Positions 1-64,000 of a stretch of DNA of 64,000 bases are shown here, piece after piece. Position 1 is the first letter of the stretch. Each line of letters begins with the position of its first letter. Below the pieces are notes generated by a model that saw only the letters and a program-made list of their open reading frames with translations, searched no databases and had not been told where the DNA came from. A program made the position numbers and the translations under genes. The stretch is from Candidatus Gallimonas merdae (lineage in GTDB: Bacteria; Bacillota; Clostridia; Christensenellales; Borkfalkiaceae): contig CAJFRT010000001.1 in assembly GCA_904419525.1 (NCBI GenBank), forward strand, positions 1 to 64,000, read 5' to 3'.

Positions 1-1437
1 ATGAGCAACGCGTTTCATGAGCCCGCCTAGACGGATGTCCTGCTTTTCAAAACCATGCGGTTTGCGCTCCCTTTCCCGCTGCGCAAGGAACAGGCGGTAA
101 AAGGCTCCCAGCCGCTTTTCAAGCTCCCTGTAATCGGCAACCAGCGTAGCAAGCGCCCCGCGGTCATCCGCCTGATACTCCTTGCGCGTTCTAACGCCGA
201 GGTCGTATTTGATCTCCAACACGTCGCACAGCGCCATGAGCGTCTTAAATAGATAGCCATATCGCACGCTTTTTGCGCCCGCGCGCAGCCCTTCCCGGAT
301 GGCGGAAAACCGACTGCCGTCCCCCTTCACTGTCCTGTCGAAGATGCCGAGGAAAGGGTCGGAATAGAGCATGTATTTACAAGGATTGACGGGGCTGTCG
401 GTAACGAGGTTGACTTTGTCGAGCGCAAGAAAGTCCTCCACGCAAATGCCCGTAACGCGGCGGAACTTTTCGGCGATCACTTTCTCATCAAAGTTCCCCC
501 GCGCGTACTCCGCCGCCGAGAAGAGAACGGGGAGCGTTGCAAACAGTGAACATTCCGCGCCATCGTCCTTCCAGCAGGTGACGAACGCATCCTCCACGCC
601 GTTCTCTCTGCACGCCTCCATCACCGCCCGCCAAGCGCGCACGGCATAGCGGTTGTGCGGCGCAAAGCCGTACCAGCCCGAATCCCCGCCCGCAAAGACG
701 ACGGGGTTTTCAAATTCTTGATGCGCGCGCAGCATACCGTCGTAATGCGACCTGTCCGTGCTGTAATAGTCCCAATAGACGAGGGTTACGTTCTTTGGCA
801 CGAGAGCGCGGATCGCTTCAGGAATGCTGCCCGTGCAGTAATACTGCCCCTTGTTGGCAAGGCGGAAGAACATGTCCGACCACATTATGGGTGAAAAGCC
901 GTATTTTTCGGCAATCTGCGCGACTCGTGTCAGATGTTTCAGAAGGATTTCAAAACGGTTTTCATAGCCGTGCCGATCAAGATACTTTCCAAGCCCGACC
1001 ATGTGCGCCTCGTCCATGCCGATATTGATGCGGCGGGAAGTAAAACACTCCGCGCACGTTTGGAACATCTTTTCGATGAGTTCGTAGGTGCGCTCCTCGC
1101 CTGCAAGCAGAATATCCCCGAAATCGATGCACGCCTTGGAATATTCGTCCCAGCGGGCGATGCCGCCGAGGTGCGCGAGCGTCTGGATACACGGAACAAG
1201 CTCCAATCCGTTTTCCCGCGCCGCCGCGTCCAGCTCCTTCAACTCCTGTTTGGAATACCGCCCACGAAGGTATCCGAAGTACGGTTCTCCTTCAAGTTCG
1301 TACACGTCCTCCGTGTACAGCTGCACATAGGTATAGCCCATCTTTTTGAGTAGCCCGAAATACCGCTTGAGCGTCTCCACGGAATATACCGCGTCGCGCG
1401 AGCAGTCGAGCATCACGCCGAGCGAACGAAACTTCAC
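1..1437 (-). CDS. Glycoside hydrolase family 20 (beta-N-acetylhexosaminidase type), 3' end outside the window
   Basis: Open from a GTG at 1435-1437 to the window edge (479 codons, no stop). AGGAGG lies seven bases before the GTG. The N-terminus reads MKFRSLGVMLDCSRDAV and the catalytic-strand motif INIGMDEAHMVGLG supplies the adjacent Asp-Glu pair that GH20 enzymes use for substrate-assisted removal of terminal GlcNAc/GalNAc. The single-domain layout resembles cytoplasmic GcnA-type enzymes of Firmicutes; no signal peptide is seen, so it probably acts on imported oligosaccharides. It is the last visible gene of the glycan cluster, 40 bases after the esterase. Family assignment is firm; substrate is inferred. 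Confidence 0.85.
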   Translation of the reverse strand, partial: MKFRSLGVMLDCSRDAVYSVETLKRYFGLLKKMGYTYVQLYTEDVYELEGEPYFGYLRGRYSKQELKELDAAARENGLELVPCIQTLAHLGGIARWDEYSKACIDFGDILLAGEERTYELIEKMFQTCAECFTSRRINIGMDEAHMVGLGKYLDRHGYENRFEILLKHLTRVAQIAEKYGFSPIMWSDMFFRLANKGQYYCTGSIPEAIRALVPKNVTLVYWDYYSTDRSHYDGMLRAHQEFENPVVFAGGDSGWYGFAPHNRYAVRAWRAVMEACRENGVEDAFVTCWKDDGAECSLFATLPVLFSAAEYARGNFDEKVIAEKFRRVTGICVEDFLALDKVNLVTDSPVNPCKYMLYSDPFLGIFDRTVKGDGSRFSAIREGLRAGAKSVRYGYLFKTLMALCDVLEIKYDLGVRTRKEYQADDRGALATLVADYRELEKRLGAFYRLFLAQRERERKPHGFEKQDIRLGGLMKRVAH

Positions 1438-1477
1438 AGGGTTTCCTCCTTTTGCTTATACCATCTTTACAGCCACA

Positions 1478-2311
1478 TCAAGCCGTGTAAAACGCATGCC
1501 CGCGCAAAAATTCCAAAGACAGCCTGAGCCAGTGCCTAACGTGCTCCGTTTGCGCGTTGCACGCAGAAAGCACCTCCTCGGAACAGACAGACAGCCCGTG
1601 CCGTCCCGTCTCAAAAGCATGGTACTCCGCAGGAACGCCTGCCGCGCACAGCGCGCGGAACAGGCGGATCGAGTTCTCGATGGGTACTTCCGCATCATCT
1701 GCGGTCGCCCAAAGAAACATGGGAGGCGCATCGGGGCGGACGACGCGTTCCAAAGAGTACCGCTCGTATGGCGCTTTCCCGCCGCAGAAATTGACAAAGG
1801 TCTCTTCATCTCGACAGCTTTGCTCGGATGAAACGACTGCGTATGCCAGAATGGCGGCGTCTGGACGGATCTGCGCACAGTCCGTCCCGAACCTTGCGGA
1901 CAAAACCAGGTCGTCCCACAACAGCGAAATACAGCCGCACAGATGCCCTCCCGAGGAAAACCCGAGCGCCGCGATCTTCCCGTCCGAATGCAGGCGCTCC
2001 GCCTCCTTTCGCAGATAGAGCATCGCCATTGCCGCTTCCGTCAGCAACGTCGGATAGCCGCACTCGGGAGCTACGTTATACTCCAACACATAGGCATCCA
2101 GCCCTTTGCCGTAGTAATACATTGCGACGGGCTCCCATTCCCGTTCCGAAACGAAGGAATAGCCGCCCCCGGGGAAGATCAGGATCGCCGAACGCTTTTT
2201 CCACGCGATCTCCTTTGAGCCGACGTGGCGGTAGACGTGCAGAAAGCCGCGCGTTTTTTTGCCCCGTTCTGCTTGAAACCATTCGTACAGATCGATTTTT
2301 TCGCGATACAT
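1478..2311 (-). CDS. Alpha/beta-hydrolase esterase (acetyl-xylan-esterase-like)
   Basis: 277 residues from the ATG at 2309-2311, which has GGAGGAG just upstream; an in-frame extension to 2374 would overlap the GH36 gene and lacks a ribosome site. FPGGGYSF near residue 45 is the oxyanion-hole segment, GFSSGGHL carries the nucleophile Ser, TADDAEVP a likely acid Asp and GRHGLS the catalytic His. There is no signal peptide, so it is cytoplasmic. Proteins of this kind remove acetyl or other acyl groups from sugars taken up as esters. It begins four bases after the GH36 stop, so the two are almost certainly co-transcribed. Exact substrate unknown. Confidence 0.75.
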   Translation of the reverse strand: MYREKIDLYEWFQAERGKKTRGFLHVYRHVGSKEIAWKKRSAILIFPGGGYSFVSEREWEPVAMYYYGKGLDAYVLEYNVAPECGYPTLLTEAAMAMLYLRKEAERLHSDGKIAALGFSSGGHLCGCISLLWDDLVLSARFGTDCAQIRPDAAILAYAVVSSEQSCRDEETFVNFCGGKAPYERYSLERVVRPDAPPMFLWATADDAEVPIENSIRLFRALCAAGVPAEYHAFETGRHGLSVCSEEVLSACNAQTEHVRHWLRLSLEFLRGHAFYTA

Positions 2312-2315
2312 TGCG

Positions 2316-4496
2316 TCACTTCTCCTCCGTGAGCAAGATAAGTTTTGAATCAAATTCGGAGGGCGTTTCGGCAAACAGATTCAGCCCTACTTCCATGTAA
2401 TATTCGCCGCTGTACACGTTTTTGTCGTAACTGTTCTTGTAGGCGCGCGTCCTGTCCAGTCCTTTCAGTCTCAGGTAACGGAACTGCTGCCACTCCTTTT
2501 TGCGGTTCATGAGAAGAACGAGCGAAACACTCTTATCCCGCGAGACGCATTGCATGCACATTCTGTTGCCCTCATTTGGCGAGAGGATATGATGCAGGTC
2601 GCCCTGTTCGATGACTTCCGAATGATATTTTCGATAGAGTGCGGCGATTTCCGAAAGTTCAGCAATTTCTTCTTCCGTCAGTTCGTTCGGATTCATCTCA
2701 TAGCCGTACGTCCCGAACAGCGCAAGCGCCGCCTTTGTGGTATAGGAAGCCACGCTGCTGTCGTTGACATGCGAAGCGATGCAGGAGAGCGGATAACCAA
2801 GCGATGTATTGAACTGGATCTCCATACGCTGCGCGGGATCGGACTCGTCACTCGCCCAGATCTGCGGGCAGTAGTACAATGTGCCGAGATCGAACCGTCC
2901 GCCGCCGCCCGCACACCCTTCAAACATGATATGCGGATATTCTTCCGTCAATCTGCCAAGCAGAGAATAGTACCCGAGCATGAGCCTGTGATACATTTCC
3001 CCCTGCCGCTCGGGATCGTTAGCCTCGTGTTCCATAACGATGCGATTGCAGTCCCATTTGATATAATCAACGGTATATTCGGACAAAAACGCCTTCATCT
3101 GCCTGTAAATATGATCGACGACTTCTTCCCTCGAAAAATCCAGGTGAAGCTGATGCCGCCACAGGTATGGTTTTCCGTCCTTTTGGTATCCCAATGCATA
3201 ATCGGGGTGAGCACGGAACAGATCGCTATCGTAGTTCACCATCTCAGGTTCGAACCAGATTCCGAATTTCAATCCCTTCTCATGGCAATACGCGATGACT
3301 TTATGCAGATCGACCTTATCCTGATTGACCGTCCAGTCCCCAAGTCCTGCCGTGTCGTCGTTGCGTTTTCCGAACCAGCCGTCGTCCAGCACAAACAGCT
3401 CCGTCCCGATCTTGCAGGCAGAGTCAATGTATGCGAGAATGGACGCCGTATCAAAATGAAAGGAGCAGCCCTCCCACGAATTGAACAGAACGGGCTTGTA
3501 CGCGTCGTTGCCCCGATAGCCGATGAGGTTTTCGCGGATAAAACGGTGGAACGTCCTGCTCATTGCGTCCGTCCCCTCGTTGGAATAGACGACGATTGCC
3601 TGCGGCGTCTGAAAGCGTTCCCCTCGGCGGAGCATCCACGCGAAATCTTCTTCGTTGATTCCGTAAGTAATATGCGTGCCGCAGAGCTTATCTGAGAACA
3701 CGCGGAATTTGAAATTGCCGCTGTAAATCAGGTTGAACCCGATCGCCACGCCGTGGTCGGCGGTCGCGTCACGGTGTTTCAGATACACGAACGGATTTTC
3801 TTCGGCAGAAGAACGCCCGTAATTGCTGGATATTTCCTGTATACCGTCCAGAATATCGTTTTCCGCATACTCGCGCTCGTGCATCCACCTTCCGTGAAAA
3901 TGGACAAGCTTATAATCCCTGCTTGTAAGATCCTGCTGCATCGACATGGCGCGGACAAGCGTTACAGGCTCTTCCCCTCTGTTTTCGATCTCAAAGCTCT
4001 TGACGAGAACGTTCTTATCCGAAAACATCGTCAGTCGGTATGTCAGATATACCTCACTGTTTTGCTCTTTGAAGAGAAACTCCGCCGTTTCACAATTCTC
4101 CTCGTTCCCGCGCGCGTGCGGCATTCCGGGAAGCGCGGGAATCCCGGCAAATGCCTTATAGCCCACGCAGCGGAAGTCCGTTGCAAACGAGCCGTTCTTC
4201 CGACGGATCACGACCGGCGCGCCGCGCTTATCGGCATACCCGTGCGAGGAGAGTTCGAGCGGCGTGCACTGCGCGTTGAATCCGACAGCGTATCTGCGCT
4301 CCTCTCCGCGGGCAACGTCGTAATACATACATTCTCCGCCGCCCTCCACGTTGCACGCATTGAGGATGCCGCTATAATCGGAGAGCGCCTTGCCGAACCA
4401 GACGTTTTCAAGATTGCCCGCCTCGTTCAGATAGACCGCGTAGGCGATTTTGCCGTTTTCTAAAATAAAAACGTTGTGCTCCGTTTCATGAAACAT
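2316..4496 (-). CDS. GH36 alpha-galactosidase
   Basis: 726 residues, about the usual size for the tetrameric cytoplasmic GH36 enzymes. An N-terminal beta-sandwich precedes the barrel. WFGKRNDD and GLGDW are substrate-binding segments, KFGIWFEPEMVN is a family signature, DYIKWDCNR (about residue 482) carries the nucleophile Asp, and IWASDESD about 70 residues later carries the acid/base Asp. The ATG at 4494-4496 was chosen because AAGGAG lies ten bases before it; the longer start at 4532 has no such site. It should hydrolyse terminal alpha-1,6-galactose from raffinose-type or galactomannan oligosaccharides in the cytoplasm. Confidence 0.9.
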   Translation of the reverse strand: MFHETEHNVFILENGKIAYAVYLNEAGNLENVWFGKALSDYSGILNACNVEGGGECMYYDVARGEERRYAVGFNAQCTPLELSSHGYADKRGAPVVIRRKNGSFATDFRCVGYKAFAGIPALPGMPHARGNEENCETAEFLFKEQNSEVYLTYRLTMFSDKNVLVKSFEIENRGEEPVTLVRAMSMQQDLTSRDYKLVHFHGRWMHEREYAENDILDGIQEISSNYGRSSAEENPFVYLKHRDATADHGVAIGFNLIYSGNFKFRVFSDKLCGTHITYGINEEDFAWMLRRGERFQTPQAIVVYSNEGTDAMSRTFHRFIRENLIGYRGNDAYKPVLFNSWEGCSFHFDTASILAYIDSACKIGTELFVLDDGWFGKRNDDTAGLGDWTVNQDKVDLHKVIAYCHEKGLKFGIWFEPEMVNYDSDLFRAHPDYALGYQKDGKPYLWRHQLHLDFSREEVVDHIYRQMKAFLSEYTVDYIKWDCNRIVMEHEANDPERQGEMYHRLMLGYYSLLGRLTEEYPHIMFEGCAGGGGRFDLGTLYYCPQIWASDESDPAQRMEIQFNTSLGYPLSCIASHVNDSSVASYTTKAALALFGTYGYEMNPNELTEEEIAELSEIAALYRKYHSEVIEQGDLHHILSPNEGNRMCMQCVSRDKSVSLVLLMNRKKEWQQFRYLRLKGLDRTRAYKNSYDKNVYSGEYYMEVGLNLFAETPSEFDSKLILLTEEK

Positions 4497-4570
4497 GATG
4501 CGATCGCTCCTTATCGTTATCAATTGCGACACGCCGCCGCAGACACGGGTTTTCCCTTTCCTTGCGGGCG

Positions 4571-5401
4571 TTAAAACTCGATCTCCAAACCGTCGTAGGA
4601 GACGACGATGCCGTGTTTTGCCATTTCCGGAACCATCTCGTCATATGTCTGTCCGCCGTTGTGGGAAAAGTGATTGGCGACGAAGATCGTTTTTTCGTCC
4701 GCAATCCCCTCCCGCAGCAACCGTTCCCGCACTTCAAGATTTGTTTGCAGGCTCATATGCCCGTCTCGCCAGCCTCCGCCGATCCCAAGACAGCCGGTGC
4801 AGTCAAGGGAAACGAGACCGAACCTGCCGAACTCTTTCAAAAGCGCATAGTTTTCCTCGGGGAAAAGCCCCGTATCGTGCGCGTATAAGAGCCGCTTCCC
4901 GCCGCGCTCGACGGCATAGATCACGGGCGTCGTTTCGGCGGGATGGTTTGCCCGCAGCGCAAGAACTTTGTACTTTTTATCCGAGGTATAAAAGACCTCT
5001 TCGGGCTTTACGAGCTGCGCCTCCACTCTGTTTTGCATATGGTGCGTTTCGATCTCCCGCCCGATCTTATCATACCCGTCCTGCGCGGAATAGAAACGCA
5101 CCGTGCGGTGTTCATGACTGAACGGGTCGGACAAAAGCAGCAGATCGGCGGGGCAGAGATGGTCGCTGTGGCTGTGGGTGATCAGGCAGTCGCCGATCTT
5201 TTCCCATTCGATGCGGTATTGCAACGAATGGCAGACGGTATCTGCGTTATAATCGAACAGCAGCTCTCCGTCCACGAGCGCCTGTGAGCGCGAACGCAGC
5301 GCCCTTCCGCCCGTGCGGAAGGATTCCCTGCACACGCGGCACTTGCAATACGGGGCGGGAACACCCTCATACGCGGCGGTTCCCAAATATCGGATCTTCA
5401 T
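4571..5401 (-). CDS. Metallo-beta-lactamase-fold hydrolase (PhnP-like)
   Basis: 276 residues with AGGAGG before the ATG. The N-terminus MKIRYLGTAAYEGVPAP is followed by a CKCRVC cysteine pair of the kind found in PhnP-type phosphodiesterases. ITHSHSDHL is the HxHxDH metal-binding motif, YAHDTG and VANHFSHNGG are the later metal ligands. Such enzymes hydrolyse phosphodiesters, often cyclic phosphates. It lies between MgtC and GH36 on the same strand, so it may process a phosphorylated sugar intermediate, but nothing in the sequence proves this. Confidence 0.75.
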   Translation of the reverse strand: MKIRYLGTAAYEGVPAPYCKCRVCRESFRTGGRALRSRSQALVDGELLFDYNADTVCHSLQYRIEWEKIGDCLITHSHSDHLCPADLLLLSDPFSHEHRTVRFYSAQDGYDKIGREIETHHMQNRVEAQLVKPEEVFYTSDKKYKVLALRANHPAETTPVIYAVERGGKRLLYAHDTGLFPEENYALLKEFGRFGLVSLDCTGCLGIGGGWRDGHMSLQTNLEVRERLLREGIADEKTIFVANHFSHNGGQTYDEMVPEMAKHGIVVSYDGLEIEF

Positions 5402-5463
5402 ACGTTTGTCCTCCTTGCTTTGTCTGTTTCTTTGCGCAGCAAGCGCTGCGCGGCAACATATTA

Positions 5464-6114
5464 TCAGCCCTCGTCGCAGCGTTCGATGGAGCGGATGAAC
5501 GGATACTGCGCCATGATCTCCGTAAGCCGCTGCGAAGAATATTCTTTATCCGTGTTGAGTGTGGCATGATACACCGTCTCCTCGCCCTTACGTTCGATGA
5601 CGAGACGGTTGAAGCGGTCGGTCTGAAAGATCTCTTTGATGACGTCGTTCTCCCCGCCGCTGCTCGTGAACACGATCTTGACCTGAAAATACTTCTTCGT
5701 CTGAAAAAACTTGCACTTGATATGGAACAGGCACTGCACGCCGATGAGGACGACCGTCGACCCCGCGGCAACGAGGTACATACCCGCGCCTGCCGCCATG
5801 CCCACGCCGGACGTTGCCCACACGCCCGCGGCGGTCGTCAGTCCGTGGATCTCGTGCTTGCGGTAGATGATGATGCCCGCGCCCAGAAAACCTATCCCCG
5901 AAACGATCTGCGCCGCCACGCGGGAAGCGTCCGCCTCGATACTGTCCCCGAAGCCATACTTGGATACGACCATGATGAGCGCGCTCCCCGCGCACACGAT
6001 GGTATGCGTGCGGATGCCCGCCTCCTTATAGCGCAGTTTCCGCTCGTACCCGATGGCAAAGCCGAGAACCACTGCAAGCAAAATATTCAGCAAATGATAC
6101 AAATCCTGCAACAT
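5464..6114 (-). CDS. MgtC/SapB family membrane protein
   Basis: 216 residues from the ATG at 6112-6114 (MLQDLYHLLNILLAVVLG); the longer start at 6165 would overlap the upstream gene. The N-terminal part has several membrane segments with the family signature GFAIGYERKLRYKEAGIRTH and a Gly/Ala-rich helix GIGFLGAGIII. The C-terminal 80 residues are soluble and ACT-like. The family is tied to magnesium limitation and membrane energetics; its place in a glycan operon looks incidental. The ribosome site (GGGAAAG) is weak. Confidence 0.85.
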   Translation of the reverse strand: MLQDLYHLLNILLAVVLGFAIGYERKLRYKEAGIRTHTIVCAGSALIMVVSKYGFGDSIEADASRVAAQIVSGIGFLGAGIIIYRKHEIHGLTTAAGVWATSGVGMAAGAGMYLVAAGSTVVLIGVQCLFHIKCKFFQTKKYFQVKIVFTSSGGENDVIKEIFQTDRFNRLVIERKGEETVYHATLNTDKEYSSQRLTEIMAQYPFIRSIERCDEG

Positions 6115-6161
6115 ATGTCTTTCCCGTACCGTGCCTGAAATGCACGGATGTGTTTGCCGTA

Positions 6162-8135
6162 TCACTTTATGACAGGCACATCTCCGATACGCGGGATCTC
6201 CGAAAGATATTTTTTCAGGATCTCGGGAGAATATCCGTTATTCTGAATGATATCTTGATAGAAATAAGCGCTCGGCTTCGGCGTGCGCCGATAGCCGTTT
6301 GCCCGATCGACGGAAACAAGCCCGAATTTTGGCAGATACGAACCCCATTCATAATTGTCGAGAAGAGACCAATAGAGATATCCGCGCACATCCACGCCCT
6401 CTTCGATCGCGGTATGAAGCGCACTCAGATACTCCGTCAAAAAGACGATGCGCAGGCGGTCGTCCTCGCACGAATATCCGTTTTCCGTGATATAGACGGG
6501 CTTGTCTTTCAGCCGCATCAGGCTGTGACAGACGGTTTCCGGATAAAATTCATCCAGATAAAAGTTCTTCATTTTGATGGTGCGCGCCTTGGTGAACGGA
6601 TAACGTTCTCCTTTCATGTTCGCTTTTCTCATATCTACCATACTGCGGGTATAGATATTGATCGACCAGAAATCGCAGGTATCCTTGACGTCTTTGTCGA
6701 AAAGCGCGGGCTTTAACCCGTACTTTTCAAGATAGCCGACCCATTTTTCCAACAGATCGAAATTGCGCGCGGCGAGCTCCGTACTGCCACCTGCACGGAC
6801 GACCGCCGCCGTCATGATGAGCATATTGCCGCATTCCTCGACGGGCATCTGCATCTTTTCGTTATAGACATTGCTCGCTGCGGGACGCAGATAAAGCATC
6901 GGCTGCGTTTTCGGACCCTCGCCCCAGCCGAAGGCAAGCATGCCGCAGTTGAACTTATCGTTTCCCTCGCGCACGCCGTACACCTGCCCGCTGCACCACG
7001 GATAAGTCCCCAAATCATGCGGGGCGAAACCGAACGTCCAGACAGGCATCCGCGCAAACGCGAAGATGCCGCGCATCATTGCATTGACAAGTTCGGGATT
7101 GTACAGCAGAAAAAGCGGCATGGAAGGATAGGAAACATCCACCGTTCCGATACAGCCGTTGGAATCACATTCCTTGGAGAGGAACAGCAATTCTCCCTTC
7201 CCATTCTGCACAAGCTTATGCCCGCCCATTGTCTGCCGCAGCGCCGCGCAGGCAAGCAGATAGTACCCTTCTCCGACGGCATTACAATCCGTTCTGAGTT
7301 TTTTATCGAACGACCTGCATTTACAGACGATCTTCTCCTCGTTGTCAAAAGCATACGCCAACGCGTCAACGATCGTCTTGCCGTTACGGAAATAATATCT
7401 TTTCAGCCATTCGCCGAAATAGAACACGGAGACAAGGTCATCGTGCGCCGTCATGAAAGAGCCGCGGGGCGCGCGGTTTACGCTCATAACGCAGCTGCGC
7501 TCATTGGATTCACGCAGATACTCTGCCTTCCCCTCCGCAACATAGCGGTTGACGGCGGCCTCGGTCACAAAAAAGCTCTCTTCGCCCGCGAGGTATGTGT
7601 AGCCGTGATCGGGCGCGTAGGTATCGCTCGTATCCGACGCCACAAGGTTTCTGCGGCGCGTCATGAACGCCGCCTCGAACTTTCCGCAGGGCAACACGCC
7701 GCCGATGATGGGCGCGCGCTTGGCGCTGTAACAGTATTCTTCGTCCAGAACGAGCGCAACGGAAAAATCTTCCGGCAATTTCCGCTTGAATTTTACTTCA
7801 TAGCGCGTATAGCAGACGGGGCAGGACAGCGTTTCAAGATTGTCGGGCGGCAGCGGAGAGACAAACCGCACTCTGAGCGTAAAGTCCGCACACGCGAAGG
7901 TATACGCCGTTTCAAACGCGGTAACGGAAACGTCTTTCTGCACGAGCGGGATCGCGTCGTCCCTTCTGCCCAGAAAACAGTATGTCTTTCCGCCGAAACG
8001 GACCAGCCCGTATGTGCGGCGGGAAGTTCCCTGCCAGAAGATCGCATCTCCGCCGTTTAACGTATCGTTCTTGGACCACACCGAAAAATCGGGGTCTATG
8101 ATCCACAGCGGGTACGCAGGTAATTTACGTTGCAT
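6162..8135 (-). CDS. In-frame chimera: glutaminase-like DUF4964/DUF5127/DUF4965 protein fused to the C-terminal part of a GH1 glucosidase
   Basis: 657 residues from the ATG at 8133-8135, with AAGGAG seven bases before it; a GTG six bases earlier is too close to that site. Residues 1-480 look like the glutaminase-like family: LPAYPLWIIDPDFSVWS at the start, then VSPLPPDNLETLS, and GIFAFARMPVWTFGFAPHDLGTYP further on. At about residue 480 (near base 6,700) this stops, and from DTCDFWSINIYTRS to the end it is a GH1 C-terminus, with the nucleophile motif PVYITENGY and YWSLLDNYEWG. The GH1 acid/base motif (T-x-NEP) and the first half of that barrel are absent, as is the last part of the DUF4965 region. 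Probably neither activity is intact. A deletion between two neighbouring genes, or misassembly, would explain it. Confidence 0.75.
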   Translation of the reverse strand: MQRKLPAYPLWIIDPDFSVWSKNDTLNGGDAIFWQGTSRRTYGLVRFGGKTYCFLGRRDDAIPLVQKDVSVTAFETAYTFACADFTLRVRFVSPLPPDNLETLSCPVCYTRYEVKFKRKLPEDFSVALVLDEEYCYSAKRAPIIGGVLPCGKFEAAFMTRRRNLVASDTSDTYAPDHGYTYLAGEESFFVTEAAVNRYVAEGKAEYLRESNERSCVMSVNRAPRGSFMTAHDDLVSVFYFGEWLKRYYFRNGKTIVDALAYAFDNEEKIVCKCRSFDKKLRTDCNAVGEGYYLLACAALRQTMGGHKLVQNGKGELLFLSKECDSNGCIGTVDVSYPSMPLFLLYNPELVNAMMRGIFAFARMPVWTFGFAPHDLGTYPWCSGQVYGVREGNDKFNCGMLAFGWGEGPKTQPMLYLRPAASNVYNEKMQMPVEECGNMLIMTAAVVRAGGSTELAARNFDLLEKWVGYLEKYGLKPALFDKDVKDTCDFWSINIYTRSMVDMRKANMKGERYPFTKARTIKMKNFYLDEFYPETVCHSLMRLKDKPVYITENGYSCEDDRLRIVFLTEYLSALHTAIEEGVDVRGYLYWSLLDNYEWGSYLPKFGLVSVDRANGYRRTPKPSAYFYQDIIQNNGYSPEILKKYLSEIPRIGDVPVIK

Positions 8136-8147
8136 TTGCACACTCCT

Positions 8148-8753
8148 TCAAATCTCAAAATCGTCGGCAAAGCCGCATTCCACGGCCTCACGCAGAAAGC
8201 GAAGCTCGTTCTCCGCCTGTGTAATGAGCGTGGGAGCACACTCCCCCGTAAGCCGCTGTCTGCCGTAATCGGAATGATAGCCGTAAACGGACACCGTTTT
8301 CGGCATCAGGCACTTGGCAAGTTCCGTCGCGCGGCGCAGATGCCACGGACTCGTCACAACGGCAACATTCAGCCCTTTCTCCGTAAAAAGATCGTTTTTT
8401 AACAGAGTAAACGCATACAGGATGTTTTCGATCGTATCTTTTGAATTGTTCTCGAGAACGATCTCCGCTTGCACGCCCGCTTCCTGCAAAAGGCGGCAAA
8501 GGATCTCGCACTCCGGCAACGCCTCGCCGCCGAACTGCCGCGCGACGCCGCCGCAGGCGATGACCTTTCCGATAGGTACGCGCGCAAGAAGCGCGGCGGC
8601 GCTTGCCGCACGGCTGCGCATATCGTCGATGCCGCCGCCGAGCACGAGTACCGCATGGCAGGGCGGCGGAAGCCGCCCGAACGTTTTGCCGAACAAGATC
8701 TCATCTTTCTGCGCGGCGGAGAGAGCCGCAACATCAGCCTGGGAAAATAACAT
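8148..8753 (-). CDS. YdcF/SanA/ElyC-like protein (DUF218)
   Basis: 201 residues. LVLGGGIDDMRSRAASAA is the Gly-rich first strand of the DUF218 fold, KVIACGG follows, and VVTSPWHLRRA is the second conserved block with the typical S-x-H-x-R-R pattern. No membrane anchor is present, unlike SanA, so a cytoplasmic YdcF-like form is likely. The biochemical role of the family is poorly defined (envelope or nucleotide-binding functions are proposed). It lies between GH3 and the chimera with short gaps, so it belongs to the same transcript. Confidence 0.75.
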   Translation of the reverse strand: MLFSQADVAALSAAQKDEILFGKTFGRLPPPCHAVLVLGGGIDDMRSRAASAAALLARVPIGKVIACGGVARQFGGEALPECEILCRLLQEAGVQAEIVLENNSKDTIENILYAFTLLKNDLFTEKGLNVAVVTSPWHLRRATELAKCLMPKTVSVYGYHSDYGRQRLTGECAPTLITQAENELRFLREAVECGFADDFEI

Positions 8754-8766
8754 ATACTTTCCTTTT

Positions 8767-10746
8767 TTAAAGCTGTATTTCAGGCAACGTAAGCCTTGCG
8801 CGCAGGCGGATATCCGCAGACGACGACCCGACCATGATCTCGTAGTCGCCCTCCGTCACTTCCCACCTGTCCGTTGCCGTCGACCAGTGCGCAAATGCGC
8901 GCATGGGCAGTTCCACGCAGAATTTTTTGCGCTTGCCCGCGCCGATCTCCTCTTTGCAGAATCCCTTCAATTCCTTCAACGGACGATACACGAACGGCGC
9001 ACATTCGCGCACATAGACCTGAGCGGTCTCCTTGCCTGCCCTCTCGGAGGTGTTTTCGACCTCGAACATCACCTTGACGGTGCCTCCCTTTTGTTCCGCT
9101 TTCAGATTATCGTATTCGAAGGAAGAATAACTCAATCCGTGTCCGAAGGGAAACGCGACGGGGACTTCATAGGTATCGTAATAACGGTAGCCAACGTCCA
9201 GCCCGTCCTGATAGCGCGTGACGCCCGCGTGTTTGTATGTGTTTGCGGCGGGCACGTCCTCGATGGAGAGCGGGAACGTTTCAGACAGTTTGCCGCTCGG
9301 ATTGATCTTTCCCGTGAGGATGTCGGCAACGACCTCGTCGCCGCCTTCGCCCGTAAATCCCGCGTAAACGACGGCTTTTACCTGATCGATCCACGCGGAG
9401 ACGTCGATCGCGCTGCCCGCAAAAAGAACGACAACGGTATTCGGATTCTGCGCCGCCGTATCGAGGATCGCCTGTTCCTGCACTGCGGGAAGGCGGAGAG
9501 ACTGTCTGTCGCCGCTCTCGTACTCAATCTCTTCGCCCGTGCCGACGCATACGATATTTACATCGCCGCGCCCCGCTTTGAGGACTGCCGTGCGCGCGTT
9601 CTGCCAGGAAAGCACATCTTTGATGAAAAAGGCACTCTCATAATCTACATCGAAACCGCGCTTTTGGAGCGCAGCCGTAATATCAAAGTTCTCCTCCGTC
9701 CAGCGGACGCATGCCGAACCGCCACCGCGCAATAGGGCCGGCCATGCTTTTGCAAAAACGCCGCACATGAACAGCTTTTGCCCCTTGGCAAGCGGCAGAA
9801 TGCCGTCGTTTTTGAGCAGGACGATACTCTCCGAAAGGATCTCCTTCGCCGCCTGCAACCGCTGCTGTTCGGACGTAACGGGTTTTTCATCCTTAGACAT
9901 CCCTTTCAGCCGATAGGCAAGATCAAGCACCCGCTGCGTGCAGGCGTCCAACTCCTCCTCGGAAAGTTTCCCTTCCGCATAATCTTTGCAAAGTTTCCGG
10001 TAGTTCCCTTCGTTGAACGGCATTTCAATGTCAAGCCCCGCTTTTGCGGATCTTGTGCGGTCGCGCACGGCGCCCCAATCGGAAAAGATCGCCCCGTCAA
10101 ATCCGAACTCATCCCGCAGGACGTCGAACCCCTTTTTATACTCCGCAGCATACGTCCCGTTGACGCGGTTATAAGAGCACATGACGGAAACGGGCTTCGC
10201 CTTGCAGGCGATTTCAAAGGGAACGTAATACATTTCGCGCAGGGTGCGCTCGTCCACATCGCTCGTCTGATGGAAACGGTCGTACTCCGAATTGTTGGCA
10301 CAAAAGTGTTTGAGGCAGACGCCCACCCCGCGCGACTGCACGCCCTCAATATAACTCTCCGCCATCGTGCCGGCGAGATACGGATCTTCGGAAAAATACT
10401 CAAAGTTGCGCCCGTTCAATGGATCACGTTTAATATTCACGCCGGGCGCGAGTAGCAGATCGACGCCGCGCTCCAGAGCGTCGTCACCGAGGCATTCGCC
10501 CATTTTGCGCGCAACAGCGGGGTTCCACGAATTTGCCAGCATGTGGATAGCGGGATAAGCGACGGCAGGCAGCGAGTCCTCTTTCCCGCTTACTTCGTCG
10601 CGCTTGCATACCACGCGTAAGCCCACGGGCCCATCTGTCATGGTGACCGCGGGGATCTTCCCGCCGAGGTCTACCGTGTGCCAGGAGTCTTTGCCGCAGA
10701 TAAGGCGCAGTTTTTCCTCCGCCGTTAAGTCTTTTACCGTCTTCAT
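8767..10746 (-). CDS. GH3 beta-glucosidase/xylosidase-type enzyme
   Basis: 659 residues. The barrel starts with MTDGPVGLR, has KHFCANNSE (substrate Lys/His) and FDGAIFSDWGAV with the nucleophile Asp. The second alpha/beta sandwich has AGSAIDVSAW, and PFGHGLSYSSFEY leads into a C-terminal fibronectin-III-like domain (ELKGF...RALAHW type; here RAFAHWST). No signal peptide, so the enzyme is cytoplasmic. It is somewhat shorter than many GH3 enzymes because loops are trimmed. AAGGAAGG precedes the ATG. It should release terminal beta-linked glucose or xylose from imported oligomers. Confidence 0.9.
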   Translation of the reverse strand: MKTVKDLTAEEKLRLICGKDSWHTVDLGGKIPAVTMTDGPVGLRVVCKRDEVSGKEDSLPAVAYPAIHMLANSWNPAVARKMGECLGDDALERGVDLLLAPGVNIKRDPLNGRNFEYFSEDPYLAGTMAESYIEGVQSRGVGVCLKHFCANNSEYDRFHQTSDVDERTLREMYYVPFEIACKAKPVSVMCSYNRVNGTYAAEYKKGFDVLRDEFGFDGAIFSDWGAVRDRTRSAKAGLDIEMPFNEGNYRKLCKDYAEGKLSEEELDACTQRVLDLAYRLKGMSKDEKPVTSEQQRLQAAKEILSESIVLLKNDGILPLAKGQKLFMCGVFAKAWPALLRGGGSACVRWTEENFDITAALQKRGFDVDYESAFFIKDVLSWQNARTAVLKAGRGDVNIVCVGTGEEIEYESGDRQSLRLPAVQEQAILDTAAQNPNTVVVLFAGSAIDVSAWIDQVKAVVYAGFTGEGGDEVVADILTGKINPSGKLSETFPLSIEDVPAANTYKHAGVTRYQDGLDVGYRYYDTYEVPVAFPFGHGLSYSSFEYDNLKAEQKGGTVKVMFEVENTSERAGKETAQVYVRECAPFVYRPLKELKGFCKEEIGAGKRKKFCVELPMRAFAHWSTATDRWEVTEGDYEIMVGSSSADIRLRARLTLPEIQL

Positions 10747-10841
10747 AATGTTTCCTTCCTTTAAGAATTATTTTAAGAATAATTTCAAATTCTCTTATAG
10801 CTGCTTTGCGCTATATGTTCTTGTGTTTGCCAGAATGCTCT

Positions 10842-13412
10842 TTACGCCATAAGGCAGAATCTGACTTCGTAGCGCTTATCCGTTTTTGCACGGAACGTCA
10901 CAGCGATCAGATCGCCGTCGCGCGCTCCGCCTTCCGCCGCGAACGGGAATGCGCCCGCATCGCGCCCGAGTATGCGGTATTCGGCGTTGCCGCCGTTGAC
11001 TGTGACGTTCTGCACGCTTTCGCCGCACGTTGCAAGGTGCAGGCGCACCGTGATCTCCCGCGCGGGGAACGCCTTTGCCCCTTGAAAGGAGCCATGCGCT
11101 TCGCCGAACCGTACGACGTAGGCGTTTGTTTCCCTGTCGTAGAACGCCTCGTAGGGCGTTGTGCGGTATTCGCCGTGCTCGTAAGCCGTCGTCTCCGTAT
11201 CGTCCTCATACAGAAAGCCTTCCTCACGCGCCTCGCGGTCGGGATAGTAATCGAACGCAAGGCGGTCCCACGTCTGCTGCTTGGTATTCTTTGCGTCGTG
11301 CGCGAGCGGAAGCAGCGCGCCGAGGCGGACGAAGAGCGGCATTTCGCTGACGGCGTAACGCCGCGAATACGACCGCCCGCCGGGATATACCTTTCCGCCG
11401 AATACGTCCATCCACTTCCCCTCGGGGAGATAGACGGACTTTTTGCTCTCCTCGTGCGCGTCGTAATAGAGCACGCAGCAAGCCGCGCCGCCTGCCTGGA
11501 AGTATTCCACCGTCAGGCTGTGTTCCCTGCCCCCTTCCACCGTACAGAGCGGAGAGAGGCGCGCGGGATGTGTCTTATCGTCGCGAAAGACCTGCCTGCC
11601 GTCCACATACACGGTCGCGCCGTCGTCGCAAAGAAGAAATAGCTCGGTATCCTTTTCGAATTTCACCCGCGTTTCAAATCTTGCGGAGAAGTGGTACACG
11701 GGAACACCCTCTGTCGGCGGGACGTTATCGAGCTCGAGATCAAGCGTTTTGTACGTCGCCTCGGCGATGGGTTCGCCCGCAAGCTCGGTGCCGTCGAAGA
11801 ACACTGCTTTGACGGGTGCGGTATAGCAAGTTTGCTTGGGCTTTTGCATACGTTCGCCCGCCACGGGCGCGACGAGGATGTCCTTGCCGAGCATGTATTC
11901 CGTATCGCAGGCAAGCGCCTTTTTATCGGCGGGATATTCCCATCCGAGCCCGCGGAAGAGCGGTTCGCCCGATAAATAACTGTTGAATGCACTGGCGTAG
12001 AGCACGGGCAAAAGGCGGTAGCGCATTTTGATAAACGAGCGCGCAATATTCAGCGTCTCTTCGTCATAGAGCCACGGCTCGCGAAAGCGTTTCACGTTAT
12101 TCGTACAATGCGGGCGGAACACGGGCGAGAACACGCCGAATTGGATCCAGCGCAGATACAATTCTTTATCGGGATCGCCGATATGCCCGCCGCAGTCGGA
12201 ATTGACGTAGATGATGCCGTTGTCGGATGCGCGGATGAGCGTTTTCACCTCGCTTGCGAGGGAAATGGGATCGCTCATGATGTCGCCCGTCCATTGAATG
12301 CCGAAGCGGTGCGAGGCGCTGTCGTGGATGGCTTCGTAATTGCCGTTCCAGATATTGTTGACGTTCCCCATGACGACAGGTCTGCGGCATGCTCCGCCGT
12401 CCGCCGCCTTCTGATAATAATGCCGCGTAATATCTTCAAACAGGTACAAGCCGAACGTTTCGGGATAGATCTCGGAAACGGGGCTGATAAGTGCGGTGTG
12501 CCAATTGCGGTCGTACCACCACGTATCCAGACCGAGAGACAGAAGCCCCTGCAATTTTTCCTCGCGGAAACGCACCTCTTTGGGATCGAGCAGATCTTTC
12601 GCCCCATCGACGGGTTCGGGGTGATCGTTGAACATGATCTCTACCCCGTGGCTGTGCGCGAAGCCGAAAAAGCGGCGCATATCGGGAAAGAGCTTCGTAT
12701 CAATGTCGTACCCGATGCCGCGGTCGGACGCCGCCCGCCAGTCTGTGTCGATGACCATGTTGTCGAGCGGGATGCCGTACGTTTCATAATCGCAGATGAC
12801 CTGCTTTGCACTCTCTTCGCTGTACTTGTAGTACTTGGAGTTCCATGCACCGAGTACGGAGAGACGCACCAAGAGACACCTGCCCGTGAGCTGCACATAG
12901 AGGCGGCGCAGCTTTTTCGCATCGCGCCCGCAGAGCAGCAGGTAGACGTCGCTCACATCTTTTTCGATGACGTATCCGCTGTTTTCGATCTCCCCTCTGT
13001 ATGTATAGCCGCCCGCGGGAACGCGGATGCGCGGATTATCAGAGACTGCAAATACTTCGGGCGTTTTCTCGAGAGACGGCAGTTCGCCCGTATTGGACAG
13101 TTCGCGGCAGCGGTATACCGCTTTTCCCTCCTGCGAGAGGACGATCCCGCTCATGCCGCGCCCGCCGTGCGGGAGAAAAAGTTCGTACCCGCCGAAGACA
13201 AGACGCACGCCGCCGCGTACGTCTGCGGCAGTAAATTCCACGCCCCCTTCGAAGCTTCGCGCGGGGACGAAAAAGGTCTCCCGATCGCAGAACTTCTCGT
13301 CTTTTGCATATTCGATGCGAACGATGTCCTTCGTAAGAAACTGTATGCGGAAGTTGCCCGATCTGTATTCTCCGATCATAAAATTGTATTGCTCCTTTTT
13401 TGCTCTGCTCAT
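10842..13412 (-). CDS. GH31 alpha-glycosidase with PA14-like insert
   Basis: 856 residues. The barrel holds VIDTDWRAASDRGIGYD, the nucleophile segment TWWYDRNWH and the acid/base segment IQWTGDIMSD, followed by SDCGGHIGD and FRPHCTNN. After the barrel an insert (roughly residues 590-690, LFLLCDDGATVYVDGR) looks like a PA14 carbohydrate-binding domain, as in some alpha-xylosidases. Start: the ATG at 13410-13412 overlaps the GDPD stop by four bases; an alternative ATG at 13377-13379 (MIGEYRSGNF) has AAAGGAG 12 bases ahead and is also plausible. Likely trims alpha-xylose or alpha-glucose. Confidence 0.88.
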   Translation of the reverse strand: MSRAKKEQYNFMIGEYRSGNFRIQFLTKDIVRIEYAKDEKFCDRETFFVPARSFEGGVEFTAADVRGGVRLVFGGYELFLPHGGRGMSGIVLSQEGKAVYRCRELSNTGELPSLEKTPEVFAVSDNPRIRVPAGGYTYRGEIENSGYVIEKDVSDVYLLLCGRDAKKLRRLYVQLTGRCLLVRLSVLGAWNSKYYKYSEESAKQVICDYETYGIPLDNMVIDTDWRAASDRGIGYDIDTKLFPDMRRFFGFAHSHGVEIMFNDHPEPVDGAKDLLDPKEVRFREEKLQGLLSLGLDTWWYDRNWHTALISPVSEIYPETFGLYLFEDITRHYYQKAADGGACRRPVVMGNVNNIWNGNYEAIHDSASHRFGIQWTGDIMSDPISLASEVKTLIRASDNGIIYVNSDCGGHIGDPDKELYLRWIQFGVFSPVFRPHCTNNVKRFREPWLYDEETLNIARSFIKMRYRLLPVLYASAFNSYLSGEPLFRGLGWEYPADKKALACDTEYMLGKDILVAPVAGERMQKPKQTCYTAPVKAVFFDGTELAGEPIAEATYKTLDLELDNVPPTEGVPVYHFSARFETRVKFEKDTELFLLCDDGATVYVDGRQVFRDDKTHPARLSPLCTVEGGREHSLTVEYFQAGGAACCVLYYDAHEESKKSVYLPEGKWMDVFGGKVYPGGRSYSRRYAVSEMPLFVRLGALLPLAHDAKNTKQQTWDRLAFDYYPDREAREEGFLYEDDTETTAYEHGEYRTTPYEAFYDRETNAYVVRFGEAHGSFQGAKAFPAREITVRLHLATCGESVQNVTVNGGNAEYRILGRDAGAFPFAAEGGARDGDLIAVTFRAKTDKRYEVRFCLMA

Positions 13413-14236
13413 TCGTTGCGATGTCTGTCGCCGATATACTGCCCTACCATAAGCGGCCAGTCCGTCTGGATAATATCGACTTTTTTATCGAGAAGCCAGC
13501 CCCATCCCTTTTCAGGATCGTCCGTAAGAGAAATATCGTCCGTATGCCCCGCCGAAATGACGTCGTTTTCGTTATAGACAATGGCATTTACCCAGATCAG
13601 CAAGCCCTTTCGATGCATTTCGGCAATATACTCGTCCGAAATGATTTCGTCCGTATCTTTGTCGAACAAGACCTCGTTCCCGATAAAATGGATATTGCGC
13701 TTTAACAGCATCTCCGACGACTCGTCCTTATGCCATACCATAGGCATGAACATGAGATCAGGCGCAAATTTTTCCACATTGCAGAGTGAATCTTCGTCCA
13801 GATACGTCTTGACAATGACCTGCTTTTCTACCCCTGCGCGGCGAATACACGCTGTGATCCCCTCCACGTCCGTCCAAAATTTATCCACGTTAATGTACGC
13901 CCTGTCTTTTAAGAAGGAGAGCGCCTCAAAGAGGGTGGGAACGCGGTAATGCGTGGGCACTTCGTCCTGATTGAGAATGGGGACTTCGCGCACCTCCGCC
14001 GCCGTCATCTCCGAGATCATTTTCCCGCATTTCAGGTAGACAGGCTCCATGCCCGGGTGGAAGGCGAACAGTTCGCCGTCTTTGCTCTTGGAAACGTCGA
14101 GTTCAATGACGTCCGCCCCCTGACGAAGGGCGATCTCATATGCCGCGAGCGTGTTGCAAGGGATATTCGCCCCGCATACGCCCCTGTGCGCCGCCAGAAG
14201 CGGCGTTTTGTTGTTTGTTTTGAGCTGATATTTCAT
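13409..14236 (-). CDS. Glycerophosphodiester phosphodiesterase (GDPD) family protein
   Basis: 275 residues, AGGAG before the ATG. LLAAHRGVCGANIPCNTLAAYEIAL and QGADVIELDVSKSKDGELFAFH give the catalytic His-Arg, the Glu/Asp metal ligands and second His of the family; YINVDKFW and the C-terminal LTDDPEKGW complete the barrel. There is no signal peptide, so it is cytoplasmic. Members hydrolyse glycerophosphodiesters to glycerol-3-phosphate and an alcohol; the GH context may mean a glycan-linked substrate. It opens the downstream enzyme operon after a terminator-like hairpin. Confidence 0.85.
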   Translation of the reverse strand: MKYQLKTNNKTPLLAAHRGVCGANIPCNTLAAYEIALRQGADVIELDVSKSKDGELFAFHPGMEPVYLKCGKMISEMTAAEVREVPILNQDEVPTHYRVPTLFEALSFLKDRAYINVDKFWTDVEGITACIRRAGVEKQVIVKTYLDEDSLCNVEKFAPDLMFMPMVWHKDESSEMLLKRNIHFIGNEVLFDKDTDEIISDEYIAEMHRKGLLIWVNAIVYNENDVISAGHTDDISLTDDPEKGWGWLLDKKVDIIQTDWPLMVGQYIGDRHRNE

Positions 14237-14271
14237 AGTCTCCTCTTTGGCGCCGATGCGCCTTACGGAAA

Positions 14272-14299
14272 GAGCGGAGCGGCAGAAACCGCTCCGCTC
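14272..14299 (-). terminator. Terminator-like hairpin after the broken lipoprotein gene
   Basis: An 11-bp GC-rich stem (14272-14282 with 14289-14299) and six-base loop, followed on the minus strand by TTTCC. It lies between the lipoprotein stop and the GDPD gene. The U-run is short, so readthrough is likely. Confidence 0.5.
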
Positions 14300-14396
14300 C
14301 CCGTTGCCCTTTTCATGATTTTGCCGTTACGATATGGCGATCGCCATCATGCTGAGACCGATGATTTCGGTCGACATATGACTGTTACAAGACGCC

Positions 14397-15375
14397 TTAC
14401 CCAATCGTGACGCCCGTATCGGTGGTGCCGAATTTAAGTTCGCCGTTTACGGTAGCCGTCCAGTCTTCGACGCCGCTTGTGAACATACGCAGCACTTCCA
14501 CTTGCGTGATCTTTTCGTCGATTTCAAACGGGCTTTCCCATTCACCAAGCGATACCCATTCGGTGTCGCTCGTCTTGGCGTAAACGGTGAGCGTGCCGTC
14601 CACAGCCGCCGAGATCGATACCGTAATACCATTCTGCGCCTTCACATAGTCAATCAGCGTCGTGTTGCCCGTAAACCCGAATTCGTGGCTGGCTGTGGTG
14701 TTCTCCTGCCCTTCCTGGAACGCTTTTACCAACCAGTATTGACCTACCCAGATATAGAAGCAAAGGCGGAATTGATACCCGCTCTCCGTTGTGAAGCGCA
14801 AAGCCGTGGCATAATTCTTTGTTCCGATATCCGCGAGCGAACCGCTGCCGCCAACGCCGAGGAACCCTTCAAACACGAAACCGTTCGTCGTTGCGCCGAG
14901 GTTTTCCACAAGCACAACGCCATCCTCCGTTGCGCTGCCTTCCAGCGTGTACTTGCGGTTTTCGCCGTAGTTGTCGGCTGTGATGTTGACCGTCACGCTC
15001 GTGCTGCCTTCTTCAAAGGTCACTTCCTGTTCGAGCACGGTATACTCGCCCGAAGCGGACGGTCGTCCATACATTGCCCGCGCCTTTGGTTGCAACATAC
15101 TCCGAAGAGCCGTTGGAAAGTACGATGCGCAGATCATTTGCCGCATTCAACCCGGCGGAGATATCCGCATTGACGGTATACGCGCCGCCCGCCTGTTCAA
15201 ACACGGCTGCAAACGCATAACTGCTCTTCGTCGCCGTAAAGGTATAGGTATATACGCCGTCTGCACCCGATGTGCATTCCACAGGCGCTCCGTCTACGCT
15301 CAGCGAAGTGAATACATACCCTGCTTCGGGCGTGAGCGTGACCGTGACTTCGCCGCCGAGGGTCGCATCCGTCAC
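14397..15375 (-). pseudogene. Out-of-frame C-terminal fragments of the large lipoprotein
   Basis: Two frames continue the reading of the upstream lipoprotein. Bases 15375 to about 15060 encode VTDATLGGEVTVTLTPEAGY, a bacterial-repeat module (about 60 residues) and part of an Ig-like strand set. From about 15060 to the stop at 14397 another frame gives a linker SGEYTVLEQEVTF, then a third concanavalin-like module ending KFGTTDTGVTIG. Neither piece has its own ribosome site. They make sense only as the tail of the gene starting at 18418. The shift at about 15060 coincides with the start of the 129-bp repeat. Confidence 0.7.
14933..15061. repeat. 129-bp direct repeat, copy 2
   Basis: Matches 15932-16060 over 129 bases with one visible mismatch (T/G near 14964). 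It encodes the linker SGEYTVLEQEVTF...RKYTLEGS between lipoprotein modules. In the direction of translation the reading frame changes exactly where the repeat begins. Confidence 0.85.
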
Positions 15376-15400
15376 TTCGATTGAACCACTTCGATTGAAC
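15373..15400. repeat. 14-bp tandem duplication causing a frameshift
   Basis: CACTTCGATTGAAC occurs twice head to tail (15373-15386, 15387-15400). Fourteen is not a multiple of three, so the second copy shifts the frame of the lipoprotein gene. Confidence 0.9.
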
Positions 15401-15931
15401 CGCCCGTGACAGAACCCGTACCCGTAAAGCTGACGTCAATCCCAGTATCGGTGGTGCCGAGCTGCAAAACGCCGCCTTCCAATACGGCATAATGCGCTGT
15501 ATTACTGTCATCCTGCTTGCCGAAACGGATCGCATTGAGCGTCTGACCGATCGGGAACTTTGCAGACGAACTTGTCGAAAGACACATCCATTCATCTGCG
15601 CTCCGTTTGATGTAGGAGGAAACATTGCCGCTGCCGTCCACGACGAACATGAAGTACACGCCGCACTCCGCTTTGAAGTAGTCCACCGCCTCGGCGTCGC
15701 TTTCAAAATGGTATTCCTGGCTTCCGTATTTGAGCATCAGCAAATTGCCCCACTTCGTGAAACGGAATTCGCCCCGTGAGCCATCTGCCATATCGAAGTA
15801 GATCGTGTTAGTGAAGTTGGTCAGTTCGTCATACGTCGCCCCTTCAAACCCGAAGAAACCGCTGAATACGAAGCCGCCTTCGAGCGAGCCGACTTTACCC
15901 TGTATTTCACTATAATTGCTTGCACTGTTTC

Positions 15932-16060
15932 CGCTGCCTTCCAGCGTGTACTTGCGGTTTGCGCCGTAGTTGTCGGCTGTGATGTTGACCGTCACGCTCG
16001 TGCTGCCTTCTTCAAAGGTCACTTCCTGTTCGAGCACGGTATACTCGCCCGAAGCGGACG
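15932..16060. repeat. 129-bp direct repeat, copy 1
   Basis: Near-identical to 14933-15061. The frame entering this copy differs from the frame entering copy 2, and both differ from the frame that encodes a sensible linker, which suggests recombination or assembly error at the repeat edge. Confidence 0.85.
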
Positions 16061-18418
16061 CGTATAGGTACCGTAAGGGATCTGTGCCGTCAACGTACCG
16101 CCGCTTCCCTGCAATGCGATCTCGCCGCCTGCCGCATCGGTAAGCGTGACGTCGATGTCCGCTGCCGCATCCGGCATGGTGCTCGTATCCACCGTGACCG
16201 TAAGCTCGTGCAATTCGCCAAACGTTACCGTCAGGGCATAACTGCTCTTCGTTGCCGTAAAGGTATAGGTGTATACGCCGTTTTGTTCTGTGCAGGAAAC
16301 AGCTTTGCCGTCCACTTCCAGCGCGCTCAGCTCGTAGTTGTCTTCGGGCGTGAGCGTAACGGTGATCGTCTCTCCAAGACTGGCGCTTTCCGTCACGGAA
16401 ACCTCGCCGCCGGTCACCTGCTCGCCGCCGTTGACCGTAACTGTGACGGGAATATTGACATTGCATGTACCGATTTGCAATTTTCCGTCTTCCAGCACCG
16501 CGGTATGCGCCGCATCACTGTCATCCTGCTTGCCGAAGTTGATGCTCGTGACCTCTTTGTCAAAGGGGAAGGCATAATCTCCGCTGCCGCCCGAAAGCGC
16601 AAGCTGCACCCATGTATTTGCGTCCTGCTTGATATAGACGGAAATGCCGTTATCCTGTTCTCCGTTCGGATCGACCGCGAACATAAAGTAGACGCCGCCC
16701 TGCTCGCGCATATATGCCATCGCGGCGGAATTATCGGCAAAGCTCCATTCGCGCTGCTCACATTTGAGCACCACGTACTGATTCCATTTGGTAAAGCGGA
16801 ATCCGTATTGAGTCCCGTCTTCCAGCCTGAAATTCACGGTCGCCGTAAATGTCGTCAGGTCGTCAAATTCCGCCCCTTCAAACCCGAAGAACCCGCTGAA
16901 CACAAAGCCGCCTTCGAGCGAGCCGACTTTACCCTGTATTTCAGTATAATTCATTTCAACGTTTTCGCTGCCTTCCAGCGCGAACTCGTTCAGTTCAAAG
17001 ACGATCTGCGCGTTTGCTGCGGGCGAGAAGAACACATAGTCGGTGAGTTTCCTGTATGTGAGGTCATTGACCGCGACGTCATACAGCCCCGCCGTAAGCC
17101 CCGAGAGCGTGAACGTGCCGTTTTCGTCCGTCGTCGCCGTTTTTACCTCGTCGCCGCGCGTAAAGGTAACGGTGGCATTGGCAAGCGGATTCTCCGTGCT
17201 TTCGCCGTAAACGGTCGCAACGAGCGTCTGTTCGCCCGATGCGAGCGGCTCGAACACCGCTTCCACCGAAACGTCGCCCGTGATCTCCTTTTCGGGGATC
17301 TTGATATATGCCTTCTGCACGTTGCTTTCCGCATCGGCGCCCAGCGTGGTGTACATATCATAATGAATGTAATCGCGCGGGACAGCAACGCCGTTGACGC
17401 GGAATTCCTTTAATGCGTACCCTTCGTTCGCTTTGGTGACAAAGGTAAGGGAACTGTTCTTTGCCGCCGTATCATAGCCCATCCACTCCTGCACAGAGCC
17501 GTTCTGCGGCTGTGCGATCTCGATGTCATAGGCGACGACGCCGTCTCTGTTGAAATGATACCAGCCCTGCGCGTTTGACCATTCGCCGTCATCAAGGCGA
17601 GCGCTGAGCACATAATATTCGCGGTCGGTCTGACCCGTACCCGTATAGTTGTTGGCGGTAATGATACCCGGCGCGACGACGAGGTCGCCGCCGTCCTTCA
17701 TGCTCTGCGCCGTGCCTTCGCCGCCGACTTCGTCAAAATACCCCCACGGAATAAACAATTCAAAGGTGTATTCCGTTCTGTCGGCATTTTCGTCGGTGCG
17801 CGTGCCGTTGCCCGTCAGCCCGACGTACGGCATATTGGCATGGTCTTCCGTGCCGTACGGCGCCATCCATATATCGCCCTGCGTTTTGGCGATGGTGAGC
17901 GCGCCGTTCGCGTTGACGGTAAGGCGGCTGATCGTTTCGTCGCCCGTCATCGTGGCAGAGGAAGGGATACCGATGTGCAGCTCCACGCCGCTGTTGCGGT
18001 AGCTCCTGCGGGAAGGGTTCACATAGCAGACTTTCCCCGCCTGTTCCTGATAGGAATAGGCAATGTATACGCCGTTTTCGCCGTAATAGGTGCCCATTCT
18101 GACCTGCGCGGCGCTCTGCGTCCTTTCCTGAATGACGTCATAATCGTAATACACGCCCTGCCCGTCGCTCGTATAGTACGGACGGAGCACGGGGCCTTCC
18201 AGCCACCTGATACTGCTGTAAGCGGCTTCGTCGAGCACGCCGTCGATCTCGAACCCCTCGTCGGGCGCGGTGAGCTCGCCGTCCGGACGCCCGTCCTCAA
18301 AGGTGTACTCGGGCGGAGTCTCGCCCGTGTTTTCCGGATCGGTACACGCCGCAAACGCCGTAAGCGTACCGGCAAGGGCGAGCGTAAGACCAAATATCGT
18401 AATTCTTCTGAATTTCAT
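16019..18418 (-). CDS. Large lipoprotein with CBM9/DOMON-like and Ig-like domains (intact N-terminal part of a broken gene)
   Basis: 799 residues before an early stop. GGAGGGGG precedes the ATG. The signal peptide ends LAGTLTAFAAC, a lipobox. Residues 50-310 resemble a CBM9/DOMON-type sandwich (GFEIDGVLDEAAYSS, GVYIAYSYQEQAG, VELHIGIPSSA). A carboxypeptidase-regulatory-like domain follows (NPLANATVTFTRGDEVKTA), then a concanavalin-like module (KVGSLEGGFVFSGFFGFEG) and a bacterial-repeat module (VYTYTFTATKSSYALTVTF). The last dozen residues (RPLRASIPCSNRK) are out-of-frame readthrough. It sits beside the GH43 lipoprotein and ABC genes, so it probably captured glycans at the cell surface. Confidence 0.75.
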   Translation of the reverse strand: MKFRRITIFGLTLALAGTLTAFAACTDPENTGETPPEYTFEDGRPDGELTAPDEGFEIDGVLDEAAYSSIRWLEGPVLRPYYTSDGQGVYYDYDVIQERTQSAAQVRMGTYYGENGVYIAYSYQEQAGKVCYVNPSRRSYRNSGVELHIGIPSSATMTGDETISRLTVNANGALTIAKTQGDIWMAPYGTEDHANMPYVGLTGNGTRTDENADRTEYTFELFIPWGYFDEVGGEGTAQSMKDGGDLVVAPGIITANNYTGTGQTDREYYVLSARLDDGEWSNAQGWYHFNRDGVVAYDIEIAQPQNGSVQEWMGYDTAAKNSSLTFVTKANEGYALKEFRVNGVAVPRDYIHYDMYTTLGADAESNVQKAYIKIPEKEITGDVSVEAVFEPLASGEQTLVATVYGESTENPLANATVTFTRGDEVKTATTDENGTFTLSGLTAGLYDVAVNDLTYRKLTDYVFFSPAANAQIVFELNEFALEGSENVEMNYTEIQGKVGSLEGGFVFSGFFGFEGAEFDDLTTFTATVNFRLEDGTQYGFRFTKWNQYVVLKCEQREWSFADNSAAMAYMREQGGVYFMFAVDPNGEQDNGISVYIKQDANTWVQLALSGGSGDYAFPFDKEVTSINFGKQDDSDAAHTAVLEDGKLQIGTCNVNIPVTVTVNGGEQVTGGEVSVTESASLGETITVTLTPEDNYELSALEVDGKAVSCTEQNGVYTYTFTATKSSYALTVTFGELHELTVTVDTSTMPDAAADIDVTLTDAAGGEIALQGSGGTLTAQIPYGTYTRPLRASIPCSNRK

Positions 18419-18432
18419 ATTGTCCCCCTCCT

Positions 18433-20607
18433 TTATTTGCCGAGAATGCGGATCTCGGAGATCCCTGCGATGCTCTGTCCTTCGGGCTTTTCTACCGTAA
18501 TGCTGACGCTTGTAATGTTTTCAAGCTCCGCGAACTCTGCAAAAGCAAATGCTCCGACATTCACATAGGTCACCGTGTTTCTGCCTTCCAGATAGGTGTA
18601 GAAATCCTGACTCAGTTCGACGTTTTCCAGATAGTACCTGACTTCGTTCCCCTCGGCGTCCGTTCCGACGAACTCCATCTTCGGAATTTTGAAGAAGATG
18701 TCCGACGTGTTTTTGGAAGTGTAGACGAGCACGGCGCGGATGGTGCGCCCCGATTCAAAATCGAAGGTAAACGTCGAAGTCTCGCTGATCTGCGTTTCCT
18801 TGATATAGGTATCCGCAAATTCACGCGTACCCTCCGCAAGCCCGCTCCTGAGCACGGAGAGCAGCCCGTCGTTGAGCGGCGCAACGGAAGACCCTTCTGC
18901 AAGCGCGCCGTCCGTAAGGGTGACGCTTTGCGCCTCGTCGGCAATGTTCTTGTATTCCGCAAACTTTTCGATGCGCGGCTCCGGAACGCCAAGAGGTCCG
19001 TTCGCATACAGCACGTCGAGATCGTTGCCGTCCTTATCCTTGACGGTGATCCATTTCAGCTCGTCGATGTTGCCGTGGCGCTGCGTGTCCATGACGCTCG
19101 GGTCGTCGTGCGTATGGTAGTAAATGAAGAGCTGATCGCCGATGGTGATGATCGCGTTGTGCCCCGTACCCGTGACCTCGTTGGAGCCGGAATCCTGCCC
19201 CGAAAGGATCACGCCGCCTTCCTCGGGACGCAGTTTGCGCCAGCCATCGTTCGGCTTGTCGGAAACCGCCTGCATCACGCGGTAGGTATTATCCCTGTAA
19301 ACACCGATGGAAAAGGTCATGTAATACTTGCCGTTGTGGTAGATGACTGCCACGCCCTCGTTGACGAGCGAATCGTCGCTGCCGTATTCGTCGCGCGCGT
19401 CCGTTCTGTCCGATTCGTACGAAACGCCCTCGGGCAGCGCCTGCGCTGCGTGCGTCTCATGCCCCGCCGTGCCGGCAGCCTGCTCGGGGCAGACGTACGT
19501 GCCGGTATCCTCGTCGTACTCATAGTCAGGGCAGACCGCAAACAATTCATCTTCAAACGCCGCAACTTCCTGCGCGTTCATGTAATCCTCAGCCGTGTAG
19601 TAATACGAGGCAAGAACAAGTTTCGTTTCGGAAAGGTTGGGATACAGCCAGTCGTTGTTATACATCGGGCAGCAGTAGACGTTATTGTTGTCGTCGTTTT
19701 CCGTCCAGTACAGCCACTTTTTGCCTTCTTCGTCGACAAATGGATGCGCATCTATTGTAGACGTATATCCTGCGGATCCGCTCTGCGCGCCCTGGATCGT
19801 CTCGTCATATTCGACCGATTCGTACTTTGAGAGATACTTTATATATTGCTCCTGTGAAAAATAACCGTACTTTGCGTAAGGGATCTCTGCGTCGGGATAC
19901 GCGAAACGATAAAGTTCGTCCACGTTGTCCTCCGTAACCCTCTGCGCGACGCCGTTTTCGTCCACGCCGTAAGGCATACCATCGTCGGCTGAAAGTTTAG
20001 TCCCAGGATTTTTACAGACGTTGCGGTACTCCTGATGATCCAGATTGTCCATATTCACGAGCGTGTACGGTCCGCGCGCCGTTTCGCTTGTCGCGACGAA
20101 CAGCACCTGACGCTGCGTTGTGGAAACATTGGAAACAAGCCCCGCCGACCCGCTGTATTCTTCTGCCTGCCCATAAGTGGAGAAAAACAGATAATACAGC
20201 CCGTTGCCGTCGTTTGCCTCGCCGTCATAAACGATCTCAGGCGCCCAAAACGGCGTGACGTCCACAACGGCTTTTTCATCCTCGTTGGTCGCCTGCACGG
20301 CAGGACCGACGGGTTCGATATCCATCATGTTCCTTGAGCGGTACATATACGCTGGACCGTCCGTGGAGACGATGTAGTAGTACCCGTCGCGCGCAGTATT
20401 ATCGAACACATACGGGTCGGCGGCGACTCCTTTGAGCCCATTGCGGAAAAAGAGCTCTTCGTTGATCCGCATATCGCCGTTGACATTCATCTCTTCGCCG
20501 GAATAGAAATCGATCTTCGTTCCGGACGCCCCTGAATCGCATCCCGCAAGCAACATGCTGCCGGCAAGGATGACAGAGAGTAAAATGCCGAAAAATCTTT
20601 TTTTCAT
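18433..20607 (-). CDS. GH43-like five-bladed beta-propeller lipoprotein
   Basis: 724 residues from the ATG at 20605-20607, AGGAGG seven bases upstream. The signal ends GSMLLAGC, a lipobox. The propeller has VAADPYVF (base Asp), DAHPFVDEEGK (second Asp), and SNEVTGTGHNAI (acid Glu), as in GH43 arabinofuranosidases and xylosidases. About 170 C-terminal residues form a sandwich domain, probably carbohydrate-binding. Exported and anchored outside the membrane, it would trim polysaccharide before uptake by the neighbouring ABC transporter. Confidence 0.8.
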   Translation of the reverse strand: MKKRFFGILLSVILAGSMLLAGCDSGASGTKIDFYSGEEMNVNGDMRINEELFFRNGLKGVAADPYVFDNTARDGYYYIVSTDGPAYMYRSRNMMDIEPVGPAVQATNEDEKAVVDVTPFWAPEIVYDGEANDGNGLYYLFFSTYGQAEEYSGSAGLVSNVSTTQRQVLFVATSETARGPYTLVNMDNLDHQEYRNVCKNPGTKLSADDGMPYGVDENGVAQRVTEDNVDELYRFAYPDAEIPYAKYGYFSQEQYIKYLSKYESVEYDETIQGAQSGSAGYTSTIDAHPFVDEEGKKWLYWTENDDNNNVYCCPMYNNDWLYPNLSETKLVLASYYYTAEDYMNAQEVAAFEDELFAVCPDYEYDEDTGTYVCPEQAAGTAGHETHAAQALPEGVSYESDRTDARDEYGSDDSLVNEGVAVIYHNGKYYMTFSIGVYRDNTYRVMQAVSDKPNDGWRKLRPEEGGVILSGQDSGSNEVTGTGHNAIITIGDQLFIYYHTHDDPSVMDTQRHGNIDELKWITVKDKDGNDLDVLYANGPLGVPEPRIEKFAEYKNIADEAQSVTLTDGALAEGSSVAPLNDGLLSVLRSGLAEGTREFADTYIKETQISETSTFTFDFESGRTIRAVLVYTSKNTSDIFFKIPKMEFVGTDAEGNEVRYYLENVELSQDFYTYLEGRNTVTYVNVGAFAFAEFAELENITSVSITVEKPEGQSIAGISEIRILGK

Positions 20608-20647
20608 CAAACTTCCTCCTGTTTTGGGTTCTTGTTATCAGTTTCGC

Positions 20648-21556
20648 TTATCCCTTTACGCCACCGACCGAAATGCCTTCGATGAACAGTTTCTGGCAGA
20701 AGCAATACAGCACAACGAGCGGCACCATGCCGAGCACCATAGAGGCGCAGCGAATGTTCACATCATTAGGGAATATTTCAACGATCTTGGAGAGGGCGAG
20801 CTGCAGCGTCCATGTGCTGGCGTCGTCCTGCGGGAGATAGAGCAACGGACTCATATAGCTGTTGTAGCCGCCGACGAATCCGAAGATGAACTGCGCAATG
20901 AACGCGGGTATGGCAAGCGGCAGCAGCATGCTGAAAAATACGCCGAACGTTCCTTTCCCATCGATCCTTGCCGCTTCCAGAATTTCGTTCGGTACTGTCT
21001 CGTAATACATTTTCAAGAAAAACACCGTATTCATGCTGCCGAACAGCCCCGGTATCACGAGCGGAAGCGCCGAATTCGTCCATCCGAGCATATCGTAAAA
21101 CAGATATGAAATAATGCTGAACGCCCCGAGCGGGACCATAGAGACCGCGAACGCGATCTTGAAAATGATCCTGCGTCCGGGGAAGTCCAACTTGCTGTAC
21201 GCATATGCCGATAGCCCCGAAACGATCAGCCCCACCACGACGGGGAGTAATGTGATCCACATGGTATTGAGAAAACCATAAACGAGCGTCGGCATGCCGA
21301 TCTTGCTCAGATTCGGGTCGTGGATAAAAACATCCGCATACGGCTGCAACGTAGGATGTTTGGGAAACCATGTGAATGTCGAAGCAGACGCTTCCTCCGC
21401 CGGTGTAATGGACGAAACGAGCAGCGTATACACTGGAACGAACAAGAACAGCGTCCAAAGTCCCAGAAGCGTGTAAACGACAATACGGGAAGGTTTTATC
21501 TTTTTACGCTTTTTGACGGGGCGATCGGGGGTGACCGCAACCGTCGTCTCAATCAT
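20648..21556 (-). CDS. Carbohydrate ABC transporter permease, MalG/CUT1 type
   Basis: 302 residues from the ATG at 21554-21556, GAGG upstream; a longer frame to 21631 overlaps the partner permease and is unlikely. Six membrane helices are evident. The EAA loop reads YETVPNEILEAARIDGKG, the site that contacts the ATPase. The C-terminus LFIEGISVGGVKG is typical of MalG-like proteins. It pairs with the permease 20 bases upstream. Confidence 0.93.
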   Translation of the reverse strand: MIETTVAVTPDRPVKKRKKIKPSRIVVYTLLGLWTLFLFVPVYTLLVSSITPAEEASASTFTWFPKHPTLQPYADVFIHDPNLSKIGMPTLVYGFLNTMWITLLPVVVGLIVSGLSAYAYSKLDFPGRRIIFKIAFAVSMVPLGAFSIISYLFYDMLGWTNSALPLVIPGLFGSMNTVFFLKMYYETVPNEILEAARIDGKGTFGVFFSMLLPLAIPAFIAQFIFGFVGGYNSYMSPLLYLPQDDASTWTLQLALSKIVEIFPNDVNIRCASMVLGMVPLVVLYCFCQKLFIEGISVGGVKG

Positions 21557-21575
21557 TTTTACCTCTTCCACTTTC

Positions 21576-22658
21576 TCAGCCCTCCATCTTCTTTTCGCGA
21601 CGTGAATACAGCCACACCGATACAGGCGCAATGAGCAGGAACAAGATCCAGCTGATCGCCGACGCCGCCGAGAGCGCCACGGGATCGGTTCCGCGGTGTT
21701 CGTTGAAGTAGAAAACGAGCCGCATCAAAGTGAGCGCCATATGATCCTGTCCGCCGATCGTCGATCCCCACGGATCCGGCACGATGAGCGCCGCCATATC
21801 GTAGAGCAGCAATCCCGCGCTGATCCCCGCAATGAGCAGGTAAAAGATTGTCGGCATAATGCCGGGGAGCGTTACATACCAGAATTTCTGCCAGCTGTTC
21901 GCGCCGTCAAGCCCCGCCGCCTCGTACTGCGACTGCTCCACATTGGCGAGCGCCGCCTTGAACATGACGGTACCGTATGCGGGCGCCTGCCAGATGATGG
22001 CAATGATGATCGTCCACGGAATGGTATCGGGATTATTGAGCCAGCGGATCGACGTCCCGAAGATGGTGTTCAGGATCCCTTCGGGCTGTCCGAGAAACAT
22101 CCAGCTCCACATAAACGCGACCGAAACGGAGGAGCAGATATGCGGAATGAAGAAGAGCACCTGAAACGTCTTGCTGCCCCTGCATTTTGTGGCAAGCAGG
22201 ACGGAAAGGCCGAGTGCGATCAGCAACGTAATAAACTGCGTGGAACCCAACCATAACGTAATGCCGAGAGATTTCCAGAAAATGGAGGAAAAATCCTGCG
22301 CAAACTGCGTTCCCGCGCCGAAATCTTTTTCAAAGATCATCCGAAAGCCGTTGAAATCGTTCCAGGAAAACGAGATCCCCTGCCAGTCGATGGATACGTC
22401 GCAAAAGAGCGCGATCAGGGAGAGGACAAGCGGCGCCGTGCTGAACAGGAAAAACCCGATCATGGGAAGCAGAGCAAGAAATAAAGCCAGAAAAGATTGA
22501 GAGGTCCACTTCCGTTTTTTTAACTTTCCGCCGCCCGAACGGCGCAGCGTAACGATCGTTTCGCCGTTCCTCTCTGTGGCAGTAGCGACGAGTTCACCTT
22601 CTTCCGAAAGCACGTTTTCCGCGGGCGCGACCGCATCAACATCCTCAAATCCTCTCAT
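21576..22658 (-). CDS. Carbohydrate ABC transporter permease, MalF/CUT1 type
   Basis: 360 residues from the ATG at 22656-22658 with GAGGA eight bases before; a GTG two codons earlier would overlap the upstream stop by four bases. A cytoplasmic N-terminal 75 residues precede six helices. The EAA loop is NVEQSQYEAAGLDGANSWQKF. It forms the heteromeric channel with the MalG-type partner. Confidence 0.93.
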   Translation of the reverse strand: MRGFEDVDAVAPAENVLSEEGELVATATERNGETIVTLRRSGGGKLKKRKWTSQSFLALFLALLPMIGFFLFSTAPLVLSLIALFCDVSIDWQGISFSWNDFNGFRMIFEKDFGAGTQFAQDFSSIFWKSLGITLWLGSTQFITLLIALGLSVLLATKCRGSKTFQVLFFIPHICSSVSVAFMWSWMFLGQPEGILNTIFGTSIRWLNNPDTIPWTIIIAIIWQAPAYGTVMFKAALANVEQSQYEAAGLDGANSWQKFWYVTLPGIMPTIFYLLIAGISAGLLLYDMAALIVPDPWGSTIGGQDHMALTLMRLVFYFNEHRGTDPVALSAASAISWILFLLIAPVSVWLYSRREKKMEG

Positions 22659-22660
22659 GA

Positions 22661-24520
22661 TCACGTCCTCTTTGTATATACGCCAATCCCGCCGATCGCA
22701 CGGTTCGCATCCGTCTCTCTCTGCTGCAGGAACAAATCAAGCGTTATCTGTCCTTCGCGGACCTGCGTATTCAGCACGGTGGACCAAGTTGTGATCCACG
22801 CGTCGTTGGAGTCGTACGACCAGTCGCCGACATACGAATTGCTGTTGGCAAACAGCGCCGCGTACATATTGTCTGTCACTCTACCTTCCGCATTCAGAAA
22901 TTCTTCGTCTTCGGCAAACGACGTCTGATTGGGAACAGATGTGTTGCCCTCGGCGAGGATCGCCTGCCCTTCGGGTCCGCACACCCACGCCATGTATTTG
23001 AGCGCAGCTTCGCGGCGGGAAGGATCGGCATTGGCAGGCAGGAACATACCAGCCGTCTGAGGTTCGGTGACTGTGACCGCTTCGCCGACGATGGCGACCT
23101 CCTCCCCTTCGGAGTTCTCTGCCGTAGCAAGATCGCCCGTGTAATCGTTCTCCCCAATCACTTTGAGCTCGGTGCTGTTGTCGGAATCACCTTCATATTC
23201 CCGATACTGTGCAAGCGGTGCGATGTCAAAATTATCGCCTAATTTTGCCGTGAAAGCGTTTTGGACAGAATAGTATTCGCAGAGCATCGGGCTCCGTCCA
23301 TCACTGAACAGTCCTGCACGGTCATCCACCGTAGAAGGCGCGATCCCGTAGCCGTCAAGACTCCCGTGGTCAGAATCCGTTACTTTTTTGTCCGAGGGAA
23401 CGCCGAGGCGGTTAAATTCCACAAACGCATCGTACATGGAAGGAAGCTCCGTAACACGCTTTTCGTTCAGCAACGTGCTGCGGACGCTCGAAGAGAGTGA
23501 GTGCAGATCTTCGTAATCGAGCACGTCCCCCTTGTAATAGGTCGTCCCGTTCACTTCCAGCGTATCGTCGATGACGAGAAGCCCTTTGGTTTCATCTCCG
23601 AGAGAAAGTTCATACTCTTCTCCGTTCCAGCCGATGCAGTCGCCGCCGACCGACCAGCCGTAATTGAACCACCATTCGGACATATATCCATACGAACCCG
23701 GATGATACTTCTGATACATCTGCGCGACCGTGCGGAGCTCTTTCCAATTCATGGGAATGCAATTATTGAAGACCTTTACGACCGCCTTGCCGCTGAGGTT
23801 TTCAGAAGTTTTATCTGCAAGGTCGCCTCCGACCGCCGTCGGGGTATACTCCGCATAGCCATGCGGTTTCAGGTTGGTGCCGTGCTGCTGATTATACGCG
23901 GCAAGCTCCTCTTCGGGCACGGAGATGATGTTGATGCCCATATCTTCAAACATCTGTGAATTATAGAAAAGCACCTGCGGATCGTTGAAGAAGGGCAACG
24001 CAAGCTGCGGCTGCCCCGCTCCTGCGTAGAAAAATCCGTCTTCATCCGAAGACTGTGTCATCTTCCACATGTCCATAGACGTTTCGGGAATATCTGCAAG
24101 CCCCAGCGTCTCCGCAAAGTCGGGATCATCGAGATATTCGTCCAACGGAACGATGGCGTTTGCCCCGTCGAAATACTCGACCAGGACCTCCTTGAACGTC
24201 ATGTTGTCGATGGTCATAATGTCGTACTGATTTTCTACATTCGGGCGAAGCTGCGATGTATAGTTGTTGGCCGTTGTCTGTTCGTCGATGATGACTTCGA
24301 TGTCGTCCTCCGCCCCCTGCGTCTCGTTGTAAACGGTGGCAAGGCGCTCATATGCCTTGTCCGCTTCGACCGTGTAGTTGATCAGCTGCACATAAAGCGT
24401 CGTCCCCCTGCCGAGGTTGCCTTCGGGAGCCTTGGGACCGCCGCACCCTGCGAATCCCACGGTAGACCCGAGCGCCAGAACACCAGCCGCCACAAGCGAC
24501 AAAAGTTTTGCCTTTTTCAT
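22661..24520 (-). CDS. ABC transporter solute-binding lipoprotein (family 1 type)
   Basis: 619 residues from the ATG at 24518-24520 with AGGAGG seven bases upstream. The signal ends STVGFAGCGG (lipobox). The mature part has two-lobed binding-protein features (LRPNVENQYDIMTIDNMTF, PLDEYLDDPDF, AGMFLPANADPSRREAALKYMAWV). It is larger than most family-1 proteins (about 400-550 residues), suggesting an oligosaccharide ligand. First gene of the transport operon; a 470-base regulatory gap lies upstream. Confidence 0.9.
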   Translation of the reverse strand: MKKAKLLSLVAAGVLALGSTVGFAGCGGPKAPEGNLGRGTTLYVQLINYTVEADKAYERLATVYNETQGAEDDIEVIIDEQTTANNYTSQLRPNVENQYDIMTIDNMTFKEVLVEYFDGANAIVPLDEYLDDPDFAETLGLADIPETSMDMWKMTQSSDEDGFFYAGAGQPQLALPFFNDPQVLFYNSQMFEDMGINIISVPEEELAAYNQQHGTNLKPHGYAEYTPTAVGGDLADKTSENLSGKAVVKVFNNCIPMNWKELRTVAQMYQKYHPGSYGYMSEWWFNYGWSVGGDCIGWNGEEYELSLGDETKGLLVIDDTLEVNGTTYYKGDVLDYEDLHSLSSSVRSTLLNEKRVTELPSMYDAFVEFNRLGVPSDKKVTDSDHGSLDGYGIAPSTVDDRAGLFSDGRSPMLCEYYSVQNAFTAKLGDNFDIAPLAQYREYEGDSDNSTELKVIGENDYTGDLATAENSEGEEVAIVGEAVTVTEPQTAGMFLPANADPSRREAALKYMAWVCGPEGQAILAEGNTSVPNQTSFAEDEEFLNAEGRVTDNMYAALFANSNSYVGDWSYDSNDAWITTWSTVLNTQVREGQITLDLFLQQRETDANRAIGGIGVYTKRT

Positions 24521-24938
24521 CAAATGACCTCCTCATAATATTTATCATGATTTTATTTTTTCGCGGGAAACATATTCCTTCAATCATACGAATACCGCGC
24601 CGTTTTCTACAGGGCATTGTTCTTCAAGTACATGCCCATCAAAGCCCATAACCTATTCTGTCATTCAATTTTGTTAGTCTTTCCCGCTGTCCACTATCCG
24701 ACATTTCAAAACTTTTCTATTAATTATTTCTGTTTCTGTTGCGGAGCAACAGAAACAGGGGTACCCCTGTAAAATGTTACTAATTCACATTTCTTGCTAC
24801 TTATATTTTAGCATACTATTGTGAAAAAATAAATATCAAAAATCCATTTATATATACCATAATTCTGAAATTCAACAATTTTATTACACAATACAAAAAG
24901 GTTATATAAAATTATACAGAAATAATACAATTGAAACA
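24521..24938. promoter_or_regulatory. Non-coding regulatory gap before the ABC operon
   Basis: No gene of either strand is supported here. The stretch is AT-rich. A weak minus-strand promoter candidate is TTGATA (24834-24839), an 18-base spacer and TATGCT (24810-24815). The inverted repeats at 24731-24770 lie between this and the start codon, giving a leader of nearly 300 bases. Confidence 0.4.
24731..24770. promoter_or_regulatory. Hairpin and overlapping palindrome upstream of the ABC operon
   Basis: A perfect 12-bp inverted repeat (24731-24742 with 24746-24757, three-base loop) overlaps a 16-bp perfect palindrome ACAGGGGTACCCCTGT (24755-24770). No U-run follows on the minus strand, so it is not a clear terminator. 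It could be an operator for the AraC-type regulator or an RNA element in the leader. Confidence 0.5.
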
Positions 24939-24970
24939 AAGCCTCTCTTCGCGGGGCCGAAGAGAGGCTT
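24939..24970 (-). terminator. Intrinsic terminator after the AraC-type regulator
   Basis: A 13-bp perfect stem (24939-24951 with 24958-24970) and six-base loop, 22 bases after the regulator stop, followed on the minus strand by TTTGTTTC. It separates the regulator transcript from the ABC operon. Confidence 0.8.
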
Positions 24971-24992
24971 CAAAAAATATTTAAAATGTTCT

Positions 24993-25829
24993 TTACAGGC
25001 TTTTGAATTTGAAATTTCGGTTATAGGCGCGGTAAAACGTCATTTTGGAAACAAAACCGCACTTTTCGATGAGTTCGGCAAGCGATACGCCGCGGTTAGC
25101 GGGATCCTGATACATATAGATGACATTCTGCACGCGGATATCGTTGATAAATACACGCAGATCGACATCGATGTATTGCGTGATGAGAGCGGAGAGCGTC
25201 TTGGGCGAATAGCCGAATTCACCGGCGATCTTTTTCAACCCCAGATCGGGATCGGAATAGTGATCGTAGATATATTGTACGACGTCTATAATATTGTAAG
25301 TGCTGCGCGAATGCTCGATATGTTTCCGCGCCCCGAATCCATAGTGCCTGACGATCTCGTCGAAAATCGCCGCGGCCTTAGCTGCTTTTTCCAATTCCCG
25401 CATCGATGCTCCGCGCTCCCGGATCTCTTTCAGAAGCGGAAACAATTTTTCCCGGTTAAAGTCCACATCCATCAGCCAGCGCGCAGGCTCCTTCTGCGGA
25501 TAGAACCTGTAAAAGCTCTCCATATAAAGCACGCCGATGTGACAGTAAGTAATATCGGCAGGCTCACCGACTTCATAGGAATGGCTTTCCAGGCGATTGA
25601 TGACGCATGCCTGTCCGTCCGAAAGGATCTTGTTTTCGCCGTTGATGAGAACGGATACCTTCCCTTTGTTCACGCAATACAATTCTGTATTGCGATGAAA
25701 GTGCATACAGAACCCTTCCGTGACATAGCGCTCGGCTTTGAATCTCGAACCGTAATCGCGTTGGCGTTCGTCCTGGATCTGCCCTTCCTTTTTATCCCTT
25801 TTGATTTCAGCGTTTTTCATTGTCCTCAC
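24993..25829 (-). CDS. AraC-family transcriptional regulator
   Basis: 278 residues. The N-terminal 110 residues form a cupin-like sensor (FCMHFHRNTELYCVNKGKVSVLINGENKILSDGQ, quoted here only as the region around residues 38-75). The C-terminal 100 residues hold two helix-turn-helix units (LGLKKIAGEFGYSPKTLSAL and SLAELIEKCGFVSKMTFYRA). The GTG at 25827-25829 overlaps the upstream stop by four bases; an ATG three codons later is equally possible. It is coupled to the sugar isomerase gene and probably controls the ABC/glycosidase operon in response to a sugar. Confidence 0.85.
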   Translation of the reverse strand: MRTMKNAEIKRDKKEGQIQDERQRDYGSRFKAERYVTEGFCMHFHRNTELYCVNKGKVSVLINGENKILSDGQACVINRLESHSYEVGEPADITYCHIGVLYMESFYRFYPQKEPARWLMDVDFNREKLFPLLKEIRERGASMRELEKAAKAAAIFDEIVRHYGFGARKHIEHSRSTYNIIDVVQYIYDHYSDPDLGLKKIAGEFGYSPKTLSALITQYIDVDLRVFINDIRVQNVIYMYQDPANRGVSLAELIEKCGFVSKMTFYRAYNRNFKFKSL

Positions 25830-26656
25830 CGCAGCATTTCTCCTATCCGCTTTGCCCGCTCCAATGCAAGCGCCGCATATTCCGCGAACGGCATCGCGCG
25901 GTACGCATCGTGTTCGTGCCGCCCCTCACGGCTTTCCAGCTTCACTTCCAGCGTAATGTCCCCGCGGTAGGCGGCAACGTTCAGGCGCGCCGCGATATTT
26001 TCCCAATCGGCAACGCCGTCGAACGGAAGAAGATGCAGATCGTCCAGCCATGTGATCTTCTCCCCGCACATGCCGAGATTGTCGTTCAGATGCGTGCACG
26101 CCAACAAATCGGCATATTTCCCGATAAGATCATGACCGTGATCATAACACATTTCATGCCCCGTATCGATACAAAAGCGCAAGGCGGGATGCCCGCGAAA
26201 ATGCCGCATAAGCGCATCAAGGTATCGTTCGCCCTCCGTATTTTCCATGGCGACAATCATACCTGCCGAAGCAGCGGCATCGAAAATTTTCTGAAAATTC
26301 TGAAACCCGCATTCCCGCTCCCGCTCCGTCGGCGCAATTCGCTCCATTCCAACTATAGCGTGCATGACGACGAGCCCGCATCCCCACGAAGCCGTATCGC
26401 GGATGCAACGGATCTGCCGGGCGACCTCTGCTTTCCCTTCATCGTCCGATTCCCAAAGTTTATCCGCCCTATCATACGGCGCATGGACAGATTGCAGCGC
26501 CAGTCCTTCAGCCTGAATTTGGGAAGAAAAGGTATGATCGGACTCCCATCCCGTCCAGGTAAAAAATACGCCGTCCCAACCTGTCTTTTTCAAAACGGAA
26601 AGTTGCTCTTCGGGCGCGGGACCGCCCCGTACGATACTGATGATATTCCGCCGCAT
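25826..26656 (-). CDS. Sugar phosphate isomerase/epimerase family TIM-barrel protein
   Basis: 276 residues, GGAGG six bases before the ATG. The barrel has LQSVHAPYD, VVMHAIVGM, GMIVAMENTEGERYL (metal Glu), RFCIDTGHEMCY (Asp/His) and THLNDNLG, the ligand pattern of xylose-isomerase-like/AP-endonuclease-2 proteins. Cytoplasmic. It likely isomerises or epimerises a sugar or keto-sugar acid released by the cluster. It has its own consensus promoter. Confidence 0.8.
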   Translation of the reverse strand: MRRNIISIVRGGPAPEEQLSVLKKTGWDGVFFTWTGWESDHTFSSQIQAEGLALQSVHAPYDRADKLWESDDEGKAEVARQIRCIRDTASWGCGLVVMHAIVGMERIAPTERERECGFQNFQKIFDAAASAGMIVAMENTEGERYLDALMRHFRGHPALRFCIDTGHEMCYDHGHDLIGKYADLLACTHLNDNLGMCGEKITWLDDLHLLPFDGVADWENIAARLNVAAYRGDITLEVKLESREGRHEHDAYRAMPFAEYAALALERAKRIGEMLR

Positions 26657-26685
26657 TCAAAGCCTCCGACGATCTTGATAATAGA

Positions 26686-26714
26686 ATTATATCATATCTT
26701 TTTTAGAATTGCAA
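26686..26714 (-). promoter_or_regulatory. Sigma-A promoter of the isomerase-regulator operon
   Basis: TTGCAA (26709-26714), 17-base spacer, TATAAT (26686-26691) on the minus strand, 30 bases before the isomerase start codon. Confidence 0.8.
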
Positions 26715-26772
26715 GAATTACCCTCTTTCCCTTCTCCGGTGCATTATATAGGCATATTCTTTCAACAAAAAA

Positions 26773-26802
26773 GAGCGTCCACCTTTATTTCGTGAAACGC
26801 TC
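26773..26802 (-). terminator. Intrinsic terminator at the end of the mobile-element operon
   Basis: Stem 26773-26782 with 26792-26802 (GAGCGT core) followed on the minus strand by TTTTTTG. It lies 21 bases after the primase stop and insulates the sugar locus from element transcription. Confidence 0.75.
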
Positions 26803-26823
26803 CCGTAATTAAATATTTATTAT

Positions 26824-27891
26824 CTAAAGTATATTTCTATCAATTTTTTTTGCACAAATATAGTCATCAAGACCCTTATACCTCGGATCCCAGACATACG
26901 TACCGAACCGAAAATTCATTTCGTCAATTAGAGCAAGAAGATTCCTAAGCCCATCCTGTACATGCCGGTTTGTGGAAAAATCCATATCAAACGCCGTTTT
27001 GATTTCCGTCAAGCCAAATTTGCGTAAATCCTCCAACACCGGTTTCAGACGCAAAAGCGAATTTACACCGGGAACGGCTATAACAGAAAACCCGGATAAC
27101 GCATGGATAACGTCTGCCTTCATCGGCCCTTCTGTCAGAATCATCTTCACCCTGATATCTCCTGCGATATGTACCCAGCCCTCGGCCTTACAGCCATCTT
27201 CGCGTTCCGCACTGGAAATCCAGCGAAACTTGCGTCGTTGTACATTGTCAAGCCTGATTTGAAGCCCCTGTATCAGTCCGTTCCTGTCTCGGACGGGAAT
27301 GAGTATTCCGCGAGCCTCACGGACAAACGTCCAGTCGCCGTTCTCTGTCCGATAAAATCCGGGGACGCCTGCAAGATACTTTCCCTCCGACTGTAATTGT
27401 TTTGCAATATTCGTCATCCCGACGACGGGCGTCGTTTTGTAGCCGAGGATTTCAATATCGCTATCCGTCAGTCCTCGGTTGCGTAAGTTTTGCAGATGAT
27501 CCTTTGCCAGAGTCAGCTTTTCGAGCAACGCACTGTATGTTGCATGGCGGGTCTCCACGTCGATGATAGGACATTCTTCCACAGCAGTTTCCCGCGGCAG
27601 GATCTGCACCTTTGGGCGTTCAACACATTTGGGTCGCCCTATTTTTTCGGTGAGAGCCTTTAATACCCCTTCACGAGGAATACCCGTATAAAGAGAATAC
27701 AGGTCAAAAATACCCCCGGAAACGCCGCAGCGCGGACACCTAAAAACATCTTTTTGGATATTGATATTCAGATGTTTTTTATTTGGATTATCATCGCAGC
27801 AAGGGCAACGGACATAATACGAATTCTGCCCCCGCATCGGATACGGAAGCCCTAAAATTGAAATGATATCCGTCATGTGGAATGTTTCCAT
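26824..27891 (-). CDS. Primase-like protein: CHC2-type zinc finger and Toprim-like domain
   Basis: 355 residues, GGAGGAG before the ATG. Residues 20-60 contain YYVRCPCCDD and FRCPRCGVSGG, a CHC2/DnaG-type zinc ribbon with GIFDLYSLYTG after it. The C-terminal half has MILTEGPMKADVIHAL, VIAVPGVNS and KTAFDMDFSTN, which match the Toprim Glu and Asp-x-Asp metal ligands as in phage primases and DUF3854-type proteins. It would bind single-stranded DNA and prime or process replication. It is the last gene of the operon that starts at 34.3 kb. Confidence 0.82.
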   Translation of the reverse strand: METFHMTDIISILGLPYPMRGQNSYYVRCPCCDDNPNKKHLNINIQKDVFRCPRCGVSGGIFDLYSLYTGIPREGVLKALTEKIGRPKCVERPKVQILPRETAVEECPIIDVETRHATYSALLEKLTLAKDHLQNLRNRGLTDSDIEILGYKTTPVVGMTNIAKQLQSEGKYLAGVPGFYRTENGDWTFVREARGILIPVRDRNGLIQGLQIRLDNVQRRKFRWISSAEREDGCKAEGWVHIAGDIRVKMILTEGPMKADVIHALSGFSVIAVPGVNSLLRLKPVLEDLRKFGLTEIKTAFDMDFSTNRHVQDGLRNLLALIDEMNFRFGTYVWDPRYKGLDDYICAKKIDRNIL

Positions 27892-27958
27892 AGCGGTCTC
27901 CTCCGATACTGCCGGCGGAACTTATATGTTCCGCCGCAGCACCTGTTTATATTTTCGA

Positions 27959-28681
27959 TCATGCAACCGACTGACTCACCGCGTAATCGCAAAGGTACTT
28001 TGCCGCTTCTTTTATCGTTTCATCGCCGGTATATTTCTCGGCAACCCATTTGAGCGCATTCGGATCCAGCATGATCATATCGCCGAGCGTCCTGCCGTTA
28101 TACTTGACGATCGGGCACGGTTTTTGGCTGGCCAGTCTGAACCTCTCCTCCGGAGTGAGTTCAGGAGGCGGAGGTTCCAACGTCTTTCTTCCGGAAACGG
28201 CAGCGTTCTCCTTTTCCGACTGCATCACGGCTGACGCCATGTGCCCGTCTGTCATGGTTTCCACGACGTCTTCGCCCGCCAAATCGAACTGTAATCCGAA
28301 TCCGGCATTCCGAAGCGCTACGCCGATTGCAGCCGTTTGCGCCCAGCCTCTTACCGAGACAAATCCGTCTGCCAAAGGTGCCCTGTACGCCGTTCCTTCG
28401 GCAAGAAACATTGTCTCCTCACCTTTATAATCGCAATACACTCTCGCGGTCGCAACAAAACCTTCTCCTTCCCGTTCCACTTTGACAGAGACCTTGCCCT
28501 TTTCATACTTCAATCGAAACCATGCCAGCCGTATGACAACAGGCAGATATTTTCGGGTTTCGTTTGTTTTCAGATCCGTGTATTCGATGGCGAATTGCGA
28601 CGGGTCGAAACCATCGACCGCATTGATTTTTTCTATTACGGCAAGAGCCGCTTTCATTTCATTCGAGTTGTTCTGACTCAT
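27959..28681 (-). CDS. Candidate single-strand annealing / replication-associated protein
   Basis: 240 residues, AGGAGG upstream. YLPVVIRLAWFRLKYEKG near residue 45 followed by a beta-rich stretch and GWAQTAAIGVALRNAGFG near 120 matches a pattern seen in phage Rad52-like or annealing-associated proteins (L-P-V-x-x-R-L-x-W-F-R, then a Gly/Ala helix). The C-terminal 45 residues (GRTLGDMIMLDPNALKWVAEKY) resemble the short DUF3820/exonuclease-X-C-type module. Its position between primase and helicase genes supports a recombination role. Inference from motifs only. Confidence 0.5.
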   Translation of the reverse strand: MSQNNSNEMKAALAVIEKINAVDGFDPSQFAIEYTDLKTNETRKYLPVVIRLAWFRLKYEKGKVSVKVEREGEGFVATARVYCDYKGEETMFLAEGTAYRAPLADGFVSVRGWAQTAAIGVALRNAGFGLQFDLAGEDVVETMTDGHMASAVMQSEKENAAVSGRKTLEPPPPELTPEERFRLASQKPCPIVKYNGRTLGDMIMLDPNALKWVAEKYTGDETIKEAAKYLCDYAVSQSVA

Positions 28682-28693
28682 TCTGACCTCCTT

Positions 28694-29137
28694 TTAGATT
28701 TGTACAAACGTATCTCTGTATTTTATCCAGACAGATAATACCGCCTGAACAGACGAATTAAAGTTCTGCTTATATGTTTCCTTCGTCGCTGCGCTGAAAC
28801 TTCCGAAACGCTTGTGCATGTCCGAGATGATGCGTTCGAGAGCGTTATGTGCCGTATCGCGCCGTTTTTCACTCTCTTCATCCACCTTCGACCCGAAACG
28901 CTGCTCGGTGAGCAGTGCCTTGACGCGCGCCGCGGCGATCTGGTAATGGTATCCCATCTCCCGCGTATTCATTGTCACGGGCGCTGTTATGCAGAGCATC
29001 CTAAAGTTTTCCAAAACCGCGATGCGGTATGACAGTTCCTGCAAAACAATGATCGAAGTGAGCGGCAGAGTAGCCGTATCGACTTGCTTGTTGTATTCCG
29101 TCTGCCTTTCTCTGTATTGGTCCAAAATATTTGCCAT
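28694..29137 (-). CDS. Unrecognised helical protein of the replication module
   Basis: 147 residues from the ATG at 29135-29137 with AAGGAG nine bases upstream (an extension to 29230 overlaps the helicase gene and is rejected). It starts MANILDQYRERQTEYNKQ and looks entirely alpha-helical, with no cysteine clusters, signal or membrane segments. Located between the helicase and annealing-candidate genes, so a DNA-metabolism accessory role is possible, but no family is recognised. Confidence 0.75.
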   Translation of the reverse strand: MANILDQYRERQTEYNKQVDTATLPLTSIIVLQELSYRIAVLENFRMLCITAPVTMNTREMGYHYQIAAARVKALLTEQRFGSKVDEESEKRRDTAHNALERIISDMHKRFGSFSAATKETYKQNFNSSVQAVLSVWIKYRDTFVQI

Positions 29138-29150
29138 TTTCTTTGTCTCC

Positions 29151-31331
29151 TTAATTTTGATTTTTGATTTCTTTGAGTCGTTCCGCCAGACACGTCCCTC
29201 TTCGTTCCGTGTCCGTGCGTTTGATCGCAATGCACAGTGCCCTTCGCTCGCCGACGATGATGACCTTCTTTTTCCCGCGCGTGATCGCCGTGTAGATAAG
29301 AGGCCTTGTCAGCATCACGGAATGAGCGCGCTGCAGATTAATGATCACCGTGTTGTACTCAGAGCCCTGCGACTTATGGACAGTCGAGGCGTATCCGAGG
29401 TCGAGCATTTCCAAGTCGGACGCGTCATACTCTTTCAGGCGTCCGTCCCCGAAGTCGATGTACAAGGTCACATCGTCTCCGTCGGAAATAATCCTCTTGA
29501 TGTAGCCGATGTCGCCGTTGCTGACATCCTCGTGATTTTTCACCTGCATGACCTTATCTCCGAGTCTGAAAACCTTTCTGCCGGACGAAACTTCCGGTTT
29601 GCCTGCATCGGGCAGATTGATAGCCGCCTGCAGCTGTTCGTTCAGCGCGTTTACGCCGGTCTCTGTCTTTTGCCGATACGGAGAAAGAAGAGCCACATTG
29701 TCCAGCCCGCATTCCGATACCTCTTCAAGAAAAAGCTGAGAGATCGTTTTAGCGGACTCGGCAATGTCCGGCGAGTCGATAAACCGAAAATCCTCGCCGT
29801 ACTCGAGCCCCACGTTTCCGTGCCTGATCAGTTTCGCATTCGTCGCGATACGGCTGCCGCTGCTTTGACGAAAGACTTTATCGAGGCGCACTACGGGAAT
29901 GCAGCCGCTGGCAATCATCTCACTCAGCACTGCACCCGGTCCTACGGAAGGAAGTTGGTCTGCATCTCCGATCAGAACGATCTGCGTACCGCTGTCGATT
30001 GCGTTGAAAAGTTTTCCTGCCAGGTAAATATCCAGCATAGACACCTCATCGACCAAAACAAGGTCGGCATTGATGCTCTGCGGCTCGCCGTATTTTCCGT
30101 CATTCCCGGCAAACAGTCCAAGCGCCTTATGTACGGTCGAGGCAGGAAATTCCGTTGCCTGTTCCAGCCGCCTTGCCGCGCGGCCTGTCGGCGCGCAACA
30201 GCAAACCGTAGCCGACGGATGTATTCTGCAATATATCTGCAGCAGTGCCTTTTGTATCAGCGTTTTCCCCGTTCCGGGGCCGCCGGTTATGATAGACAGG
30301 CTGTTTGTCAGCGCTGTTTTGATTGCTACCCGCTGTTCCGTCGCAAAGGTGAGCCCAAGCGATTTTTCCGTATCGAATATTTCCTTATCCAAATCATAAA
30401 AAATTCCGTCGGAAATATCCTCAACGTGCCCGCTCAATAACAGAGCCAGAGAGTTTTCAGCCGCGTCAGTCTCTGCACGATATACCATATCGTGATAGCA
30501 CACAAGCTGATGGCTGTAAATCAGGCGCATTGCCCTGTTTGCCACCATTTCCTCCGTCAGTTCGGGAGTCTGCAGCAATTGAAGGCATCCGTCAATAAAC
30601 TGATGTTTGTCCATGCACACATGCCCGCGCATCTCGGCTTCCGTGAGCGTGTATAACAGCGCAGCGTCAACCCTGTCCGTAGATAAGTCCGAAAAACCCA
30701 TGCTCTTCGCTATCTTATCCGCCGTATTGAATCCGACGCCTGCCAGCTCACACAGCCTGTACGGTTGCGTTTTCAGGATCTCCATCGTGCGGTTCTTGTA
30801 CTCGCTGTACAGTTTCACGGCACGGTTCGCCGTGATACCGTACGGGACAAGAAAGGCAACGACGTCGCGAGCGGCGCGGTTTGAGAGATACGAGTCCTTG
30901 ATTTTTTGCAGCTTTGTTTCGCTGATCCCGCTGATCGTGAGCAGCTTTTCCGGTTCTTTATCGAGAACATCGAGCGCAGTGTCGCCGAAAGCCTCATAAA
31001 TGCGTTCAGCGATGACCTTGCCTATCCCTTTGATTTGTCCTGACGCGAGATATGCCACAATTGCATTTCTTGTCGGAGCGACGACCTCGTCATACATTTC
31101 GACTTCGTACTGCATCCCGTGCTTTGCGGACCGACTCCATTTGCCGTGCATGTCGTACCGCAAATCGCTGACGATAGGAAGACAGTATCCAACCGCTTTG
31201 ATTTGTTCGAGCCTGCGCCCGTTGGAATCCAGCACCCGTTCACATGGGCGGTAGAGCGCTATCATATAACTGCCCGCCTCGATCATCTTTTCCTCCTTCG
31301 GATAAAGGAGTTTTGTAAATTCGCAAAGCAT
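29151..31331 (-). CDS. RecD2-like superfamily 1B DNA helicase
   Basis: 726 residues from the ATG at 31329-31331, GGGAGG six bases before; a GTG two codons earlier overlaps the upstream stop. Helix-hairpin-helix segments (IKGIGKVIAERIYEAFG, LLTISGISETKLQKI, LCELAGVGFNTADKI) occupy residues 100-220. Walker A is GGPGTGKT (about 350), Walker B LVDEVSML (about 428), then GDADQLPSVGPG, and STVHKSQGSEY and TAITRGKKKV near the C-terminus. This is a 5'-3' helicase as in RecD2/TraA-type proteins, likely for element replication or repair. Confidence 0.9.
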   Translation of the reverse strand: MLCEFTKLLYPKEEKMIEAGSYMIALYRPCERVLDSNGRRLEQIKAVGYCLPIVSDLRYDMHGKWSRSAKHGMQYEVEMYDEVVAPTRNAIVAYLASGQIKGIGKVIAERIYEAFGDTALDVLDKEPEKLLTISGISETKLQKIKDSYLSNRAARDVVAFLVPYGITANRAVKLYSEYKNRTMEILKTQPYRLCELAGVGFNTADKIAKSMGFSDLSTDRVDAALLYTLTEAEMRGHVCMDKHQFIDGCLQLLQTPELTEEMVANRAMRLIYSHQLVCYHDMVYRAETDAAENSLALLLSGHVEDISDGIFYDLDKEIFDTEKSLGLTFATEQRVAIKTALTNSLSIITGGPGTGKTLIQKALLQIYCRIHPSATVCCCAPTGRAARRLEQATEFPASTVHKALGLFAGNDGKYGEPQSINADLVLVDEVSMLDIYLAGKLFNAIDSGTQIVLIGDADQLPSVGPGAVLSEMIASGCIPVVRLDKVFRQSSGSRIATNAKLIRHGNVGLEYGEDFRFIDSPDIAESAKTISQLFLEEVSECGLDNVALLSPYRQKTETGVNALNEQLQAAINLPDAGKPEVSSGRKVFRLGDKVMQVKNHEDVSNGDIGYIKRIISDGDDVTLYIDFGDGRLKEYDASDLEMLDLGYASTVHKSQGSEYNTVIINLQRAHSVMLTRPLIYTAITRGKKKVIIVGERRALCIAIKRTDTERRGTCLAERLKEIKNQN

Positions 31332-31333
31332 CC

Positions 31334-31873
31334 TCACCCTCCCAAAAACAAATGCGGTTGTAACCCGTCATTCTTTTTGTCAGGCATAAGACTGCCCAGA
31401 AACGGATGTTCCGATTCCGTATATACCTTCTGTGTATCCCCGTCGGCTTCTTCAACGAGCTGTTTCACTTCCCGGAAAAGAGAACTGTCAAAAACATAGA
31501 TAATCTTTCCGTACTTGGCGGCATGAGTAATTTCGTTCCTCATACCTTCGCTCAGAATGTTTCCGCAAACGAGCATAACATCGCAGAGTTCCAACAGTTT
31601 CAACCCGAACCAAAGCGCCAACCGGCGTTCGTCGGGGATGCTGTCGTCGAGCAATAAAGGAAGATAGGCATGCGGCGCGTATGCGGAATAGTTCATTTTG
31701 GATACGGCATAGGCCATATAATCCCTTGCCCTGTTCATGTTTCGATATATCCCGAGCGGGTTATCTGCTCTCAAGGGAGAGCAGATATACGCACGCTTAC
31801 GGTTTGTTCTGTCCGTGAAAAAAAGTTTTTCCTGGATGAAATCGGGAACATCGGATTCTAAAAATTCTTTCAT
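31334..31873 (-). CDS. Nucleoside 2-deoxyribosyltransferase-like protein (DUF4406/DUF7768 type)
   Basis: 179 residues, AGGAGG upstream. RAYICSPLRADNPLG near residue 27, YAPHAYLPLLLDD near 65 and LELCDVMLVCGNILSEGMRNEI near 93 follow the Rossmann-like plan of deoxyribosyltransferase relatives common in phages. The helicase gene starts three bases after its stop. The family may salvage or modify nucleotides; the exact reaction is not evident. Confidence 0.65.
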   Translation of the reverse strand: MKEFLESDVPDFIQEKLFFTDRTNRKRAYICSPLRADNPLGIYRNMNRARDYMAYAVSKMNYSAYAPHAYLPLLLDDSIPDERRLALWFGLKLLELCDVMLVCGNILSEGMRNEITHAAKYGKIIYVFDSSLFREVKQLVEEADGDTQKVYTESEHPFLGSLMPDKKNDGLQPHLFLGG

Positions 31874-31888
31874 GTTCTTCCTCCTACA

Positions 31889-32926
31889 TTATTTTGCCTG
31901 AACGGATACTTTCAGCTTGCGGCTCTCCGTCGTTTTACAGAGGCTGCTATAAATTGCCGGATAATTCTTTTTCAGTGCAGTTGTATCCGTCCTGCTTGAT
32001 TTTTTTGTAACGAAGTCGATGAGTATCTTGTCCGTTGTGCTTTCCAGCACCCCGTGTTCATGACGCTCCATCAACTCCGCAATTCGAACAGATTGTTGTT
32101 CTACCTCCTCTTCGATTTTACTGATTTCTGATTTGTACATCTCTTTCTTCTCCTGCAGCGCGAGAATCTTCCTAAGCGACGGCTCGTACGTTCTCGGCAA
32201 TTCAATCGTTGCAAGATCCGGATCGCTGGCGCCGTAAATCCGGGCAAGCGATTCCAATGCAAGTTTCGGCGCGATGTTCTCCATCGTCGGAGGCACGTCG
32301 TTTTCCAGACTCCAAACCCATCGGTCGAGTTTTTCGAATATCATATCTTCCTTTGCCTTATCGCGGTACAGCCTCGGATGCACGAAGTCGGTATCAGGGT
32401 TGTTTCCCCAAAATGCAGAAAAGTCCCCGTAACTGACATCTGCCACCGCTAAATAAAAACGAAGCTGCAACTCATAATATAATGGGTATGCTCCGTCCGC
32501 CCACGAAGAAGCCTTGTGATACGTCGTCGTCTTGCATTCGAGGATCCCCGGCTCACTGTCTTCTTTGCGGATTATCCTCCTGTCGAAGTTAGCAAGCGCA
32601 TACGGATGGTCTGCGTGCTGATACAGGAACGTGTCATCAATGACGATATTCCCTGTGGCGTCAGCATAGAGCTGCGCAGCAATCGGTTCGAGAAGATGCC
32701 CCATCTTCAGCTGTGCTGCATTGATTTTATCTGCCGGTTTCATCTGCCCTTTTTTGATCTTCCAAAGTTCCAGCGGCGTCATCCACGGTGATACCCCGAA
32801 AATCGCCGCCACATCGCTGCCGCCGACCGTATAAGGGATATCCCCCTTCGGACCGTGCATACGACAATCCAGCCAGCGCGACTCGGTCATGCCCTTGGTG
32901 TCGCATAAAATGACCGGCGCGCTCAT
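31889..32926 (-). CDS. YqaJ-like viral recombinase/exonuclease
   Basis: 345 residues. DIPYTVGGSDVAAIFGVSPWMTPLELW (region 28-55) is the YqaJ entry motif; LLEPIAAQLYAD, YALANFDRRII and PGILECKTTTY give the Glu, Asp and Glu-x-Lys catalytic set of the PD-(D/E)XK nuclease fold, and YYELQLRFYLAV holds the Gln helix. It would resect duplex DNA for single-strand annealing with a partner protein. Its ATG overlaps the upstream stop by one base (TGATG), so it is translationally coupled. A coiled-coil-like segment lies near residue 245. Confidence 0.88.
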   Translation of the reverse strand: MSAPVILCDTKGMTESRWLDCRMHGPKGDIPYTVGGSDVAAIFGVSPWMTPLELWKIKKGQMKPADKINAAQLKMGHLLEPIAAQLYADATGNIVIDDTFLYQHADHPYALANFDRRIIRKEDSEPGILECKTTTYHKASSWADGAYPLYYELQLRFYLAVADVSYGDFSAFWGNNPDTDFVHPRLYRDKAKEDMIFEKLDRWVWSLENDVPPTMENIAPKLALESLARIYGASDPDLATIELPRTYEPSLRKILALQEKKEMYKSEISKIEEEVEQQSVRIAELMERHEHGVLESTTDKILIDFVTKKSSRTDTTALKKNYPAIYSSLCKTTESRKLKVSVQAK

Positions 32927-34068
32927 CAGTAATTTACCGCCTTTGCAAGGTCATATTCTTCCCAGTCCATCGAAAGCGTCCTCGCAATGCTTTCTTCGAC
33001 GAGAAGGATTTTGCTCTGCGGCGTTTTTTCTGCCTTAAGATTAAATTGAATCTCCTGAAGCGCCATAAATACATCATGCGCTGTCGCAGGGCCACCACCG
33101 TTCGAGGCTTCGAACATGCGTACTGCTTCCAATGCCGCCTTTTTCGGTAGGCTGAGCTTTTTACAGATCCTGGTCATCGCGTTGACCGGATAGCTCAACC
33201 ACACCTGCGCCAGATCCTGCAATTTGCCGATGCTGTCGCCGAACTGCGCAAAGAGTTGATCCAGCGCCCTTTCGAAGTTTTCGATCTTATTGTGGTTGCG
33301 ATGGTCGACCGAAATGCAGCTCCCGATATGGATAGGCATTTCACCGCCCAGAAGAAGCGCCGATACTTTAGCCGACGCAACGCCCGTATCCGATGTTGTG
33401 AAACGAATGCCGGGGATAAGCTTGTCTGCTATATGTGGCTTCCCTGTATGGGAAAGCATCTTCTTGTACGCGCCGAGAAGACTTTCCTTTTGCTTGGGGA
33501 ACTCCCATATTCCGCTTGTGACGGAATGGTCGCTGTACCCTTCTTTGAATACGTTGCCGGGGAATCGCAAATCGAGTTTCGCCTGCAAAGTCTTTATAAG
33601 CTCATCGATAGGCAGTATCGAATAATCGGAATCGTCGCCCGAATGCACGGCGGAGACCTTTTCGTCCCTGACGAGTACGAGAGCGTCGCGCTTGAAGAGC
33701 TGAAGACATGTATTCAGAACGTCTGCAAGCTCCTGTTTTTTCAGCTTCGGAAGCGCCGTCCCGCTGATCTTTGCCCTACCGAGCAAGCTGCGGTATGCGG
33801 TTTCGCGTACGGGATAGTATTCGCCGTTCACACGAATCGCTAGACCGAGGTTTGCCATCGTATCGTAGACCGCGTCTTTACTGATGCCCGGAGCAAACTT
33901 GTCGTTCGCTGCAAGAGGCGACGCCAGATCCAACGGCTCCACGTACAGGTCTTTGACCGGACATCGCGTCCAAAGGCTTGATTCTGATTGTGACTCATGG
34001 TATCCGAGCATTGCCGGATATGAACTGAACGTTGTTGAGTAACAATCCTGAAATCTTTCTTGTTCCAT
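32926..34068 (-). CDS. DUF932-like element protein
   Basis: 380 residues from the ATG at 34066-34068 with AAGGAG eight bases before. SYPAMLGYHESQSESSLWTRCP opens the protein; GYSDHSVTSGIWEFPKQ, GIRFTTSDTGVASAKVSALLL and ISVDHRNHNKIENFERALDQLF follow, a plan like the DUF932 proteins of phages and conjugative elements. No catalytic motif is evident. It is the first gene after the 34.1-34.35 kb leader and starts the DNA-metabolism operon. Family call is tentative. Confidence 0.55.
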   Translation of the reverse strand: MEQERFQDCYSTTFSSYPAMLGYHESQSESSLWTRCPVKDLYVEPLDLASPLAANDKFAPGISKDAVYDTMANLGLAIRVNGEYYPVRETAYRSLLGRAKISGTALPKLKKQELADVLNTCLQLFKRDALVLVRDEKVSAVHSGDDSDYSILPIDELIKTLQAKLDLRFPGNVFKEGYSDHSVTSGIWEFPKQKESLLGAYKKMLSHTGKPHIADKLIPGIRFTTSDTGVASAKVSALLLGGEMPIHIGSCISVDHRNHNKIENFERALDQLFAQFGDSIGKLQDLAQVWLSYPVNAMTRICKKLSLPKKAALEAVRMFEASNGGGPATAHDVFMALQEIQFNLKAEKTPQSKILLVEESIARTLSMDWEEYDLAKAVNY

Positions 34069-34078
34069 AATAACTACT

Positions 34079-34322
34079 CCTTTGATTTTATTTAGCGGAA
34101 TACCGCCATGAATATAACAAAAGCCGCCGGTCACGAGGATAACCGACGGCTTGTGTCCTGAAATGGATAAGAAACAAAAAAGCCGGCATCCACGAATGAA
34201 TGCCGGCTTTTACCCCTTTTTGAGGCATGAAAAAAGTGCCGTTTGCATATTGACTGCAAATGGCACTATGATAACTCGGATAAATGTGTCTGAGAGACTC
34301 AAACGAGAAACTTTGTACTGAT
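34079..34322 (-). promoter_or_regulatory. Leader C: structured 5' leader with three tandem terminators
   Basis: About 240 bases between the promoter and the ribosome site. On the minus strand it starts AGTTTCTCG, has TTATCCGAGTTATC, then terminator C1, C2 and C3, and ends with a small hairpin GGCGGTATTCCGC (near 34095-34107) ahead of AAAGGAG. The start, the GTTATC segment, C1 and the pre-RBS hairpin are shared with leaders A (48.2 kb) and B (56.6 kb); C2 and C3 are extra. Confidence 0.7.
34121..34267 (-). terminator. Three tandem terminator hairpins C1-C3 in leader C
   Basis: C1: stem 34235-34247 with 34255-34267, then TTTTTT. C2: stem 34179-34189 with 34200-34210, then TTTTTTG. C3: stem 34121-34131 with 34142-34152 (one G-U pair), then TTGTTAT. 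All lie between the promoter and the first start codon. Confidence 0.75.
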
Positions 34323-34351
34323 ATTATAACAAATTTTAAGAACTCCGTCAA
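34323..34351 (-). promoter_or_regulatory. Promoter of leader C (TTGACG-17-TATAAT)
   Basis: TTGACG (34346-34351), 17-base spacer, TATAAT (34323-34328). The same -35, spacing and -10 recur at leaders A and B. Confidence 0.8.
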
Positions 34352-34386
34352 CCCTTTTTCAAGAAACAGATAATTCTTTTTGTTTT

Positions 34387-34415
34387 ATTATATCGCATGT
34401 TATATAAAGTGTCAA
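34387..34415 (-). promoter_or_regulatory. Second, upstream consensus promoter (TTGACA-17-TATAAT)
   Basis: TTGACA (34410-34415), 17 bases, TATAAT (34387-34392), a perfect sigma-A consensus 64 bases upstream of the leader C promoter and in the same direction. Confidence 0.75.
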
Positions 34416-34507
34416 GCCCTTTCTTTTAAATTGAATTCAAGTTTTATATAAAAGCCATTTAATGTCAACGATAATTCAATCACTAAGTATTCCCTTAACT
34501 AAATCGT

Positions 34508-34550
34508 AAGCCGAAGAGGTTTCCGCAAAGTGCGGGTATCTCTTCGGCTT
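34508..34550. terminator. Terminator-like hairpin after the methylase gene
   Basis: Perfect 11-bp stem (34508-34518 with 34540-34550) with an inner CCGCA/TGCGG stem. It lies 20 bases after the methylase stop; the U-run on the minus strand is poor (ACGATTT), so termination strength is uncertain. Confidence 0.5.
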
Positions 34551-34569
34551 GATTAGCATTTTTAAAAGT

Positions 34570-35499
34570 TTAAACGTGTCTGCTTTTGTTTCTCTTTATC
34601 AGTTGCCATACACCCTTCTCCGTTTGACAAAACCAATCTGGATAGGAATACAGTGTTTGGCGGACTTTCTCTTTCCACCATCTGTTTTGCTTTGCTTTTT
34701 TGTACGGCTCAATCTGCGCATATAGATGAGAGAGCGAGATTTTCCCCTTTTCCTCCATCACGCCCGCTACAACATCTTTCCATGTAGCGCCCGGCATATC
34801 GCGGACATCCGCTTCGATGCACTTTGTTGCCAATATCGGGATCACCAACGGATTGTCTTTCCGAACGATCATGACATATTCGTGCAGAATCGGAATAAAC
34901 GATCCGCTATAATGCATGTTATCCGAAAAGCAGTTATGCTGCGCTTTGATGATGATATTTTCAAGTGTACCCGGTTTCACGATTTCGGAAAGCATACTGT
35001 ACAGTTTGCCCTTTTTCTTGATGTCGCCCATAAGTACAGCCATTCTTCCGCCCCTTTCCAAAGCGCTAAATTGTTTCATCATCGCATAATTCATTGCCTT
35101 GACAAAGCGAGACCACTCAGGGATGCGAGACAAATCAAGTTCCCTCGGATCGTATCCGTAACGGCTCTGCACGTCAGCCGCCTTATACATCACGTCTGAA
35201 TACACGACGATATCCCAGTACGGCGGATGCCAGAAAATGAACTCCGGCCGCTCGGGTACTTCGCTGTTCATGATGTCAAAACCGCTGTGCAGATCATACA
35301 GGTGGCTCACGATCCCGCATTTGTCGGCAGCGGCTTTTGTGGTGCCGCTGCCGCACATATAATCGCAGATTTCGTGCGGATGAAAGAACCCTATCAGATC
35401 CTCGATGAGTTTTGGCGAACAATTTCCGCGGTATCTGTTTGAACCGCCCTCGCCGCGCTCCGGATACGACACAATGGAAGTAAGTGTTCTCGTACTCAT
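34570..35499 (-). CDS. Orphan DNA methyltransferase-like protein (N4/N6 amino-methylase type)
   Basis: 309 residues, GAGG eight bases before the ATG, four-base overlap with the upstream gene. ICDYMCGSGTTKAAADKCG near residue 45 is the AdoMet-binding motif I; FIFWHPPYW near 90 is motif IV, here HPPYW instead of the usual D/N/S-PPY. RMAVLMGDIKKKG and an ISLSHLYAQIEPYKKAKQN C-terminal helix follow. No restriction gene is adjacent, so it is a stand-alone modifier, probably to protect or mark element DNA. The His in motif IV is unusual and could alter activity. Confidence 0.7.
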   Translation of the reverse strand: MSTRTLTSIVSYPERGEGGSNRYRGNCSPKLIEDLIGFFHPHEICDYMCGSGTTKAAADKCGIVSHLYDLHSGFDIMNSEVPERPEFIFWHPPYWDIVVYSDVMYKAADVQSRYGYDPRELDLSRIPEWSRFVKAMNYAMMKQFSALERGGRMAVLMGDIKKKGKLYSMLSEIVKPGTLENIIIKAQHNCFSDNMHYSGSFIPILHEYVMIVRKDNPLVIPILATKCIEADVRDMPGATWKDVVAGVMEEKGKISLSHLYAQIEPYKKAKQNRWWKEKVRQTLYSYPDWFCQTEKGVWQLIKRNKSRHV

Positions 35500-36002
35500 A
35501 GATTTATCCTCGCAAGGTTCGCTTTGAGCTTTCCCTGAATCTCTTCCGGAATATCGCGGTCAAGGATCGCTTTTACCCTATCGCTCAGATGACAGACGGA
35601 ATCGGCCGGGCTGTAAAGCACCGATTTGACAAAGACTGCGTCAGGTATCGTGCTGCCCTTTCCCTTTACAATATCCGTCTGTATCTTTTCAGGCTCGGCT
35701 GCATCGACGACCTCGTCAAGCATATTCGCAATCAATTCGCCATTCAGATACACGTCAGCTGCACCGATGCGGTTACGCCTGACATCAAAGACGTACCTTT
35801 TTCGCTTGTGCGTCTTTTCGATTTTCGCGCCGCGCAAAACGGCGATCTCGTCATTCTGCCGCAGGATCGCATCTTCGACGATGAACAATATCTGATGATA
35901 CAGCTCATCTTCGCAGTTCATGGTTTCCCATAACAGGTCGCGGAAACGATGGAGCTGCGCAAGGCGCTCCATTGCCGCCTTCAATTTTTCTTGTTTATCC
36001 AT
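35496..36002 (-). CDS. Unrecognised protein upstream of the methylase
   Basis: 168 residues from the ATG at 36000-36002 with AAGGAG 11 bases upstream. The N-terminal third is helical (MDKQEKLKAAMERLAQLHRF), the middle is basic (THKRKRYVFDVRRNRIG) and the end is LDRDIPEEIQGKLKANL. No motif or membrane segment seen. Overlaps the methylase start by four bases, so the two are translated together. Confidence 0.7.
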   Translation of the reverse strand: MDKQEKLKAAMERLAQLHRFRDLLWETMNCEDELYHQILFIVEDAILRQNDEIAVLRGAKIEKTHKRKRYVFDVRRNRIGAADVYLNGELIANMLDEVVDAAEPEKIQTDIVKGKGSTIPDAVFVKSVLYSPADSVCHLSDRVKAILDRDIPEEIQGKLKANLARINL

Positions 36003-36025
36003 TCTTGATACTTCTCCTTTGAATT

Positions 36026-36478
36026 TTATTTTGCAGTTGAAAAGTTTCGGCTGTTCAACCAAACCAATTTTAGCCCTACTGCCGTGATAATGCCTGCAAG
36101 CTCGCCGCAGGCACGCATTGCGTCAAAATCGTCCGACAATGTTTTAAGCGTTCCGATATAATACCGCCGGCCGTCTTCCGGATCAGGTTCAATGCCTAAA
36201 TCGCCATGCAGGGAAACTTCGATATAGATGCCCTCGCAGGATCCGAAATGCGCAACGCATTCGACATCAAATTCGAAATCTCGAATCTTCTCTTTGCTGC
36301 ACCATTGATACTGTTCTGCCAAGCAGTAGTCGAGGCTCAGTTTTCCGTCGAAAACATAGCGTTTTGTTTCGTCGGTAAAGAATATCTGCCTTACGGTGTT
36401 TATGATTTCCTCAAACAGCTCCGGCGGAGTAAGCCGCTTTTTTTCGTCGTAGGCGGGAATCAATGTGTCAATGTTCAT
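36026..36478 (-). CDS. Unrecognised acidic protein
   Basis: 150 residues, AGGAGGA upstream. Contains RLTPPELFEEIINTVRQIFF and a beta-rich middle (EGIYIEVSLHGDLGIEPD). No family recognised. Its start overlaps the preceding gene by 11 bases. Confidence 0.7.
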   Translation of the reverse strand: MNIDTLIPAYDEKKRLTPPELFEEIINTVRQIFFTDETKRYVFDGKLSLDYCLAEQYQWCSKEKIRDFEFDVECVAHFGSCEGIYIEVSLHGDLGIEPDPEDGRRYYIGTLKTLSDDFDAMRACGELAGIITAVGLKLVWLNSRNFSTAK

Positions 36479-36839
36479 CTACGTCCTCCTTTTTTTCATA
36501 GTGATACCCTTTGCATTTTTGAATGTACTTGTTACACATCGCGTCGTAATGTTCTTTCAGATCCTGAACCGGGGAGAGTTTGGCGGCGACGATATCGCGG
36601 GCCCTGTCATAGGCTTCGTAATCACCTTCGCCAGCCTCTTCCCACAATGCAATCACTTCAAGCGCTGAGGCCATTTCTTCTTCGGTTTTCTGCCGCTGCC
36701 GCTCACATTCCGCGAGCTTTTTCTTTTTCCATCGGCCGATGAAAGAAACGAGCGCGTTACAAAGTTCTTCTTCGCCTTCAAAGTCCTTTTCATCGACATA
36801 TACAAGGCTCTTCAGCCTTTTTGTTGCGTCTTTCTGCAT
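36468..36839 (-). CDS. Unrecognised coiled-coil-like protein
   Basis: 123 residues, GGAGG seven bases before the ATG. A basic helical stretch GRWKKKKLAECERQRQKTE suggests a coiled coil. No catalytic motif. It starts two bases after the NADAR gene and ends inside the next start, so it sits in a tight operon. Confidence 0.7.
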   Translation of the reverse strand: MQKDATKRLKSLVYVDEKDFEGEEELCNALVSFIGRWKKKKLAECERQRQKTEEEMASALEVIALWEEAGEGDYEAYDRARDIVAAKLSPVQDLKEHYDAMCNKYIQKCKGYHYEKKEDVDEH

Positions 36840-36840
36840 A

Positions 36841-37296
36841 TCAAGTCCTCCCTACCTGTTGAAGTTGTAAATCCCGACGGACAAGCATCAATATCTTGCC
36901 GAGCCTGTTTTTGCCGTAACCGTTGCAGACGCCCCATTCGATATCGCCCCAGTCATTGCCCTCTTCAAGAAAAGAATTGTCCGTTGCCAAGAGGCGCTCT
37001 TTCAACTTCGGATGCTGAGAAAACTTTGCGAGGCAGATTTCGTACATAATTCTCACCTTCGCGTCTTCCCAATCCTGCCGCAGATGAACCTTTTTTCCAA
37101 GCGATTTGGCCTCTTTTGCGCTTAATCCGGTAAATCGGTATGCTTCGCGAGGATTCTTCATTGCCTGAAAAGCCGCCTCATTGTTTCTGAAGCGTAAGCC
37201 GTTGTATTCTATAAGCGCCTCATAAAAGTTGCTTAAAAATGCGTATTTCCCCCGGAATGAGGTTATTGCTGTATTTTGCATCTTGTCTGTTTTCAT
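36841..37296 (-). CDS. NADAR-domain protein (YbiA-like)
   Basis: 151 residues from the ATG at 37294-37296, TTGGAGG five bases before it. The domain hallmarks are all present: FLSNFYEALIEYNGLRF near 18, NNEAAFQAMKNP near 37, GKKVHLRQDWEDAKVRIMYE near 65 and GVCNGYGKNRLGKILMLVRR near the end. NADAR proteins cleave N-glycosidic bonds of ADP-ribose-type adducts and have been linked to removal of ADP-ribose from DNA guanine. On a mobile element it may reverse a host DarT-like or other ADP-ribosylating defence. It follows the Fic terminator with no promoter in between. Confidence 0.85.
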   Translation of the reverse strand: MKTDKMQNTAITSFRGKYAFLSNFYEALIEYNGLRFRNNEAAFQAMKNPREAYRFTGLSAKEAKSLGKKVHLRQDWEDAKVRIMYEICLAKFSQHPKLKERLLATDNSFLEEGNDWGDIEWGVCNGYGKNRLGKILMLVRRDLQLQQVGRT

Positions 37297-37315
37297 AAAT
37301 ACCTCCAAAATTAAA

Positions 37316-37340
37316 GGAGCCCGGCTATTAGCCAAGCTCC
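37316..37340 (-). terminator. Intrinsic terminator after fic, directly before NADAR
   Basis: Perfect 11-bp stem with G-U pairs (37316-37326 with 37330-37340), three-base loop, then TTTAATTTT on the minus strand. The ribosome site of the NADAR gene starts a few bases later. Confidence 0.75.
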
Positions 37341-37366
37341 TCATTGTTTTGTCTTACGACTCAAAT

Positions 37367-38206
37367 TTAGTTGTTTCCGAATGTATGCAGCCATGCCTGC
37401 ATGCTTGCAAGCTCGCTCTCGGCCAAAAGTTTTGCCATTGCCTCAAACTTACTCTCTGCTCTGGTACTGTATTTTTCTTTGTCCTCGTATGCAGCAAGTG
37501 CCGCATAATACCTCGATCGCTCCTCATATCGGATATCAACCGGAAGCAGACCGATATATACCATTTCGTAGGTAAGAAGAAGTCTGCCTGTCCTTCCGTT
37601 CCCGTCCACAAACGGATGAATCTTTTCAAATTCTATATGGTGCTTTGCGAGGTTATAAAACAACTCAGCCCATGCCGGATCGACCTGCTCTTTAATCTTC
37701 GAATTCTTTTCCAAATCCTTTCTGAGTTCCTCTACATAATTTCTCATTTTTTCAGGAACTTCGGAAGGAGGGCAAGGCATATATTTGACATTGAACATAT
37801 CTCCGACATAGTTTTGTATCTTTCGATACTGACCGGCATCTTCGTCACCGCGAAGAACATATTCGTGCAGTTTTTTTATAAATTCCTCCGAAATCAGGAT
37901 ATCATTTTTTACCGCAGAATAAAGATAGTCAAATGCTCTTTTATAGCCTATGATTTCTTCGTGTTCGCGGAAAGACCTTGCGTTCGAAGTAATTCCTTCT
38001 TTGAGCAGCAACCGTGTTTCATCGTAGGTGAACGTGTTTCCCTCTATTGCATTGGAATTGTGTGAGGAACTTATCGAGAATTCGTCATAGAAATATCTGA
38101 CTTCTCCCTCGCTCAAAGGACGAATACTTTTCATTTTTTTAAAAGCTTCATCTATTTGTAAGAGAATTTCTTGATATTTTTTTTGCTCAGTCATTTTTTT
38201 TGTCAT
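37367..38206 (-). CDS. Fic-domain AMP-transferase (class II, N-terminal inhibitory motif)
   Basis: 279 residues from the ATG at 38204-38206 (GGAG eight bases before); an ATG three codons earlier is only three bases from the site. SSHNSNAIEGNTFT near residue 52 is the S-x-x-x-E-(G/N) inhibitory helix, FEKIHPFVDGNGRTGR near 195 is the complete Fic catalytic motif with His and flap residues before it. Such enzymes transfer AMP from ATP to target proteins and are autoinhibited by the N-terminal Glu. The gene has its own consensus promoter and terminator and no separate antitoxin. Confidence 0.92.
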   Translation of the reverse strand: MTKKMTEQKKYQEILLQIDEAFKKMKSIRPLSEGEVRYFYDEFSISSSHNSNAIEGNTFTYDETRLLLKEGITSNARSFREHEEIIGYKRAFDYLYSAVKNDILISEEFIKKLHEYVLRGDEDAGQYRKIQNYVGDMFNVKYMPCPPSEVPEKMRNYVEELRKDLEKNSKIKEQVDPAWAELFYNLAKHHIEFEKIHPFVDGNGRTGRLLLTYEMVYIGLLPVDIRYEERSRYYAALAAYEDKEKYSTRAESKFEAMAKLLAESELASMQAWLHTFGNN

Positions 38207-38230
38207 TGCATTCACTCCGCTTTGTCTTAC

Positions 38231-38259
38231 ATTATATCCAAATTCAGGATAAAAGTCAA
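38231..38259 (-). promoter_or_regulatory. Promoter of the fic cistron
   Basis: TTGACT (38254-38259), 17-base spacer, TATAAT (38231-38236) on the minus strand, 25 bases before the start codon. Confidence 0.82.
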
Positions 38260-38270
38260 CAGCTTAGTTT

Positions 38271-38690
38271 TTAGTGATAGTCCACGGGGATATTTTCGTC
38301 CGTCAAAAGCCTCAGATACTTGGTGAGAATATGAGCGATGTTCCGTTCTTTCAAGGATATATCCCTTTCGGGCATATCCCACGGATAGGAAGGTCCATAT
38401 AAAAGATAGATCCTGCCATCAAAATCGTTGCACGCGGTAAATTCAATGCCTTCCGCTTCGAGAATGACCTGCTGCAAAATATACGCCAAGCCCAAGTTAT
38501 AGTCCTGATCAAATTCAACATAATCTTCCACGGCAGGCTCCGTGATTCCCCATCGTTCAAACCATTCGGCGACCTGTTTTCCGAAGTTCGGCGCAACGGA
38601 CAAAAGCAATTTGATTCTGTCAACCGAATCACATGTGATATCCGTCATTTCAACGCCGTAACCGTATGTATGCCATGTATGAAAACTCAT
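38271..38690 (-). CDS. Unrecognised protein
   Basis: 139 residues, GGGAGG ten bases upstream. SVAPNFGKQVAEWFERWG and AYILQQVILEAEGIEFT are helical, IYLLYGPSYPWDMPERDISL is a loop-strand segment. The C-terminal third (LKERNIAHILTKYLRLL) is helical. The plan recalls small ICE proteins whose job is unknown. Its ATG overlaps the upstream stop by four bases. Confidence 0.7.
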   Translation of the reverse strand: MSFHTWHTYGYGVEMTDITCDSVDRIKLLLSVAPNFGKQVAEWFERWGITEPAVEDYVEFDQDYNLGLAYILQQVILEAEGIEFTACNDFDGRIYLLYGPSYPWDMPERDISLKERNIAHILTKYLRLLTDENIPVDYH

Positions 38691-39244
38691 ACCGCCTCAC
38701 CTCCCGGCATTTTATAATACTCTTGTGCCACGAAGCGGATCTCCGAAACTATCTTCTGCCACGAATCCAACACCTCGCCGATGGCGGTGAGAATATTATC
38801 GTCCAGAACATTATCACAGACAATGCCCAGGTCGATAAACTTCTGTCTAGACCGCATCGTTTCGTCGCGGATAAGTCCGTCATACTCAACCCAATTGTTG
38901 TAATCGAGCTTAAGTCTGCCGCGCTGGATTGCCTTTTTTAGGTCGGAATCATTTCTGATATATCTTCCCATAACATCGGCAAAGACGGCATTGTTTCCTT
39001 TATCCTTCAAATGCTCAATGTGATTACAATACTCGTCATACAAATCAGCGCAGACGTCGCCGCATACGCTGATGTCGATCGACAGCTTATCGGACACTTT
39101 GACTTCCGCTATGCGCCCGCCGTGCCACAGACAATTCAGGCGCTGCGGATCGAAATTGTCAGGTTCGAACGCCAGTTCCAAATTGAGAAGTTTCGCCTTT
39201 TGGAACAATGCGTCGCATCTCTCTTTATACTCGATTTCATTCAT
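38687..39244 (-). CDS. Unrecognised protein
   Basis: 185 residues, AGGAGG upstream. An N-terminal helix is followed by strands (NCLWHGGRIAEVKVSDKLSI), then HIEHLKDKGNNAVF and a helical C-terminus (LDSWQKIVSEIRFVAQEYY). No cysteine cluster or catalytic signature. Member of the chain of overlapping genes from 42.5 to 38.3 kb. Confidence 0.7.
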   Translation of the reverse strand: MNEIEYKERCDALFQKAKLLNLELAFEPDNFDPQRLNCLWHGGRIAEVKVSDKLSIDISVCGDVCADLYDEYCNHIEHLKDKGNNAVFADVMGRYIRNDSDLKKAIQRGRLKLDYNNWVEYDGLIRDETMRSRQKFIDLGIVCDNVLDDNILTAIGEVLDSWQKIVSEIRFVAQEYYKMPGGEAV

Positions 39245-39638
39245 GAAATCTTTCCTCCTGTAAAAATATTTTATTTTCCGTAATTTCTCTGCCGCAAACA
39301 GGGCAGAACTTCGGTGTATAATGCATAATGTCTACGTTCTGCTTTATTTCCTCGCGGTATTGCTGAACAATGATGCATACAGGCGGCCGATATTCTGCCG
39401 AAGAGCGAATAAAAGCGGTCACCCCTTTCTCGGCTTTGCCGATCGGAAAATAGCTTAAATCGTGATGACTGTCCAGCCGCAGGTCGGTGAACGCATTTGT
39501 GCAATACCTGCAGCTCTTGATTTTCTCACCGGCCGAGCAACGCCCGATATCCATATCAAAATACGGACATGTCAGGCATTCCGTCGGATCGCATTCCTGC
39601 CGCAAATTTTGCGCTTCATGCTTGAATTTACTTTTCAT
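39237..39638 (-). CDS. Cysteine-rich putative zinc-binding protein
   Basis: 133 residues, AAGGAG upstream. Three Cys groups: ECDPTECLTCPYFD, GRCSAGEKIKSCRYC and FCPVCGRE at the C-terminus, enough for two zinc sites. The FCPVCGRE end is a rubredoxin-like knuckle. No other motif; function unknown. It overlaps both neighbours. Confidence 0.72.
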   Translation of the reverse strand: MKSKFKHEAQNLRQECDPTECLTCPYFDMDIGRCSAGEKIKSCRYCTNAFTDLRLDSHHDLSYFPIGKAEKGVTAFIRSSAEYRPPVCIIVQQYREEIKQNVDIMHYTPKFCPVCGREITENKIFLQEERFHE

Positions 39639-40284
39639 GAGAAACCTCTCCTTTTGCCAGTTTATTTATGAATGCGGCAGAACAGGTGAAGATATCCTCC
39701 TTGATATAGATCGAATAATGCGCCTCGCAGTAGAATCCTTCTGAATAGATTTCATAAGAATGTTCAGATGAATCCTCTTCAATGCCTTCTTCGCCTCGTT
39801 TATCAAATATACCGCCTCCCTTTTTTGCTTCCTTGATGGCCCGTTTCATTTTTTTCTTGGCAGACGCCATATCGGAAGTAAACCAAACATTAACGCCGCT
39901 GTCATCGCCTTCTGCCCAGTCTTCAGTTATTACAAAAATAGGGATGGAAATTTTCCCGCTTTCGTATTCCCTGACTGTCGTCACCATCTCCGGAGCCATG
40001 ATGACCAAATCAAGAGCGATATCGTCGATCGTTTTCGGCGTGCCGCACAAGTCTGTAAACCTTGTTTCGAGCATACCTATTTCGTACGGCGTGTCCGGTT
40101 CTTCGAAACGGCAATAAAGGTCGGGAGTTTCGTTCTCCGTTTCCTTATCTATACCGTCTCGGATTTCGGTTATCGCGCCGAACAGACCTTCATACGCGCT
40201 TTTGCCGTTTGCGATGATTTGGTCGCCGATCATGAGCTTTCTGCCTTCATATTCAAAAGTTTCGCCCGGTTTATTAAGAATCAT
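39628..40284 (-). CDS. Unrecognised protein
   Basis: 218 residues, AAGGAG ten bases upstream. Begins MILNKPGETFEYEGRKLMIG (beta-rich, small-barrel-like) and carries a basic helix SAKKKMKRAIKEAKKGG followed by an acidic stretch EEGIEEDSSEHS. Two domains are likely. No family recognised. Confidence 0.7.
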   Translation of the reverse strand: MILNKPGETFEYEGRKLMIGDQIIANGKSAYEGLFGAITEIRDGIDKETENETPDLYCRFEEPDTPYEIGMLETRFTDLCGTPKTIDDIALDLVIMAPEMVTTVREYESGKISIPIFVITEDWAEGDDSGVNVWFTSDMASAKKKMKRAIKEAKKGGGIFDKRGEEGIEEDSSEHSYEIYSEGFYCEAHYSIYIKEDIFTCSAAFINKLAKGEVSHEK

Positions 40285-40538
40285 TTTAATTTTACTCCTT
40301 CTTCATATCTGATTTTGTTGATTACCGCCCCCGAAATCTGTTCTTGCAAATAATATCGGATGGCGCCTTCGCTGTAGCATTCACGAGAAAGCCATTGCAC
40401 CAATTTTGCGATGGGGACATCTTCGCAAAGAGTCCCCACAGCACCATGGATCGTAAAGCACCGACGGCTGTCCGTAAGCTTTTTTACCTCAACGCATAAT
40501 TCATCGAGCGTCATATCGTCATTTTGAAGCGATTTCAT
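40281..40538 (-). CDS. Small unrecognised protein
   Basis: 85 residues, GAGGA upstream, stop overlapping the next start by four bases (ATGA). Helical with one VQWLSRECYSEGAIRYYLQE segment that could be a helix-turn-helix-like or partner-binding region. No firm family. Confidence 0.65.
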   Translation of the reverse strand: MKSLQNDDMTLDELCVEVKKLTDSRRCFTIHGAVGTLCEDVPIAKLVQWLSRECYSEGAIRYYLQEQISGAVINKIRYEEGVKLK

Positions 40539-40549
40539 AACGGATATCC

Positions 40550-40744
40550 TCAGATCTTACGACCAAACCTGTCCTTCTGAAACTTCCGATACTCTTCTTC
40601 CCCGTATTCCTTCAACTGGTTTGCATGGGTTGCGAGAATGGCAGTTCCGCCGAATGCATATGTAATGAACCCGTATTTTACCGCCAGATCCATCACCTCG
40701 TTCCAATGAGAGTCCATTTCCTTGATTTTTTCTTTATTGATCAT
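40550..40744 (-). CDS. Small unrecognised protein
   Basis: 64 residues from the ATG at 40742-40744 (AGGA nine bases before). A longer frame up to 40831 would overlap the upstream gene by 76 bases and is less likely. The sequence has a hydrophobic patch (FITYAFGGTAILATHA) and a basic end (FQKDRFGRKI). Confidence 0.6.
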   Translation of the reverse strand: MINKEKIKEMDSHWNEVMDLAVKYGFITYAFGGTAILATHANQLKEYGEEEYRKFQKDRFGRKI

Positions 40745-40754
40745 TGTTTTTTTC

Positions 40755-41414
40755 CTATACATTGTCATAAAAAATTTCAAAACTTTGCGGAGCCATTTCA
40801 ACATACTCTTCCAACTCGCAATAATACTCATCGGAATCCAACTCTGCCAGTTTTTCTTGTAATTGTGCCTCCAGCTCAGTTAACGATTCCGCCTTTAAAA
40901 TTTTAAAAGGCAGATGTTCATCGAGCCATTTGTAAATTTCTTCCATCGAAGCAAACTCATGCGTATCGATATAGCATGTCTCTCCGGTTTTTGAGGGATA
41001 ACACATGTCCATATAATAGCTAAACGGATAAAACAGATCGTCCTCGTCCCACATTAAATAGACTGTTCCGTCGCTTATATAAGCCATCTTGATGTCCGGA
41101 TAGAAATCAGAAATCAATTTGTGGAACAGGCCGACCTTAATGCCGCGGGTAGTCGTTGTCCATATACGAAAACAATACCATTCACCTATGTTGTTGACAT
41201 TTTCGTCCACAGTAAAAGTTCCGAGGCTGTCGATCTTATCCGAGCCCAATAAAGGATAAAACGTATTAGCTATATCGCCGAGCCACCCTTTTCCGAAACT
41301 GTTTGGCCGTGTTGCCTCGCCGCTGTAAATTGAATCCAATTCTTGTTTGAGTTCTTCCAGTGGTCGGCTGCATTTTGAATAGAAACTGATGCACGTTGAA
41401 TACCATGTTGACAT
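40755..41414 (-). CDS. Unrecognised aromatic-rich protein
   Basis: 219 residues, GAGG upstream. Rich in Tyr/Trp/Phe (YMDMCYPSKTGETCYID, GEWYCFRIWTTTTRG) with an acidic helical tail (SLTELEAQLQEKLAELDSDE). No signal or membrane segments. Function unknown. Confidence 0.7.
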   Translation of the reverse strand: MSTWYSTCISFYSKCSRPLEELKQELDSIYSGEATRPNSFGKGWLGDIANTFYPLLGSDKIDSLGTFTVDENVNNIGEWYCFRIWTTTTRGIKVGLFHKLISDFYPDIKMAYISDGTVYLMWDEDDLFYPFSYYMDMCYPSKTGETCYIDTHEFASMEEIYKWLDEHLPFKILKAESLTELEAQLQEKLAELDSDEYYCELEEYVEMAPQSFEIFYDNV

Positions 41415-41423
41415 ATCTTCACC

Positions 41424-41585
41424 TCAGCAATGGCAATCAACGCCCACGAGGACTGTATCGTCGTCAAGCCCGTCGATAAACCGGTTGATTTGTTCGTCCC
41501 AGTCGTATTCTGCTTTTACGCGTTCGCCAAGCCCTGCGGAATCATCGGGATTGCTCACGATGATTTCAATATCGTCATCTGTCAT
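41424..41585 (-). CDS. Small acidic protein, 53 residues
   Basis: ATG at 41583-41585 overlaps the previous stop by four bases (ATGA) and is preceded by GGAG. Starts MTDDDIEIIVSNPDDSAGLG and ends DTVLVGVDCHC. Strongly acidic, with a CxC end. The gene fills the only gap in the overlapping chain and has a proper start context, so it is likely real. Confidence 0.65.
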   Translation of the reverse strand: MTDDDIEIIVSNPDDSAGLGERVKAEYDWDEQINRFIDGLDDDTVLVGVDCHC

Positions 41586-42097
41586 GAGATTTCTCCTTTT
41601 TTCTTGGCTTTGAAGTAGTCCTCTACCGACAAAAGTTCATCCGAAAAGCCGTTCTGCTTGAAACGGTATTGAAGATACTCTTTGATTTTGAGCTTACTGT
41701 ACTCTTCAAGGGAAGACAGATCGTATTCCTCTTCAACGACGTCATATAACGCATCCCAGTAAGCCTCCCAATAGGCATCAAACTTGTTAAGTCTGTTCTG
41801 CCAACTGTTTACCAAAGCCTCAATGTCTTCTAATGAAAACAGTGAAAGGACATAATCACCCTTCTCGTCACACCATTCCTTGATTTTATCGGATACATCC
41901 TCGCGCAGATATTCTTCGTCCACTTCACGGTATATCGGCTCCTTGACTTTCTGCAGCAGTGCAAAAAGTTTGGTTTCCAACCCGCCGAGTTTTACCGAAT
42001 CGAGTTTTGCTAAAGCTGGCTCACCTGCGATAAACTCTTTGATACACGAAGATATATAACTGTTCTTCTCATGGTTCCAGAATTTTTCATTCAGCAT
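41582..42097 (-). CDS. Unrecognised acidic helical protein
   Basis: 171 residues from the ATG at 42095-42097 with AGGAGG ten bases upstream; an extension to 42142 overlaps the upstream gene. Contains AYWEAYWDALYDVVEEEYD, a Trp/Tyr-rich acidic helix, and a basic C-terminus (FKAKKKGEIS). Unknown function. Confidence 0.7.
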   Translation of the reverse strand: MLNEKFWNHEKNSYISSCIKEFIAGEPALAKLDSVKLGGLETKLFALLQKVKEPIYREVDEEYLREDVSDKIKEWCDEKGDYVLSLFSLEDIEALVNSWQNRLNKFDAYWEAYWDALYDVVEEEYDLSSLEEYSKLKIKEYLQYRFKQNGFSDELLSVEDYFKAKKKGEIS

Positions 42098-42117
42098 ATA
42101 AATGCTTCCTCCTTTTT

Positions 42118-42540
42118 TTAGATTTTCTGTGCATATAAGCACCTGTGATCATAGCGATATTGCGCTGCGGCGATTCTGCACGCGTCGTCTTCGCTCGCGG
42201 CCTCTACGACCGCTATGAACGGACTGGATTCCATATCCTTCCAGCGTTCATCCTGGTCATCCGAAAACGTATTGATGTCGTTTATATCTTCTACATCCGA
42301 TACATCAATCATCTGCGCGTCACGTACCCAGTATGAATCCATGCATACGACATATTTGCCCGGCTTGAACATAGCTGCCGCATCAGTCCAGGGAATTATC
42401 CTGATAACCTCGTAATCCCCGTATTCGACCGTTCCGCCGCAGCACAGGCAAGTTACATCCGGCTTTTCACCATCGCCTACGATACCGTATTGGGGCGCAG
42501 AACGCTCCTCTAATACATCTTTGAATAAAACAAATTTCAT
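42118..42540 (-). CDS. Unrecognised protein with CxxC motif
   Basis: 140 residues, AAGGAG upstream. VTCLCCGGTVEYGDYEV has a possible zinc knuckle, followed by VVCMDSYWVRDAQMIDVSDV; the end EDDACRIAAAQYRYDHRCLY is helical. The pattern recalls small ICE proteins that carry a modified zinc ribbon. It begins 26 bases after a terminator and no promoter is visible in between. Confidence 0.7.
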   Translation of the reverse strand: MKFVLFKDVLEERSAPQYGIVGDGEKPDVTCLCCGGTVEYGDYEVIRIIPWTDAAAMFKPGKYVVCMDSYWVRDAQMIDVSDVEDINDINTFSDDQDERWKDMESSPFIAVVEAASEDDACRIAAAQYRYDHRCLYAQKI

Positions 42541-42566
42541 GTCTGCTCCTTTTTCTGAAAAAGCTT

Positions 42567-42590
42567 AGGGCAGCCCGTATGGACTGCCCT
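42567..42590 (-). terminator. Intrinsic terminator between the VWA gene and the small-gene chain
   Basis: Ten-bp stem with one G-U pair, four-base loop (42567-42576 with 42581-42590), then AAGCTTTTTC on the minus strand. The next ribosome site follows within 15 bases. Confidence 0.7.
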
Positions 42591-42607
42591 GAAACCGTTA
42601 TGGATAA

Positions 42608-44839
42608 TCATACCCGAATATGCCGTTTCACAACTGCCGTCAATTTAGCCGGCAATTGATTCAGATCGGTTATATCCAGAAACGAATCTCCGTAGATACG
42701 TTCGATATTCTGTTTGTCGTCGCCGATAGCTGCCGCGACAAACAAAACACCTTTTCTTTGATACTCGCGTTTGATCCCGCTTAAATCCTCCTCCGCAGCC
42801 GTTCCGCCATAACCGACATCCGCAGGCTGCCCGTCCGATACGAGAATGAGAATTTTCAGCTCTTCAGACCTTTTGACAAGCTGTTCGGCGACAAAGCGCA
42901 GAGCCGCGCCGTCACGGTTGCTCCCGCGCGCACCGATATCCATAAGGCGGTACTTATCGTCTTTGTCGATCTCCTCAAATTCGGCATAAGAAAACAACTC
43001 GACGCAATGCCCATAGTTTCCTGCGCTGCGCATAGATCCCGTCGAGTGACCGTAAATCATGACGGGTATTCCGAGCGAATGACAAAAATCGTACAAGATG
43101 ATTGCCGCAGCCCTGGCATAGGTACAACGGTTACGCGAAGACATCGAACCAGATTCGTCGAGCAGAAGCCCGACGGCAAGTTCAGTATGCTCGTTCGGCA
43201 AGGCGTTTTTGTAAAACAACTTGCCGTCGTTGCGGTGTATTGCGTGCGCGTCCAGCCGATGCCCCATCAAAAGCCCGGTTTGCTTGCCTCCCCTGCGTCT
43301 TTCTTCGAGCTGGCGTATAAGATTTCTTTGCAGCTGCTTTGAAATGACAAGAAGCGGTGCGGCGATCGCGTGGTATTGTTCAATGAGCTCTTCGTCTACG
43401 TCGCTGATGCGATTGACCCGAACGCTGACGCCGGCATGCGCGCTTCCGTAAGAGATGTTTTGGGCTGTTATATTCAGATCTTTCAGCCTTTTGTTCTCAT
43501 CCTCTACGCAGACCTCTTTTTCAGCCATTTTGTCGAGCAGCTGTTCAATATCCTCAGCGGCTCTGGCATCCCGCATCCGGTCATACGAATCGTTTCGTTC
43601 AACAGTGCCGCCGATCGGTTCACTGATTTCATCCGTATGATGAAACGGGATCCGTCCTTTCTCCCCATCGGTCGCCTCTTGCTTTTTCGGTTGGCCGTCC
43701 AACAGATCCTGCACAGCAGTACCGCTGTTTGCGGTTCCGTCGTCTCCACCGGAATTTTCAGCGCCTTGGGAAGCATCCTTATGCGTCTTTGCCCTGCTTG
43801 ATGCGGTCGCGGAAGTATTTGAACTGCCGGTATCGCCCTCAGCCACTGCTGCCGTCATACCCGAGGCAATGACGGAACTGCCCGGAAGGCTTCCGAGAGT
43901 TTCGGCTGCAGACTGAGACATTGTTTTTGACTCACCGCTTTCCCTTGATTTCCGGTTTTGTTCTTTGCAGAGGTCGCAGAACTCGCGAACATGCTCCCAG
44001 CAGCGGATAAGAATCAGGTTTACCAATCCGAACCGCTCTTTGGCGGAGTAAGTCGAAACGGCGCCATCAATCTCGTTGATCAGATCAAAGGTTGTCTTGA
44101 TCCTGATATCCGAGAATGGAACATCGCCGTACTTGATCTCGCCGAACTTCGCGTAGGAAAGCATGACCTGCATGATGCTGCCAAACACCGTGGCGCCGTC
44201 TGCTTCCGCTTCTTTCAGTTGCGCGACGGTCAGGATAGAGTTTAAATGCACTTTCCGCAGTTTTTCGAGAGCATAGCCGAGCGTTCCGGGGAAGTTGTTG
44301 AGTATCTTATTCTCCACATACCCGTCTTCAAGGACGTTTGAGATCTTGGAAGCCACAAACTGTACCGCTTCAAGGTTTTCTTTGCTCGCTTTGACGTATT
44401 CCCAAAACTCGCGTTCATGCTCCGTGTCAGATATTCTTTTCAATACAGGCGGATTCGGATACCACCTGTAACTTTCCAAAAAGTTACTGTGCGTCTGCAT
44501 GGTCAGAAAGTCCGTATAGAGAACATGACCAAGCTCATGTGCAAACATACCGCAGACAAGCTGATACCGCTTTTCTCTTCCGCGTGCCTTACGAATAAAT
44601 TCATTACCGGTATTGATGGTAATAACGGCATTGTCCGTGTACGCAGTCGCTTCCGACTTCGAAGCCCAAAACAGTTTGACGCGCACCCGACGGTTATAAC
44701 GATACCTGTGCGTTTGCGCCGCCGCCATATCCTCAAAATGCGCCGCTAAAATACGCGACGAAAAAAATTCGCGGTCTGTTATATCGCTGCGCTTTTCGCG
44801 CAACCGCTCCCTGACCGCTTTGTGATTCACCCGAGACAT
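42608..44839 (-). CDS. VWA-domain protein with an N-terminal zinc-metallopeptidase-like domain
   Basis: 743 residues, GGAGG 12 bases before the ATG. Residues 40-290: MFAHELGHVLYTD (HExxH at 101-105) and SNVLEDGYVE (about 167-176) give the His-Glu-x-x-His and later Glu of a metallopeptidase-like fold. Residues 300-400 are a Ser/Gly-rich linker. From 550 a von Willebrand factor A domain has the MIDAS LLDESGSMSS (about 559-568) and LVSDGQPADVG. The layout recalls CobT/NorD-type partners of MoxR ATPases, and the AAA+ gene lies 25 bases upstream. It may remodel or cleave a target under ATPase control. Confidence 0.85.
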   Translation of the reverse strand: MSRVNHKAVRERLREKRSDITDREFFSSRILAAHFEDMAAAQTHRYRYNRRVRVKLFWASKSEATAYTDNAVITINTGNEFIRKARGREKRYQLVCGMFAHELGHVLYTDFLTMQTHSNFLESYRWYPNPPVLKRISDTEHEREFWEYVKASKENLEAVQFVASKISNVLEDGYVENKILNNFPGTLGYALEKLRKVHLNSILTVAQLKEAEADGATVFGSIMQVMLSYAKFGEIKYGDVPFSDIRIKTTFDLINEIDGAVSTYSAKERFGLVNLILIRCWEHVREFCDLCKEQNRKSRESGESKTMSQSAAETLGSLPGSSVIASGMTAAVAEGDTGSSNTSATASSRAKTHKDASQGAENSGGDDGTANSGTAVQDLLDGQPKKQEATDGEKGRIPFHHTDEISEPIGGTVERNDSYDRMRDARAAEDIEQLLDKMAEKEVCVEDENKRLKDLNITAQNISYGSAHAGVSVRVNRISDVDEELIEQYHAIAAPLLVISKQLQRNLIRQLEERRRGGKQTGLLMGHRLDAHAIHRNDGKLFYKNALPNEHTELAVGLLLDESGSMSSRNRCTYARAAAIILYDFCHSLGIPVMIYGHSTGSMRSAGNYGHCVELFSYAEFEEIDKDDKYRLMDIGARGSNRDGAALRFVAEQLVKRSEELKILILVSDGQPADVGYGGTAAEEDLSGIKREYQRKGVLFVAAAIGDDKQNIERIYGDSFLDITDLNQLPAKLTAVVKRHIRV

Positions 44840-44864
44840 TGTGGGTTTAAACCTCCTTCATTTT

Positions 44865-46745
44865 TTATGCAGACGCTGCGCTCCCCAAAGGCGCAAAGAC
44901 GGGTTCCAGAATGCTCACGGTAAGAGCCTCACGGTCATCCTCGTTTGCCGTAGCCTTGCTGATAATCGTGCTCAATGCGGAAGTATATACATCGCCCGTG
45001 ATTTCGCTGCTGGCAATCCAGTCGATCAAACTGCGCATACCAACCGTTCCGTCCGTTATGCTGTTTTTCCTGCAATAGTCTGCCATATCATTGACCACTT
45101 TTACCATCTTGGATACGGTAAGTTCGTCGTTGAACCCGGTGACTGCCATGGCGCGCCGTATCATGACTTCCTGCGTAGGAAGTTCGATGTCCTTCACAAG
45201 ACTCATGCGGTCGATGATCGACTGATTGATACCGCGGCATCCTTCATAGCTGATGTTTGTCGTAACGACTACCACGGCATCCGGATGACGGGTTATGACC
45301 TCCCCCGTCGGCAATGTGATCGCACCGTCCTGCTCCAAAAGCGAGTTCAGACCGACCAGGACACCGGGCTGCATGATCGTGGAAGGTTCCTGAATTTCCA
45401 CTAGATATCCGTTCTTCAAGGCCTTGATGAAATCCGTCTCGATATAGGAGAACGTCTGCCCTTTTTGTCCGGATTGTTCCTTGTTAACGGACAGCGCGGC
45501 GATTTTGGCCGTGACCTTCTCGAGGACAAGTCTCATACAGTCCTGCGAGGTTGCCGTAGGACAATCTTTTCCCGTAAGAGCTTTATATACTCCGGCAGGA
45601 TCGTAGTCCATATCGTCCAGTTCGGGCAGATTCATGAGTCTTTTCACGTTCTCATATGTAATTCCGCCCATCGCTTTGAGCTGTTCGCGTTCCTTGTCGA
45701 GTCCGGCATCGCCGGTCGTCGTTCTCTCCGAATCGGGAAAGATCTGCCCGACAAAGTCATAGATCTCCGTCGAAGCCGAACAAGTATATTTCATATACGG
45801 CAACCCAAGCCCCGCGGCGATCGCTTTCGCGCCCATAGTCTTGCCTGTTCCGGCGGGTCCGCGCAGCAAGAAATTCCTCATCTGGGCAGGTTTTCCGGTC
45901 GTTGCATTGGCATGTTTGCAGATATCGATCACCTCCTGCGGCACAATATACCACTCAGGCAGTTTCGGGATCAGCGCTTGCTCAAATAACGTAAACTCGC
46001 GCGGATGCAGCTGATATTTACCGGAGAACTCCTTGCGGTCTATAATGACAGCCTCGGCGCCTGCTCCCGTTACGGCATTTCCTCTTGCTACGATGGAAAA
46101 CTCTCCGGCAATCACGGAAGTTGGGTTGAATGTCCCCGCGTCGATGCTCGCCATACCTATGCGGGTGAGTCTTCCGGAAGGCTCCGCCGTAAAACGGAGA
46201 TGCGCGCTGCAAGACGGATCTTTGACTCTGCGATATACGTTGTCACATAAAATGCCCATAAGATTGGTCGCTGCTTCCATATCGGGGTATCCCCTCTGCC
46301 TTTCTGCATGATAGGCATCAAATTTTTCCTTGAACTCCTCGTCAAGCAAGAAATACGGCGTCATTGCCAAAAGCACAGCGGCGCCATCCCTGGCCGAAGC
46401 GTTCATGACATACGTTGCGATGCCTCCGTTCTTTGTATTGTAAACGCCTGCACTTACGTTTCCCGTATTGCCGTCGTACACGACCAGATGATATTCATCC
46501 TCAACAGACGACTTGTATTCTGCGACCGTCCTTTGGTCGATCGTTCCGACCGCACCTCTGCTCGTTCCGTCCATATAATCGCATAACGCATGGACGGCCT
46601 TTATAATTGACGCACACAATGTTGCTGTCGTTCCGTTACCGTACCTGGAAGAAACATTCAGCCTCACTCCGTTTCCGGTCAGCGAATCGAACGGTGAGGG
46701 CAAATGCCTGCCAAAGGCAAACAGATTGTTTGTAGATGTACTCAT
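44865..46745 (-). CDS. MoxR-type AAA+ ATPase
   Basis: 626 residues, AAGGAG six bases before the ATG. The N-terminal 270 residues are a beta-rich domain without a recognised family. The AAA+ module starts near 270: LLRGPAGTGKTMGAKAI (Walker A about 296-303), NGYLVEIQEPS (Walker B about 446-452), VVVVTTN (sensor 1 about 492-498), QSIIDRMSLV (Arg finger about 513). Insert and order match the MoxR/CbbQ clade, which act as chaperones for VWA proteins. Operonic with the VWA gene downstream. Confidence 0.88.
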   Translation of the reverse strand: MSTSTNNLFAFGRHLPSPFDSLTGNGVRLNVSSRYGNGTTATLCASIIKAVHALCDYMDGTSRGAVGTIDQRTVAEYKSSVEDEYHLVVYDGNTGNVSAGVYNTKNGGIATYVMNASARDGAAVLLAMTPYFLLDEEFKEKFDAYHAERQRGYPDMEAATNLMGILCDNVYRRVKDPSCSAHLRFTAEPSGRLTRIGMASIDAGTFNPTSVIAGEFSIVARGNAVTGAGAEAVIIDRKEFSGKYQLHPREFTLFEQALIPKLPEWYIVPQEVIDICKHANATTGKPAQMRNFLLRGPAGTGKTMGAKAIAAGLGLPYMKYTCSASTEIYDFVGQIFPDSERTTTGDAGLDKEREQLKAMGGITYENVKRLMNLPELDDMDYDPAGVYKALTGKDCPTATSQDCMRLVLEKVTAKIAALSVNKEQSGQKGQTFSYIETDFIKALKNGYLVEIQEPSTIMQPGVLVGLNSLLEQDGAITLPTGEVITRHPDAVVVVTTNISYEGCRGINQSIIDRMSLVKDIELPTQEVMIRRAMAVTGFNDELTVSKMVKVVNDMADYCRKNSITDGTVGMRSLIDWIASSEITGDVYTSALSTIISKATANEDDREALTVSILEPVFAPLGSAASA

Positions 46746-46758
46746 TGATAACTCCTTG

Positions 46759-47472
46759 TCAGTTTAATAGATTGATTTGGATTCCTTCTTCTGCGCACTC
46801 GGCGCTCTCAAGCCCATTGCGGACAAGCTCTTTGCAGATTTCAGGCCAGCTCTCCCTTACAGGTAATTCTGTGCCGGGAATAAGAAACGCTGCTTCACCC
46901 TTTCCGAGTTCTTCATTGCACCGAGCATTCAGTTCGAGGATATGTGACTCAACCCACTCGTAAGCGATCAACTCATAATTGACCGCCGGCTGTTCTTCTC
47001 GTACCGGCGCGGCAACAACTGCTTTGTCTTCTGGCGTATCCTGCTCTGCTAAAATCTTTCCGATCATCTCGATATGTTCAACTTTTCCGTCGCAGCAGAT
47101 CACGCACGCTTTTCCGTATCCGCCCGCCTTGTTCAAAAGAATATAGGCATGTCCGTCATTCAGAATTTTTGCCGTAGAATCCGGCTCCGCCCATACCCAC
47201 TTCGCTCCGGGGTACAGTTCGTTTACCCGCTCCGTTACCTGCTGCGCGATCGGCCTGACAGGTGCGGCAGATGAAACAAGCGTCTCATTTTCTTCTGTGC
47301 TTTCACAGTACCGTTTGCTCTTTTTCCGTCCGATTGCCCATATTGTCAGGATAACTGCCTGAACGAACAGACAGATCAAGAAAAATAGCCACGCCCTGAT
47401 GCAAAGCATGAAAACTGCAACAATTCCAACGAATGTAAAAAGGCGCAGTAAAAGTTCATTTTTATTCTGCAT
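46759..47472 (-). CDS. Membrane-anchored protein of the AAA+/VWA operon
   Basis: 237 residues, GGAGG six bases before the ATG. Two adjacent membrane helices at residues 8-27 and 28-48 (FTFVGIVAVFMLCIRAWLFF, FLICLFVQAVILTIWAIG), then a cytosolic domain with WVWAEPDSTAKILNDGHAYIL and a C-terminal helical part. No family recognised. It precedes the AAA+ gene by 13 bases and might anchor that complex at the membrane. Confidence 0.72.
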   Translation of the reverse strand: MQNKNELLLRLFTFVGIVAVFMLCIRAWLFFLICLFVQAVILTIWAIGRKKSKRYCESTEENETLVSSAAPVRPIAQQVTERVNELYPGAKWVWAEPDSTAKILNDGHAYILLNKAGGYGKACVICCDGKVEHIEMIGKILAEQDTPEDKAVVAAPVREEQPAVNYELIAYEWVESHILELNARCNEELGKGEAAFLIPGTELPVRESWPEICKELVRNGLESAECAEEGIQINLLN

Positions 47473-47569
47473 TTCGCACCTCCGATAAAGTACGCGACAT
47501 CGGAATATAAATCAGAATCGTGTCCGTAATGTCCTTTTTCTTTTTCCATACAATTTCAGTTTTTTTCAT
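47462..47569 (-). CDS. Small Lys-rich ORF, 35 residues
   Basis: ATG at 47567-47569 with GGAG nine bases before; MKKTEIVWKKKKDITDTILI at the start, ends SEVRNAE, and overlaps the next gene by 11 bases. It lies directly after a strong terminator. Either a small protein or a translated leader that couples to the membrane-protein gene. Confidence 0.45.
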   Translation of the reverse strand: MKKTEIVWKKKKDITDTILIYIPMSRTLSEVRNAE

Positions 47570-47593
47570 TTTGTTTTTCTCCGGAAACGAAAA

Positions 47594-47638
47594 AAAGGCG
47601 CACATGAGTATCATAATGATAAACCCATGTGCGCCTTT
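47594..47638 (-). terminator. Intrinsic terminator after ssb
   Basis: An 11-bp GC-rich stem (47596-47606 with 47626-47636), inner AT-rich stem, then seven T on the minus strand. Placed 30 bases after the SSB stop and ahead of a gene with no visible promoter. Confidence 0.85.
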
Positions 47639-47667
47639 ACGCCAATTTCTTTGTTCTGAACAGCGTT

Positions 47668-48165
47668 CTAAACTGCCTGACCGAAAAAGTCCTCCCCGCC
47701 GAACGGTTCGTATCCGGAAAAATTCTCCGACGCTTCCGGATTCGCGGATGTTTTCTTGTTCGGCTGTTTAGAAGCTTTTGTAGCTGTCTGTGCCTGCTGC
47801 TGGGCAGACTCCTGCGTTCTTGACGATTTTCCTCCGCCTGATGCGTATTCGATATCCCTGAGGATAATGACCGTCATTCGCTTGATTTCGCCCGTCTCTT
47901 CGTCTGTCCAGACATCCTCATCCAGATCCCCGACCAGATTGATGAACGAACCCTCCTTGACCTGCATTTTCTGGATACGCTCACAGAGCGGTCCGAACGC
48001 TTTGACTGTGTAGTTGTTCCAGCGAGTATTGTCATCCTCGCGGGAATCATACACTTTTTGTCCTATCCTAAATCGCACATGTTCCCCGTTATCGGAGAAC
48101 TTGAGCGCAGGACTGTTATTGTAGCCTTTGGAGACCACAACATTGGTTGCAAATACTTTAATCAT
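47668..48165 (-). CDS. ssb: Single-stranded DNA-binding protein
   Basis: 165 residues. The OB-fold spans residues 1-110: IKVFATNVVVSKGYNNSPALKF, RWNNYTVKAFGPLCERI and FINLVGDLDEDVW. The tail is Gln/Ser-rich and ends GGEDFFGQAV, so the usual acidic DDDIPF-type tip is degenerate. It coats single-stranded DNA during element replication or transfer. AAAGGAGT lies in the conserved leader A directly upstream. Confidence 0.85.
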   Translation of the reverse strand: MIKVFATNVVVSKGYNNSPALKFSDNGEHVRFRIGQKVYDSREDDNTRWNNYTVKAFGPLCERIQKMQVKEGSFINLVGDLDEDVWTDEETGEIKRMTVIILRDIEYASGGGKSSRTQESAQQQAQTATKASKQPNKKTSANPEASENFSGYEPFGGEDFFGQAV

Positions 48166-48174
48166 AACGACTCC

Positions 48175-48335
48175 TTTGCAGGTATTCCCCTGCTGAAAAT
48201 AATATTATTCCGACCCGCTTATCGCAGGAAGAAACCGAGAAAATAAAAAAAGTGCCAATTTGCACCTCGGTGCAGATTGACACTTTAAAAATCGGATAAC
48301 TTTGATTTCTTTCTAAAATCTCGAAACTGTATTTT
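48175..48335 (-). promoter_or_regulatory. Leader A: conserved structured leader before ssb
   Basis: From the transcription start the minus strand reads AGTTTCGAG, then CAAAGTTATCCGA, a full intrinsic terminator, TTTTCTCGGTTT, a hairpin around GCGATAAGCGGG, and GCAGG-loop-CCTGC directly before AAAGGAGT. The same blocks in the same order are found in leader B. The early CGAGA could pair with the later TCTCG across the terminator, a possible antiterminator arrangement. Confidence 0.75.
48249..48286 (-). terminator. Terminator inside leader A
   Basis: Stem 48249-48265 with 48270-48286 (17 positions, a few mismatches), four-base loop, followed by a T-run on the minus strand. It would stop transcription about 90 bases after initiation. 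Confidence 0.8.
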
Positions 48336-48336
48336 T

Positions 48337-48365
48337 ATTATATCAGAAAAAAACCGTACCGTCAA
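48337..48365 (-). promoter_or_regulatory. Promoter of leader A (TTGACG-17-TATAAT)
   Basis: TTGACG (48360-48365), 17 bases, TATAAT (48337-48342). Confidence 0.85.
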
Positions 48366-48381
48366 TCCTTTTGTCCTGGTT

Positions 48382-48840
48382 TTACTGCGTCATTTTTCCT
48401 ACGTCGTTTATTTCAAATGCATAGTAATCAAAAACGACAAGGCTCCCGCCCTTTTCATAGACGCGTGCGCTTTCCGGCAAATACAGCATAATGACATCGC
48501 CGGCAGCGAGCCGTTTGAGCCGTTTTCTGACGGGAAAGCGGACAGATATCTCCCCGACCAGCATACAGATATATTTAATTTGTTTTCGTATATGCGTGCG
48601 CTTCACATCCGTACATATCCCGTTCACCGCAACAAACTTGTTTCTTGTTCCGCGGAAAAACATCAGCGCACAGTTCGCCAGCAGAAAAACCGCTATGGCG
48701 AGACAAGGAAAGCTCAATATAAGGTCGCGCGTAAATGCCAAAATGCACAGGCATGCGATAAGAAACACTATGCCGAGCCAAAACCGCACAGCAAACTGTA
48801 TTCGGATCGGTGCGGGCAGTGTTTTGAACTTCTTTAACAT
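48382..48840 (-). CDS. Small membrane protein
   Basis: 152 residues, GAGG upstream. Two membrane helices at about 20-40 and 44-62 (FWLGIVFLIACLCILAF, FPCLAIAVFLLANCALMFF), then a cytosolic beta-rich domain (VNGICTDVKRTHIRKQ, DVIMLYLPESARVYEKGG). No family recognised. Last gene before promoter A. Confidence 0.7.
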   Translation of the reverse strand: MLKKFKTLPAPIRIQFAVRFWLGIVFLIACLCILAFTRDLILSFPCLAIAVFLLANCALMFFRGTRNKFVAVNGICTDVKRTHIRKQIKYICMLVGEISVRFPVRKRLKRLAAGDVIMLYLPESARVYEKGGSLVVFDYYAFEINDVGKMTQ

Positions 48841-48849
48841 ACTTTTACC

Positions 48850-49416
48850 TCACAAAACAATAAGTCTTTGCTTTTGGATAAGACGCAAAACGGCATCGAC
48901 CGTTCTTTTTCTCGCTAACGAATTCTTCATGCGATTTTCAAGCGCGTTCGCATAGTTGATACAGTTCGGGTAAATGGAATCATGCAAGTTCTGAGCATTC
49001 TTTCTGTATAACAGATCTTTCCTCGGTTTCAATCCCTTTTCTTCGATGCAGATGATTTCTGCAATATTCAAATTGAATCCGGCCTTCTTCAGCCAAAGAT
49101 ATGTTCTCCGCTCAGCCCGATCGAAAAGCGGCAACGCACTCCTGATCCCACGAACCGGATACAACAGACACTTCGTCAAAATCCGATATTGCGCCAAAGG
49201 TGTATGCTCCGGTTCGCAGCACACATACCGCTTTTCCGCAAGTCTCTTTATGACGGCTTCCTCCTCTCTGCTTTGCGTAACACCGAATCCGTGTTTCCCA
49301 TTCATCCAAAGCTTTGCCTCAAGCCCCACAAGCTCCCGAGGCAGATCAATCTGCCGGACGTAAATGCGTCGCTCATGGATACGGCGACATAAAATCCCTT
49401 TTGATAGATAAATCAT
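48850..49416 (-). CDS. Unrecognised basic protein
   Basis: 188 residues from the ATG at 49414-49416, two bases after the zinc-ribbon stop, so translationally coupled. A longer in-frame start at 49617 would overlap that gene completely and is rejected. Rich in Arg/Lys (FDRAERRTYLWLKKAGFNLN, RMKNSLARKRTVDAVLRLIQ). No motif recognised; nucleic-acid binding possible. Confidence 0.65.
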   Translation of the reverse strand: MIYLSKGILCRRIHERRIYVRQIDLPRELVGLEAKLWMNGKHGFGVTQSREEEAVIKRLAEKRYVCCEPEHTPLAQYRILTKCLLYPVRGIRSALPLFDRAERRTYLWLKKAGFNLNIAEIICIEEKGLKPRKDLLYRKNAQNLHDSIYPNCINYANALENRMKNSLARKRTVDAVLRLIQKQRLIVL

Positions 49417-49418
49417 CG

Positions 49419-49673
49419 CTATAGCAAGCAAAGCGCGACAATGCATGCCGCGACGACGATCACGAAACCAAAACCAACCAGCCCAACCCTGATCATAGTA
49501 TCCCTGTTCATTTTGCCTTTCAGCCGTCTTCCACTGTCTGCCGGCTTCACGTTCTCGTAATAATTGTCGTTCGGCTTCGGCTCCACGACAGCACTCTTCT
49601 TTCCGCAATTCGGACAAAACGTATCCTTCTCACGCATGATCGAACCGCAGTTACCGCATTTAATTTTTTTCAT
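49419..49673 (-). CDS. Zinc-ribbon membrane protein
   Basis: 84 residues, AGGAGG upstream. KCGNCGSIMREKDTFCPNCGKK is a double-CxxC zinc ribbon (residues 5-24), followed by a polar linker and one C-terminal membrane helix (VGLVGFGFVIVVAACIVAL). Cytosolic ribbon, single membrane anchor. Many such small proteins of unknown role exist in Firmicutes. Confidence 0.8.
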   Translation of the reverse strand: MKKIKCGNCGSIMREKDTFCPNCGKKSAVVEPKPNDNYYENVKPADSGRRLKGKMNRDTMIRVGLVGFGFVIVVAACIVALCLL

Positions 49674-49700
49674 AAGATATATCCTCCTGATATCAAAATT

Positions 49701-49731
49701 GAAGCGGGCTCCTTAAAGAGAAGCCCGCTTC
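49701..49731 (-). terminator. Intrinsic terminator between the 206-residue gene and the zinc-ribbon gene
   Basis: Perfect ten-bp stem (49701-49710 with 49722-49731), then AATTTTG on the minus strand. The AGGAGG site of the next gene follows within 15 bases. Confidence 0.75.
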
Positions 49732-49823
49732 AGGACGATATAACTATACCATATTTGCATTTGCGAAGCATACGCTTTCTTATGCCAAAAGATTGCCAAA
49801 ATAAAGTATGGCAGTGACTGTAG

Positions 49824-50444
49824 TTATATGGAAAAAAGTTCTTCCCCGGCATTCTGTTTATTTTGCTTTGGATTCTGCGCTCCAGACAAAACGGCATACT
49901 TGACCGTCAACCATGCCGAATAATGTTCTTTCGTGACGAGTAGCAGCCCGCTGAAATTTTCCAAAGTCATGGCAACGGCCACACGGTTTTCCGGTTTACC
50001 CCCGAACTTCGGAACGATGAGCCCCTTTTCCGTGACCGATCCAGGTCCGCTTTCCGCAACCAACAGAAGATCCGACTTTATGCCCGCATAAAGCTGGAAT
50101 GTTCTTGAGAGGCTCATGCCATCCTGCCGCCTCCGATTCATGCGCGAAAGTTTTTCTGCCTGTGTTCCGCCGAGACTTTGGTATATCGGCGTTTTATCGC
50201 CGTTCTTTTTCTTCATATGGATCATATAGCGCAACTCGCCGCAGCATAGTTTTCGGCATAATTCCAAGAACTCATCCGCCGCAAGATAAATGTGTACGGA
50301 ATCCGTTTGGCGCTTCCCTTCCGGACGATCCATGTTATACGCGGCAAAATTCAGATGAATCTTCCCGATGCCGTATGTATCGTTCAGGCTTTCCACGAAA
50401 CAATTTTTCGCGTCTTTCCTGATGATTTGGTTTTCGTTATTCAT
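49824..50444 (-). CDS. Unrecognised element protein
   Basis: 206 residues, GGAGGGGG upstream. Begins with IHLNFAAYNMDRPEGKRQ and DSVHIYLAADEFLELCRKL, a beta-alpha plan seen in small plasmid proteins, then a basic middle MNRRRQDGMSLSRTFQLYAG and a PH-like beta-rich C-terminus (RVAVAMTLENFSGLLLVTKE). No family claimed. Overlaps the upstream stop by four bases. Confidence 0.68.
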   Translation of the reverse strand: MNNENQIIRKDAKNCFVESLNDTYGIGKIHLNFAAYNMDRPEGKRQTDSVHIYLAADEFLELCRKLCCGELRYMIHMKKKNGDKTPIYQSLGGTQAEKLSRMNRRRQDGMSLSRTFQLYAGIKSDLLLVAESGPGSVTEKGLIVPKFGGKPENRVAVAMTLENFSGLLLVTKEHYSAWLTVKYAVLSGAQNPKQNKQNAGEELFSI

Positions 50445-51211
50445 TTTCTGCCCCCTCCCGCAATATGCGCCCTGTTATCCGCAAATTCGATAACGCTGAA
50501 CCCGACACAATCGCAATAGTAAAATACTTTCCTCCCGTACTTGTATTCAAATGCAACGATATCGGATACGGACATTGACCTGCCGCTATACCCTTTCGGA
50601 AATTCGGAATTGAATATCCTGTACACCTCTCCGGGACCGGATACCGCGAGCAAGCCGGAATACACACATTCATACAACTCTGCGGGCACCTCCCCGTAAT
50701 GTTGTTTGAGCGCATATACGTCCTTAAAAATAAACATCTCACATTCAGGGCTGCGCCGCATCTGATAAAGTTTGATCTTAATTTGTCCGTTCATTTTCTC
50801 CGCGCACAGATCTTCCGTACTCACAAGCTGCTGCGGATATATTCCGCAGCAAAGAGAATCTTCGGGGAAAAGATAGTTCCTGTCCGGAATTATAACACGG
50901 TACACTTCCCTGCCCGTTTCTTCGGCAATATCCAGCCGGACATCGCAATCCTCATAAACGCCGGGGATCATCTCTCCGGCTGTAAATCTATGCCCTGCCC
51001 GCACACGCCTGCCAAGCTCATTCAGAATACGGCAAACTTCCTGTGCGCCAAGATCAAGCACGATCTGAAAATCAAGATGGTTATATTTCTTCATTCCGTG
51101 CGTATGCGCATTACATAAGCACGGAAGGAAACTATCCTCCCTTTTTCCGTATTCATCACAGTACACGTTATTTGAAACGTAGTGAACGATCCAATCTGTT
51201 TTATTTGTCAT
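50441..51211 (-). CDS. DUF4262-like plus YodL-like domain protein
   Basis: 256 residues, GAGG upstream. The N-terminal 150 residues (CNAHTHGMKKYNHLDFQIVL, CRILNELGRRVRAG, YRVIIPDRNYLFPED) fit DUF4262. The C-terminal 60 residues (EVYRIFNSEFPKGYSGRSMS, SDIVAFEYKYGRKVFYYCD, GFSVIEF) fit the YodL/DUF4316-type module widespread on conjugative elements of Firmicutes. The function of both is unknown. The combination itself marks the region as element DNA. Confidence 0.65.
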   Translation of the reverse strand: MTNKTDWIVHYVSNNVYCDEYGKREDSFLPCLCNAHTHGMKKYNHLDFQIVLDLGAQEVCRILNELGRRVRAGHRFTAGEMIPGVYEDCDVRLDIAEETGREVYRVIIPDRNYLFPEDSLCCGIYPQQLVSTEDLCAEKMNGQIKIKLYQMRRSPECEMFIFKDVYALKQHYGEVPAELYECVYSGLLAVSGPGEVYRIFNSEFPKGYSGRSMSVSDIVAFEYKYGRKVFYYCDCVGFSVIEFADNRAHIAGGGRK

Positions 51212-51262
51212 TGTAGCACCTCTTTCATTTATAATATTATTTTATCAAGCCTCACCGGAACC

Positions 51263-51805
51263 TTATTTGAAAACAGCAAACGAATCACGTCCAAAAAAAC
51301 ACACTTCAATAATCACTGTTGAATCCGGTTTTTCTGCCGCAAGTTCTTTTACTCGTACATACGCCTCGTCAAGCCATGTTTCGAGGGCAACGGTAGAAGA
51401 AAAATAGGCTTGATTCACGTGCTTACTGTTATAGGAAACATTGTCAAAGATACAAATATGACCTTCCAATATCTGTTCCGGAAAATGTCTTTTGATCTCT
51501 TCGACTGTTGCGGCTTTTTTGATACCGTTCTTTGCCCAGGCGATCAATCCATTGTCGTCTATCCATCGCCCGTGCATCATAAAATGTTGCCGGTTCCCCT
51601 TTCCGCACCAACTGTTTACCATGTTCATATATTCTTCCGGAGTAAACTCAACGCCTTCCCCGGCGTAAATACTCCAACAACGGCACACCTCTCCTTTGGC
51701 TCTGCCGTCACTCACCGTCAGATTGTTCGAACCGTACAGCGCAAGCGGTATGATCCCTCGCAACGTCTTTACAAATTGCCTGCCGTACATTATCGTATAG
51801 CTCAT
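51263..51805 (-). CDS. Unrecognised protein
   Basis: 180 residues from the ATG at 51803-51805, AAGGAG eight bases upstream and four-base overlap with the previous gene. Contains EGVEFTPEEYMNMVNSWCGK and RHFPEQILEGHICIFDNVSY. Mixed alpha/beta without known motif. Confidence 0.7.
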   Translation of the reverse strand: MSYTIMYGRQFVKTLRGIIPLALYGSNNLTVSDGRAKGEVCRCWSIYAGEGVEFTPEEYMNMVNSWCGKGNRQHFMMHGRWIDDNGLIAWAKNGIKKAATVEEIKRHFPEQILEGHICIFDNVSYNSKHVNQAYFSSTVALETWLDEAYVRVKELAAEKPDSTVIIEVCFFGRDSFAVFK

Positions 51806-52038
51806 TGTTTTGTCTCCTTGTCTGTTTCGTCTTTTTGGTTTTCGTTGTAGCATTCCCGGATAAAATCCGGATCCGTTTCGGAGAGTTCCCAACTTCCGTC
51901 CACATATTGCGACTCCGGCGGCAACGGTAACACTCCGTTATCGTCTCTGGCGACGACGAGCGCCTCGTCCAGTGTCGCGGCATTTACCTTTACAAACGCG
52001 CAGCATTGCCATGTGACAGGTATGCGCCAAATCTTCAT
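51802..52038 (-). CDS. Small unrecognised protein, 78 residues
   Basis: Starts MKIWRIPVTWQCCAFVKV and has ATLDEALVVARDDNGVLPLP, then YVDGSWELSETDPDFIREC. This order (a strand, a helix, an L-P-x-P loop and a YVDGS-type strand) recurs in small proteins of Firmicute elements; the role is unknown. Overlaps both neighbours by four bases. Confidence 0.65.
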   Translation of the reverse strand: MKIWRIPVTWQCCAFVKVNAATLDEALVVARDDNGVLPLPPESQYVDGSWELSETDPDFIRECYNENQKDETDKETKQ

Positions 52039-52760
52039 TCGCTCTTCCCTCCTAGACCTTTTTTCGCGGCAGCAAAAAAATCATCCATTTTTTTGATGAT
52101 TTTTTTAGATGCTTTGTTGAATTGTCCCTCGAAGCCTTTCATTAAGTCGTAACTCAGATATAGTTTGTTAAAGACGACCTCTACGACCTTCGCCATGAAG
52201 TTCAAATCCGATACTTTTTCCAAAGCCAGCATTCTTGAGGACAAATCGGCAATCAGACGATGCCAACCGAGGAAAATCGGATCCTCAACCGGAATGTTCG
52301 CACCAGCGAGCCATTCCCGCACAGTATAAGTCTTTCGCTTATCTCCGCAGTTTACCGGCTGAAGGATATAATCACATTGATTTTGTTCCGTAGAATCGGC
52401 ACTGTAACATATTGCCCTGCCGAGCGGGAATAAGGCACATACATTCGGTTTGAAAGAATTAACAGAGCACCTGTTCCCCCGCAAAAACGGACAACGTTCG
52501 TCCACCCCGACCGGAAGAAGCCGTACGATCGGAATTCTCGAAGCTTCCCCGACATAAACATGACAATATCTTTTGCATACCTCAAGCGGTTTCATGTCCA
52601 GCCCCACGGCGATCCGAAACAGATCATAAGGAGACAAAAGAATATCGTGTCTGTCGCGGCAGCATCTGCCGCACATAGTACAATGAAATCTGAATTTATC
52701 GTCCAAGCCGATTTTCATTATGTCGTAGTTCTCTGCAATTTCTTCCAGTCTGTTATCCAT
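52035..52760 (-). CDS. YkgJ-type cysteine cluster protein
   Basis: 241 residues, AGGAGG upstream. FHCTMCGRCCRDRHDILLSP (about 25-44) and CPFLRGNRCSVNSFKPNVCALFP supply the Cys set of the zinc/iron-chelating UPF0153/YkgJ family. The C-terminal 90 residues are helical. Members are proposed to bind an iron-sulfur cluster or zinc; the function here is not evident. Confidence 0.85.
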   Translation of the reverse strand: MDNRLEEIAENYDIMKIGLDDKFRFHCTMCGRCCRDRHDILLSPYDLFRIAVGLDMKPLEVCKRYCHVYVGEASRIPIVRLLPVGVDERCPFLRGNRCSVNSFKPNVCALFPLGRAICYSADSTEQNQCDYILQPVNCGDKRKTYTVREWLAGANIPVEDPIFLGWHRLIADLSSRMLALEKVSDLNFMAKVVEVVFNKLYLSYDLMKGFEGQFNKASKKIIKKMDDFFAAAKKGLGGKSE

Positions 52761-53241
52761 TGTTCTGCCTCCTTATGTTGCAATCAAACATAATAAGATT
52801 CGCTTTCATTGCAAAAGTTTTCTTCCATGACATAGACAACGCCTGCTGTAAAAGCAAGTCGGAAAGATGGCACCCGATCGAACTATAGGTCTGTAAAGCA
52901 TCCTCGCTATAACAGGTATACTCACGTGTTTCCTCATCTGCCGAAACCGACCGGAACAATATCTCCAGCTCTTCAATGCTGATTTTTGTCCCGCAAAAAA
53001 TGATACTCCAATAATCTATCTCGCAGGGACATGCTTCGCACAGAATCTCCCTGCCGAGAAGTTTATGTAAGTATATTCGAATTGCTTCACCGACGTCATA
53101 CCAGGATAAGACTCCTGATCGGACAACCTTCAGCGGCTGCCTATCAAGAATCTCGGGATATGCCGGCGGAGTCGCTTCTGCAACTCCGCCATCATTCTGC
53201 GGCACAATAGCACCGCCATTGTTAGTTTTTTTAATTCGCAC
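52753..53241 (-). CDS. Unrecognised protein
   Basis: 162 residues from a GTG at 53239-53241 with GGAGG ten bases before. Contains SWYDVGEAIRIYLHKLLG, ILCEACPCEIDYWSIIFCGT and a helical C-terminus. Six or more Cys residues but not in a clear zinc pattern. Unknown. Confidence 0.65.
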   Translation of the reverse strand: MRIKKTNNGGAIVPQNDGGVAEATPPAYPEILDRQPLKVVRSGVLSWYDVGEAIRIYLHKLLGREILCEACPCEIDYWSIIFCGTKISIEELEILFRSVSADEETREYTCYSEDALQTYSSIGCHLSDLLLQQALSMSWKKTFAMKANLIMFDCNIRRQNNG

Positions 53242-53257
53242 TTTTGTGCTGCCTCCT

Positions 53258-53434
53258 TTAATAAATTTTTGTTAATTGAATCATAGCCTTCTTTTTACGA
53301 AACGATGCCTTTTTTGCATCTCTGCAATCGATAGTGTCCATGTCAATGACCTCAACTTCTGTTTCAGGCATATCTTTTGAGACATAGACCGAGTCGACCA
53401 TACCGCGTTTTACAATTATCGCTATCTTTTTCAT
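53258..53434 (-). CDS. Small basic protein, 58 residues
   Basis: From the ATG at 53432-53434 with GGAGG seven bases before. KKIAIIVKRGMVDSVYVSKD at the N-terminus and KKASFRKKKAMIQLTKIY at the C-terminus. A single beta-rich domain with a cationic tail; unknown role. Overlaps the upstream stop by one base. Confidence 0.6.
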   Translation of the reverse strand: MKKIAIIVKRGMVDSVYVSKDMPETEVEVIDMDTIDCRDAKKASFRKKKAMIQLTKIY

Positions 53435-53841
53435 TAACATTCCTCCGGTTTCTTCAGAACCCAGGGTCTGTATTTTTGGTTAAAAGTCATGTAATCGCGC
53501 CACTGAGGCGAGTCATACAGTCTAGCCGTGTGCGCTTTCAGCACCATCAACCTTAAATCCTCTTCGGACCATAATGCTCCGAGCGTATCTTTGTACCACT
53601 GACTCAACTGTTCATGGATCAACTCTTCTCCGTCTCGTTTGATCAGCAAAAGTACAAGTTTTTCCCATGCATCTACCATGATATCCCCTGCATCGGTCAT
53701 GACACCGTGGCGATAACGGCATATCTTCTCTGAGCCGTTTTTCTCCGTATAACTTCTGCCGGTTCCGTATTTCCAATTCAGAGAATCAACGGTAATCTTT
53801 GTTGTATCCAATCCGTTAACGCTGTCAATAAGCTTATCCAT
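53434..53841 (-). CDS. Unrecognised protein
   Basis: 135 residues, AGGAG upstream. KITVDSLNWKYGTGRSYTEK and WRDYMTFNQKYRPWVLKK are the clearest segments; it is Trp/Tyr-rich and helical. No family recognised. The stop TAA of the upstream gene overlaps the ATG by one base. Confidence 0.65.
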   Translation of the reverse strand: MDKLIDSVNGLDTTKITVDSLNWKYGTGRSYTEKNGSEKICRYRHGVMTDAGDIMVDAWEKLVLLLIKRDGEELIHEQLSQWYKDTLGALWSEEDLRLMVLKAHTARLYDSPQWRDYMTFNQKYRPWVLKKPEEC

Positions 53842-54278
53842 TACGTACGCTCCTGAAAGAACTCTTTCGCCCGTTCCGGAAAAACGATTGAAAACAGCTC
53901 CCTATATCTGTCAGAGGCAACTGCGATGAGTGGACCTTTCAAAGACGTCTCGCTCCATGCGATCAGCTCCTCTTCGGGAATACTGTACTTATCGGGAACA
54001 AAACGGTTTCCGTCAAAATGCGGCGCTCGCGGAAAAAGGATCTGTTCCATCTCTCTCTTCGTCGTTGCCGCAAGAATGAGTTTCCCTTTTTTCTCTGCGA
54101 TTGCACAGAGAAGCTCCTCGAGAAATCCACGTTCCTTGTATTGACGCAATTGACTCATGAGTTTTATCAGCGCATCCAACCGAAACCCCAATGCTTTGTC
54201 CGTAGTTTCCGGGTCCGTAACCACATCCGCGATATACGACGCAACAATGAGTCCGTGATCCTTTAATTGTCCGAGCAT
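53841..54278 (-). CDS. Unrecognised helical protein
   Basis: 145 residues from the ATG at 54276-54278, GGAGG seven bases before; a frame extension to 54326 overlaps the upstream gene. ALIKLMSQLRQYKERGFLEE and KLILAATTKREMEQILFP suggest helical repeats. Unknown. Confidence 0.65.
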   Translation of the reverse strand: MLGQLKDHGLIVASYIADVVTDPETTDKALGFRLDALIKLMSQLRQYKERGFLEELLCAIAEKKGKLILAATTKREMEQILFPRAPHFDGNRFVPDKYSIPEEELIAWSETSLKGPLIAVASDRYRELFSIVFPERAKEFFQERT

Positions 54279-54282
54279 CGTT

Positions 54283-54708
54283 TCACCTCCACGACTCTGC
54301 AAGAAAAGCTTCATAGATTCTTGCACGCACTTCTTCGGAAAAGAATTGGCTTTCCTGTACCGGGACCTGTTCGGGGGATAACGGATAAGCGTTTCTGAAC
54401 TCGAGGTTATCGGATTCTACAAACTCCATATACTCGATAACAACAGGATGCTCACCTTCCCCGCCGTGTGTTTCCGAATATGTCCCGACAGTCACGATTT
54501 TCATCCCTTCAAGTTCGTTCAGTTTGCCGTCCGCATGTTCCTCATCGAAACAGACGCCGCAGTAACGGGCGTAGAAGCCGTCGGATGTACACTCCACAAA
54601 GCTCATATCCCAGTTTAAAGAAACCTCCAGTCCATTTTTGAGCTGCACTTCGATATAATCGATAACCAAATCGTCTATATCAGTCTTAGCCGTTAAATAT
54701 AGCTGCAT
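54283..54708 (-). CDS. Unrecognised protein after the tandem terminators
   Basis: 141 residues from the ATG at 54706-54708, GGAGG seven bases before. MQLYLTAKTDIDDLVIDYIE at the start, GVCFDEEHADGKLNELEGMK in the middle, acidic overall, alpha/beta. It is the first gene after four consecutive terminator hairpins and opens the operon toward 49.4 kb. Confidence 0.65.
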   Translation of the reverse strand: MQLYLTAKTDIDDLVIDYIEVQLKNGLEVSLNWDMSFVECTSDGFYARYCGVCFDEEHADGKLNELEGMKIVTVGTYSETHGGEGEHPVVIEYMEFVESDNLEFRNAYPLSPEQVPVQESQFFSEEVRARIYEAFLAESWR

Positions 54709-54745
54709 TGTTTTACCTCCATAAAAAAGAAAAATGATATATAAA

Positions 54746-54957
54746 CGGGGTACCAAGCGATACCCCGGAAAGAAAAGTTATAGGCTTACGTCCGAATCTA
54801 TATAAAAAGCCTGCAAGACGTTTTTTCTTACAGACTTGAAGCCCTCAAAATAACAAGGCAACAGATCCTGCCGCCTTGGAAAGAAGGTTGGGCGGAACAA
54901 AAGTTCCGTATATATGAAAAAAGGCACCCAAAGAACATCATGTTCTCTGAGTGCCTT
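54746..54957 (-). terminator. Array of four tandem intrinsic terminators
   Basis: H1: stem 54921-54937 with 54941-54957, then TTTTTTCA. H2: stem 54854-54863 with 54869-54878, then TTATTTT. H3: stem 54808-54817 with 54827-54836, then TTTTTATA. H4: stem 54746-54754 with 54759-54767, then TTTATAT. All read on the minus strand in a 290-base gap with no supported promoter or gene. Confidence 0.75.
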
Positions 54958-54998
54958 GTAACCTTTCGGTCATAGATTAAGTTGTCAGTGCGATACTG

Positions 54999-56138
54999 TT
55001 ATTTTCCTAACGACAACAGCTCCTGTATGCGCTTTTGAAGATGCTCCTCGATCCGTTTCAATCGATTTGCCGGAAGATTATACTTCGGATGCTTTTTGAA
55101 ATTAAAATTGATCATCTTCCGGAGCTGCGCCCTCTGTCTGTCCGTAACGAACTCGTTTACGATTGCCTCGTAAGTTACGCCTTCAAAAGCAGGTCGCCTT
55201 GTTTTTGCATAATTTCCTAAATCTCGCAAATCATCGTCCATAGCGTAATTGAAAAGCGAAAGCCCGTTATCGAATATGGGAGCAAACGCTATCGGCAGAT
55301 TTGTCTTGTTATCGACGAGAAGCCCGAAATTTCCGAAATGCCTGTCTGTATTATAAATCAACGAATCGAAAATCAGCATATCGACAAAGCCATTATAAAA
55401 ACTTTCGCCAAGATTCCGCAAGAAAACGGCGACCTTTGTAAGCGTACACTGACCAAGGAATTTGTATATCGGCACATAGGAAGTGTCCATGTCTGTAAAC
55501 AACTCGCAGGTTGAACAAACCATTCCCTTCCATTTCGCAAGACCATACGAAACATGGTACAGACCCATCCTGTCAGCGATTTGCGCCGAGTAATATTCGG
55601 AATAAGGCTCGTTACCCGTGTTTGCCGCGCCTGTTGTGCCGCCCTTATACAAGTAGATCTTTCTATTGATTCTTCTCCAGCATTTTCGCAGCATTCCGTT
55701 CGTCGTGTACTCGGGCGACGAAGAAAATCCTCTCTTTGTAGCACTGCCATAGCCCGTATATGCTATCAACGCGAGAGCTCTGGCAAAACTGTTCTGGTAT
55801 AGGTTGTAGTTCTCAAACTTTCCTTCAAATCCTTGTTCGACAACCCAGTAGCTGTCATTCAGAGACAGCCCTTTGCAAAGGTTGATGATACCCATTGTGT
55901 CATTGTGCGACAACCCGCTGCGGGATAAAATCTGGTCGACAAACTCACGGTTTTTAGGTATGACGCGGGACGACAGCCATCTGCCAAGCCCCTCGCCCGT
56001 TGCCTCCATGCCGATAGGAAGAAGATGTTTGTGTTGCTCGTCAATCCAGTCTATGAAATACGATATTTCGCCGATTGCCGAGCGTTCAATATGAAACGTG
56101 AGCAACACACTGTCATATTGTCTTAATTCATAATTCAT
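54999..56138 (-). CDS. HipA-like protein kinase domain protein
   Basis: 379 residues, AGGAGG eight bases before the ATG. The kinase-like C-terminal region has YKFLGQCTLTKVAVFLRNLG, then the catalytic loop SLIYNTDRHFGNFGLLVD (His-x-Gly-Asn) and APIFDNGLSLF (Asp-x-Gly), as in HipA/CtkA kinases. The N-terminal 120 residues do not show the usual HipA N-domain. No HipB-like antitoxin lies next to it; the nearest HTH protein is 750 bases away on the other strand. It has its own promoter and ends at the terminator array. Possible growth regulator or defence kinase. Confidence 0.75.
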   Translation of the reverse strand: MNYELRQYDSVLLTFHIERSAIGEISYFIDWIDEQHKHLLPIGMEATGEGLGRWLSSRVIPKNREFVDQILSRSGLSHNDTMGIINLCKGLSLNDSYWVVEQGFEGKFENYNLYQNSFARALALIAYTGYGSATKRGFSSSPEYTTNGMLRKCWRRINRKIYLYKGGTTGAANTGNEPYSEYYSAQIADRMGLYHVSYGLAKWKGMVCSTCELFTDMDTSYVPIYKFLGQCTLTKVAVFLRNLGESFYNGFVDMLIFDSLIYNTDRHFGNFGLLVDNKTNLPIAFAPIFDNGLSLFNYAMDDDLRDLGNYAKTRRPAFEGVTYEAIVNEFVTDRQRAQLRKMINFNFKKHPKYNLPANRLKRIEEHLQKRIQELLSLGK

Positions 56139-56190
56139 TTGACGTTCCTCCTGTAAAGTTCAAAGACCTATACATTTGCCGACTATCTCT

Positions 56191-56219
56191 ATTATATCAG
56201 CAAAACAGATTTTTTTCAA
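56191..56219 (-). promoter_or_regulatory. Promoter of the HipA-like gene
   Basis: TTGAAA (56214-56219), 17-base spacer, TATAAT (56191-56196), about 50 bases before the start codon. Confidence 0.8.
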
Positions 56220-56314
56220 GCACATAACGGTCTTTCTGATTTATATTGACGGGGACATTCCCAAAACAAAAAAGCGCCTGCAATCCCCTAAGAAAAATTT
56301 TTCCGAAAGTTCTT

Positions 56315-56575
56315 TCATGCCGTTTTTGTTAAAGAGACGCCGGTACCATCCTTCATTGTTTGTTCAAACCAAAGGATATCCTGCCAAGAAAGCCATTCCG
56401 GTTTTACCGGCACGAGATTCCACAATTCCTTCATTTTTGCGATGTGTGAAGATATATCTTTACCCCACAGAAACTTTTCCTGCCTGCCTCCGCCTGTAAG
56501 GAAATACATACAATCACTGCGGCAGCGGTCAAGTAACATATACGCTTGCTCGCCACTGAACATTAATTTGCTCAT
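56315..56575 (-). CDS. LPD11-like small protein
   Basis: 86 residues from the ATG at 56573-56575 (AAGGAG nine bases before); an ATG two codons earlier is only three bases from the site. GGGRQEKFLWGKDISSHIAKM and LVPVKPEWLSWQDILWFEQT match the large-polyvalent-protein-associated domain 11, which occurs both alone and fused to huge proteins of Firmicute mobile elements. Function unknown. Controlled by leader B. Confidence 0.7.
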   Translation of the reverse strand: MSKLMFSGEQAYMLLDRCRSDCMYFLTGGGRQEKFLWGKDISSHIAKMKELWNLVPVKPEWLSWQDILWFEQTMKDGTGVSLTKTA

Positions 56576-56583
56576 ATCCATTT

Positions 56584-56744
56584 ACTCCTTTGCAGTGTTC
56601 CCTGCCAATATATTTATTCCAAACCGCTTTCGCGGATCAAAACCGAGAAAATAAAAAAAGTGCCAATGCGCACCAATACGCGAATTGACACTTTAGAACT
56701 CTGATAACTTTGGCTTCTCAAAGAAACCTCGAAACTACATCTTT
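56584..56744 (-). promoter_or_regulatory. Leader B: second copy of the conserved leader
   Basis: Block order is the same as leader A: AGTTTCGAG, CAAAGTTATCAGA, terminator, TTTTCTCGGTTT, hairpin around CCGCGAAAGCGG, and GCAG-loop-CTGC before AAAGGAGT. The two can be aligned by eye from the -35 to the ribosome site. The sequence around the ribosome site (CTGCAAAGGAGT) is identical in A and B. Confidence 0.75.
56658..56694 (-). terminator. Terminator inside leader B
   Basis: Stem of AAAGTGTCAAT pairing with ATTGGCACTTT plus an inner CGC/GCG stem, followed by a T-run on the minus strand. The arm sequences match those in leader A. Confidence 0.8.
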
Positions 56745-56773
56745 ATTATAGCAGAAAACAACTTATCCGTCAA
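56745..56773 (-). promoter_or_regulatory. Promoter of leader B (TTGACG-17-TATAAT)
   Basis: TTGACG (56768-56773), 17 bases, TATAAT (56745-56750). It faces away from the XRE regulator promoter 60 bases further on. Confidence 0.85.
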
Positions 56774-56833
56774 TCCTTTTATATGTTTTCCTTGGCAACA
56801 TCAATTTGAATGATGCTCTTTTCGTCCAAATCC

Positions 56834-56862
56834 TTGAATTAGATTTACTTTCATGCTATAAT
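56834..56862 (+). promoter_or_regulatory. Promoter of the XRE regulator
   Basis: TTGAAT (56834-56839), 17-base spacer, TATAAT (56857-56862) on the plus strand, 20 bases before the start codon. Confidence 0.8.
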
Positions 56863-56882
56863 AATCAAAACAGAGGTGAGTG

Positions 56883-57479
56883 ATGAACAGACGATACAGA
56901 GAAGCCAGGCTTCAAAAAAAATTAAAACTTACGGAAGCAGCACATCTGCTGGGGGTCTCGCAACCGACGCTCAGCGCATGGGAAGGCGAGCGAAAATCCC
57001 CCTCCGTTGAATCGCTTGAACGTATGGCTGATTTGTACGGGGTTACAACCGATTTTCTTCTCGGAAGAGATATGTCCGGAGAATTGACTGCTACCGAACG
57101 CATTTCTTCAGATATTCTCCCTGTACTGAACGGTAAGCCGGTTTGGGTGAAAAACAAGGGCTGGGCGCTTGTAAATACACCGGATGCCGACTTCGTCTTT
57201 TCTGACGGTTCCACAATGTTGTTTGTCGAAGCAATGGGTGCAACGCTTATGCCGGAACACTATTCCTTTCCGGAACTTCCCGATAAAAAGCCTATCCCCT
57301 TCCATGAACTTCGACATCACACAAATGTTTGGATTGAGCCGATCTCGTCCGATGAGACGCTAAAAAATATGCTTAGAGGCCGTTATGAAATCAAGGGAAC
57401 ATTTGCTGAAAACACTGCGGGAAACAGGTTCAGTTTGGATAGTTACGGTGCTACATGGATCGCTTTGAAAATAGATTAA
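56883..57479 (+). CDS. XRE-family transcriptional regulator
   Basis: 198 residues from the ATG at 56883 (GAGG six bases before); a GTG one codon earlier is possible. The only well-supported plus-strand gene. Residues 5-62 are an XRE helix-turn-helix (LKLTEAAHLLGVSQPTLSAW, SLERMADLYGVTTDFLLGRD). The C-terminal 130 residues are beta-rich and not LexA-like: the Ser/Lys peptidase motif is absent. It is divergent from the leader B promoter, a classic arrangement for control of that promoter and its own. Confidence 0.88.
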   Translation: MNRRYREARLQKKLKLTEAAHLLGVSQPTLSAWEGERKSPSVESLERMADLYGVTTDFLLGRDMSGELTATERISSDILPVLNGKPVWVKNKGWALVNTPDADFVFSDGSTMLFVEAMGATLMPEHYSFPELPDKKPIPFHELRHHTNVWIEPISSDETLKNMLRGRYEIKGTFAENTAGNRFSLDSYGATWIALKID

Positions 57480-57517
57480 ACGACAGGCAGGGTATTATTA
57501 AACCTGCCTGTCGTTTT
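57478..57517 (+). terminator. Strong terminator after the XRE regulator
   Basis: Perfect 12-bp stem (57480-57491 with 57503-57514), 11-base loop and TTTT on the plus strand; AAA on the other side lets it act in both directions between convergent genes. Confidence 0.88.
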
Positions 57518-57560
57518 GTCCTAACATTGCTATCGCAAAAAAGAAAACCGCAGGCATTCT

Positions 57561-57944
57561 TTAAAACAACTTTGCGGTAATATCCGTCACCTGCACGAAC
57601 GGATCATCCCAAAAACGCGAGTCGTAGGAATGCTCCTCGTTATCGCCAAGGACAAAGTATTCCCCGCTCGGTACAACCAACCCCTTCCCTCTCCACTCTA
57701 CCATATCCCCCTCCGCCGCTGCAATCCGCTTAACGAGCAGCGAACCTTCATGCTCAAATGCGATGATGTCCCCAACCTGCGGCTCAGGAAAAATTCTCAT
57801 TCCGAAAACGACACTGTTCTCTTTCAGCGTCGGCTCCATCGATGCCGATGGAACGACTCCAATGAAGAACACCGTCCTGAACAAAAGAAAAATCCCGATG
57901 AACACCATCATCGGGATCAAAATATATATTATTCGTTTTCTCAC
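57561..57944 (-). CDS. Signal peptidase I, minimal form
   Basis: 127 residues from a GTG at 57942-57944 (AGGAG seven bases before; GTGA overlap with the upstream stop). One N-terminal membrane helix, VVPSASMEPTLKENS with the catalytic Ser, LLVKRIAAAEGD with the catalytic Lys and LGDNEEHSYDSRFW. Shorter than housekeeping enzymes (about 160-190). On the element it may process exported proteins such as the large surface protein encoded upstream. Confidence 0.9.
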   Translation of the reverse strand: MRKRIIYILIPMMVFIGIFLLFRTVFFIGVVPSASMEPTLKENSVVFGMRIFPEPQVGDIIAFEHEGSLLVKRIAAAEGDMVEWRGKGLVVPSGEYFVLGDNEEHSYDSRFWDDPFVQVTDITAKLF

Positions 57945-58393
57945 GCACAGTCTCCTTTTCTTTTATTTCGCATTGACGCCGTCTTCCTTTCAAATAACTT
58001 TTTACTCTCCTCTATTACCATGCTACAGTAATACTCGCCAAGATATCCGATATGCGCTTCAGACAGAGGCGCCGAAATCAAGTTGGCAAGCCAAAAGTAT
58101 GCTTCCTCCTTGCTCATAATCCCGCTTTTATATAGTTTATCGAAATGCCTGTGTGCCTCCGTCCGCAGTGCCCTGAGTTTATGATCGGCCATAGTTCCTA
58201 CTGGCTTTTTCGTTCCCTTCTGCACTCGGACATACGCATCGCACTCAGGATAGTTAGAACACACGTACAGCATGGTATCCGCACTGTTTTCGCGGTAAAT
58301 TCCTTCTGCGCTCCGGAACACGACCGACGCACCGCAATACGGGCAGCGCATCGGATTCAGATTCCCCGTTTTTTTCTTTTTATTCTTCTTCAT
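57941..58393 (-). CDS. DUF3268 zinc-finger protein
   Basis: 150 residues from the ATG at 58391-58393 (GGAG about 13 bases before). MRCPYCGASVVFRSAEGIY and LYVCSNYPECDAYVRVQKGT form a topoisomerase-type zinc finger with two Cys pairs. The rest is helical (EAHRHFDKLYKSGIMSKEEA). An in-frame extension through the leader to 58525 exists but crosses the terminator hairpin, so it is not used. DUF3268 proteins are common on Firmicute phages and elements, role unknown. Confidence 0.8.
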   Translation of the reverse strand: MKKNKKKKTGNLNPMRCPYCGASVVFRSAEGIYRENSADTMLYVCSNYPECDAYVRVQKGTKKPVGTMADHKLRALRTEAHRHFDKLYKSGIMSKEEAYFWLANLISAPLSEAHIGYLGEYYCSMVIEESKKLFERKTASMRNKRKGDCA

Positions 58394-58413
58394 TGCAATT
58401 GTATCGCTCCAAT

Positions 58414-58637
58414 AAAAAAAGTGCCGGAAAGCCGCCGATTCATACGGTTTCATGCAATGGTTTTCCCCATCCTGAATCCGTATAAGTTGCGACCTTCCGG
58501 CCAGATTTTCTTTGAATTGCGCCATTGTGGATCGCTCAATGCGCTAATCCGTAACGGTTCCTTGTCCGCTCGAACAAGTCTGACACCCCGAATTCGTCTG
58601 ATGTACCGAGAGCCTTTGCGCAACTCTTTTGTGCCAT
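58414..58637 (-). promoter_or_regulatory. Leader D: long leader with branched terminator hairpin
   Basis: About 225 bases from the promoter to the DUF3268 gene. A 13-bp stem (58489-58502 with 58423-58436) encloses a second stem (58478-58484 with 58441-58447) and a third (58467-58470 with 58457-58460), and seven T follow at 58414-58420. A 33-codon ORF starts at 58636-58638 and stops well before the hairpin; a second frame runs through the hairpin into the gene. The sequence is unrelated to leaders A-C. Confidence 0.65.
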
Positions 58638-58638
58638 G

Positions 58639-58667
58639 AGTATAGCACAGATTGCGCCACAAGTCAA
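58639..58667 (-). promoter_or_regulatory. Promoter of leader D
   Basis: TTGACT (58662-58667), 17 bases, TATACT (58639-58644). Confidence 0.75.
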
Positions 58668-58755
58668 GCCTTTTAGGAATATTTTTTATAAATATTTATA
58701 AAATATTCCCATGCGGCTAATATTTGACATATCAACGAACCGAACGGATATCACA

Positions 58756-58923
58756 TTAAACATTTTCAGATGCTTTCTCGGACTTCAGCTCCGCCTTACG
58801 AGCCTGCACTTTTGTTTCCACCACTTTTCCGCATCTGCTGCAAACGAACCTCCCGTCCGTTTCGTCCAAATGCAAAGCTCTGTTGACTTCGCCGCAGTAC
58901 GGACATTTTTTGTCCTCCGTCAT
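58756..58923 (-). CDS. Small zinc-ribbon protein, 55 residues
   Basis: ATG at 58921-58923 with AGGAGG eight bases before. KKCPYCGEVNRALHLDETDG and FVCSRCGKVVETK give two CxxC pairs 24 residues apart; the tail is Lys/Glu-rich (RKAELKSEKASENV). It has a consensus promoter of its own. Likely a small nucleic-acid or protein-binding zinc ribbon. Confidence 0.75.
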   Translation of the reverse strand: MTEDKKCPYCGEVNRALHLDETDGRFVCSRCGKVVETKVQARKAELKSEKASENV

Positions 58924-58971
58924 ATTTCATACCTCCTGTTCATCGTATAGTCCAAATCTCTTCCAAGGGGA

Positions 58972-59000
58972 ATTATATCACTTCCATAGAAAAAAAGCAA
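58972..59000 (-). promoter_or_regulatory. Promoter of the small zinc-ribbon gene
   Basis: TTGCTT (58995-59000), 17-base spacer, TATAAT (58972-58977). Confidence 0.75.
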
Positions 59001-59030
59001 TTTCACGCGCATATCTGCATACAATTAAAA

Positions 59031-59066
59031 GATTCCGGTATCGGCCGGAAGACCGATACCGGAATC
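59031..59066 (-). terminator. Intrinsic terminator after the surface protein
   Basis: Perfect 14-bp stem (59031-59044 with 59053-59066), eight-base loop, then TTTTAATT on the minus strand. Confidence 0.88.
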
Positions 59067-59078
59067 CCATGGTTTCAC

Positions 59079-62000
59079 TTATTCTTCGCCTGTATCATCC
59101 ATATCGACAGCATCGTCAGCCTCAGCCTTCTTCTTGCGTTTTTTCAAAATTACAAAAAGCGCCGCGCCTCCGATTACGGCGATAGCCGCTATTACGATCA
59201 GAGCGATAATTCCGCCACCGATTGAACTTTGGAGCTCGAAAGTATAAACAGCCGAATTACCTGCCGCATCCGTGGTTTCAATACGGTATGTTCCGGCCTC
59301 TGTCAGCTCCTCTCCGGGCGTGTACTCGATTTCCGTATCGTTCAGGAAAACTTTTATTTCAGCATTTTCTGAGAGTCCTGTCAAAACGACGGGCGTTTTT
59401 GTCTTACCGCCGTTCTCCACGCCGTCGATTTTGAGTGTCGGTGCGGTGGCGTCCACGGTCACGGTGAAGGTATAGGTCTTGCCGCCGACAACGATGCCCA
59501 CCTCATACGTCCCGTCCTCGAAGAGTTCGAGCGTGCCGTAGTTGAGCCGCTTTTCCTCTCCGTTCACCAGCGCCTTTTCAAAACCGGAAACCTCATCGAA
59601 GTTGTGCTCGAACTTCTGCACGAGCGGTTCGACGATCGTGAAAGACATCTCCGCCTTATTGCCGAGCATATCCGTGACCGAAAGCGTGTACGCCGCAGGT
59701 TCGGTTATCGCATCGCCGGGTTTATATTCTACGACCTCGCCGTCTCTTGTAAGAACGAGCGTAACTTCCTCGTTTGCCGTGATCGTAACGGAGTTGGAAA
59801 GCCCTTTATCGTTCACATTGATATCGAAGTCCGCTTCTTTGTCTATGGTAAACGACACTTCCGTCTCGTTCTGCGCGAGATCCGTGACTGCAAGCGTATA
59901 TTCTCCGCTCTCCGTAATCGCCGTTCCCGACACATACGCGCCGAGCGACTTGCCGTCCTTGAACAGTTCCGCGGTGAGCCCTTCGCCTTCGAACGTAATA
60001 CTGACGTCGCCGCTCACCGATCCTCCGTCCGTCACGCCGTCAAGCACGACTTCGGGCGCCGCCGTGTCTATGACGAACGTATAAGTTGTGCTGTACCCGT
60101 CGAAGTTTGCAAACGCGATCTCATATGCTCCGTCTTCGGTCAGTTCCTTGCCGGAAGTATATTCGATCTGCTTACCGTCCTTCTTCACGGTAACTCTCGC
60201 TTCGTCCGTCCACGCGAACGACACGGTGCCGTTGGTATAACCGCCGTTCTCCACGCCGGAAAGGATCCCTTCGGGCGCGGGCTGCCTGTACTCGTTTTCC
60301 GAAACGACCGCATCGATGCCCGTGCGGAATTCGTCCGTTACGACTACCCTGTATAGTCCCGACGTGCGGAAACGATAGGAAAGAACATCTGCCGAAATCG
60401 TCGTGCCGTAATCGTCCGCCGTCAGAAGTTCCCAGGTATCGCCGCCGTTCGTCGATTTATAGATCTCCAACGTTTGAATGTGCGATTCCTTATCGGTGCT
60501 CTCCGCTATGGCAATGTCGAGCGTCTTATTTTTTCCGTTCTCCGTCACTTCCACGATCGGTGCGTTGCGGGAGATGATGAGCGAGAACACCTGTGATTTA
60601 CCGAAATGGTTCACTGCCTCCACCGTATAACTGCCGCTGCCCGTGATCGTGTACGTTTCACCGAGGCTGAAACTGCCGATGAGCGTTCCTGCTTCATCGT
60701 ACACGTTGAACATCGACATCTCGTCGTATTCGTCCGCTATGGACACCGTTACGGCGTCTTTGAAATAGTACGTCCTGTCGAACGTTACGGTATTGGCGCT
60801 GCCCTCGCCCGTCGCGTACAGGATCTGCGGCGCCGTGCGGATAATGATGAGCGAATACTCGCAGGTGTTACCCCACTCGTCCGCAACCGTGAGTACACTT
60901 TCGCCCTCGCGCTCCACGAGCGTTCCCTCGAACGGTTCGCCGTTCAGATAGCAGACGATATTCTCGCCGAGTTGTACGGAATTGGCAAGCACTTTCTTCC
61001 CGTCCGAATACGAATACAGATTTTCCCCGTCCGAGATCGCCGCCGGCTCTTTTTCCCAGTAGTAATAACTCTCGATCCCCACGGCGGCGTATTCCGAGAT
61101 GACCTCGTACAGCCGCTCTTCGGTAAAGTACGCGACTTCCTCTTCGGGATTCCCCGATTTCTTATAGATAAAATACTTTCCGTTAGCCGCGTTCACGCTG
61201 TCTTTTGCGTCCATCGCGATGCCCGTATCCCACGTTTCGCTGTTCCACTCGCCCGTGCGGACGAATCCGTATTCCCGTTCCGCCGCAAAGTTGAACGCCG
61301 ATTCATACGTCGCAAACGAGAAGAACTCGCCTGCCGCATCGGGCGCTTCCCAATACTCTTTCTGCAGCGTTTCCGTCAGCACGTTCTGCTTGGAAGAAGT
61401 GAACTGCGCCGTCCACTCGTTCCCCGCCGCATCTGTGCAGATGATCTCATACACACCCGTGTCAATGGTATAGATCGCAGCTCCTTTGGTATAGGCTTTC
61501 CCGTTCACGGTCACGCTTACGATCGGGGCGAACTGTTCGAGATCGCCGTCTTCCCACGTCAGCACGACGTCGCCGTCTGTTTTCCCGTCAATCACGTTGC
61601 CGACCGTGAGAGGCTTTTCCGTCCTGTCGATGACGATGGTGTAATGCTCCGTAGCCGTCCCCGACTCTGTTTCCGCATAGAACGTGTATTTGCCCGGCTG
61701 GTAGTATTCGACGCCGGAGATATATTCTTCGAACTTATCGCTCCCCGGCCGCTTCACGAAGCAGTCCCCCGCACTTTCGAACCGGATATGCTCGGCATTG
61801 GTATAACCGCCGCTCGCGATCGCCTCGTCATCCGCATATAACTGCGCTGCGGGGATCGTTCTGTCCAATGTGACCGTGTACGTTTCCGAGGTGTTCCCCG
61901 CCTTATCGACCGAATAGAAACTGTACGTCCCTTCGGCCGTGAGCTGCGAACCTGAAGCGTAACTCGTATAGGATCCCGATCCCGGCTTTTTGACATACGT

Positions 62001-63383
62001 CGCAGAAAGGCCTATCGCGTCATACGGCACGAACCTGATATATGCCGCGTTCGTTGAATCGCCCGACAGTACTACATTCGCGCCGCCGTACAATGTTCCC
62101 GTCGGTTTCGTCTTATCGAGCGTGATCGTTACCGTAGAAGACTGATTGTTGGCGTAGTCCTTGCAATAAAAAGAATACGTCCCCTCGGTGGCGAGCTGCG
62201 TTCCGCTTGCATATACCGTGTATGCGGAACTGCCCGGCATCTTCACATAGCAATCCGCAATGCCCGATCCGCTGTCGCTCGCCACATACCTGATATAGTC
62301 CGCATTCGTATATGCGCCGCTCGACTTAGATACCGTGCCACCGTACAGCGTGCCCGTGGGGATACTGGCATCGAGATAGACTTTATATTCGTCCGATACG
62401 TTCCCTGCCTTATCGGTCGCACGAAAATAATACCACCCGTTCGTGCCCGACAAATCCGTGCCGGACGTATAACTTGTCCAGGACGAGGAGCCCGGCTTTT
62501 TCACTTCGTACTTAGATACGCCGTAAGTGTCCGTCGCCGTGTATTTGATGGAACTGTTCGCGTATCCGCCATTTGCGATCGTCGTACCGCTCGCGTTGGT
62601 CACCTTTCCCGAAGGCTTGACCGTATCGAGATACACATTGACAGTATTGCTTGTCTGCCCTTTTACATCGGTAGCATAAAAATACCATTTGCCGTTGTTC
62701 GAATCCGTGGCAGGAACTGTATACGAATCTGAGTAATACGTCGTATAACTGCTTGCATTCGGTTTCCTGTACTTGATATAGTCAAAATTCGCATCCGATG
62801 CCGTATATACGATCTGCTTGTTCGTATACGTGCCGCTTGATATCGTAGTGCCGCCCGCTTTCAAACTGTTCGTCGGAGCGCTCTTATCCACCTCGAATTG
62901 GAACGTATAGAAGTAGTAAGTGAAATCGACCAAAAAATTCGGCGCGTAACGGCAGGAATACTGCAATTCATATTTCCCGTCCGAAAGCGAACCGGAATAC
63001 AGCGTAATGTTTCCGTTCCCTGAGAGCGACTTGCTTGAATAGACCGAGCCGTTGCGTAAAAGTTGAAAGGTCATGTGCGCGCTTACTGCGCTCGGCTCTA
63101 CCGTGATGTGATATGTCGACCAGTCAAGCACACTGTTCTGCGACAGAGTTCCCGAACCGCTGCTGCTCGAACCATACATATAGACCTTGAAATTGCTCGG
63201 ACAGCCTGTTGTGACCGATGTTTCATTTGTCGTCCTGCCGCTCGTCAGATACTTCGGCGTTGTATACGTCAAAGCTGAAGCGTCCTGCACATTTATTCCG
63301 AACAGGCACATCCCCAATGCCAACAACAATACAGCGAAAAACACAGAAATCAAAATTAATCTTTTTTTGATGTCCTTATACAT
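59079..63383 (-). CDS. Large surface protein with tandem Ig-like modules and C-terminal membrane anchor
   Basis: 1,434 residues, AGGAGG upstream. An N-terminal signal helix (LILISVFFAVLLLALGMCLF) is followed by a Ser/Thr-rich beta domain. From about 170 to 570 lie five modules of about 75-85 residues, each with a YTNxxIxY strand, a KKPGSSSWTSY-like segment, a Y-x-F-Y-x-x-D strand and a hydrophobic strand ending VYLD or TLDRT. Later come a unique region and further Ig-like domains. The end is a membrane helix (IIALIVIAAIAVIGGAALFV), a KKRKKK stop and an acidic tail. Probably an adhesin or mating-contact protein. No LPxTG motif. Confidence 0.85.
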   Translation of the reverse strand: MYKDIKKRLILISVFFAVLLLALGMCLFGINVQDASALTYTTPKYLTSGRTTNETSVTTGCPSNFKVYMYGSSSSGSGTLSQNSVLDWSTYHITVEPSAVSAHMTFQLLRNGSVYSSKSLSGNGNITLYSGSLSDGKYELQYSCRYAPNFLVDFTYYFYTFQFEVDKSAPTNSLKAGGTTISSGTYTNKQIVYTASDANFDYIKYRKPNASSYTTYYSDSYTVPATDSNNGKWYFYATDVKGQTSNTVNVYLDTVKPSGKVTNASGTTIANGGYANSSIKYTATDTYGVSKYEVKKPGSSSWTSYTSGTDLSGTNGWYYFRATDKAGNVSDEYKVYLDASIPTGTLYGGTVSKSSGAYTNADYIRYVASDSGSGIADCYVKMPGSSAYTVYASGTQLATEGTYSFYCKDYANNQSSTVTITLDKTKPTGTLYGGANVVLSGDSTNAAYIRFVPYDAIGLSATYVKKPGSGSYTSYASGSQLTAEGTYSFYSVDKAGNTSETYTVTLDRTIPAAQLYADDEAIASGGYTNAEHIRFESAGDCFVKRPGSDKFEEYISGVEYYQPGKYTFYAETESGTATEHYTIVIDRTEKPLTVGNVIDGKTDGDVVLTWEDGDLEQFAPIVSVTVNGKAYTKGAAIYTIDTGVYEIICTDAAGNEWTAQFTSSKQNVLTETLQKEYWEAPDAAGEFFSFATYESAFNFAAEREYGFVRTGEWNSETWDTGIAMDAKDSVNAANGKYFIYKKSGNPEEEVAYFTEERLYEVISEYAAVGIESYYYWEKEPAAISDGENLYSYSDGKKVLANSVQLGENIVCYLNGEPFEGTLVEREGESVLTVADEWGNTCEYSLIIIRTAPQILYATGEGSANTVTFDRTYYFKDAVTVSIADEYDEMSMFNVYDEAGTLIGSFSLGETYTITGSGSYTVEAVNHFGKSQVFSLIISRNAPIVEVTENGKNKTLDIAIAESTDKESHIQTLEIYKSTNGGDTWELLTADDYGTTISADVLSYRFRTSGLYRVVVTDEFRTGIDAVVSENEYRQPAPEGILSGVENGGYTNGTVSFAWTDEARVTVKKDGKQIEYTSGKELTEDGAYEIAFANFDGYSTTYTFVIDTAAPEVVLDGVTDGGSVSGDVSITFEGEGLTAELFKDGKSLGAYVSGTAITESGEYTLAVTDLAQNETEVSFTIDKEADFDINVNDKGLSNSVTITANEEVTLVLTRDGEVVEYKPGDAITEPAAYTLSVTDMLGNKAEMSFTIVEPLVQKFEHNFDEVSGFEKALVNGEEKRLNYGTLELFEDGTYEVGIVVGGKTYTFTVTVDATAPTLKIDGVENGGKTKTPVVLTGLSENAEIKVFLNDTEIEYTPGEELTEAGTYRIETTDAAGNSAVYTFELQSSIGGGIIALIVIAAIAVIGGAALFVILKKRKKKAEADDAVDMDDTGEE

Positions 63384-63405
63384 AATTATTTCCTCCTTGA
63401 AAAAT

Positions 63406-64000
63406 TCAACGCGGCACGGAAATATGTGTGATCGCGCCCCAGATACGATTGCTTTCCCGGTTGATTCCGAGAATTCTTACCGTTACTCTTGCACCTCTCG
63501 GCGGCCTGCCGCGTTTGGGATAGCTACACAGACAGTCCACCCCACCGTCCAGCGCAACGAATACGCCGTTTGTGTCGACCATGCTGACCGTACCGACGTA
63601 GCGGTTGTCTACCGTATAGCGCTGCAGTGCCTTTTCATACGGATTCTCCGTTGCTTGCTTTACAGACGCCGATGCCTTGATATTGTTTCTGTCCGTCCTG
63701 TCAACATCGAGGACCCTCACGAGAATCCGCTGCCCCGGTCTGAAATAACCGGACGCGTCCATCATACGCTGGTAGCTGAGCTCTCGGAGCGGTATATAAA
63801 TTTCCAACCCGAACAAATCCACAAAGATGCCTGCGCGGATGACGGATACGACGCGCGCCTCGGCGCACTGTCCCGGATACAGAATGTGATTGCCGTCCCT
63901 GTCCGTGCCGAAGTAATACTGTTTTCTCTTTGCCTTCATTGCCTCAAGCCTGCTTGCAACGGCGACGTTTGCCTCCTGGTCGATCCCCTTGACGATATAG
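63406..64000 (-). CDS. S1-domain RNA-binding protein, 5' end outside the window
   Basis: The frame stays open through 64000 (YIVKGIDQEANVAVASRLEA before the internal Met at 63937-63939), so the start is beyond the window. Two OB-fold units: CAEARVVSVIRAGIFVDLFG with YIPLRELSYQRM, and YVGTVSMVDTNGVFVALDGG with CLCSYPKRG. Such S1-repeat proteins recur beside structural or replication genes in Firmicute phages and conjugative elements. It shares a transcript with the surface protein gene, 22 bases downstream. Confidence 0.8.
   Translation of the reverse strand, partial: YIVKGIDQEANVAVASRLEAMKAKRKQYYFGTDRDGNHILYPGQCAEARVVSVIRAGIFVDLFGLEIYIPLRELSYQRMMDASGYFRPGQRILVRVLDVDRTDRNNIKASASVKQATENPYEKALQRYTVDNRYVGTVSMVDTNGVFVALDGGVDCLCSYPKRGRPPRGARVTVRILGINRESNRIWGAITHISVPR

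Follow-up and report, generated by a model that had tools for sequence, protein, structure and literature searches.

Introduction

The put RNA of phage HK022 is a short 5' element that stands ahead of terminators in more than one early operon of a single mobile element; it has two stem-loops and acts through the zinc finger of the RNA polymerase beta' subunit. The nut site of phage lambda, which works with the N protein, is made of a linear motif and a hairpin (boxA and boxB) and occurs once per operon with terminators behind it. In Gram-positive bacteria the EAR RNA is an antiterminator of exopolysaccharide operons. To our knowledge the RNA antiterminators of Gram-positive bacteria are few, and they are longer than the leader core described here or need a protein partner. 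This core of about 45 nt has one hairpin between two copies of a short motif where put has two stem-loops, and its layout is similar to the motif and hairpin of nut; no boxA was recognised, and no N-like protein among the scanned element proteins of at least 60 aa. Like EAR it would be an RNA antiterminator of Gram-positive bacteria, but the genes differ and the 15 leaders tested gave no Rfam match at gathering score.

In open-licence PubMed Central literature we found no description of this RNA, and canT of Tn916 and conAn of pLS20 were the nearest systems. The canT report describes terminators at and inside the operon, treats canT as one 452-nt region between orf8 and xis, and also names put and nut (PMC11658703). 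In contrast, the leader core occurs once per operon, and nine of the 15 genomes or contigs hold two to four copies of it. The account of pLS20 names put and EAR, identifies conAn2 as the RNA component responsible for antitermination, and states that transcripts from an internal promoter stop at the next terminator (PMC8955417). Like conAn, the leader heads a long operon with internal terminators. According to the same account conAn requires the protein ConAn1 for processivity (PMC8955417).

Results and Discussion

Three related leaders on one strand

The window, a stretch of 64,000 nt from Candidatus Gallimonas merdae, contains three leaders, A, B and C, all on the minus strand (Table 1). An earlier note on this DNA had proposed a repeated promoter-leader-terminator module at three operon starts, and this was borne out. 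The three leaders have in common a promoter, AGTWTC, a hairpin (P1), CAnAGTTWTCnGAG and then an intrinsic terminator, and the exact pattern TTGACG-17-TATAAT occurs in the window at A, B and C only. When up to two mismatches were allowed, the pattern was found 14 times against 5.3 expected. The AGTTTC 13-mer by itself is at chance level in the window (8 matches, 5.6 expected), whereas the whole module is above chance.

We found that A and B can indeed be aligned from the -35 to the ribosome site, with 76% identity over 199 nt (E 9.7e-33, search of the own genome) and 76-79% across comparisons. Leader C aligns with both through the promoter, the AGTTTC start, the GTTATC-type segment and the terminator, as had been claimed. 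With model R1, for which it was one of six training leaders, C reaches 65 bits. The G+C hairpin described before AAAGGAG is present. No further real copy was found elsewhere in the assembly, which is 92.6% complete. The covarying P1, the tandem terminators, the terminator after ssb and the two extra terminators of leader C are parts that the earlier note did not have.

A and B may well be copies of one another, a case that the note had raised. We reject the view that they are one recent duplication and nothing more, because the same leader precedes ssb in other families.

Table 1. Features of the three leaders and of the genes and terminators behind them, in coordinates of the window
Feature	Position	Strand	Basis
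Promoter of leader A, TTGACG-17-TATAAT, TG ahead of -10	48337..48365	-	exact pattern; -10 end to AGT 8 nt
Leader A core: AGTTTC, P1 (48304-48320), CAAAGTTATCCGA	48287..48330	-	R3 40.1 bits (R3 training member); covariation
Leader A terminator P2 and T run	48249..48286	-	-20.2 kcal/mol
P3 (GGTTTC..GGAAT), without T run, of ssb-type leaders	48207..48236	-	consensus from 10 leaders
Small G+C hairpin (GCAGG..CCTGC), adjoining ribosome site	48178..48193	-	leader A sequence
ssb-like gene, first behind leader A	47668..48165	-	Pfam SSB 28.8 bits
Strong terminator directly 3' of ssb	47594..47638	-	-27.2 kcal/mol
Promoter of leader B	56745..56773	-	exact TTGACG-17-TATAAT
Leader B core with P1 (56712-56728)	56695..56738	-	R3 41.2 bits (training member)
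Leader B terminator P2	56657..56694	-	-16.5 kcal/mol
LPD11 gene, first behind leader B	56315..56581	-	Pfam LPD11 86 bits
Separate promoter-like site of HipA-like gene, without RNA core	56191..56219	-	sequence
Terminator cluster (54957-54921, 54878-54854, 54837-54807) within operon, 1.7-1.9 kb downstream of leader B	54807..54957	-	
Promoter of leader C	34323..34351	-	exact TTGACG-17-TATAAT
Leader C core with P1 (34288-34304)	34270..34314	-	R3 31.8, R2 67.5 bits; training member of both
Leader C terminator 1	34235..34267	-	-16.0 kcal/mol
Leader C terminator 2	34178..34211	-	-22.7 kcal/mol
Leader C terminator 3	34121..34152	-	-21.7 kcal/mol
First gene behind leader C, 381 aa, no assigned function; then YqaJ exonuclease, RecD2	32926..34071	-	

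Homologues of the leader in other Clostridia

The earlier note had called for a covariance-model search of related Clostridia, and took a lack of homologues and of covariation as evidence against a selected RNA; both homologues and covariation in P1 were found. Three covariance models, R1 (6 leaders), R2 (10 leaders) and R3 (core only, 25 leaders), and protein searches together brought the total to 32 copies, spread over 15 genomes or contigs: four each in G183 and G666, three each in the window, G023, G456 and G792, two each in L018, G276 and G674, and one each in L020, G309, G772, G056, G1225 and MT837680.

The first relative seen was a leader in G023, ahead of an ssb 52% identical to that of the window. 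A protein search for that ssb in named genomes returned three loci with the leader before ssb in all of them: L018 (JAUNGQ010000002.1, Eubacteriales), L019 (CANQPO010000033.1, Clostridia, which is the contig G023:C33 itself) and L020 (CAJTGI010000003.1, Clostridiaceae). In all, the six distinct ssb relatives found by protein (L018, L019, L020, G456, G792 and G1225) have the leader, which in the new locus G1225 scores 70.8 bits. The AAA gene, also searched as protein, led to a leader of 67.9 bits in the gut virome contig MT837680.1. L018, L020, G1225 and MT837680 were reached through protein and not RNA.

Among 101 relatives, R1 matched four genomes, namely G000, G023, G056 and a spurious one. 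At E 0.001, R2 found eight matching genomes among 396 from the order; five of them are real (G000, G056, G183, G276 and G309, at least 47 bits) and three are without the core. In 391 genomes of the class R2 matched 21, and six were taken as real, all at 42 bits or more (G000, G456, G666, G674, G772 and G792). R3 matched six of the same 391, five of these real ones and G637, and missed G772; 11 of its 12 matches are known leaders with a terminator behind. The match in G637 (L091, R3 38.3 bits) is core-like, with no promoter seen and no terminator directly behind, and was left out of the counts. In 398 genomes of the phylum R2 matched the own genome and gave one false match.

Where R2 scored 33-41 bits in the scans of the order and the class, the matches were rejected as terminators without a core; R3, run on 15 of 17 such loci (all but L051 and L055), gave no match at E 0.01 or better, its best score being 17.4 bits at L044. 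L024 and L029 were dropped as spurious by eye, and L098 (37.5 bits with R2) has no AGTWTC and no R3 match and was dropped. L105 (G666:C43) lies outside the counts of 29 and 31 leaders given below. L028, L023, L058 and L042 were kept out of R3 training, their hairpin being misplaced by MAFFT, and score 21.6, 29.4, 26.4 and 33.4 bits with R3.

MT837680.1 (L102) is a human gut contig deposited as a bacteriophage, and on it the leader is found together with ssb, the terminator and the AAA gene. This may mean that the element, or one related to it, is phage-like or undergoes packaging; alternatively, the contig may be contaminating host DNA. The virome set that includes it also has two AAA relatives of greater distance (38.7% identity), both without the leader. 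AAA relatives at 31% identity occur in two Listeria phage records. A blastn search with the leader in plasmids and phages gave no real match, the single plasmid match being a 24-nt piece. Viral contigs contained no exact leader pattern and no protein relative of ssb or AAA, and plasmids contained no relative of ssb.

The models were also compared with canT and conAn2. Among the Tn916-like genes in pCF10, the stretch from the presumed orf8 to xis gave no model match with an E value of 1 or better; the best scores in pCF10 20000-67000 (R2 18.1 and 17.8 bits, R3 21.8 bits) all lie outside that stretch. A relationship with canT was therefore rejected by model. In pLS20 bases 1-50000 of 65774, R3 had no match and the only R2 match (25.7 bits, at 34348) is a plain terminator, on which ground a relationship with conAn2 was likewise rejected.

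A covarying hairpin between two short motifs

The core consists of AGTWTC, P1 and CAnAGTTWTCnGAG. The 5' motif, as [A/T]GTWTC, is present in 31 of 31 leaders, and CAnAGTTWTCnGAGTT repeats part of AGTWTC across the hairpin in 22 of 31. P1 has at least five or six base pairs. In an alignment of 25 leaders made by MAFFT without structure (A10), 93.3% of P1 cells are paired against 66.3% in shuffled alignments, and 32 cells carry double-sided changes against 9.6. When the P1 partner is shifted by one column, pairing in A10 falls to 57% or 43%. In alignment A8 (28 leaders), which was fitted to the model and hence is biased towards P1 pairing, P1 pairs in 99.4% of cells and compensatory changes occur in all six pairs. 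Most copies were found with models containing P1 and P2, which biases pairing upward; the four loci reached by protein are free of this bias because they were found without RNA models.

The identity of the two flank motifs is 0.81 and 0.71 within an element, and 0.72-0.76 and 0.65-0.66 between elements. The sequence of P1 is 0.38 identical within an element, 0.38 between unrelated sites and 0.48 at orthologous sites. Since the stem varies in sequence and the flanks are alike, a common reader would see the flanks and the shape of the hairpin and not the stem sequence.

None of 15 of the 32 leaders (the three of the window and 12 in 11 loci) matched an Rfam 15 family at gathering score; leader A gave six matches, all below it. 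The earlier note knew of no riboswitch class with this order. We regard the core as a new RNA family that most likely works like a known kind. Alternatively the leader could be a riboswitch-like sensor or a protective structure at the 5' end of the mRNA, expression being reduced by ordinary partial terminators; this would account for a conserved structure at the 5' end and for the extra hairpins P3 and P4 ahead of the ssb ribosome site. We hold this to be highly improbable: besides the lack of an Rfam match, the core is short and has one hairpin, and the same core stands before unrelated genes of one element.

The ssb leaders have further hairpins behind the core, a covarying P3 without a T run and then the small G+C hairpin before the ribosome site. 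Across 10 leaders, 5 of the 10 pairs in the P3 consensus show a double-sided change at least once. P3 (48207-48236 in the window, and in relatives) occurs in ssb-type leaders and in B, and its outer GTTTC/GAAAT pairs are nearly invariant; it may serve processing or control of ssb.

A conserved leader-peptide frame is absent from the core: among 31 leaders ATG occurs in 7 at varying places, ATG, GTG or TTG in 22, and an SD-like string in 2. A leader-peptide attenuator was rejected because the core has no conserved start or SD-like string. The pairing of an early CGAG with a later CTCG across the terminator, proposed by the earlier note, exists in A and B as described but in only 2 of 31 leaders overall, and was rejected as a general feature.

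The core is kept in copies without a promoter

In 26 of 28 aligned leaders the promoter is well placed, with the -10 hexamer 8-10 nt before AGT. The core would therefore start near +1 to +3, as predicted from the promoters. Such regular placement could suggest that the module is mainly DNA, a unit of promoter and operator of which several operons received a copy; what is transcribed would then be conserved as operator or initial transcribed sequence, with the terminators serving as insulation only. Also in keeping with an operator, a gene for an Xre-type regulator adjoins leader B; in G183, G309, G456 and G792 one lies no more than 3 kb from the first leader, and in G674 the distance is 11.5 kb. 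However, the compensatory changes in P1 are a signature of RNA and thus speak against such a unit, and three copies without a promoter, among them both copies of G276 (by eye for L080), keep the core intact. We consider the DNA unit very unlikely. The earlier note had left the choice between a selected RNA and an operator; homologues in several Clostridia families and the covariation of P1 uphold the RNA, and an operator alone does not fit because the three promoterless copies keep the RNA core.

Terminators behind the core and inside the operons

We found that the predicted stem of the first terminator starts -1 to +3 nt from the end of the core in 28 of 29 leaders. This closeness is partly by definition, since the last alignment column ahead of P2 was taken as the core end, but 11 of the 12 matches of the core-only scan have the terminator too. 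In 16 of 29 leaders two or three terminators of differing sequence stand in tandem (cut-off -11.5 kcal/mol or better, a raw count and not an excess over shuffled sequence), the further strong ones lying about 50-145 nt behind the core. All 16 fall among the 18 leaders that are neither ssb-type nor B: further terminators stand in 8 of 9 leaders of the YqaJ operon (the C type) and in 8 of 9 first-operon and divergent leaders. Hairpins not counted as tandem include those of L030 and L039 near -8 kcal/mol and of L063 and L036 at -8.9 and -10.1 kcal/mol. The 10 ssb-type leaders and B have one leader terminator each. The first terminator itself is alike in many copies. In G276, one of the promoterless copies has no first terminator that we could find and retains the second.

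A strong terminator also follows ssb in 12 of 12 ssb loci, just before the ribosome site of the next gene. In the window it lies about 650 nt after the core, and the next ATG, about 20 nt on, opens a small reading frame ahead of the gene at 46759-47472. By hand count the next ATG is 19-25 nt past the T run in the 11 loci with an ATG in view, which leaves little room for a promoter. This placement suggests that most of the polymerase reaching the later genes of the operon has read through the terminator. The cluster of three terminators 1.7-1.9 kb downstream of leader B leads to the same view.

Six element stretches hold 70 terminator-like hairpins on the sense strand and 26 on the antisense strand, or 46 and 26 when 24 leader hairpins are taken out. 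With leaders left out there is no sense excess of intra-operon terminators in G183 (11 versus 11) or G276 (5 versus 5). By eye, several leaders have a string like TTTTATATAGAT immediately behind their later terminators (L026, L028, L032, L036, L042 and L062-L064), and it is seen again at about 54810-54795 of the window.

The closeness of core and first terminator is what would be expected of an attenuator, in which the core binds a protein or ligand regulator and decides the first terminator only, operon by operon, with no processive change of the polymerase. The single terminator of the ssb-type leaders fits this as well, and the unpaired flank motifs, partly repeated around P1, could suit the site of a dimeric protein. 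Several observations count against it. The extra terminators of 16 of 29 leaders have other sequences, the terminator 3' of ssb is found at every ssb locus, and one copy keeps the core where a first terminator was not found. Moreover, the complementarity of the core to the arms of the first terminator is not above that of shuffled cores (mean z +0.62 and -0.06, range -2.3 to +2.1, 29 leaders). In the absence of any z trend, the classical form of attenuator, in which core pairing is exclusive with the first terminator, was rejected. We judge a one-terminator switch of the regulator-binding kind to be unlikely.

A candidate antitermination RNA

Our analysis suggests that the 45-nt core is probably a cis-acting antiterminator RNA, a compact counterpart of nut, put or canT, belonging to a family of mobile elements in Clostridia. 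The core would lie at the extreme 5' end of most of these operon transcripts and, once transcribed, would act on the elongating RNA polymerase, either directly or via a host or element protein. The polymerase would then pass the terminator behind the core, the tandem terminators that follow and the terminators inside the operon. Transcripts without a core, from outside or from internal promoters, would stop at these terminators; those from the promoter-like site of the HipA-like gene, for example, would end at the cluster behind leader B. We infer the action of the core, its processivity and its contact from structure, conservation and the predicted placement of terminators.

We favour antitermination over a switch at one terminator because unrelated tandem terminators stand behind one and the same core, because the core pairs with the arms of the first terminator no more than shuffled cores do, because the G276 copy keeps its core though no first terminator was found, and because a terminator precedes the gene after ssb in all 12 loci. 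Some points weigh against antitermination. A simple attenuator would equally account for the ssb leaders and B with their single terminator. The one after ssb could be no more than a leaky dose control, lowering downstream expression by partial read-through. The equal sense and antisense counts inside the operons of G183 and G276, and a second copy of the motif that fits in only 22 of 31 leaders, also speak against it. Pure antitermination does not demand that the first terminator be alike among copies. In addition, no trans factor was seen among the scanned element proteins, and the AAA relatives at 38.7% identity are without the leader.

A broader proposal is evenly balanced in our judgement: the core would represent a new class of very compact antiterminator RNA, some 45 nt in which AGTWTC-like motifs flank a single hairpin. 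Its two to four copies would make up a regulon that spans the element and links genes for replication, recombination and maintenance, in a family of elements found across several Clostridia families; the polymerase would resist successive terminators, perhaps with no element protein. If antitermination is correct, a 45-nt element with several natural copies and some thirty sequence variants would be a convenient system for studying the effect of a nascent RNA on RNA polymerase. Antitermination would also account for element genes that stay silent to outside transcription although several operons can be switched on jointly. Processivity can be tested directly on the conserved terminator behind ssb.

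The mobile element and its genes

The shared element genes occupy about 26.8 to 57.5 kb of the window, with glycosidase and transport genes to the left and other genes to the right. Their products include a primase-like protein, RecD2, YqaJ, a DNA methylase-like protein, a CobT-like VWA protein, an AAA protein, ssb, and YodL and LPD11 domain proteins; elements of relatives add an NAD-dependent ligase and a ParM-like actin. Neither a PF00589 integrase nor a PF03432 relaxase was found inside the element stretches of five genomes, and since the search covered those two families we call it a mobile element of no stated kind.

The order of leaders is kept (first operon, ssb, YqaJ operon), with 8.4-15.3 kb between them and 21.8 kb in G183. 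Leader B is an ssb-type leader before an LPD11/HipA cassette and takes the position that the first-operon leader has in other elements. Between HipA and the next gene the window still carries terminators resembling those found at this position elsewhere. The cassette (54999-56581, minus strand) heads the first operon, and its HipA-like gene has the separate promoter-like site of Table 1; in G309 a HipA-like gene 72% identical stands behind a different leader.

No RNA-binding family was found among the scanned element proteins, which cover part of the reading frames. In 10 genomes no gene with a NusG domain (PF02357) lies within the element stretch, and a LoaP-dependent leader was rejected for lack of a NusG paralogue there. 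Among the same 10 genomes, a leader-bearing contig has a NusG-domain gene only in G183, at a distance of about 0.9 Mb, and in G276, at 28 kb. The one in G276 (G276:C1:132440-133766, 224 aa) is of a second type and lies beside a phage-type integrase, about 28 kb from the leader stretch.

A protein of 206 aa (49824-50444, minus strand) is found in eight leader-bearing elements, with 61% and 56% identity to two relatives. It has no Pfam match and no PDB relative at E 1, and is possibly a partner or a replication protein.

Just outside the conserved element genes we observed a DUF3268 RNA (RF02966, 95 bits; 58514-58632, minus strand) directly before a DUF3268 zinc-finger gene (57941-58525), with a promoter-like TTGACT-17-TATACT upstream.
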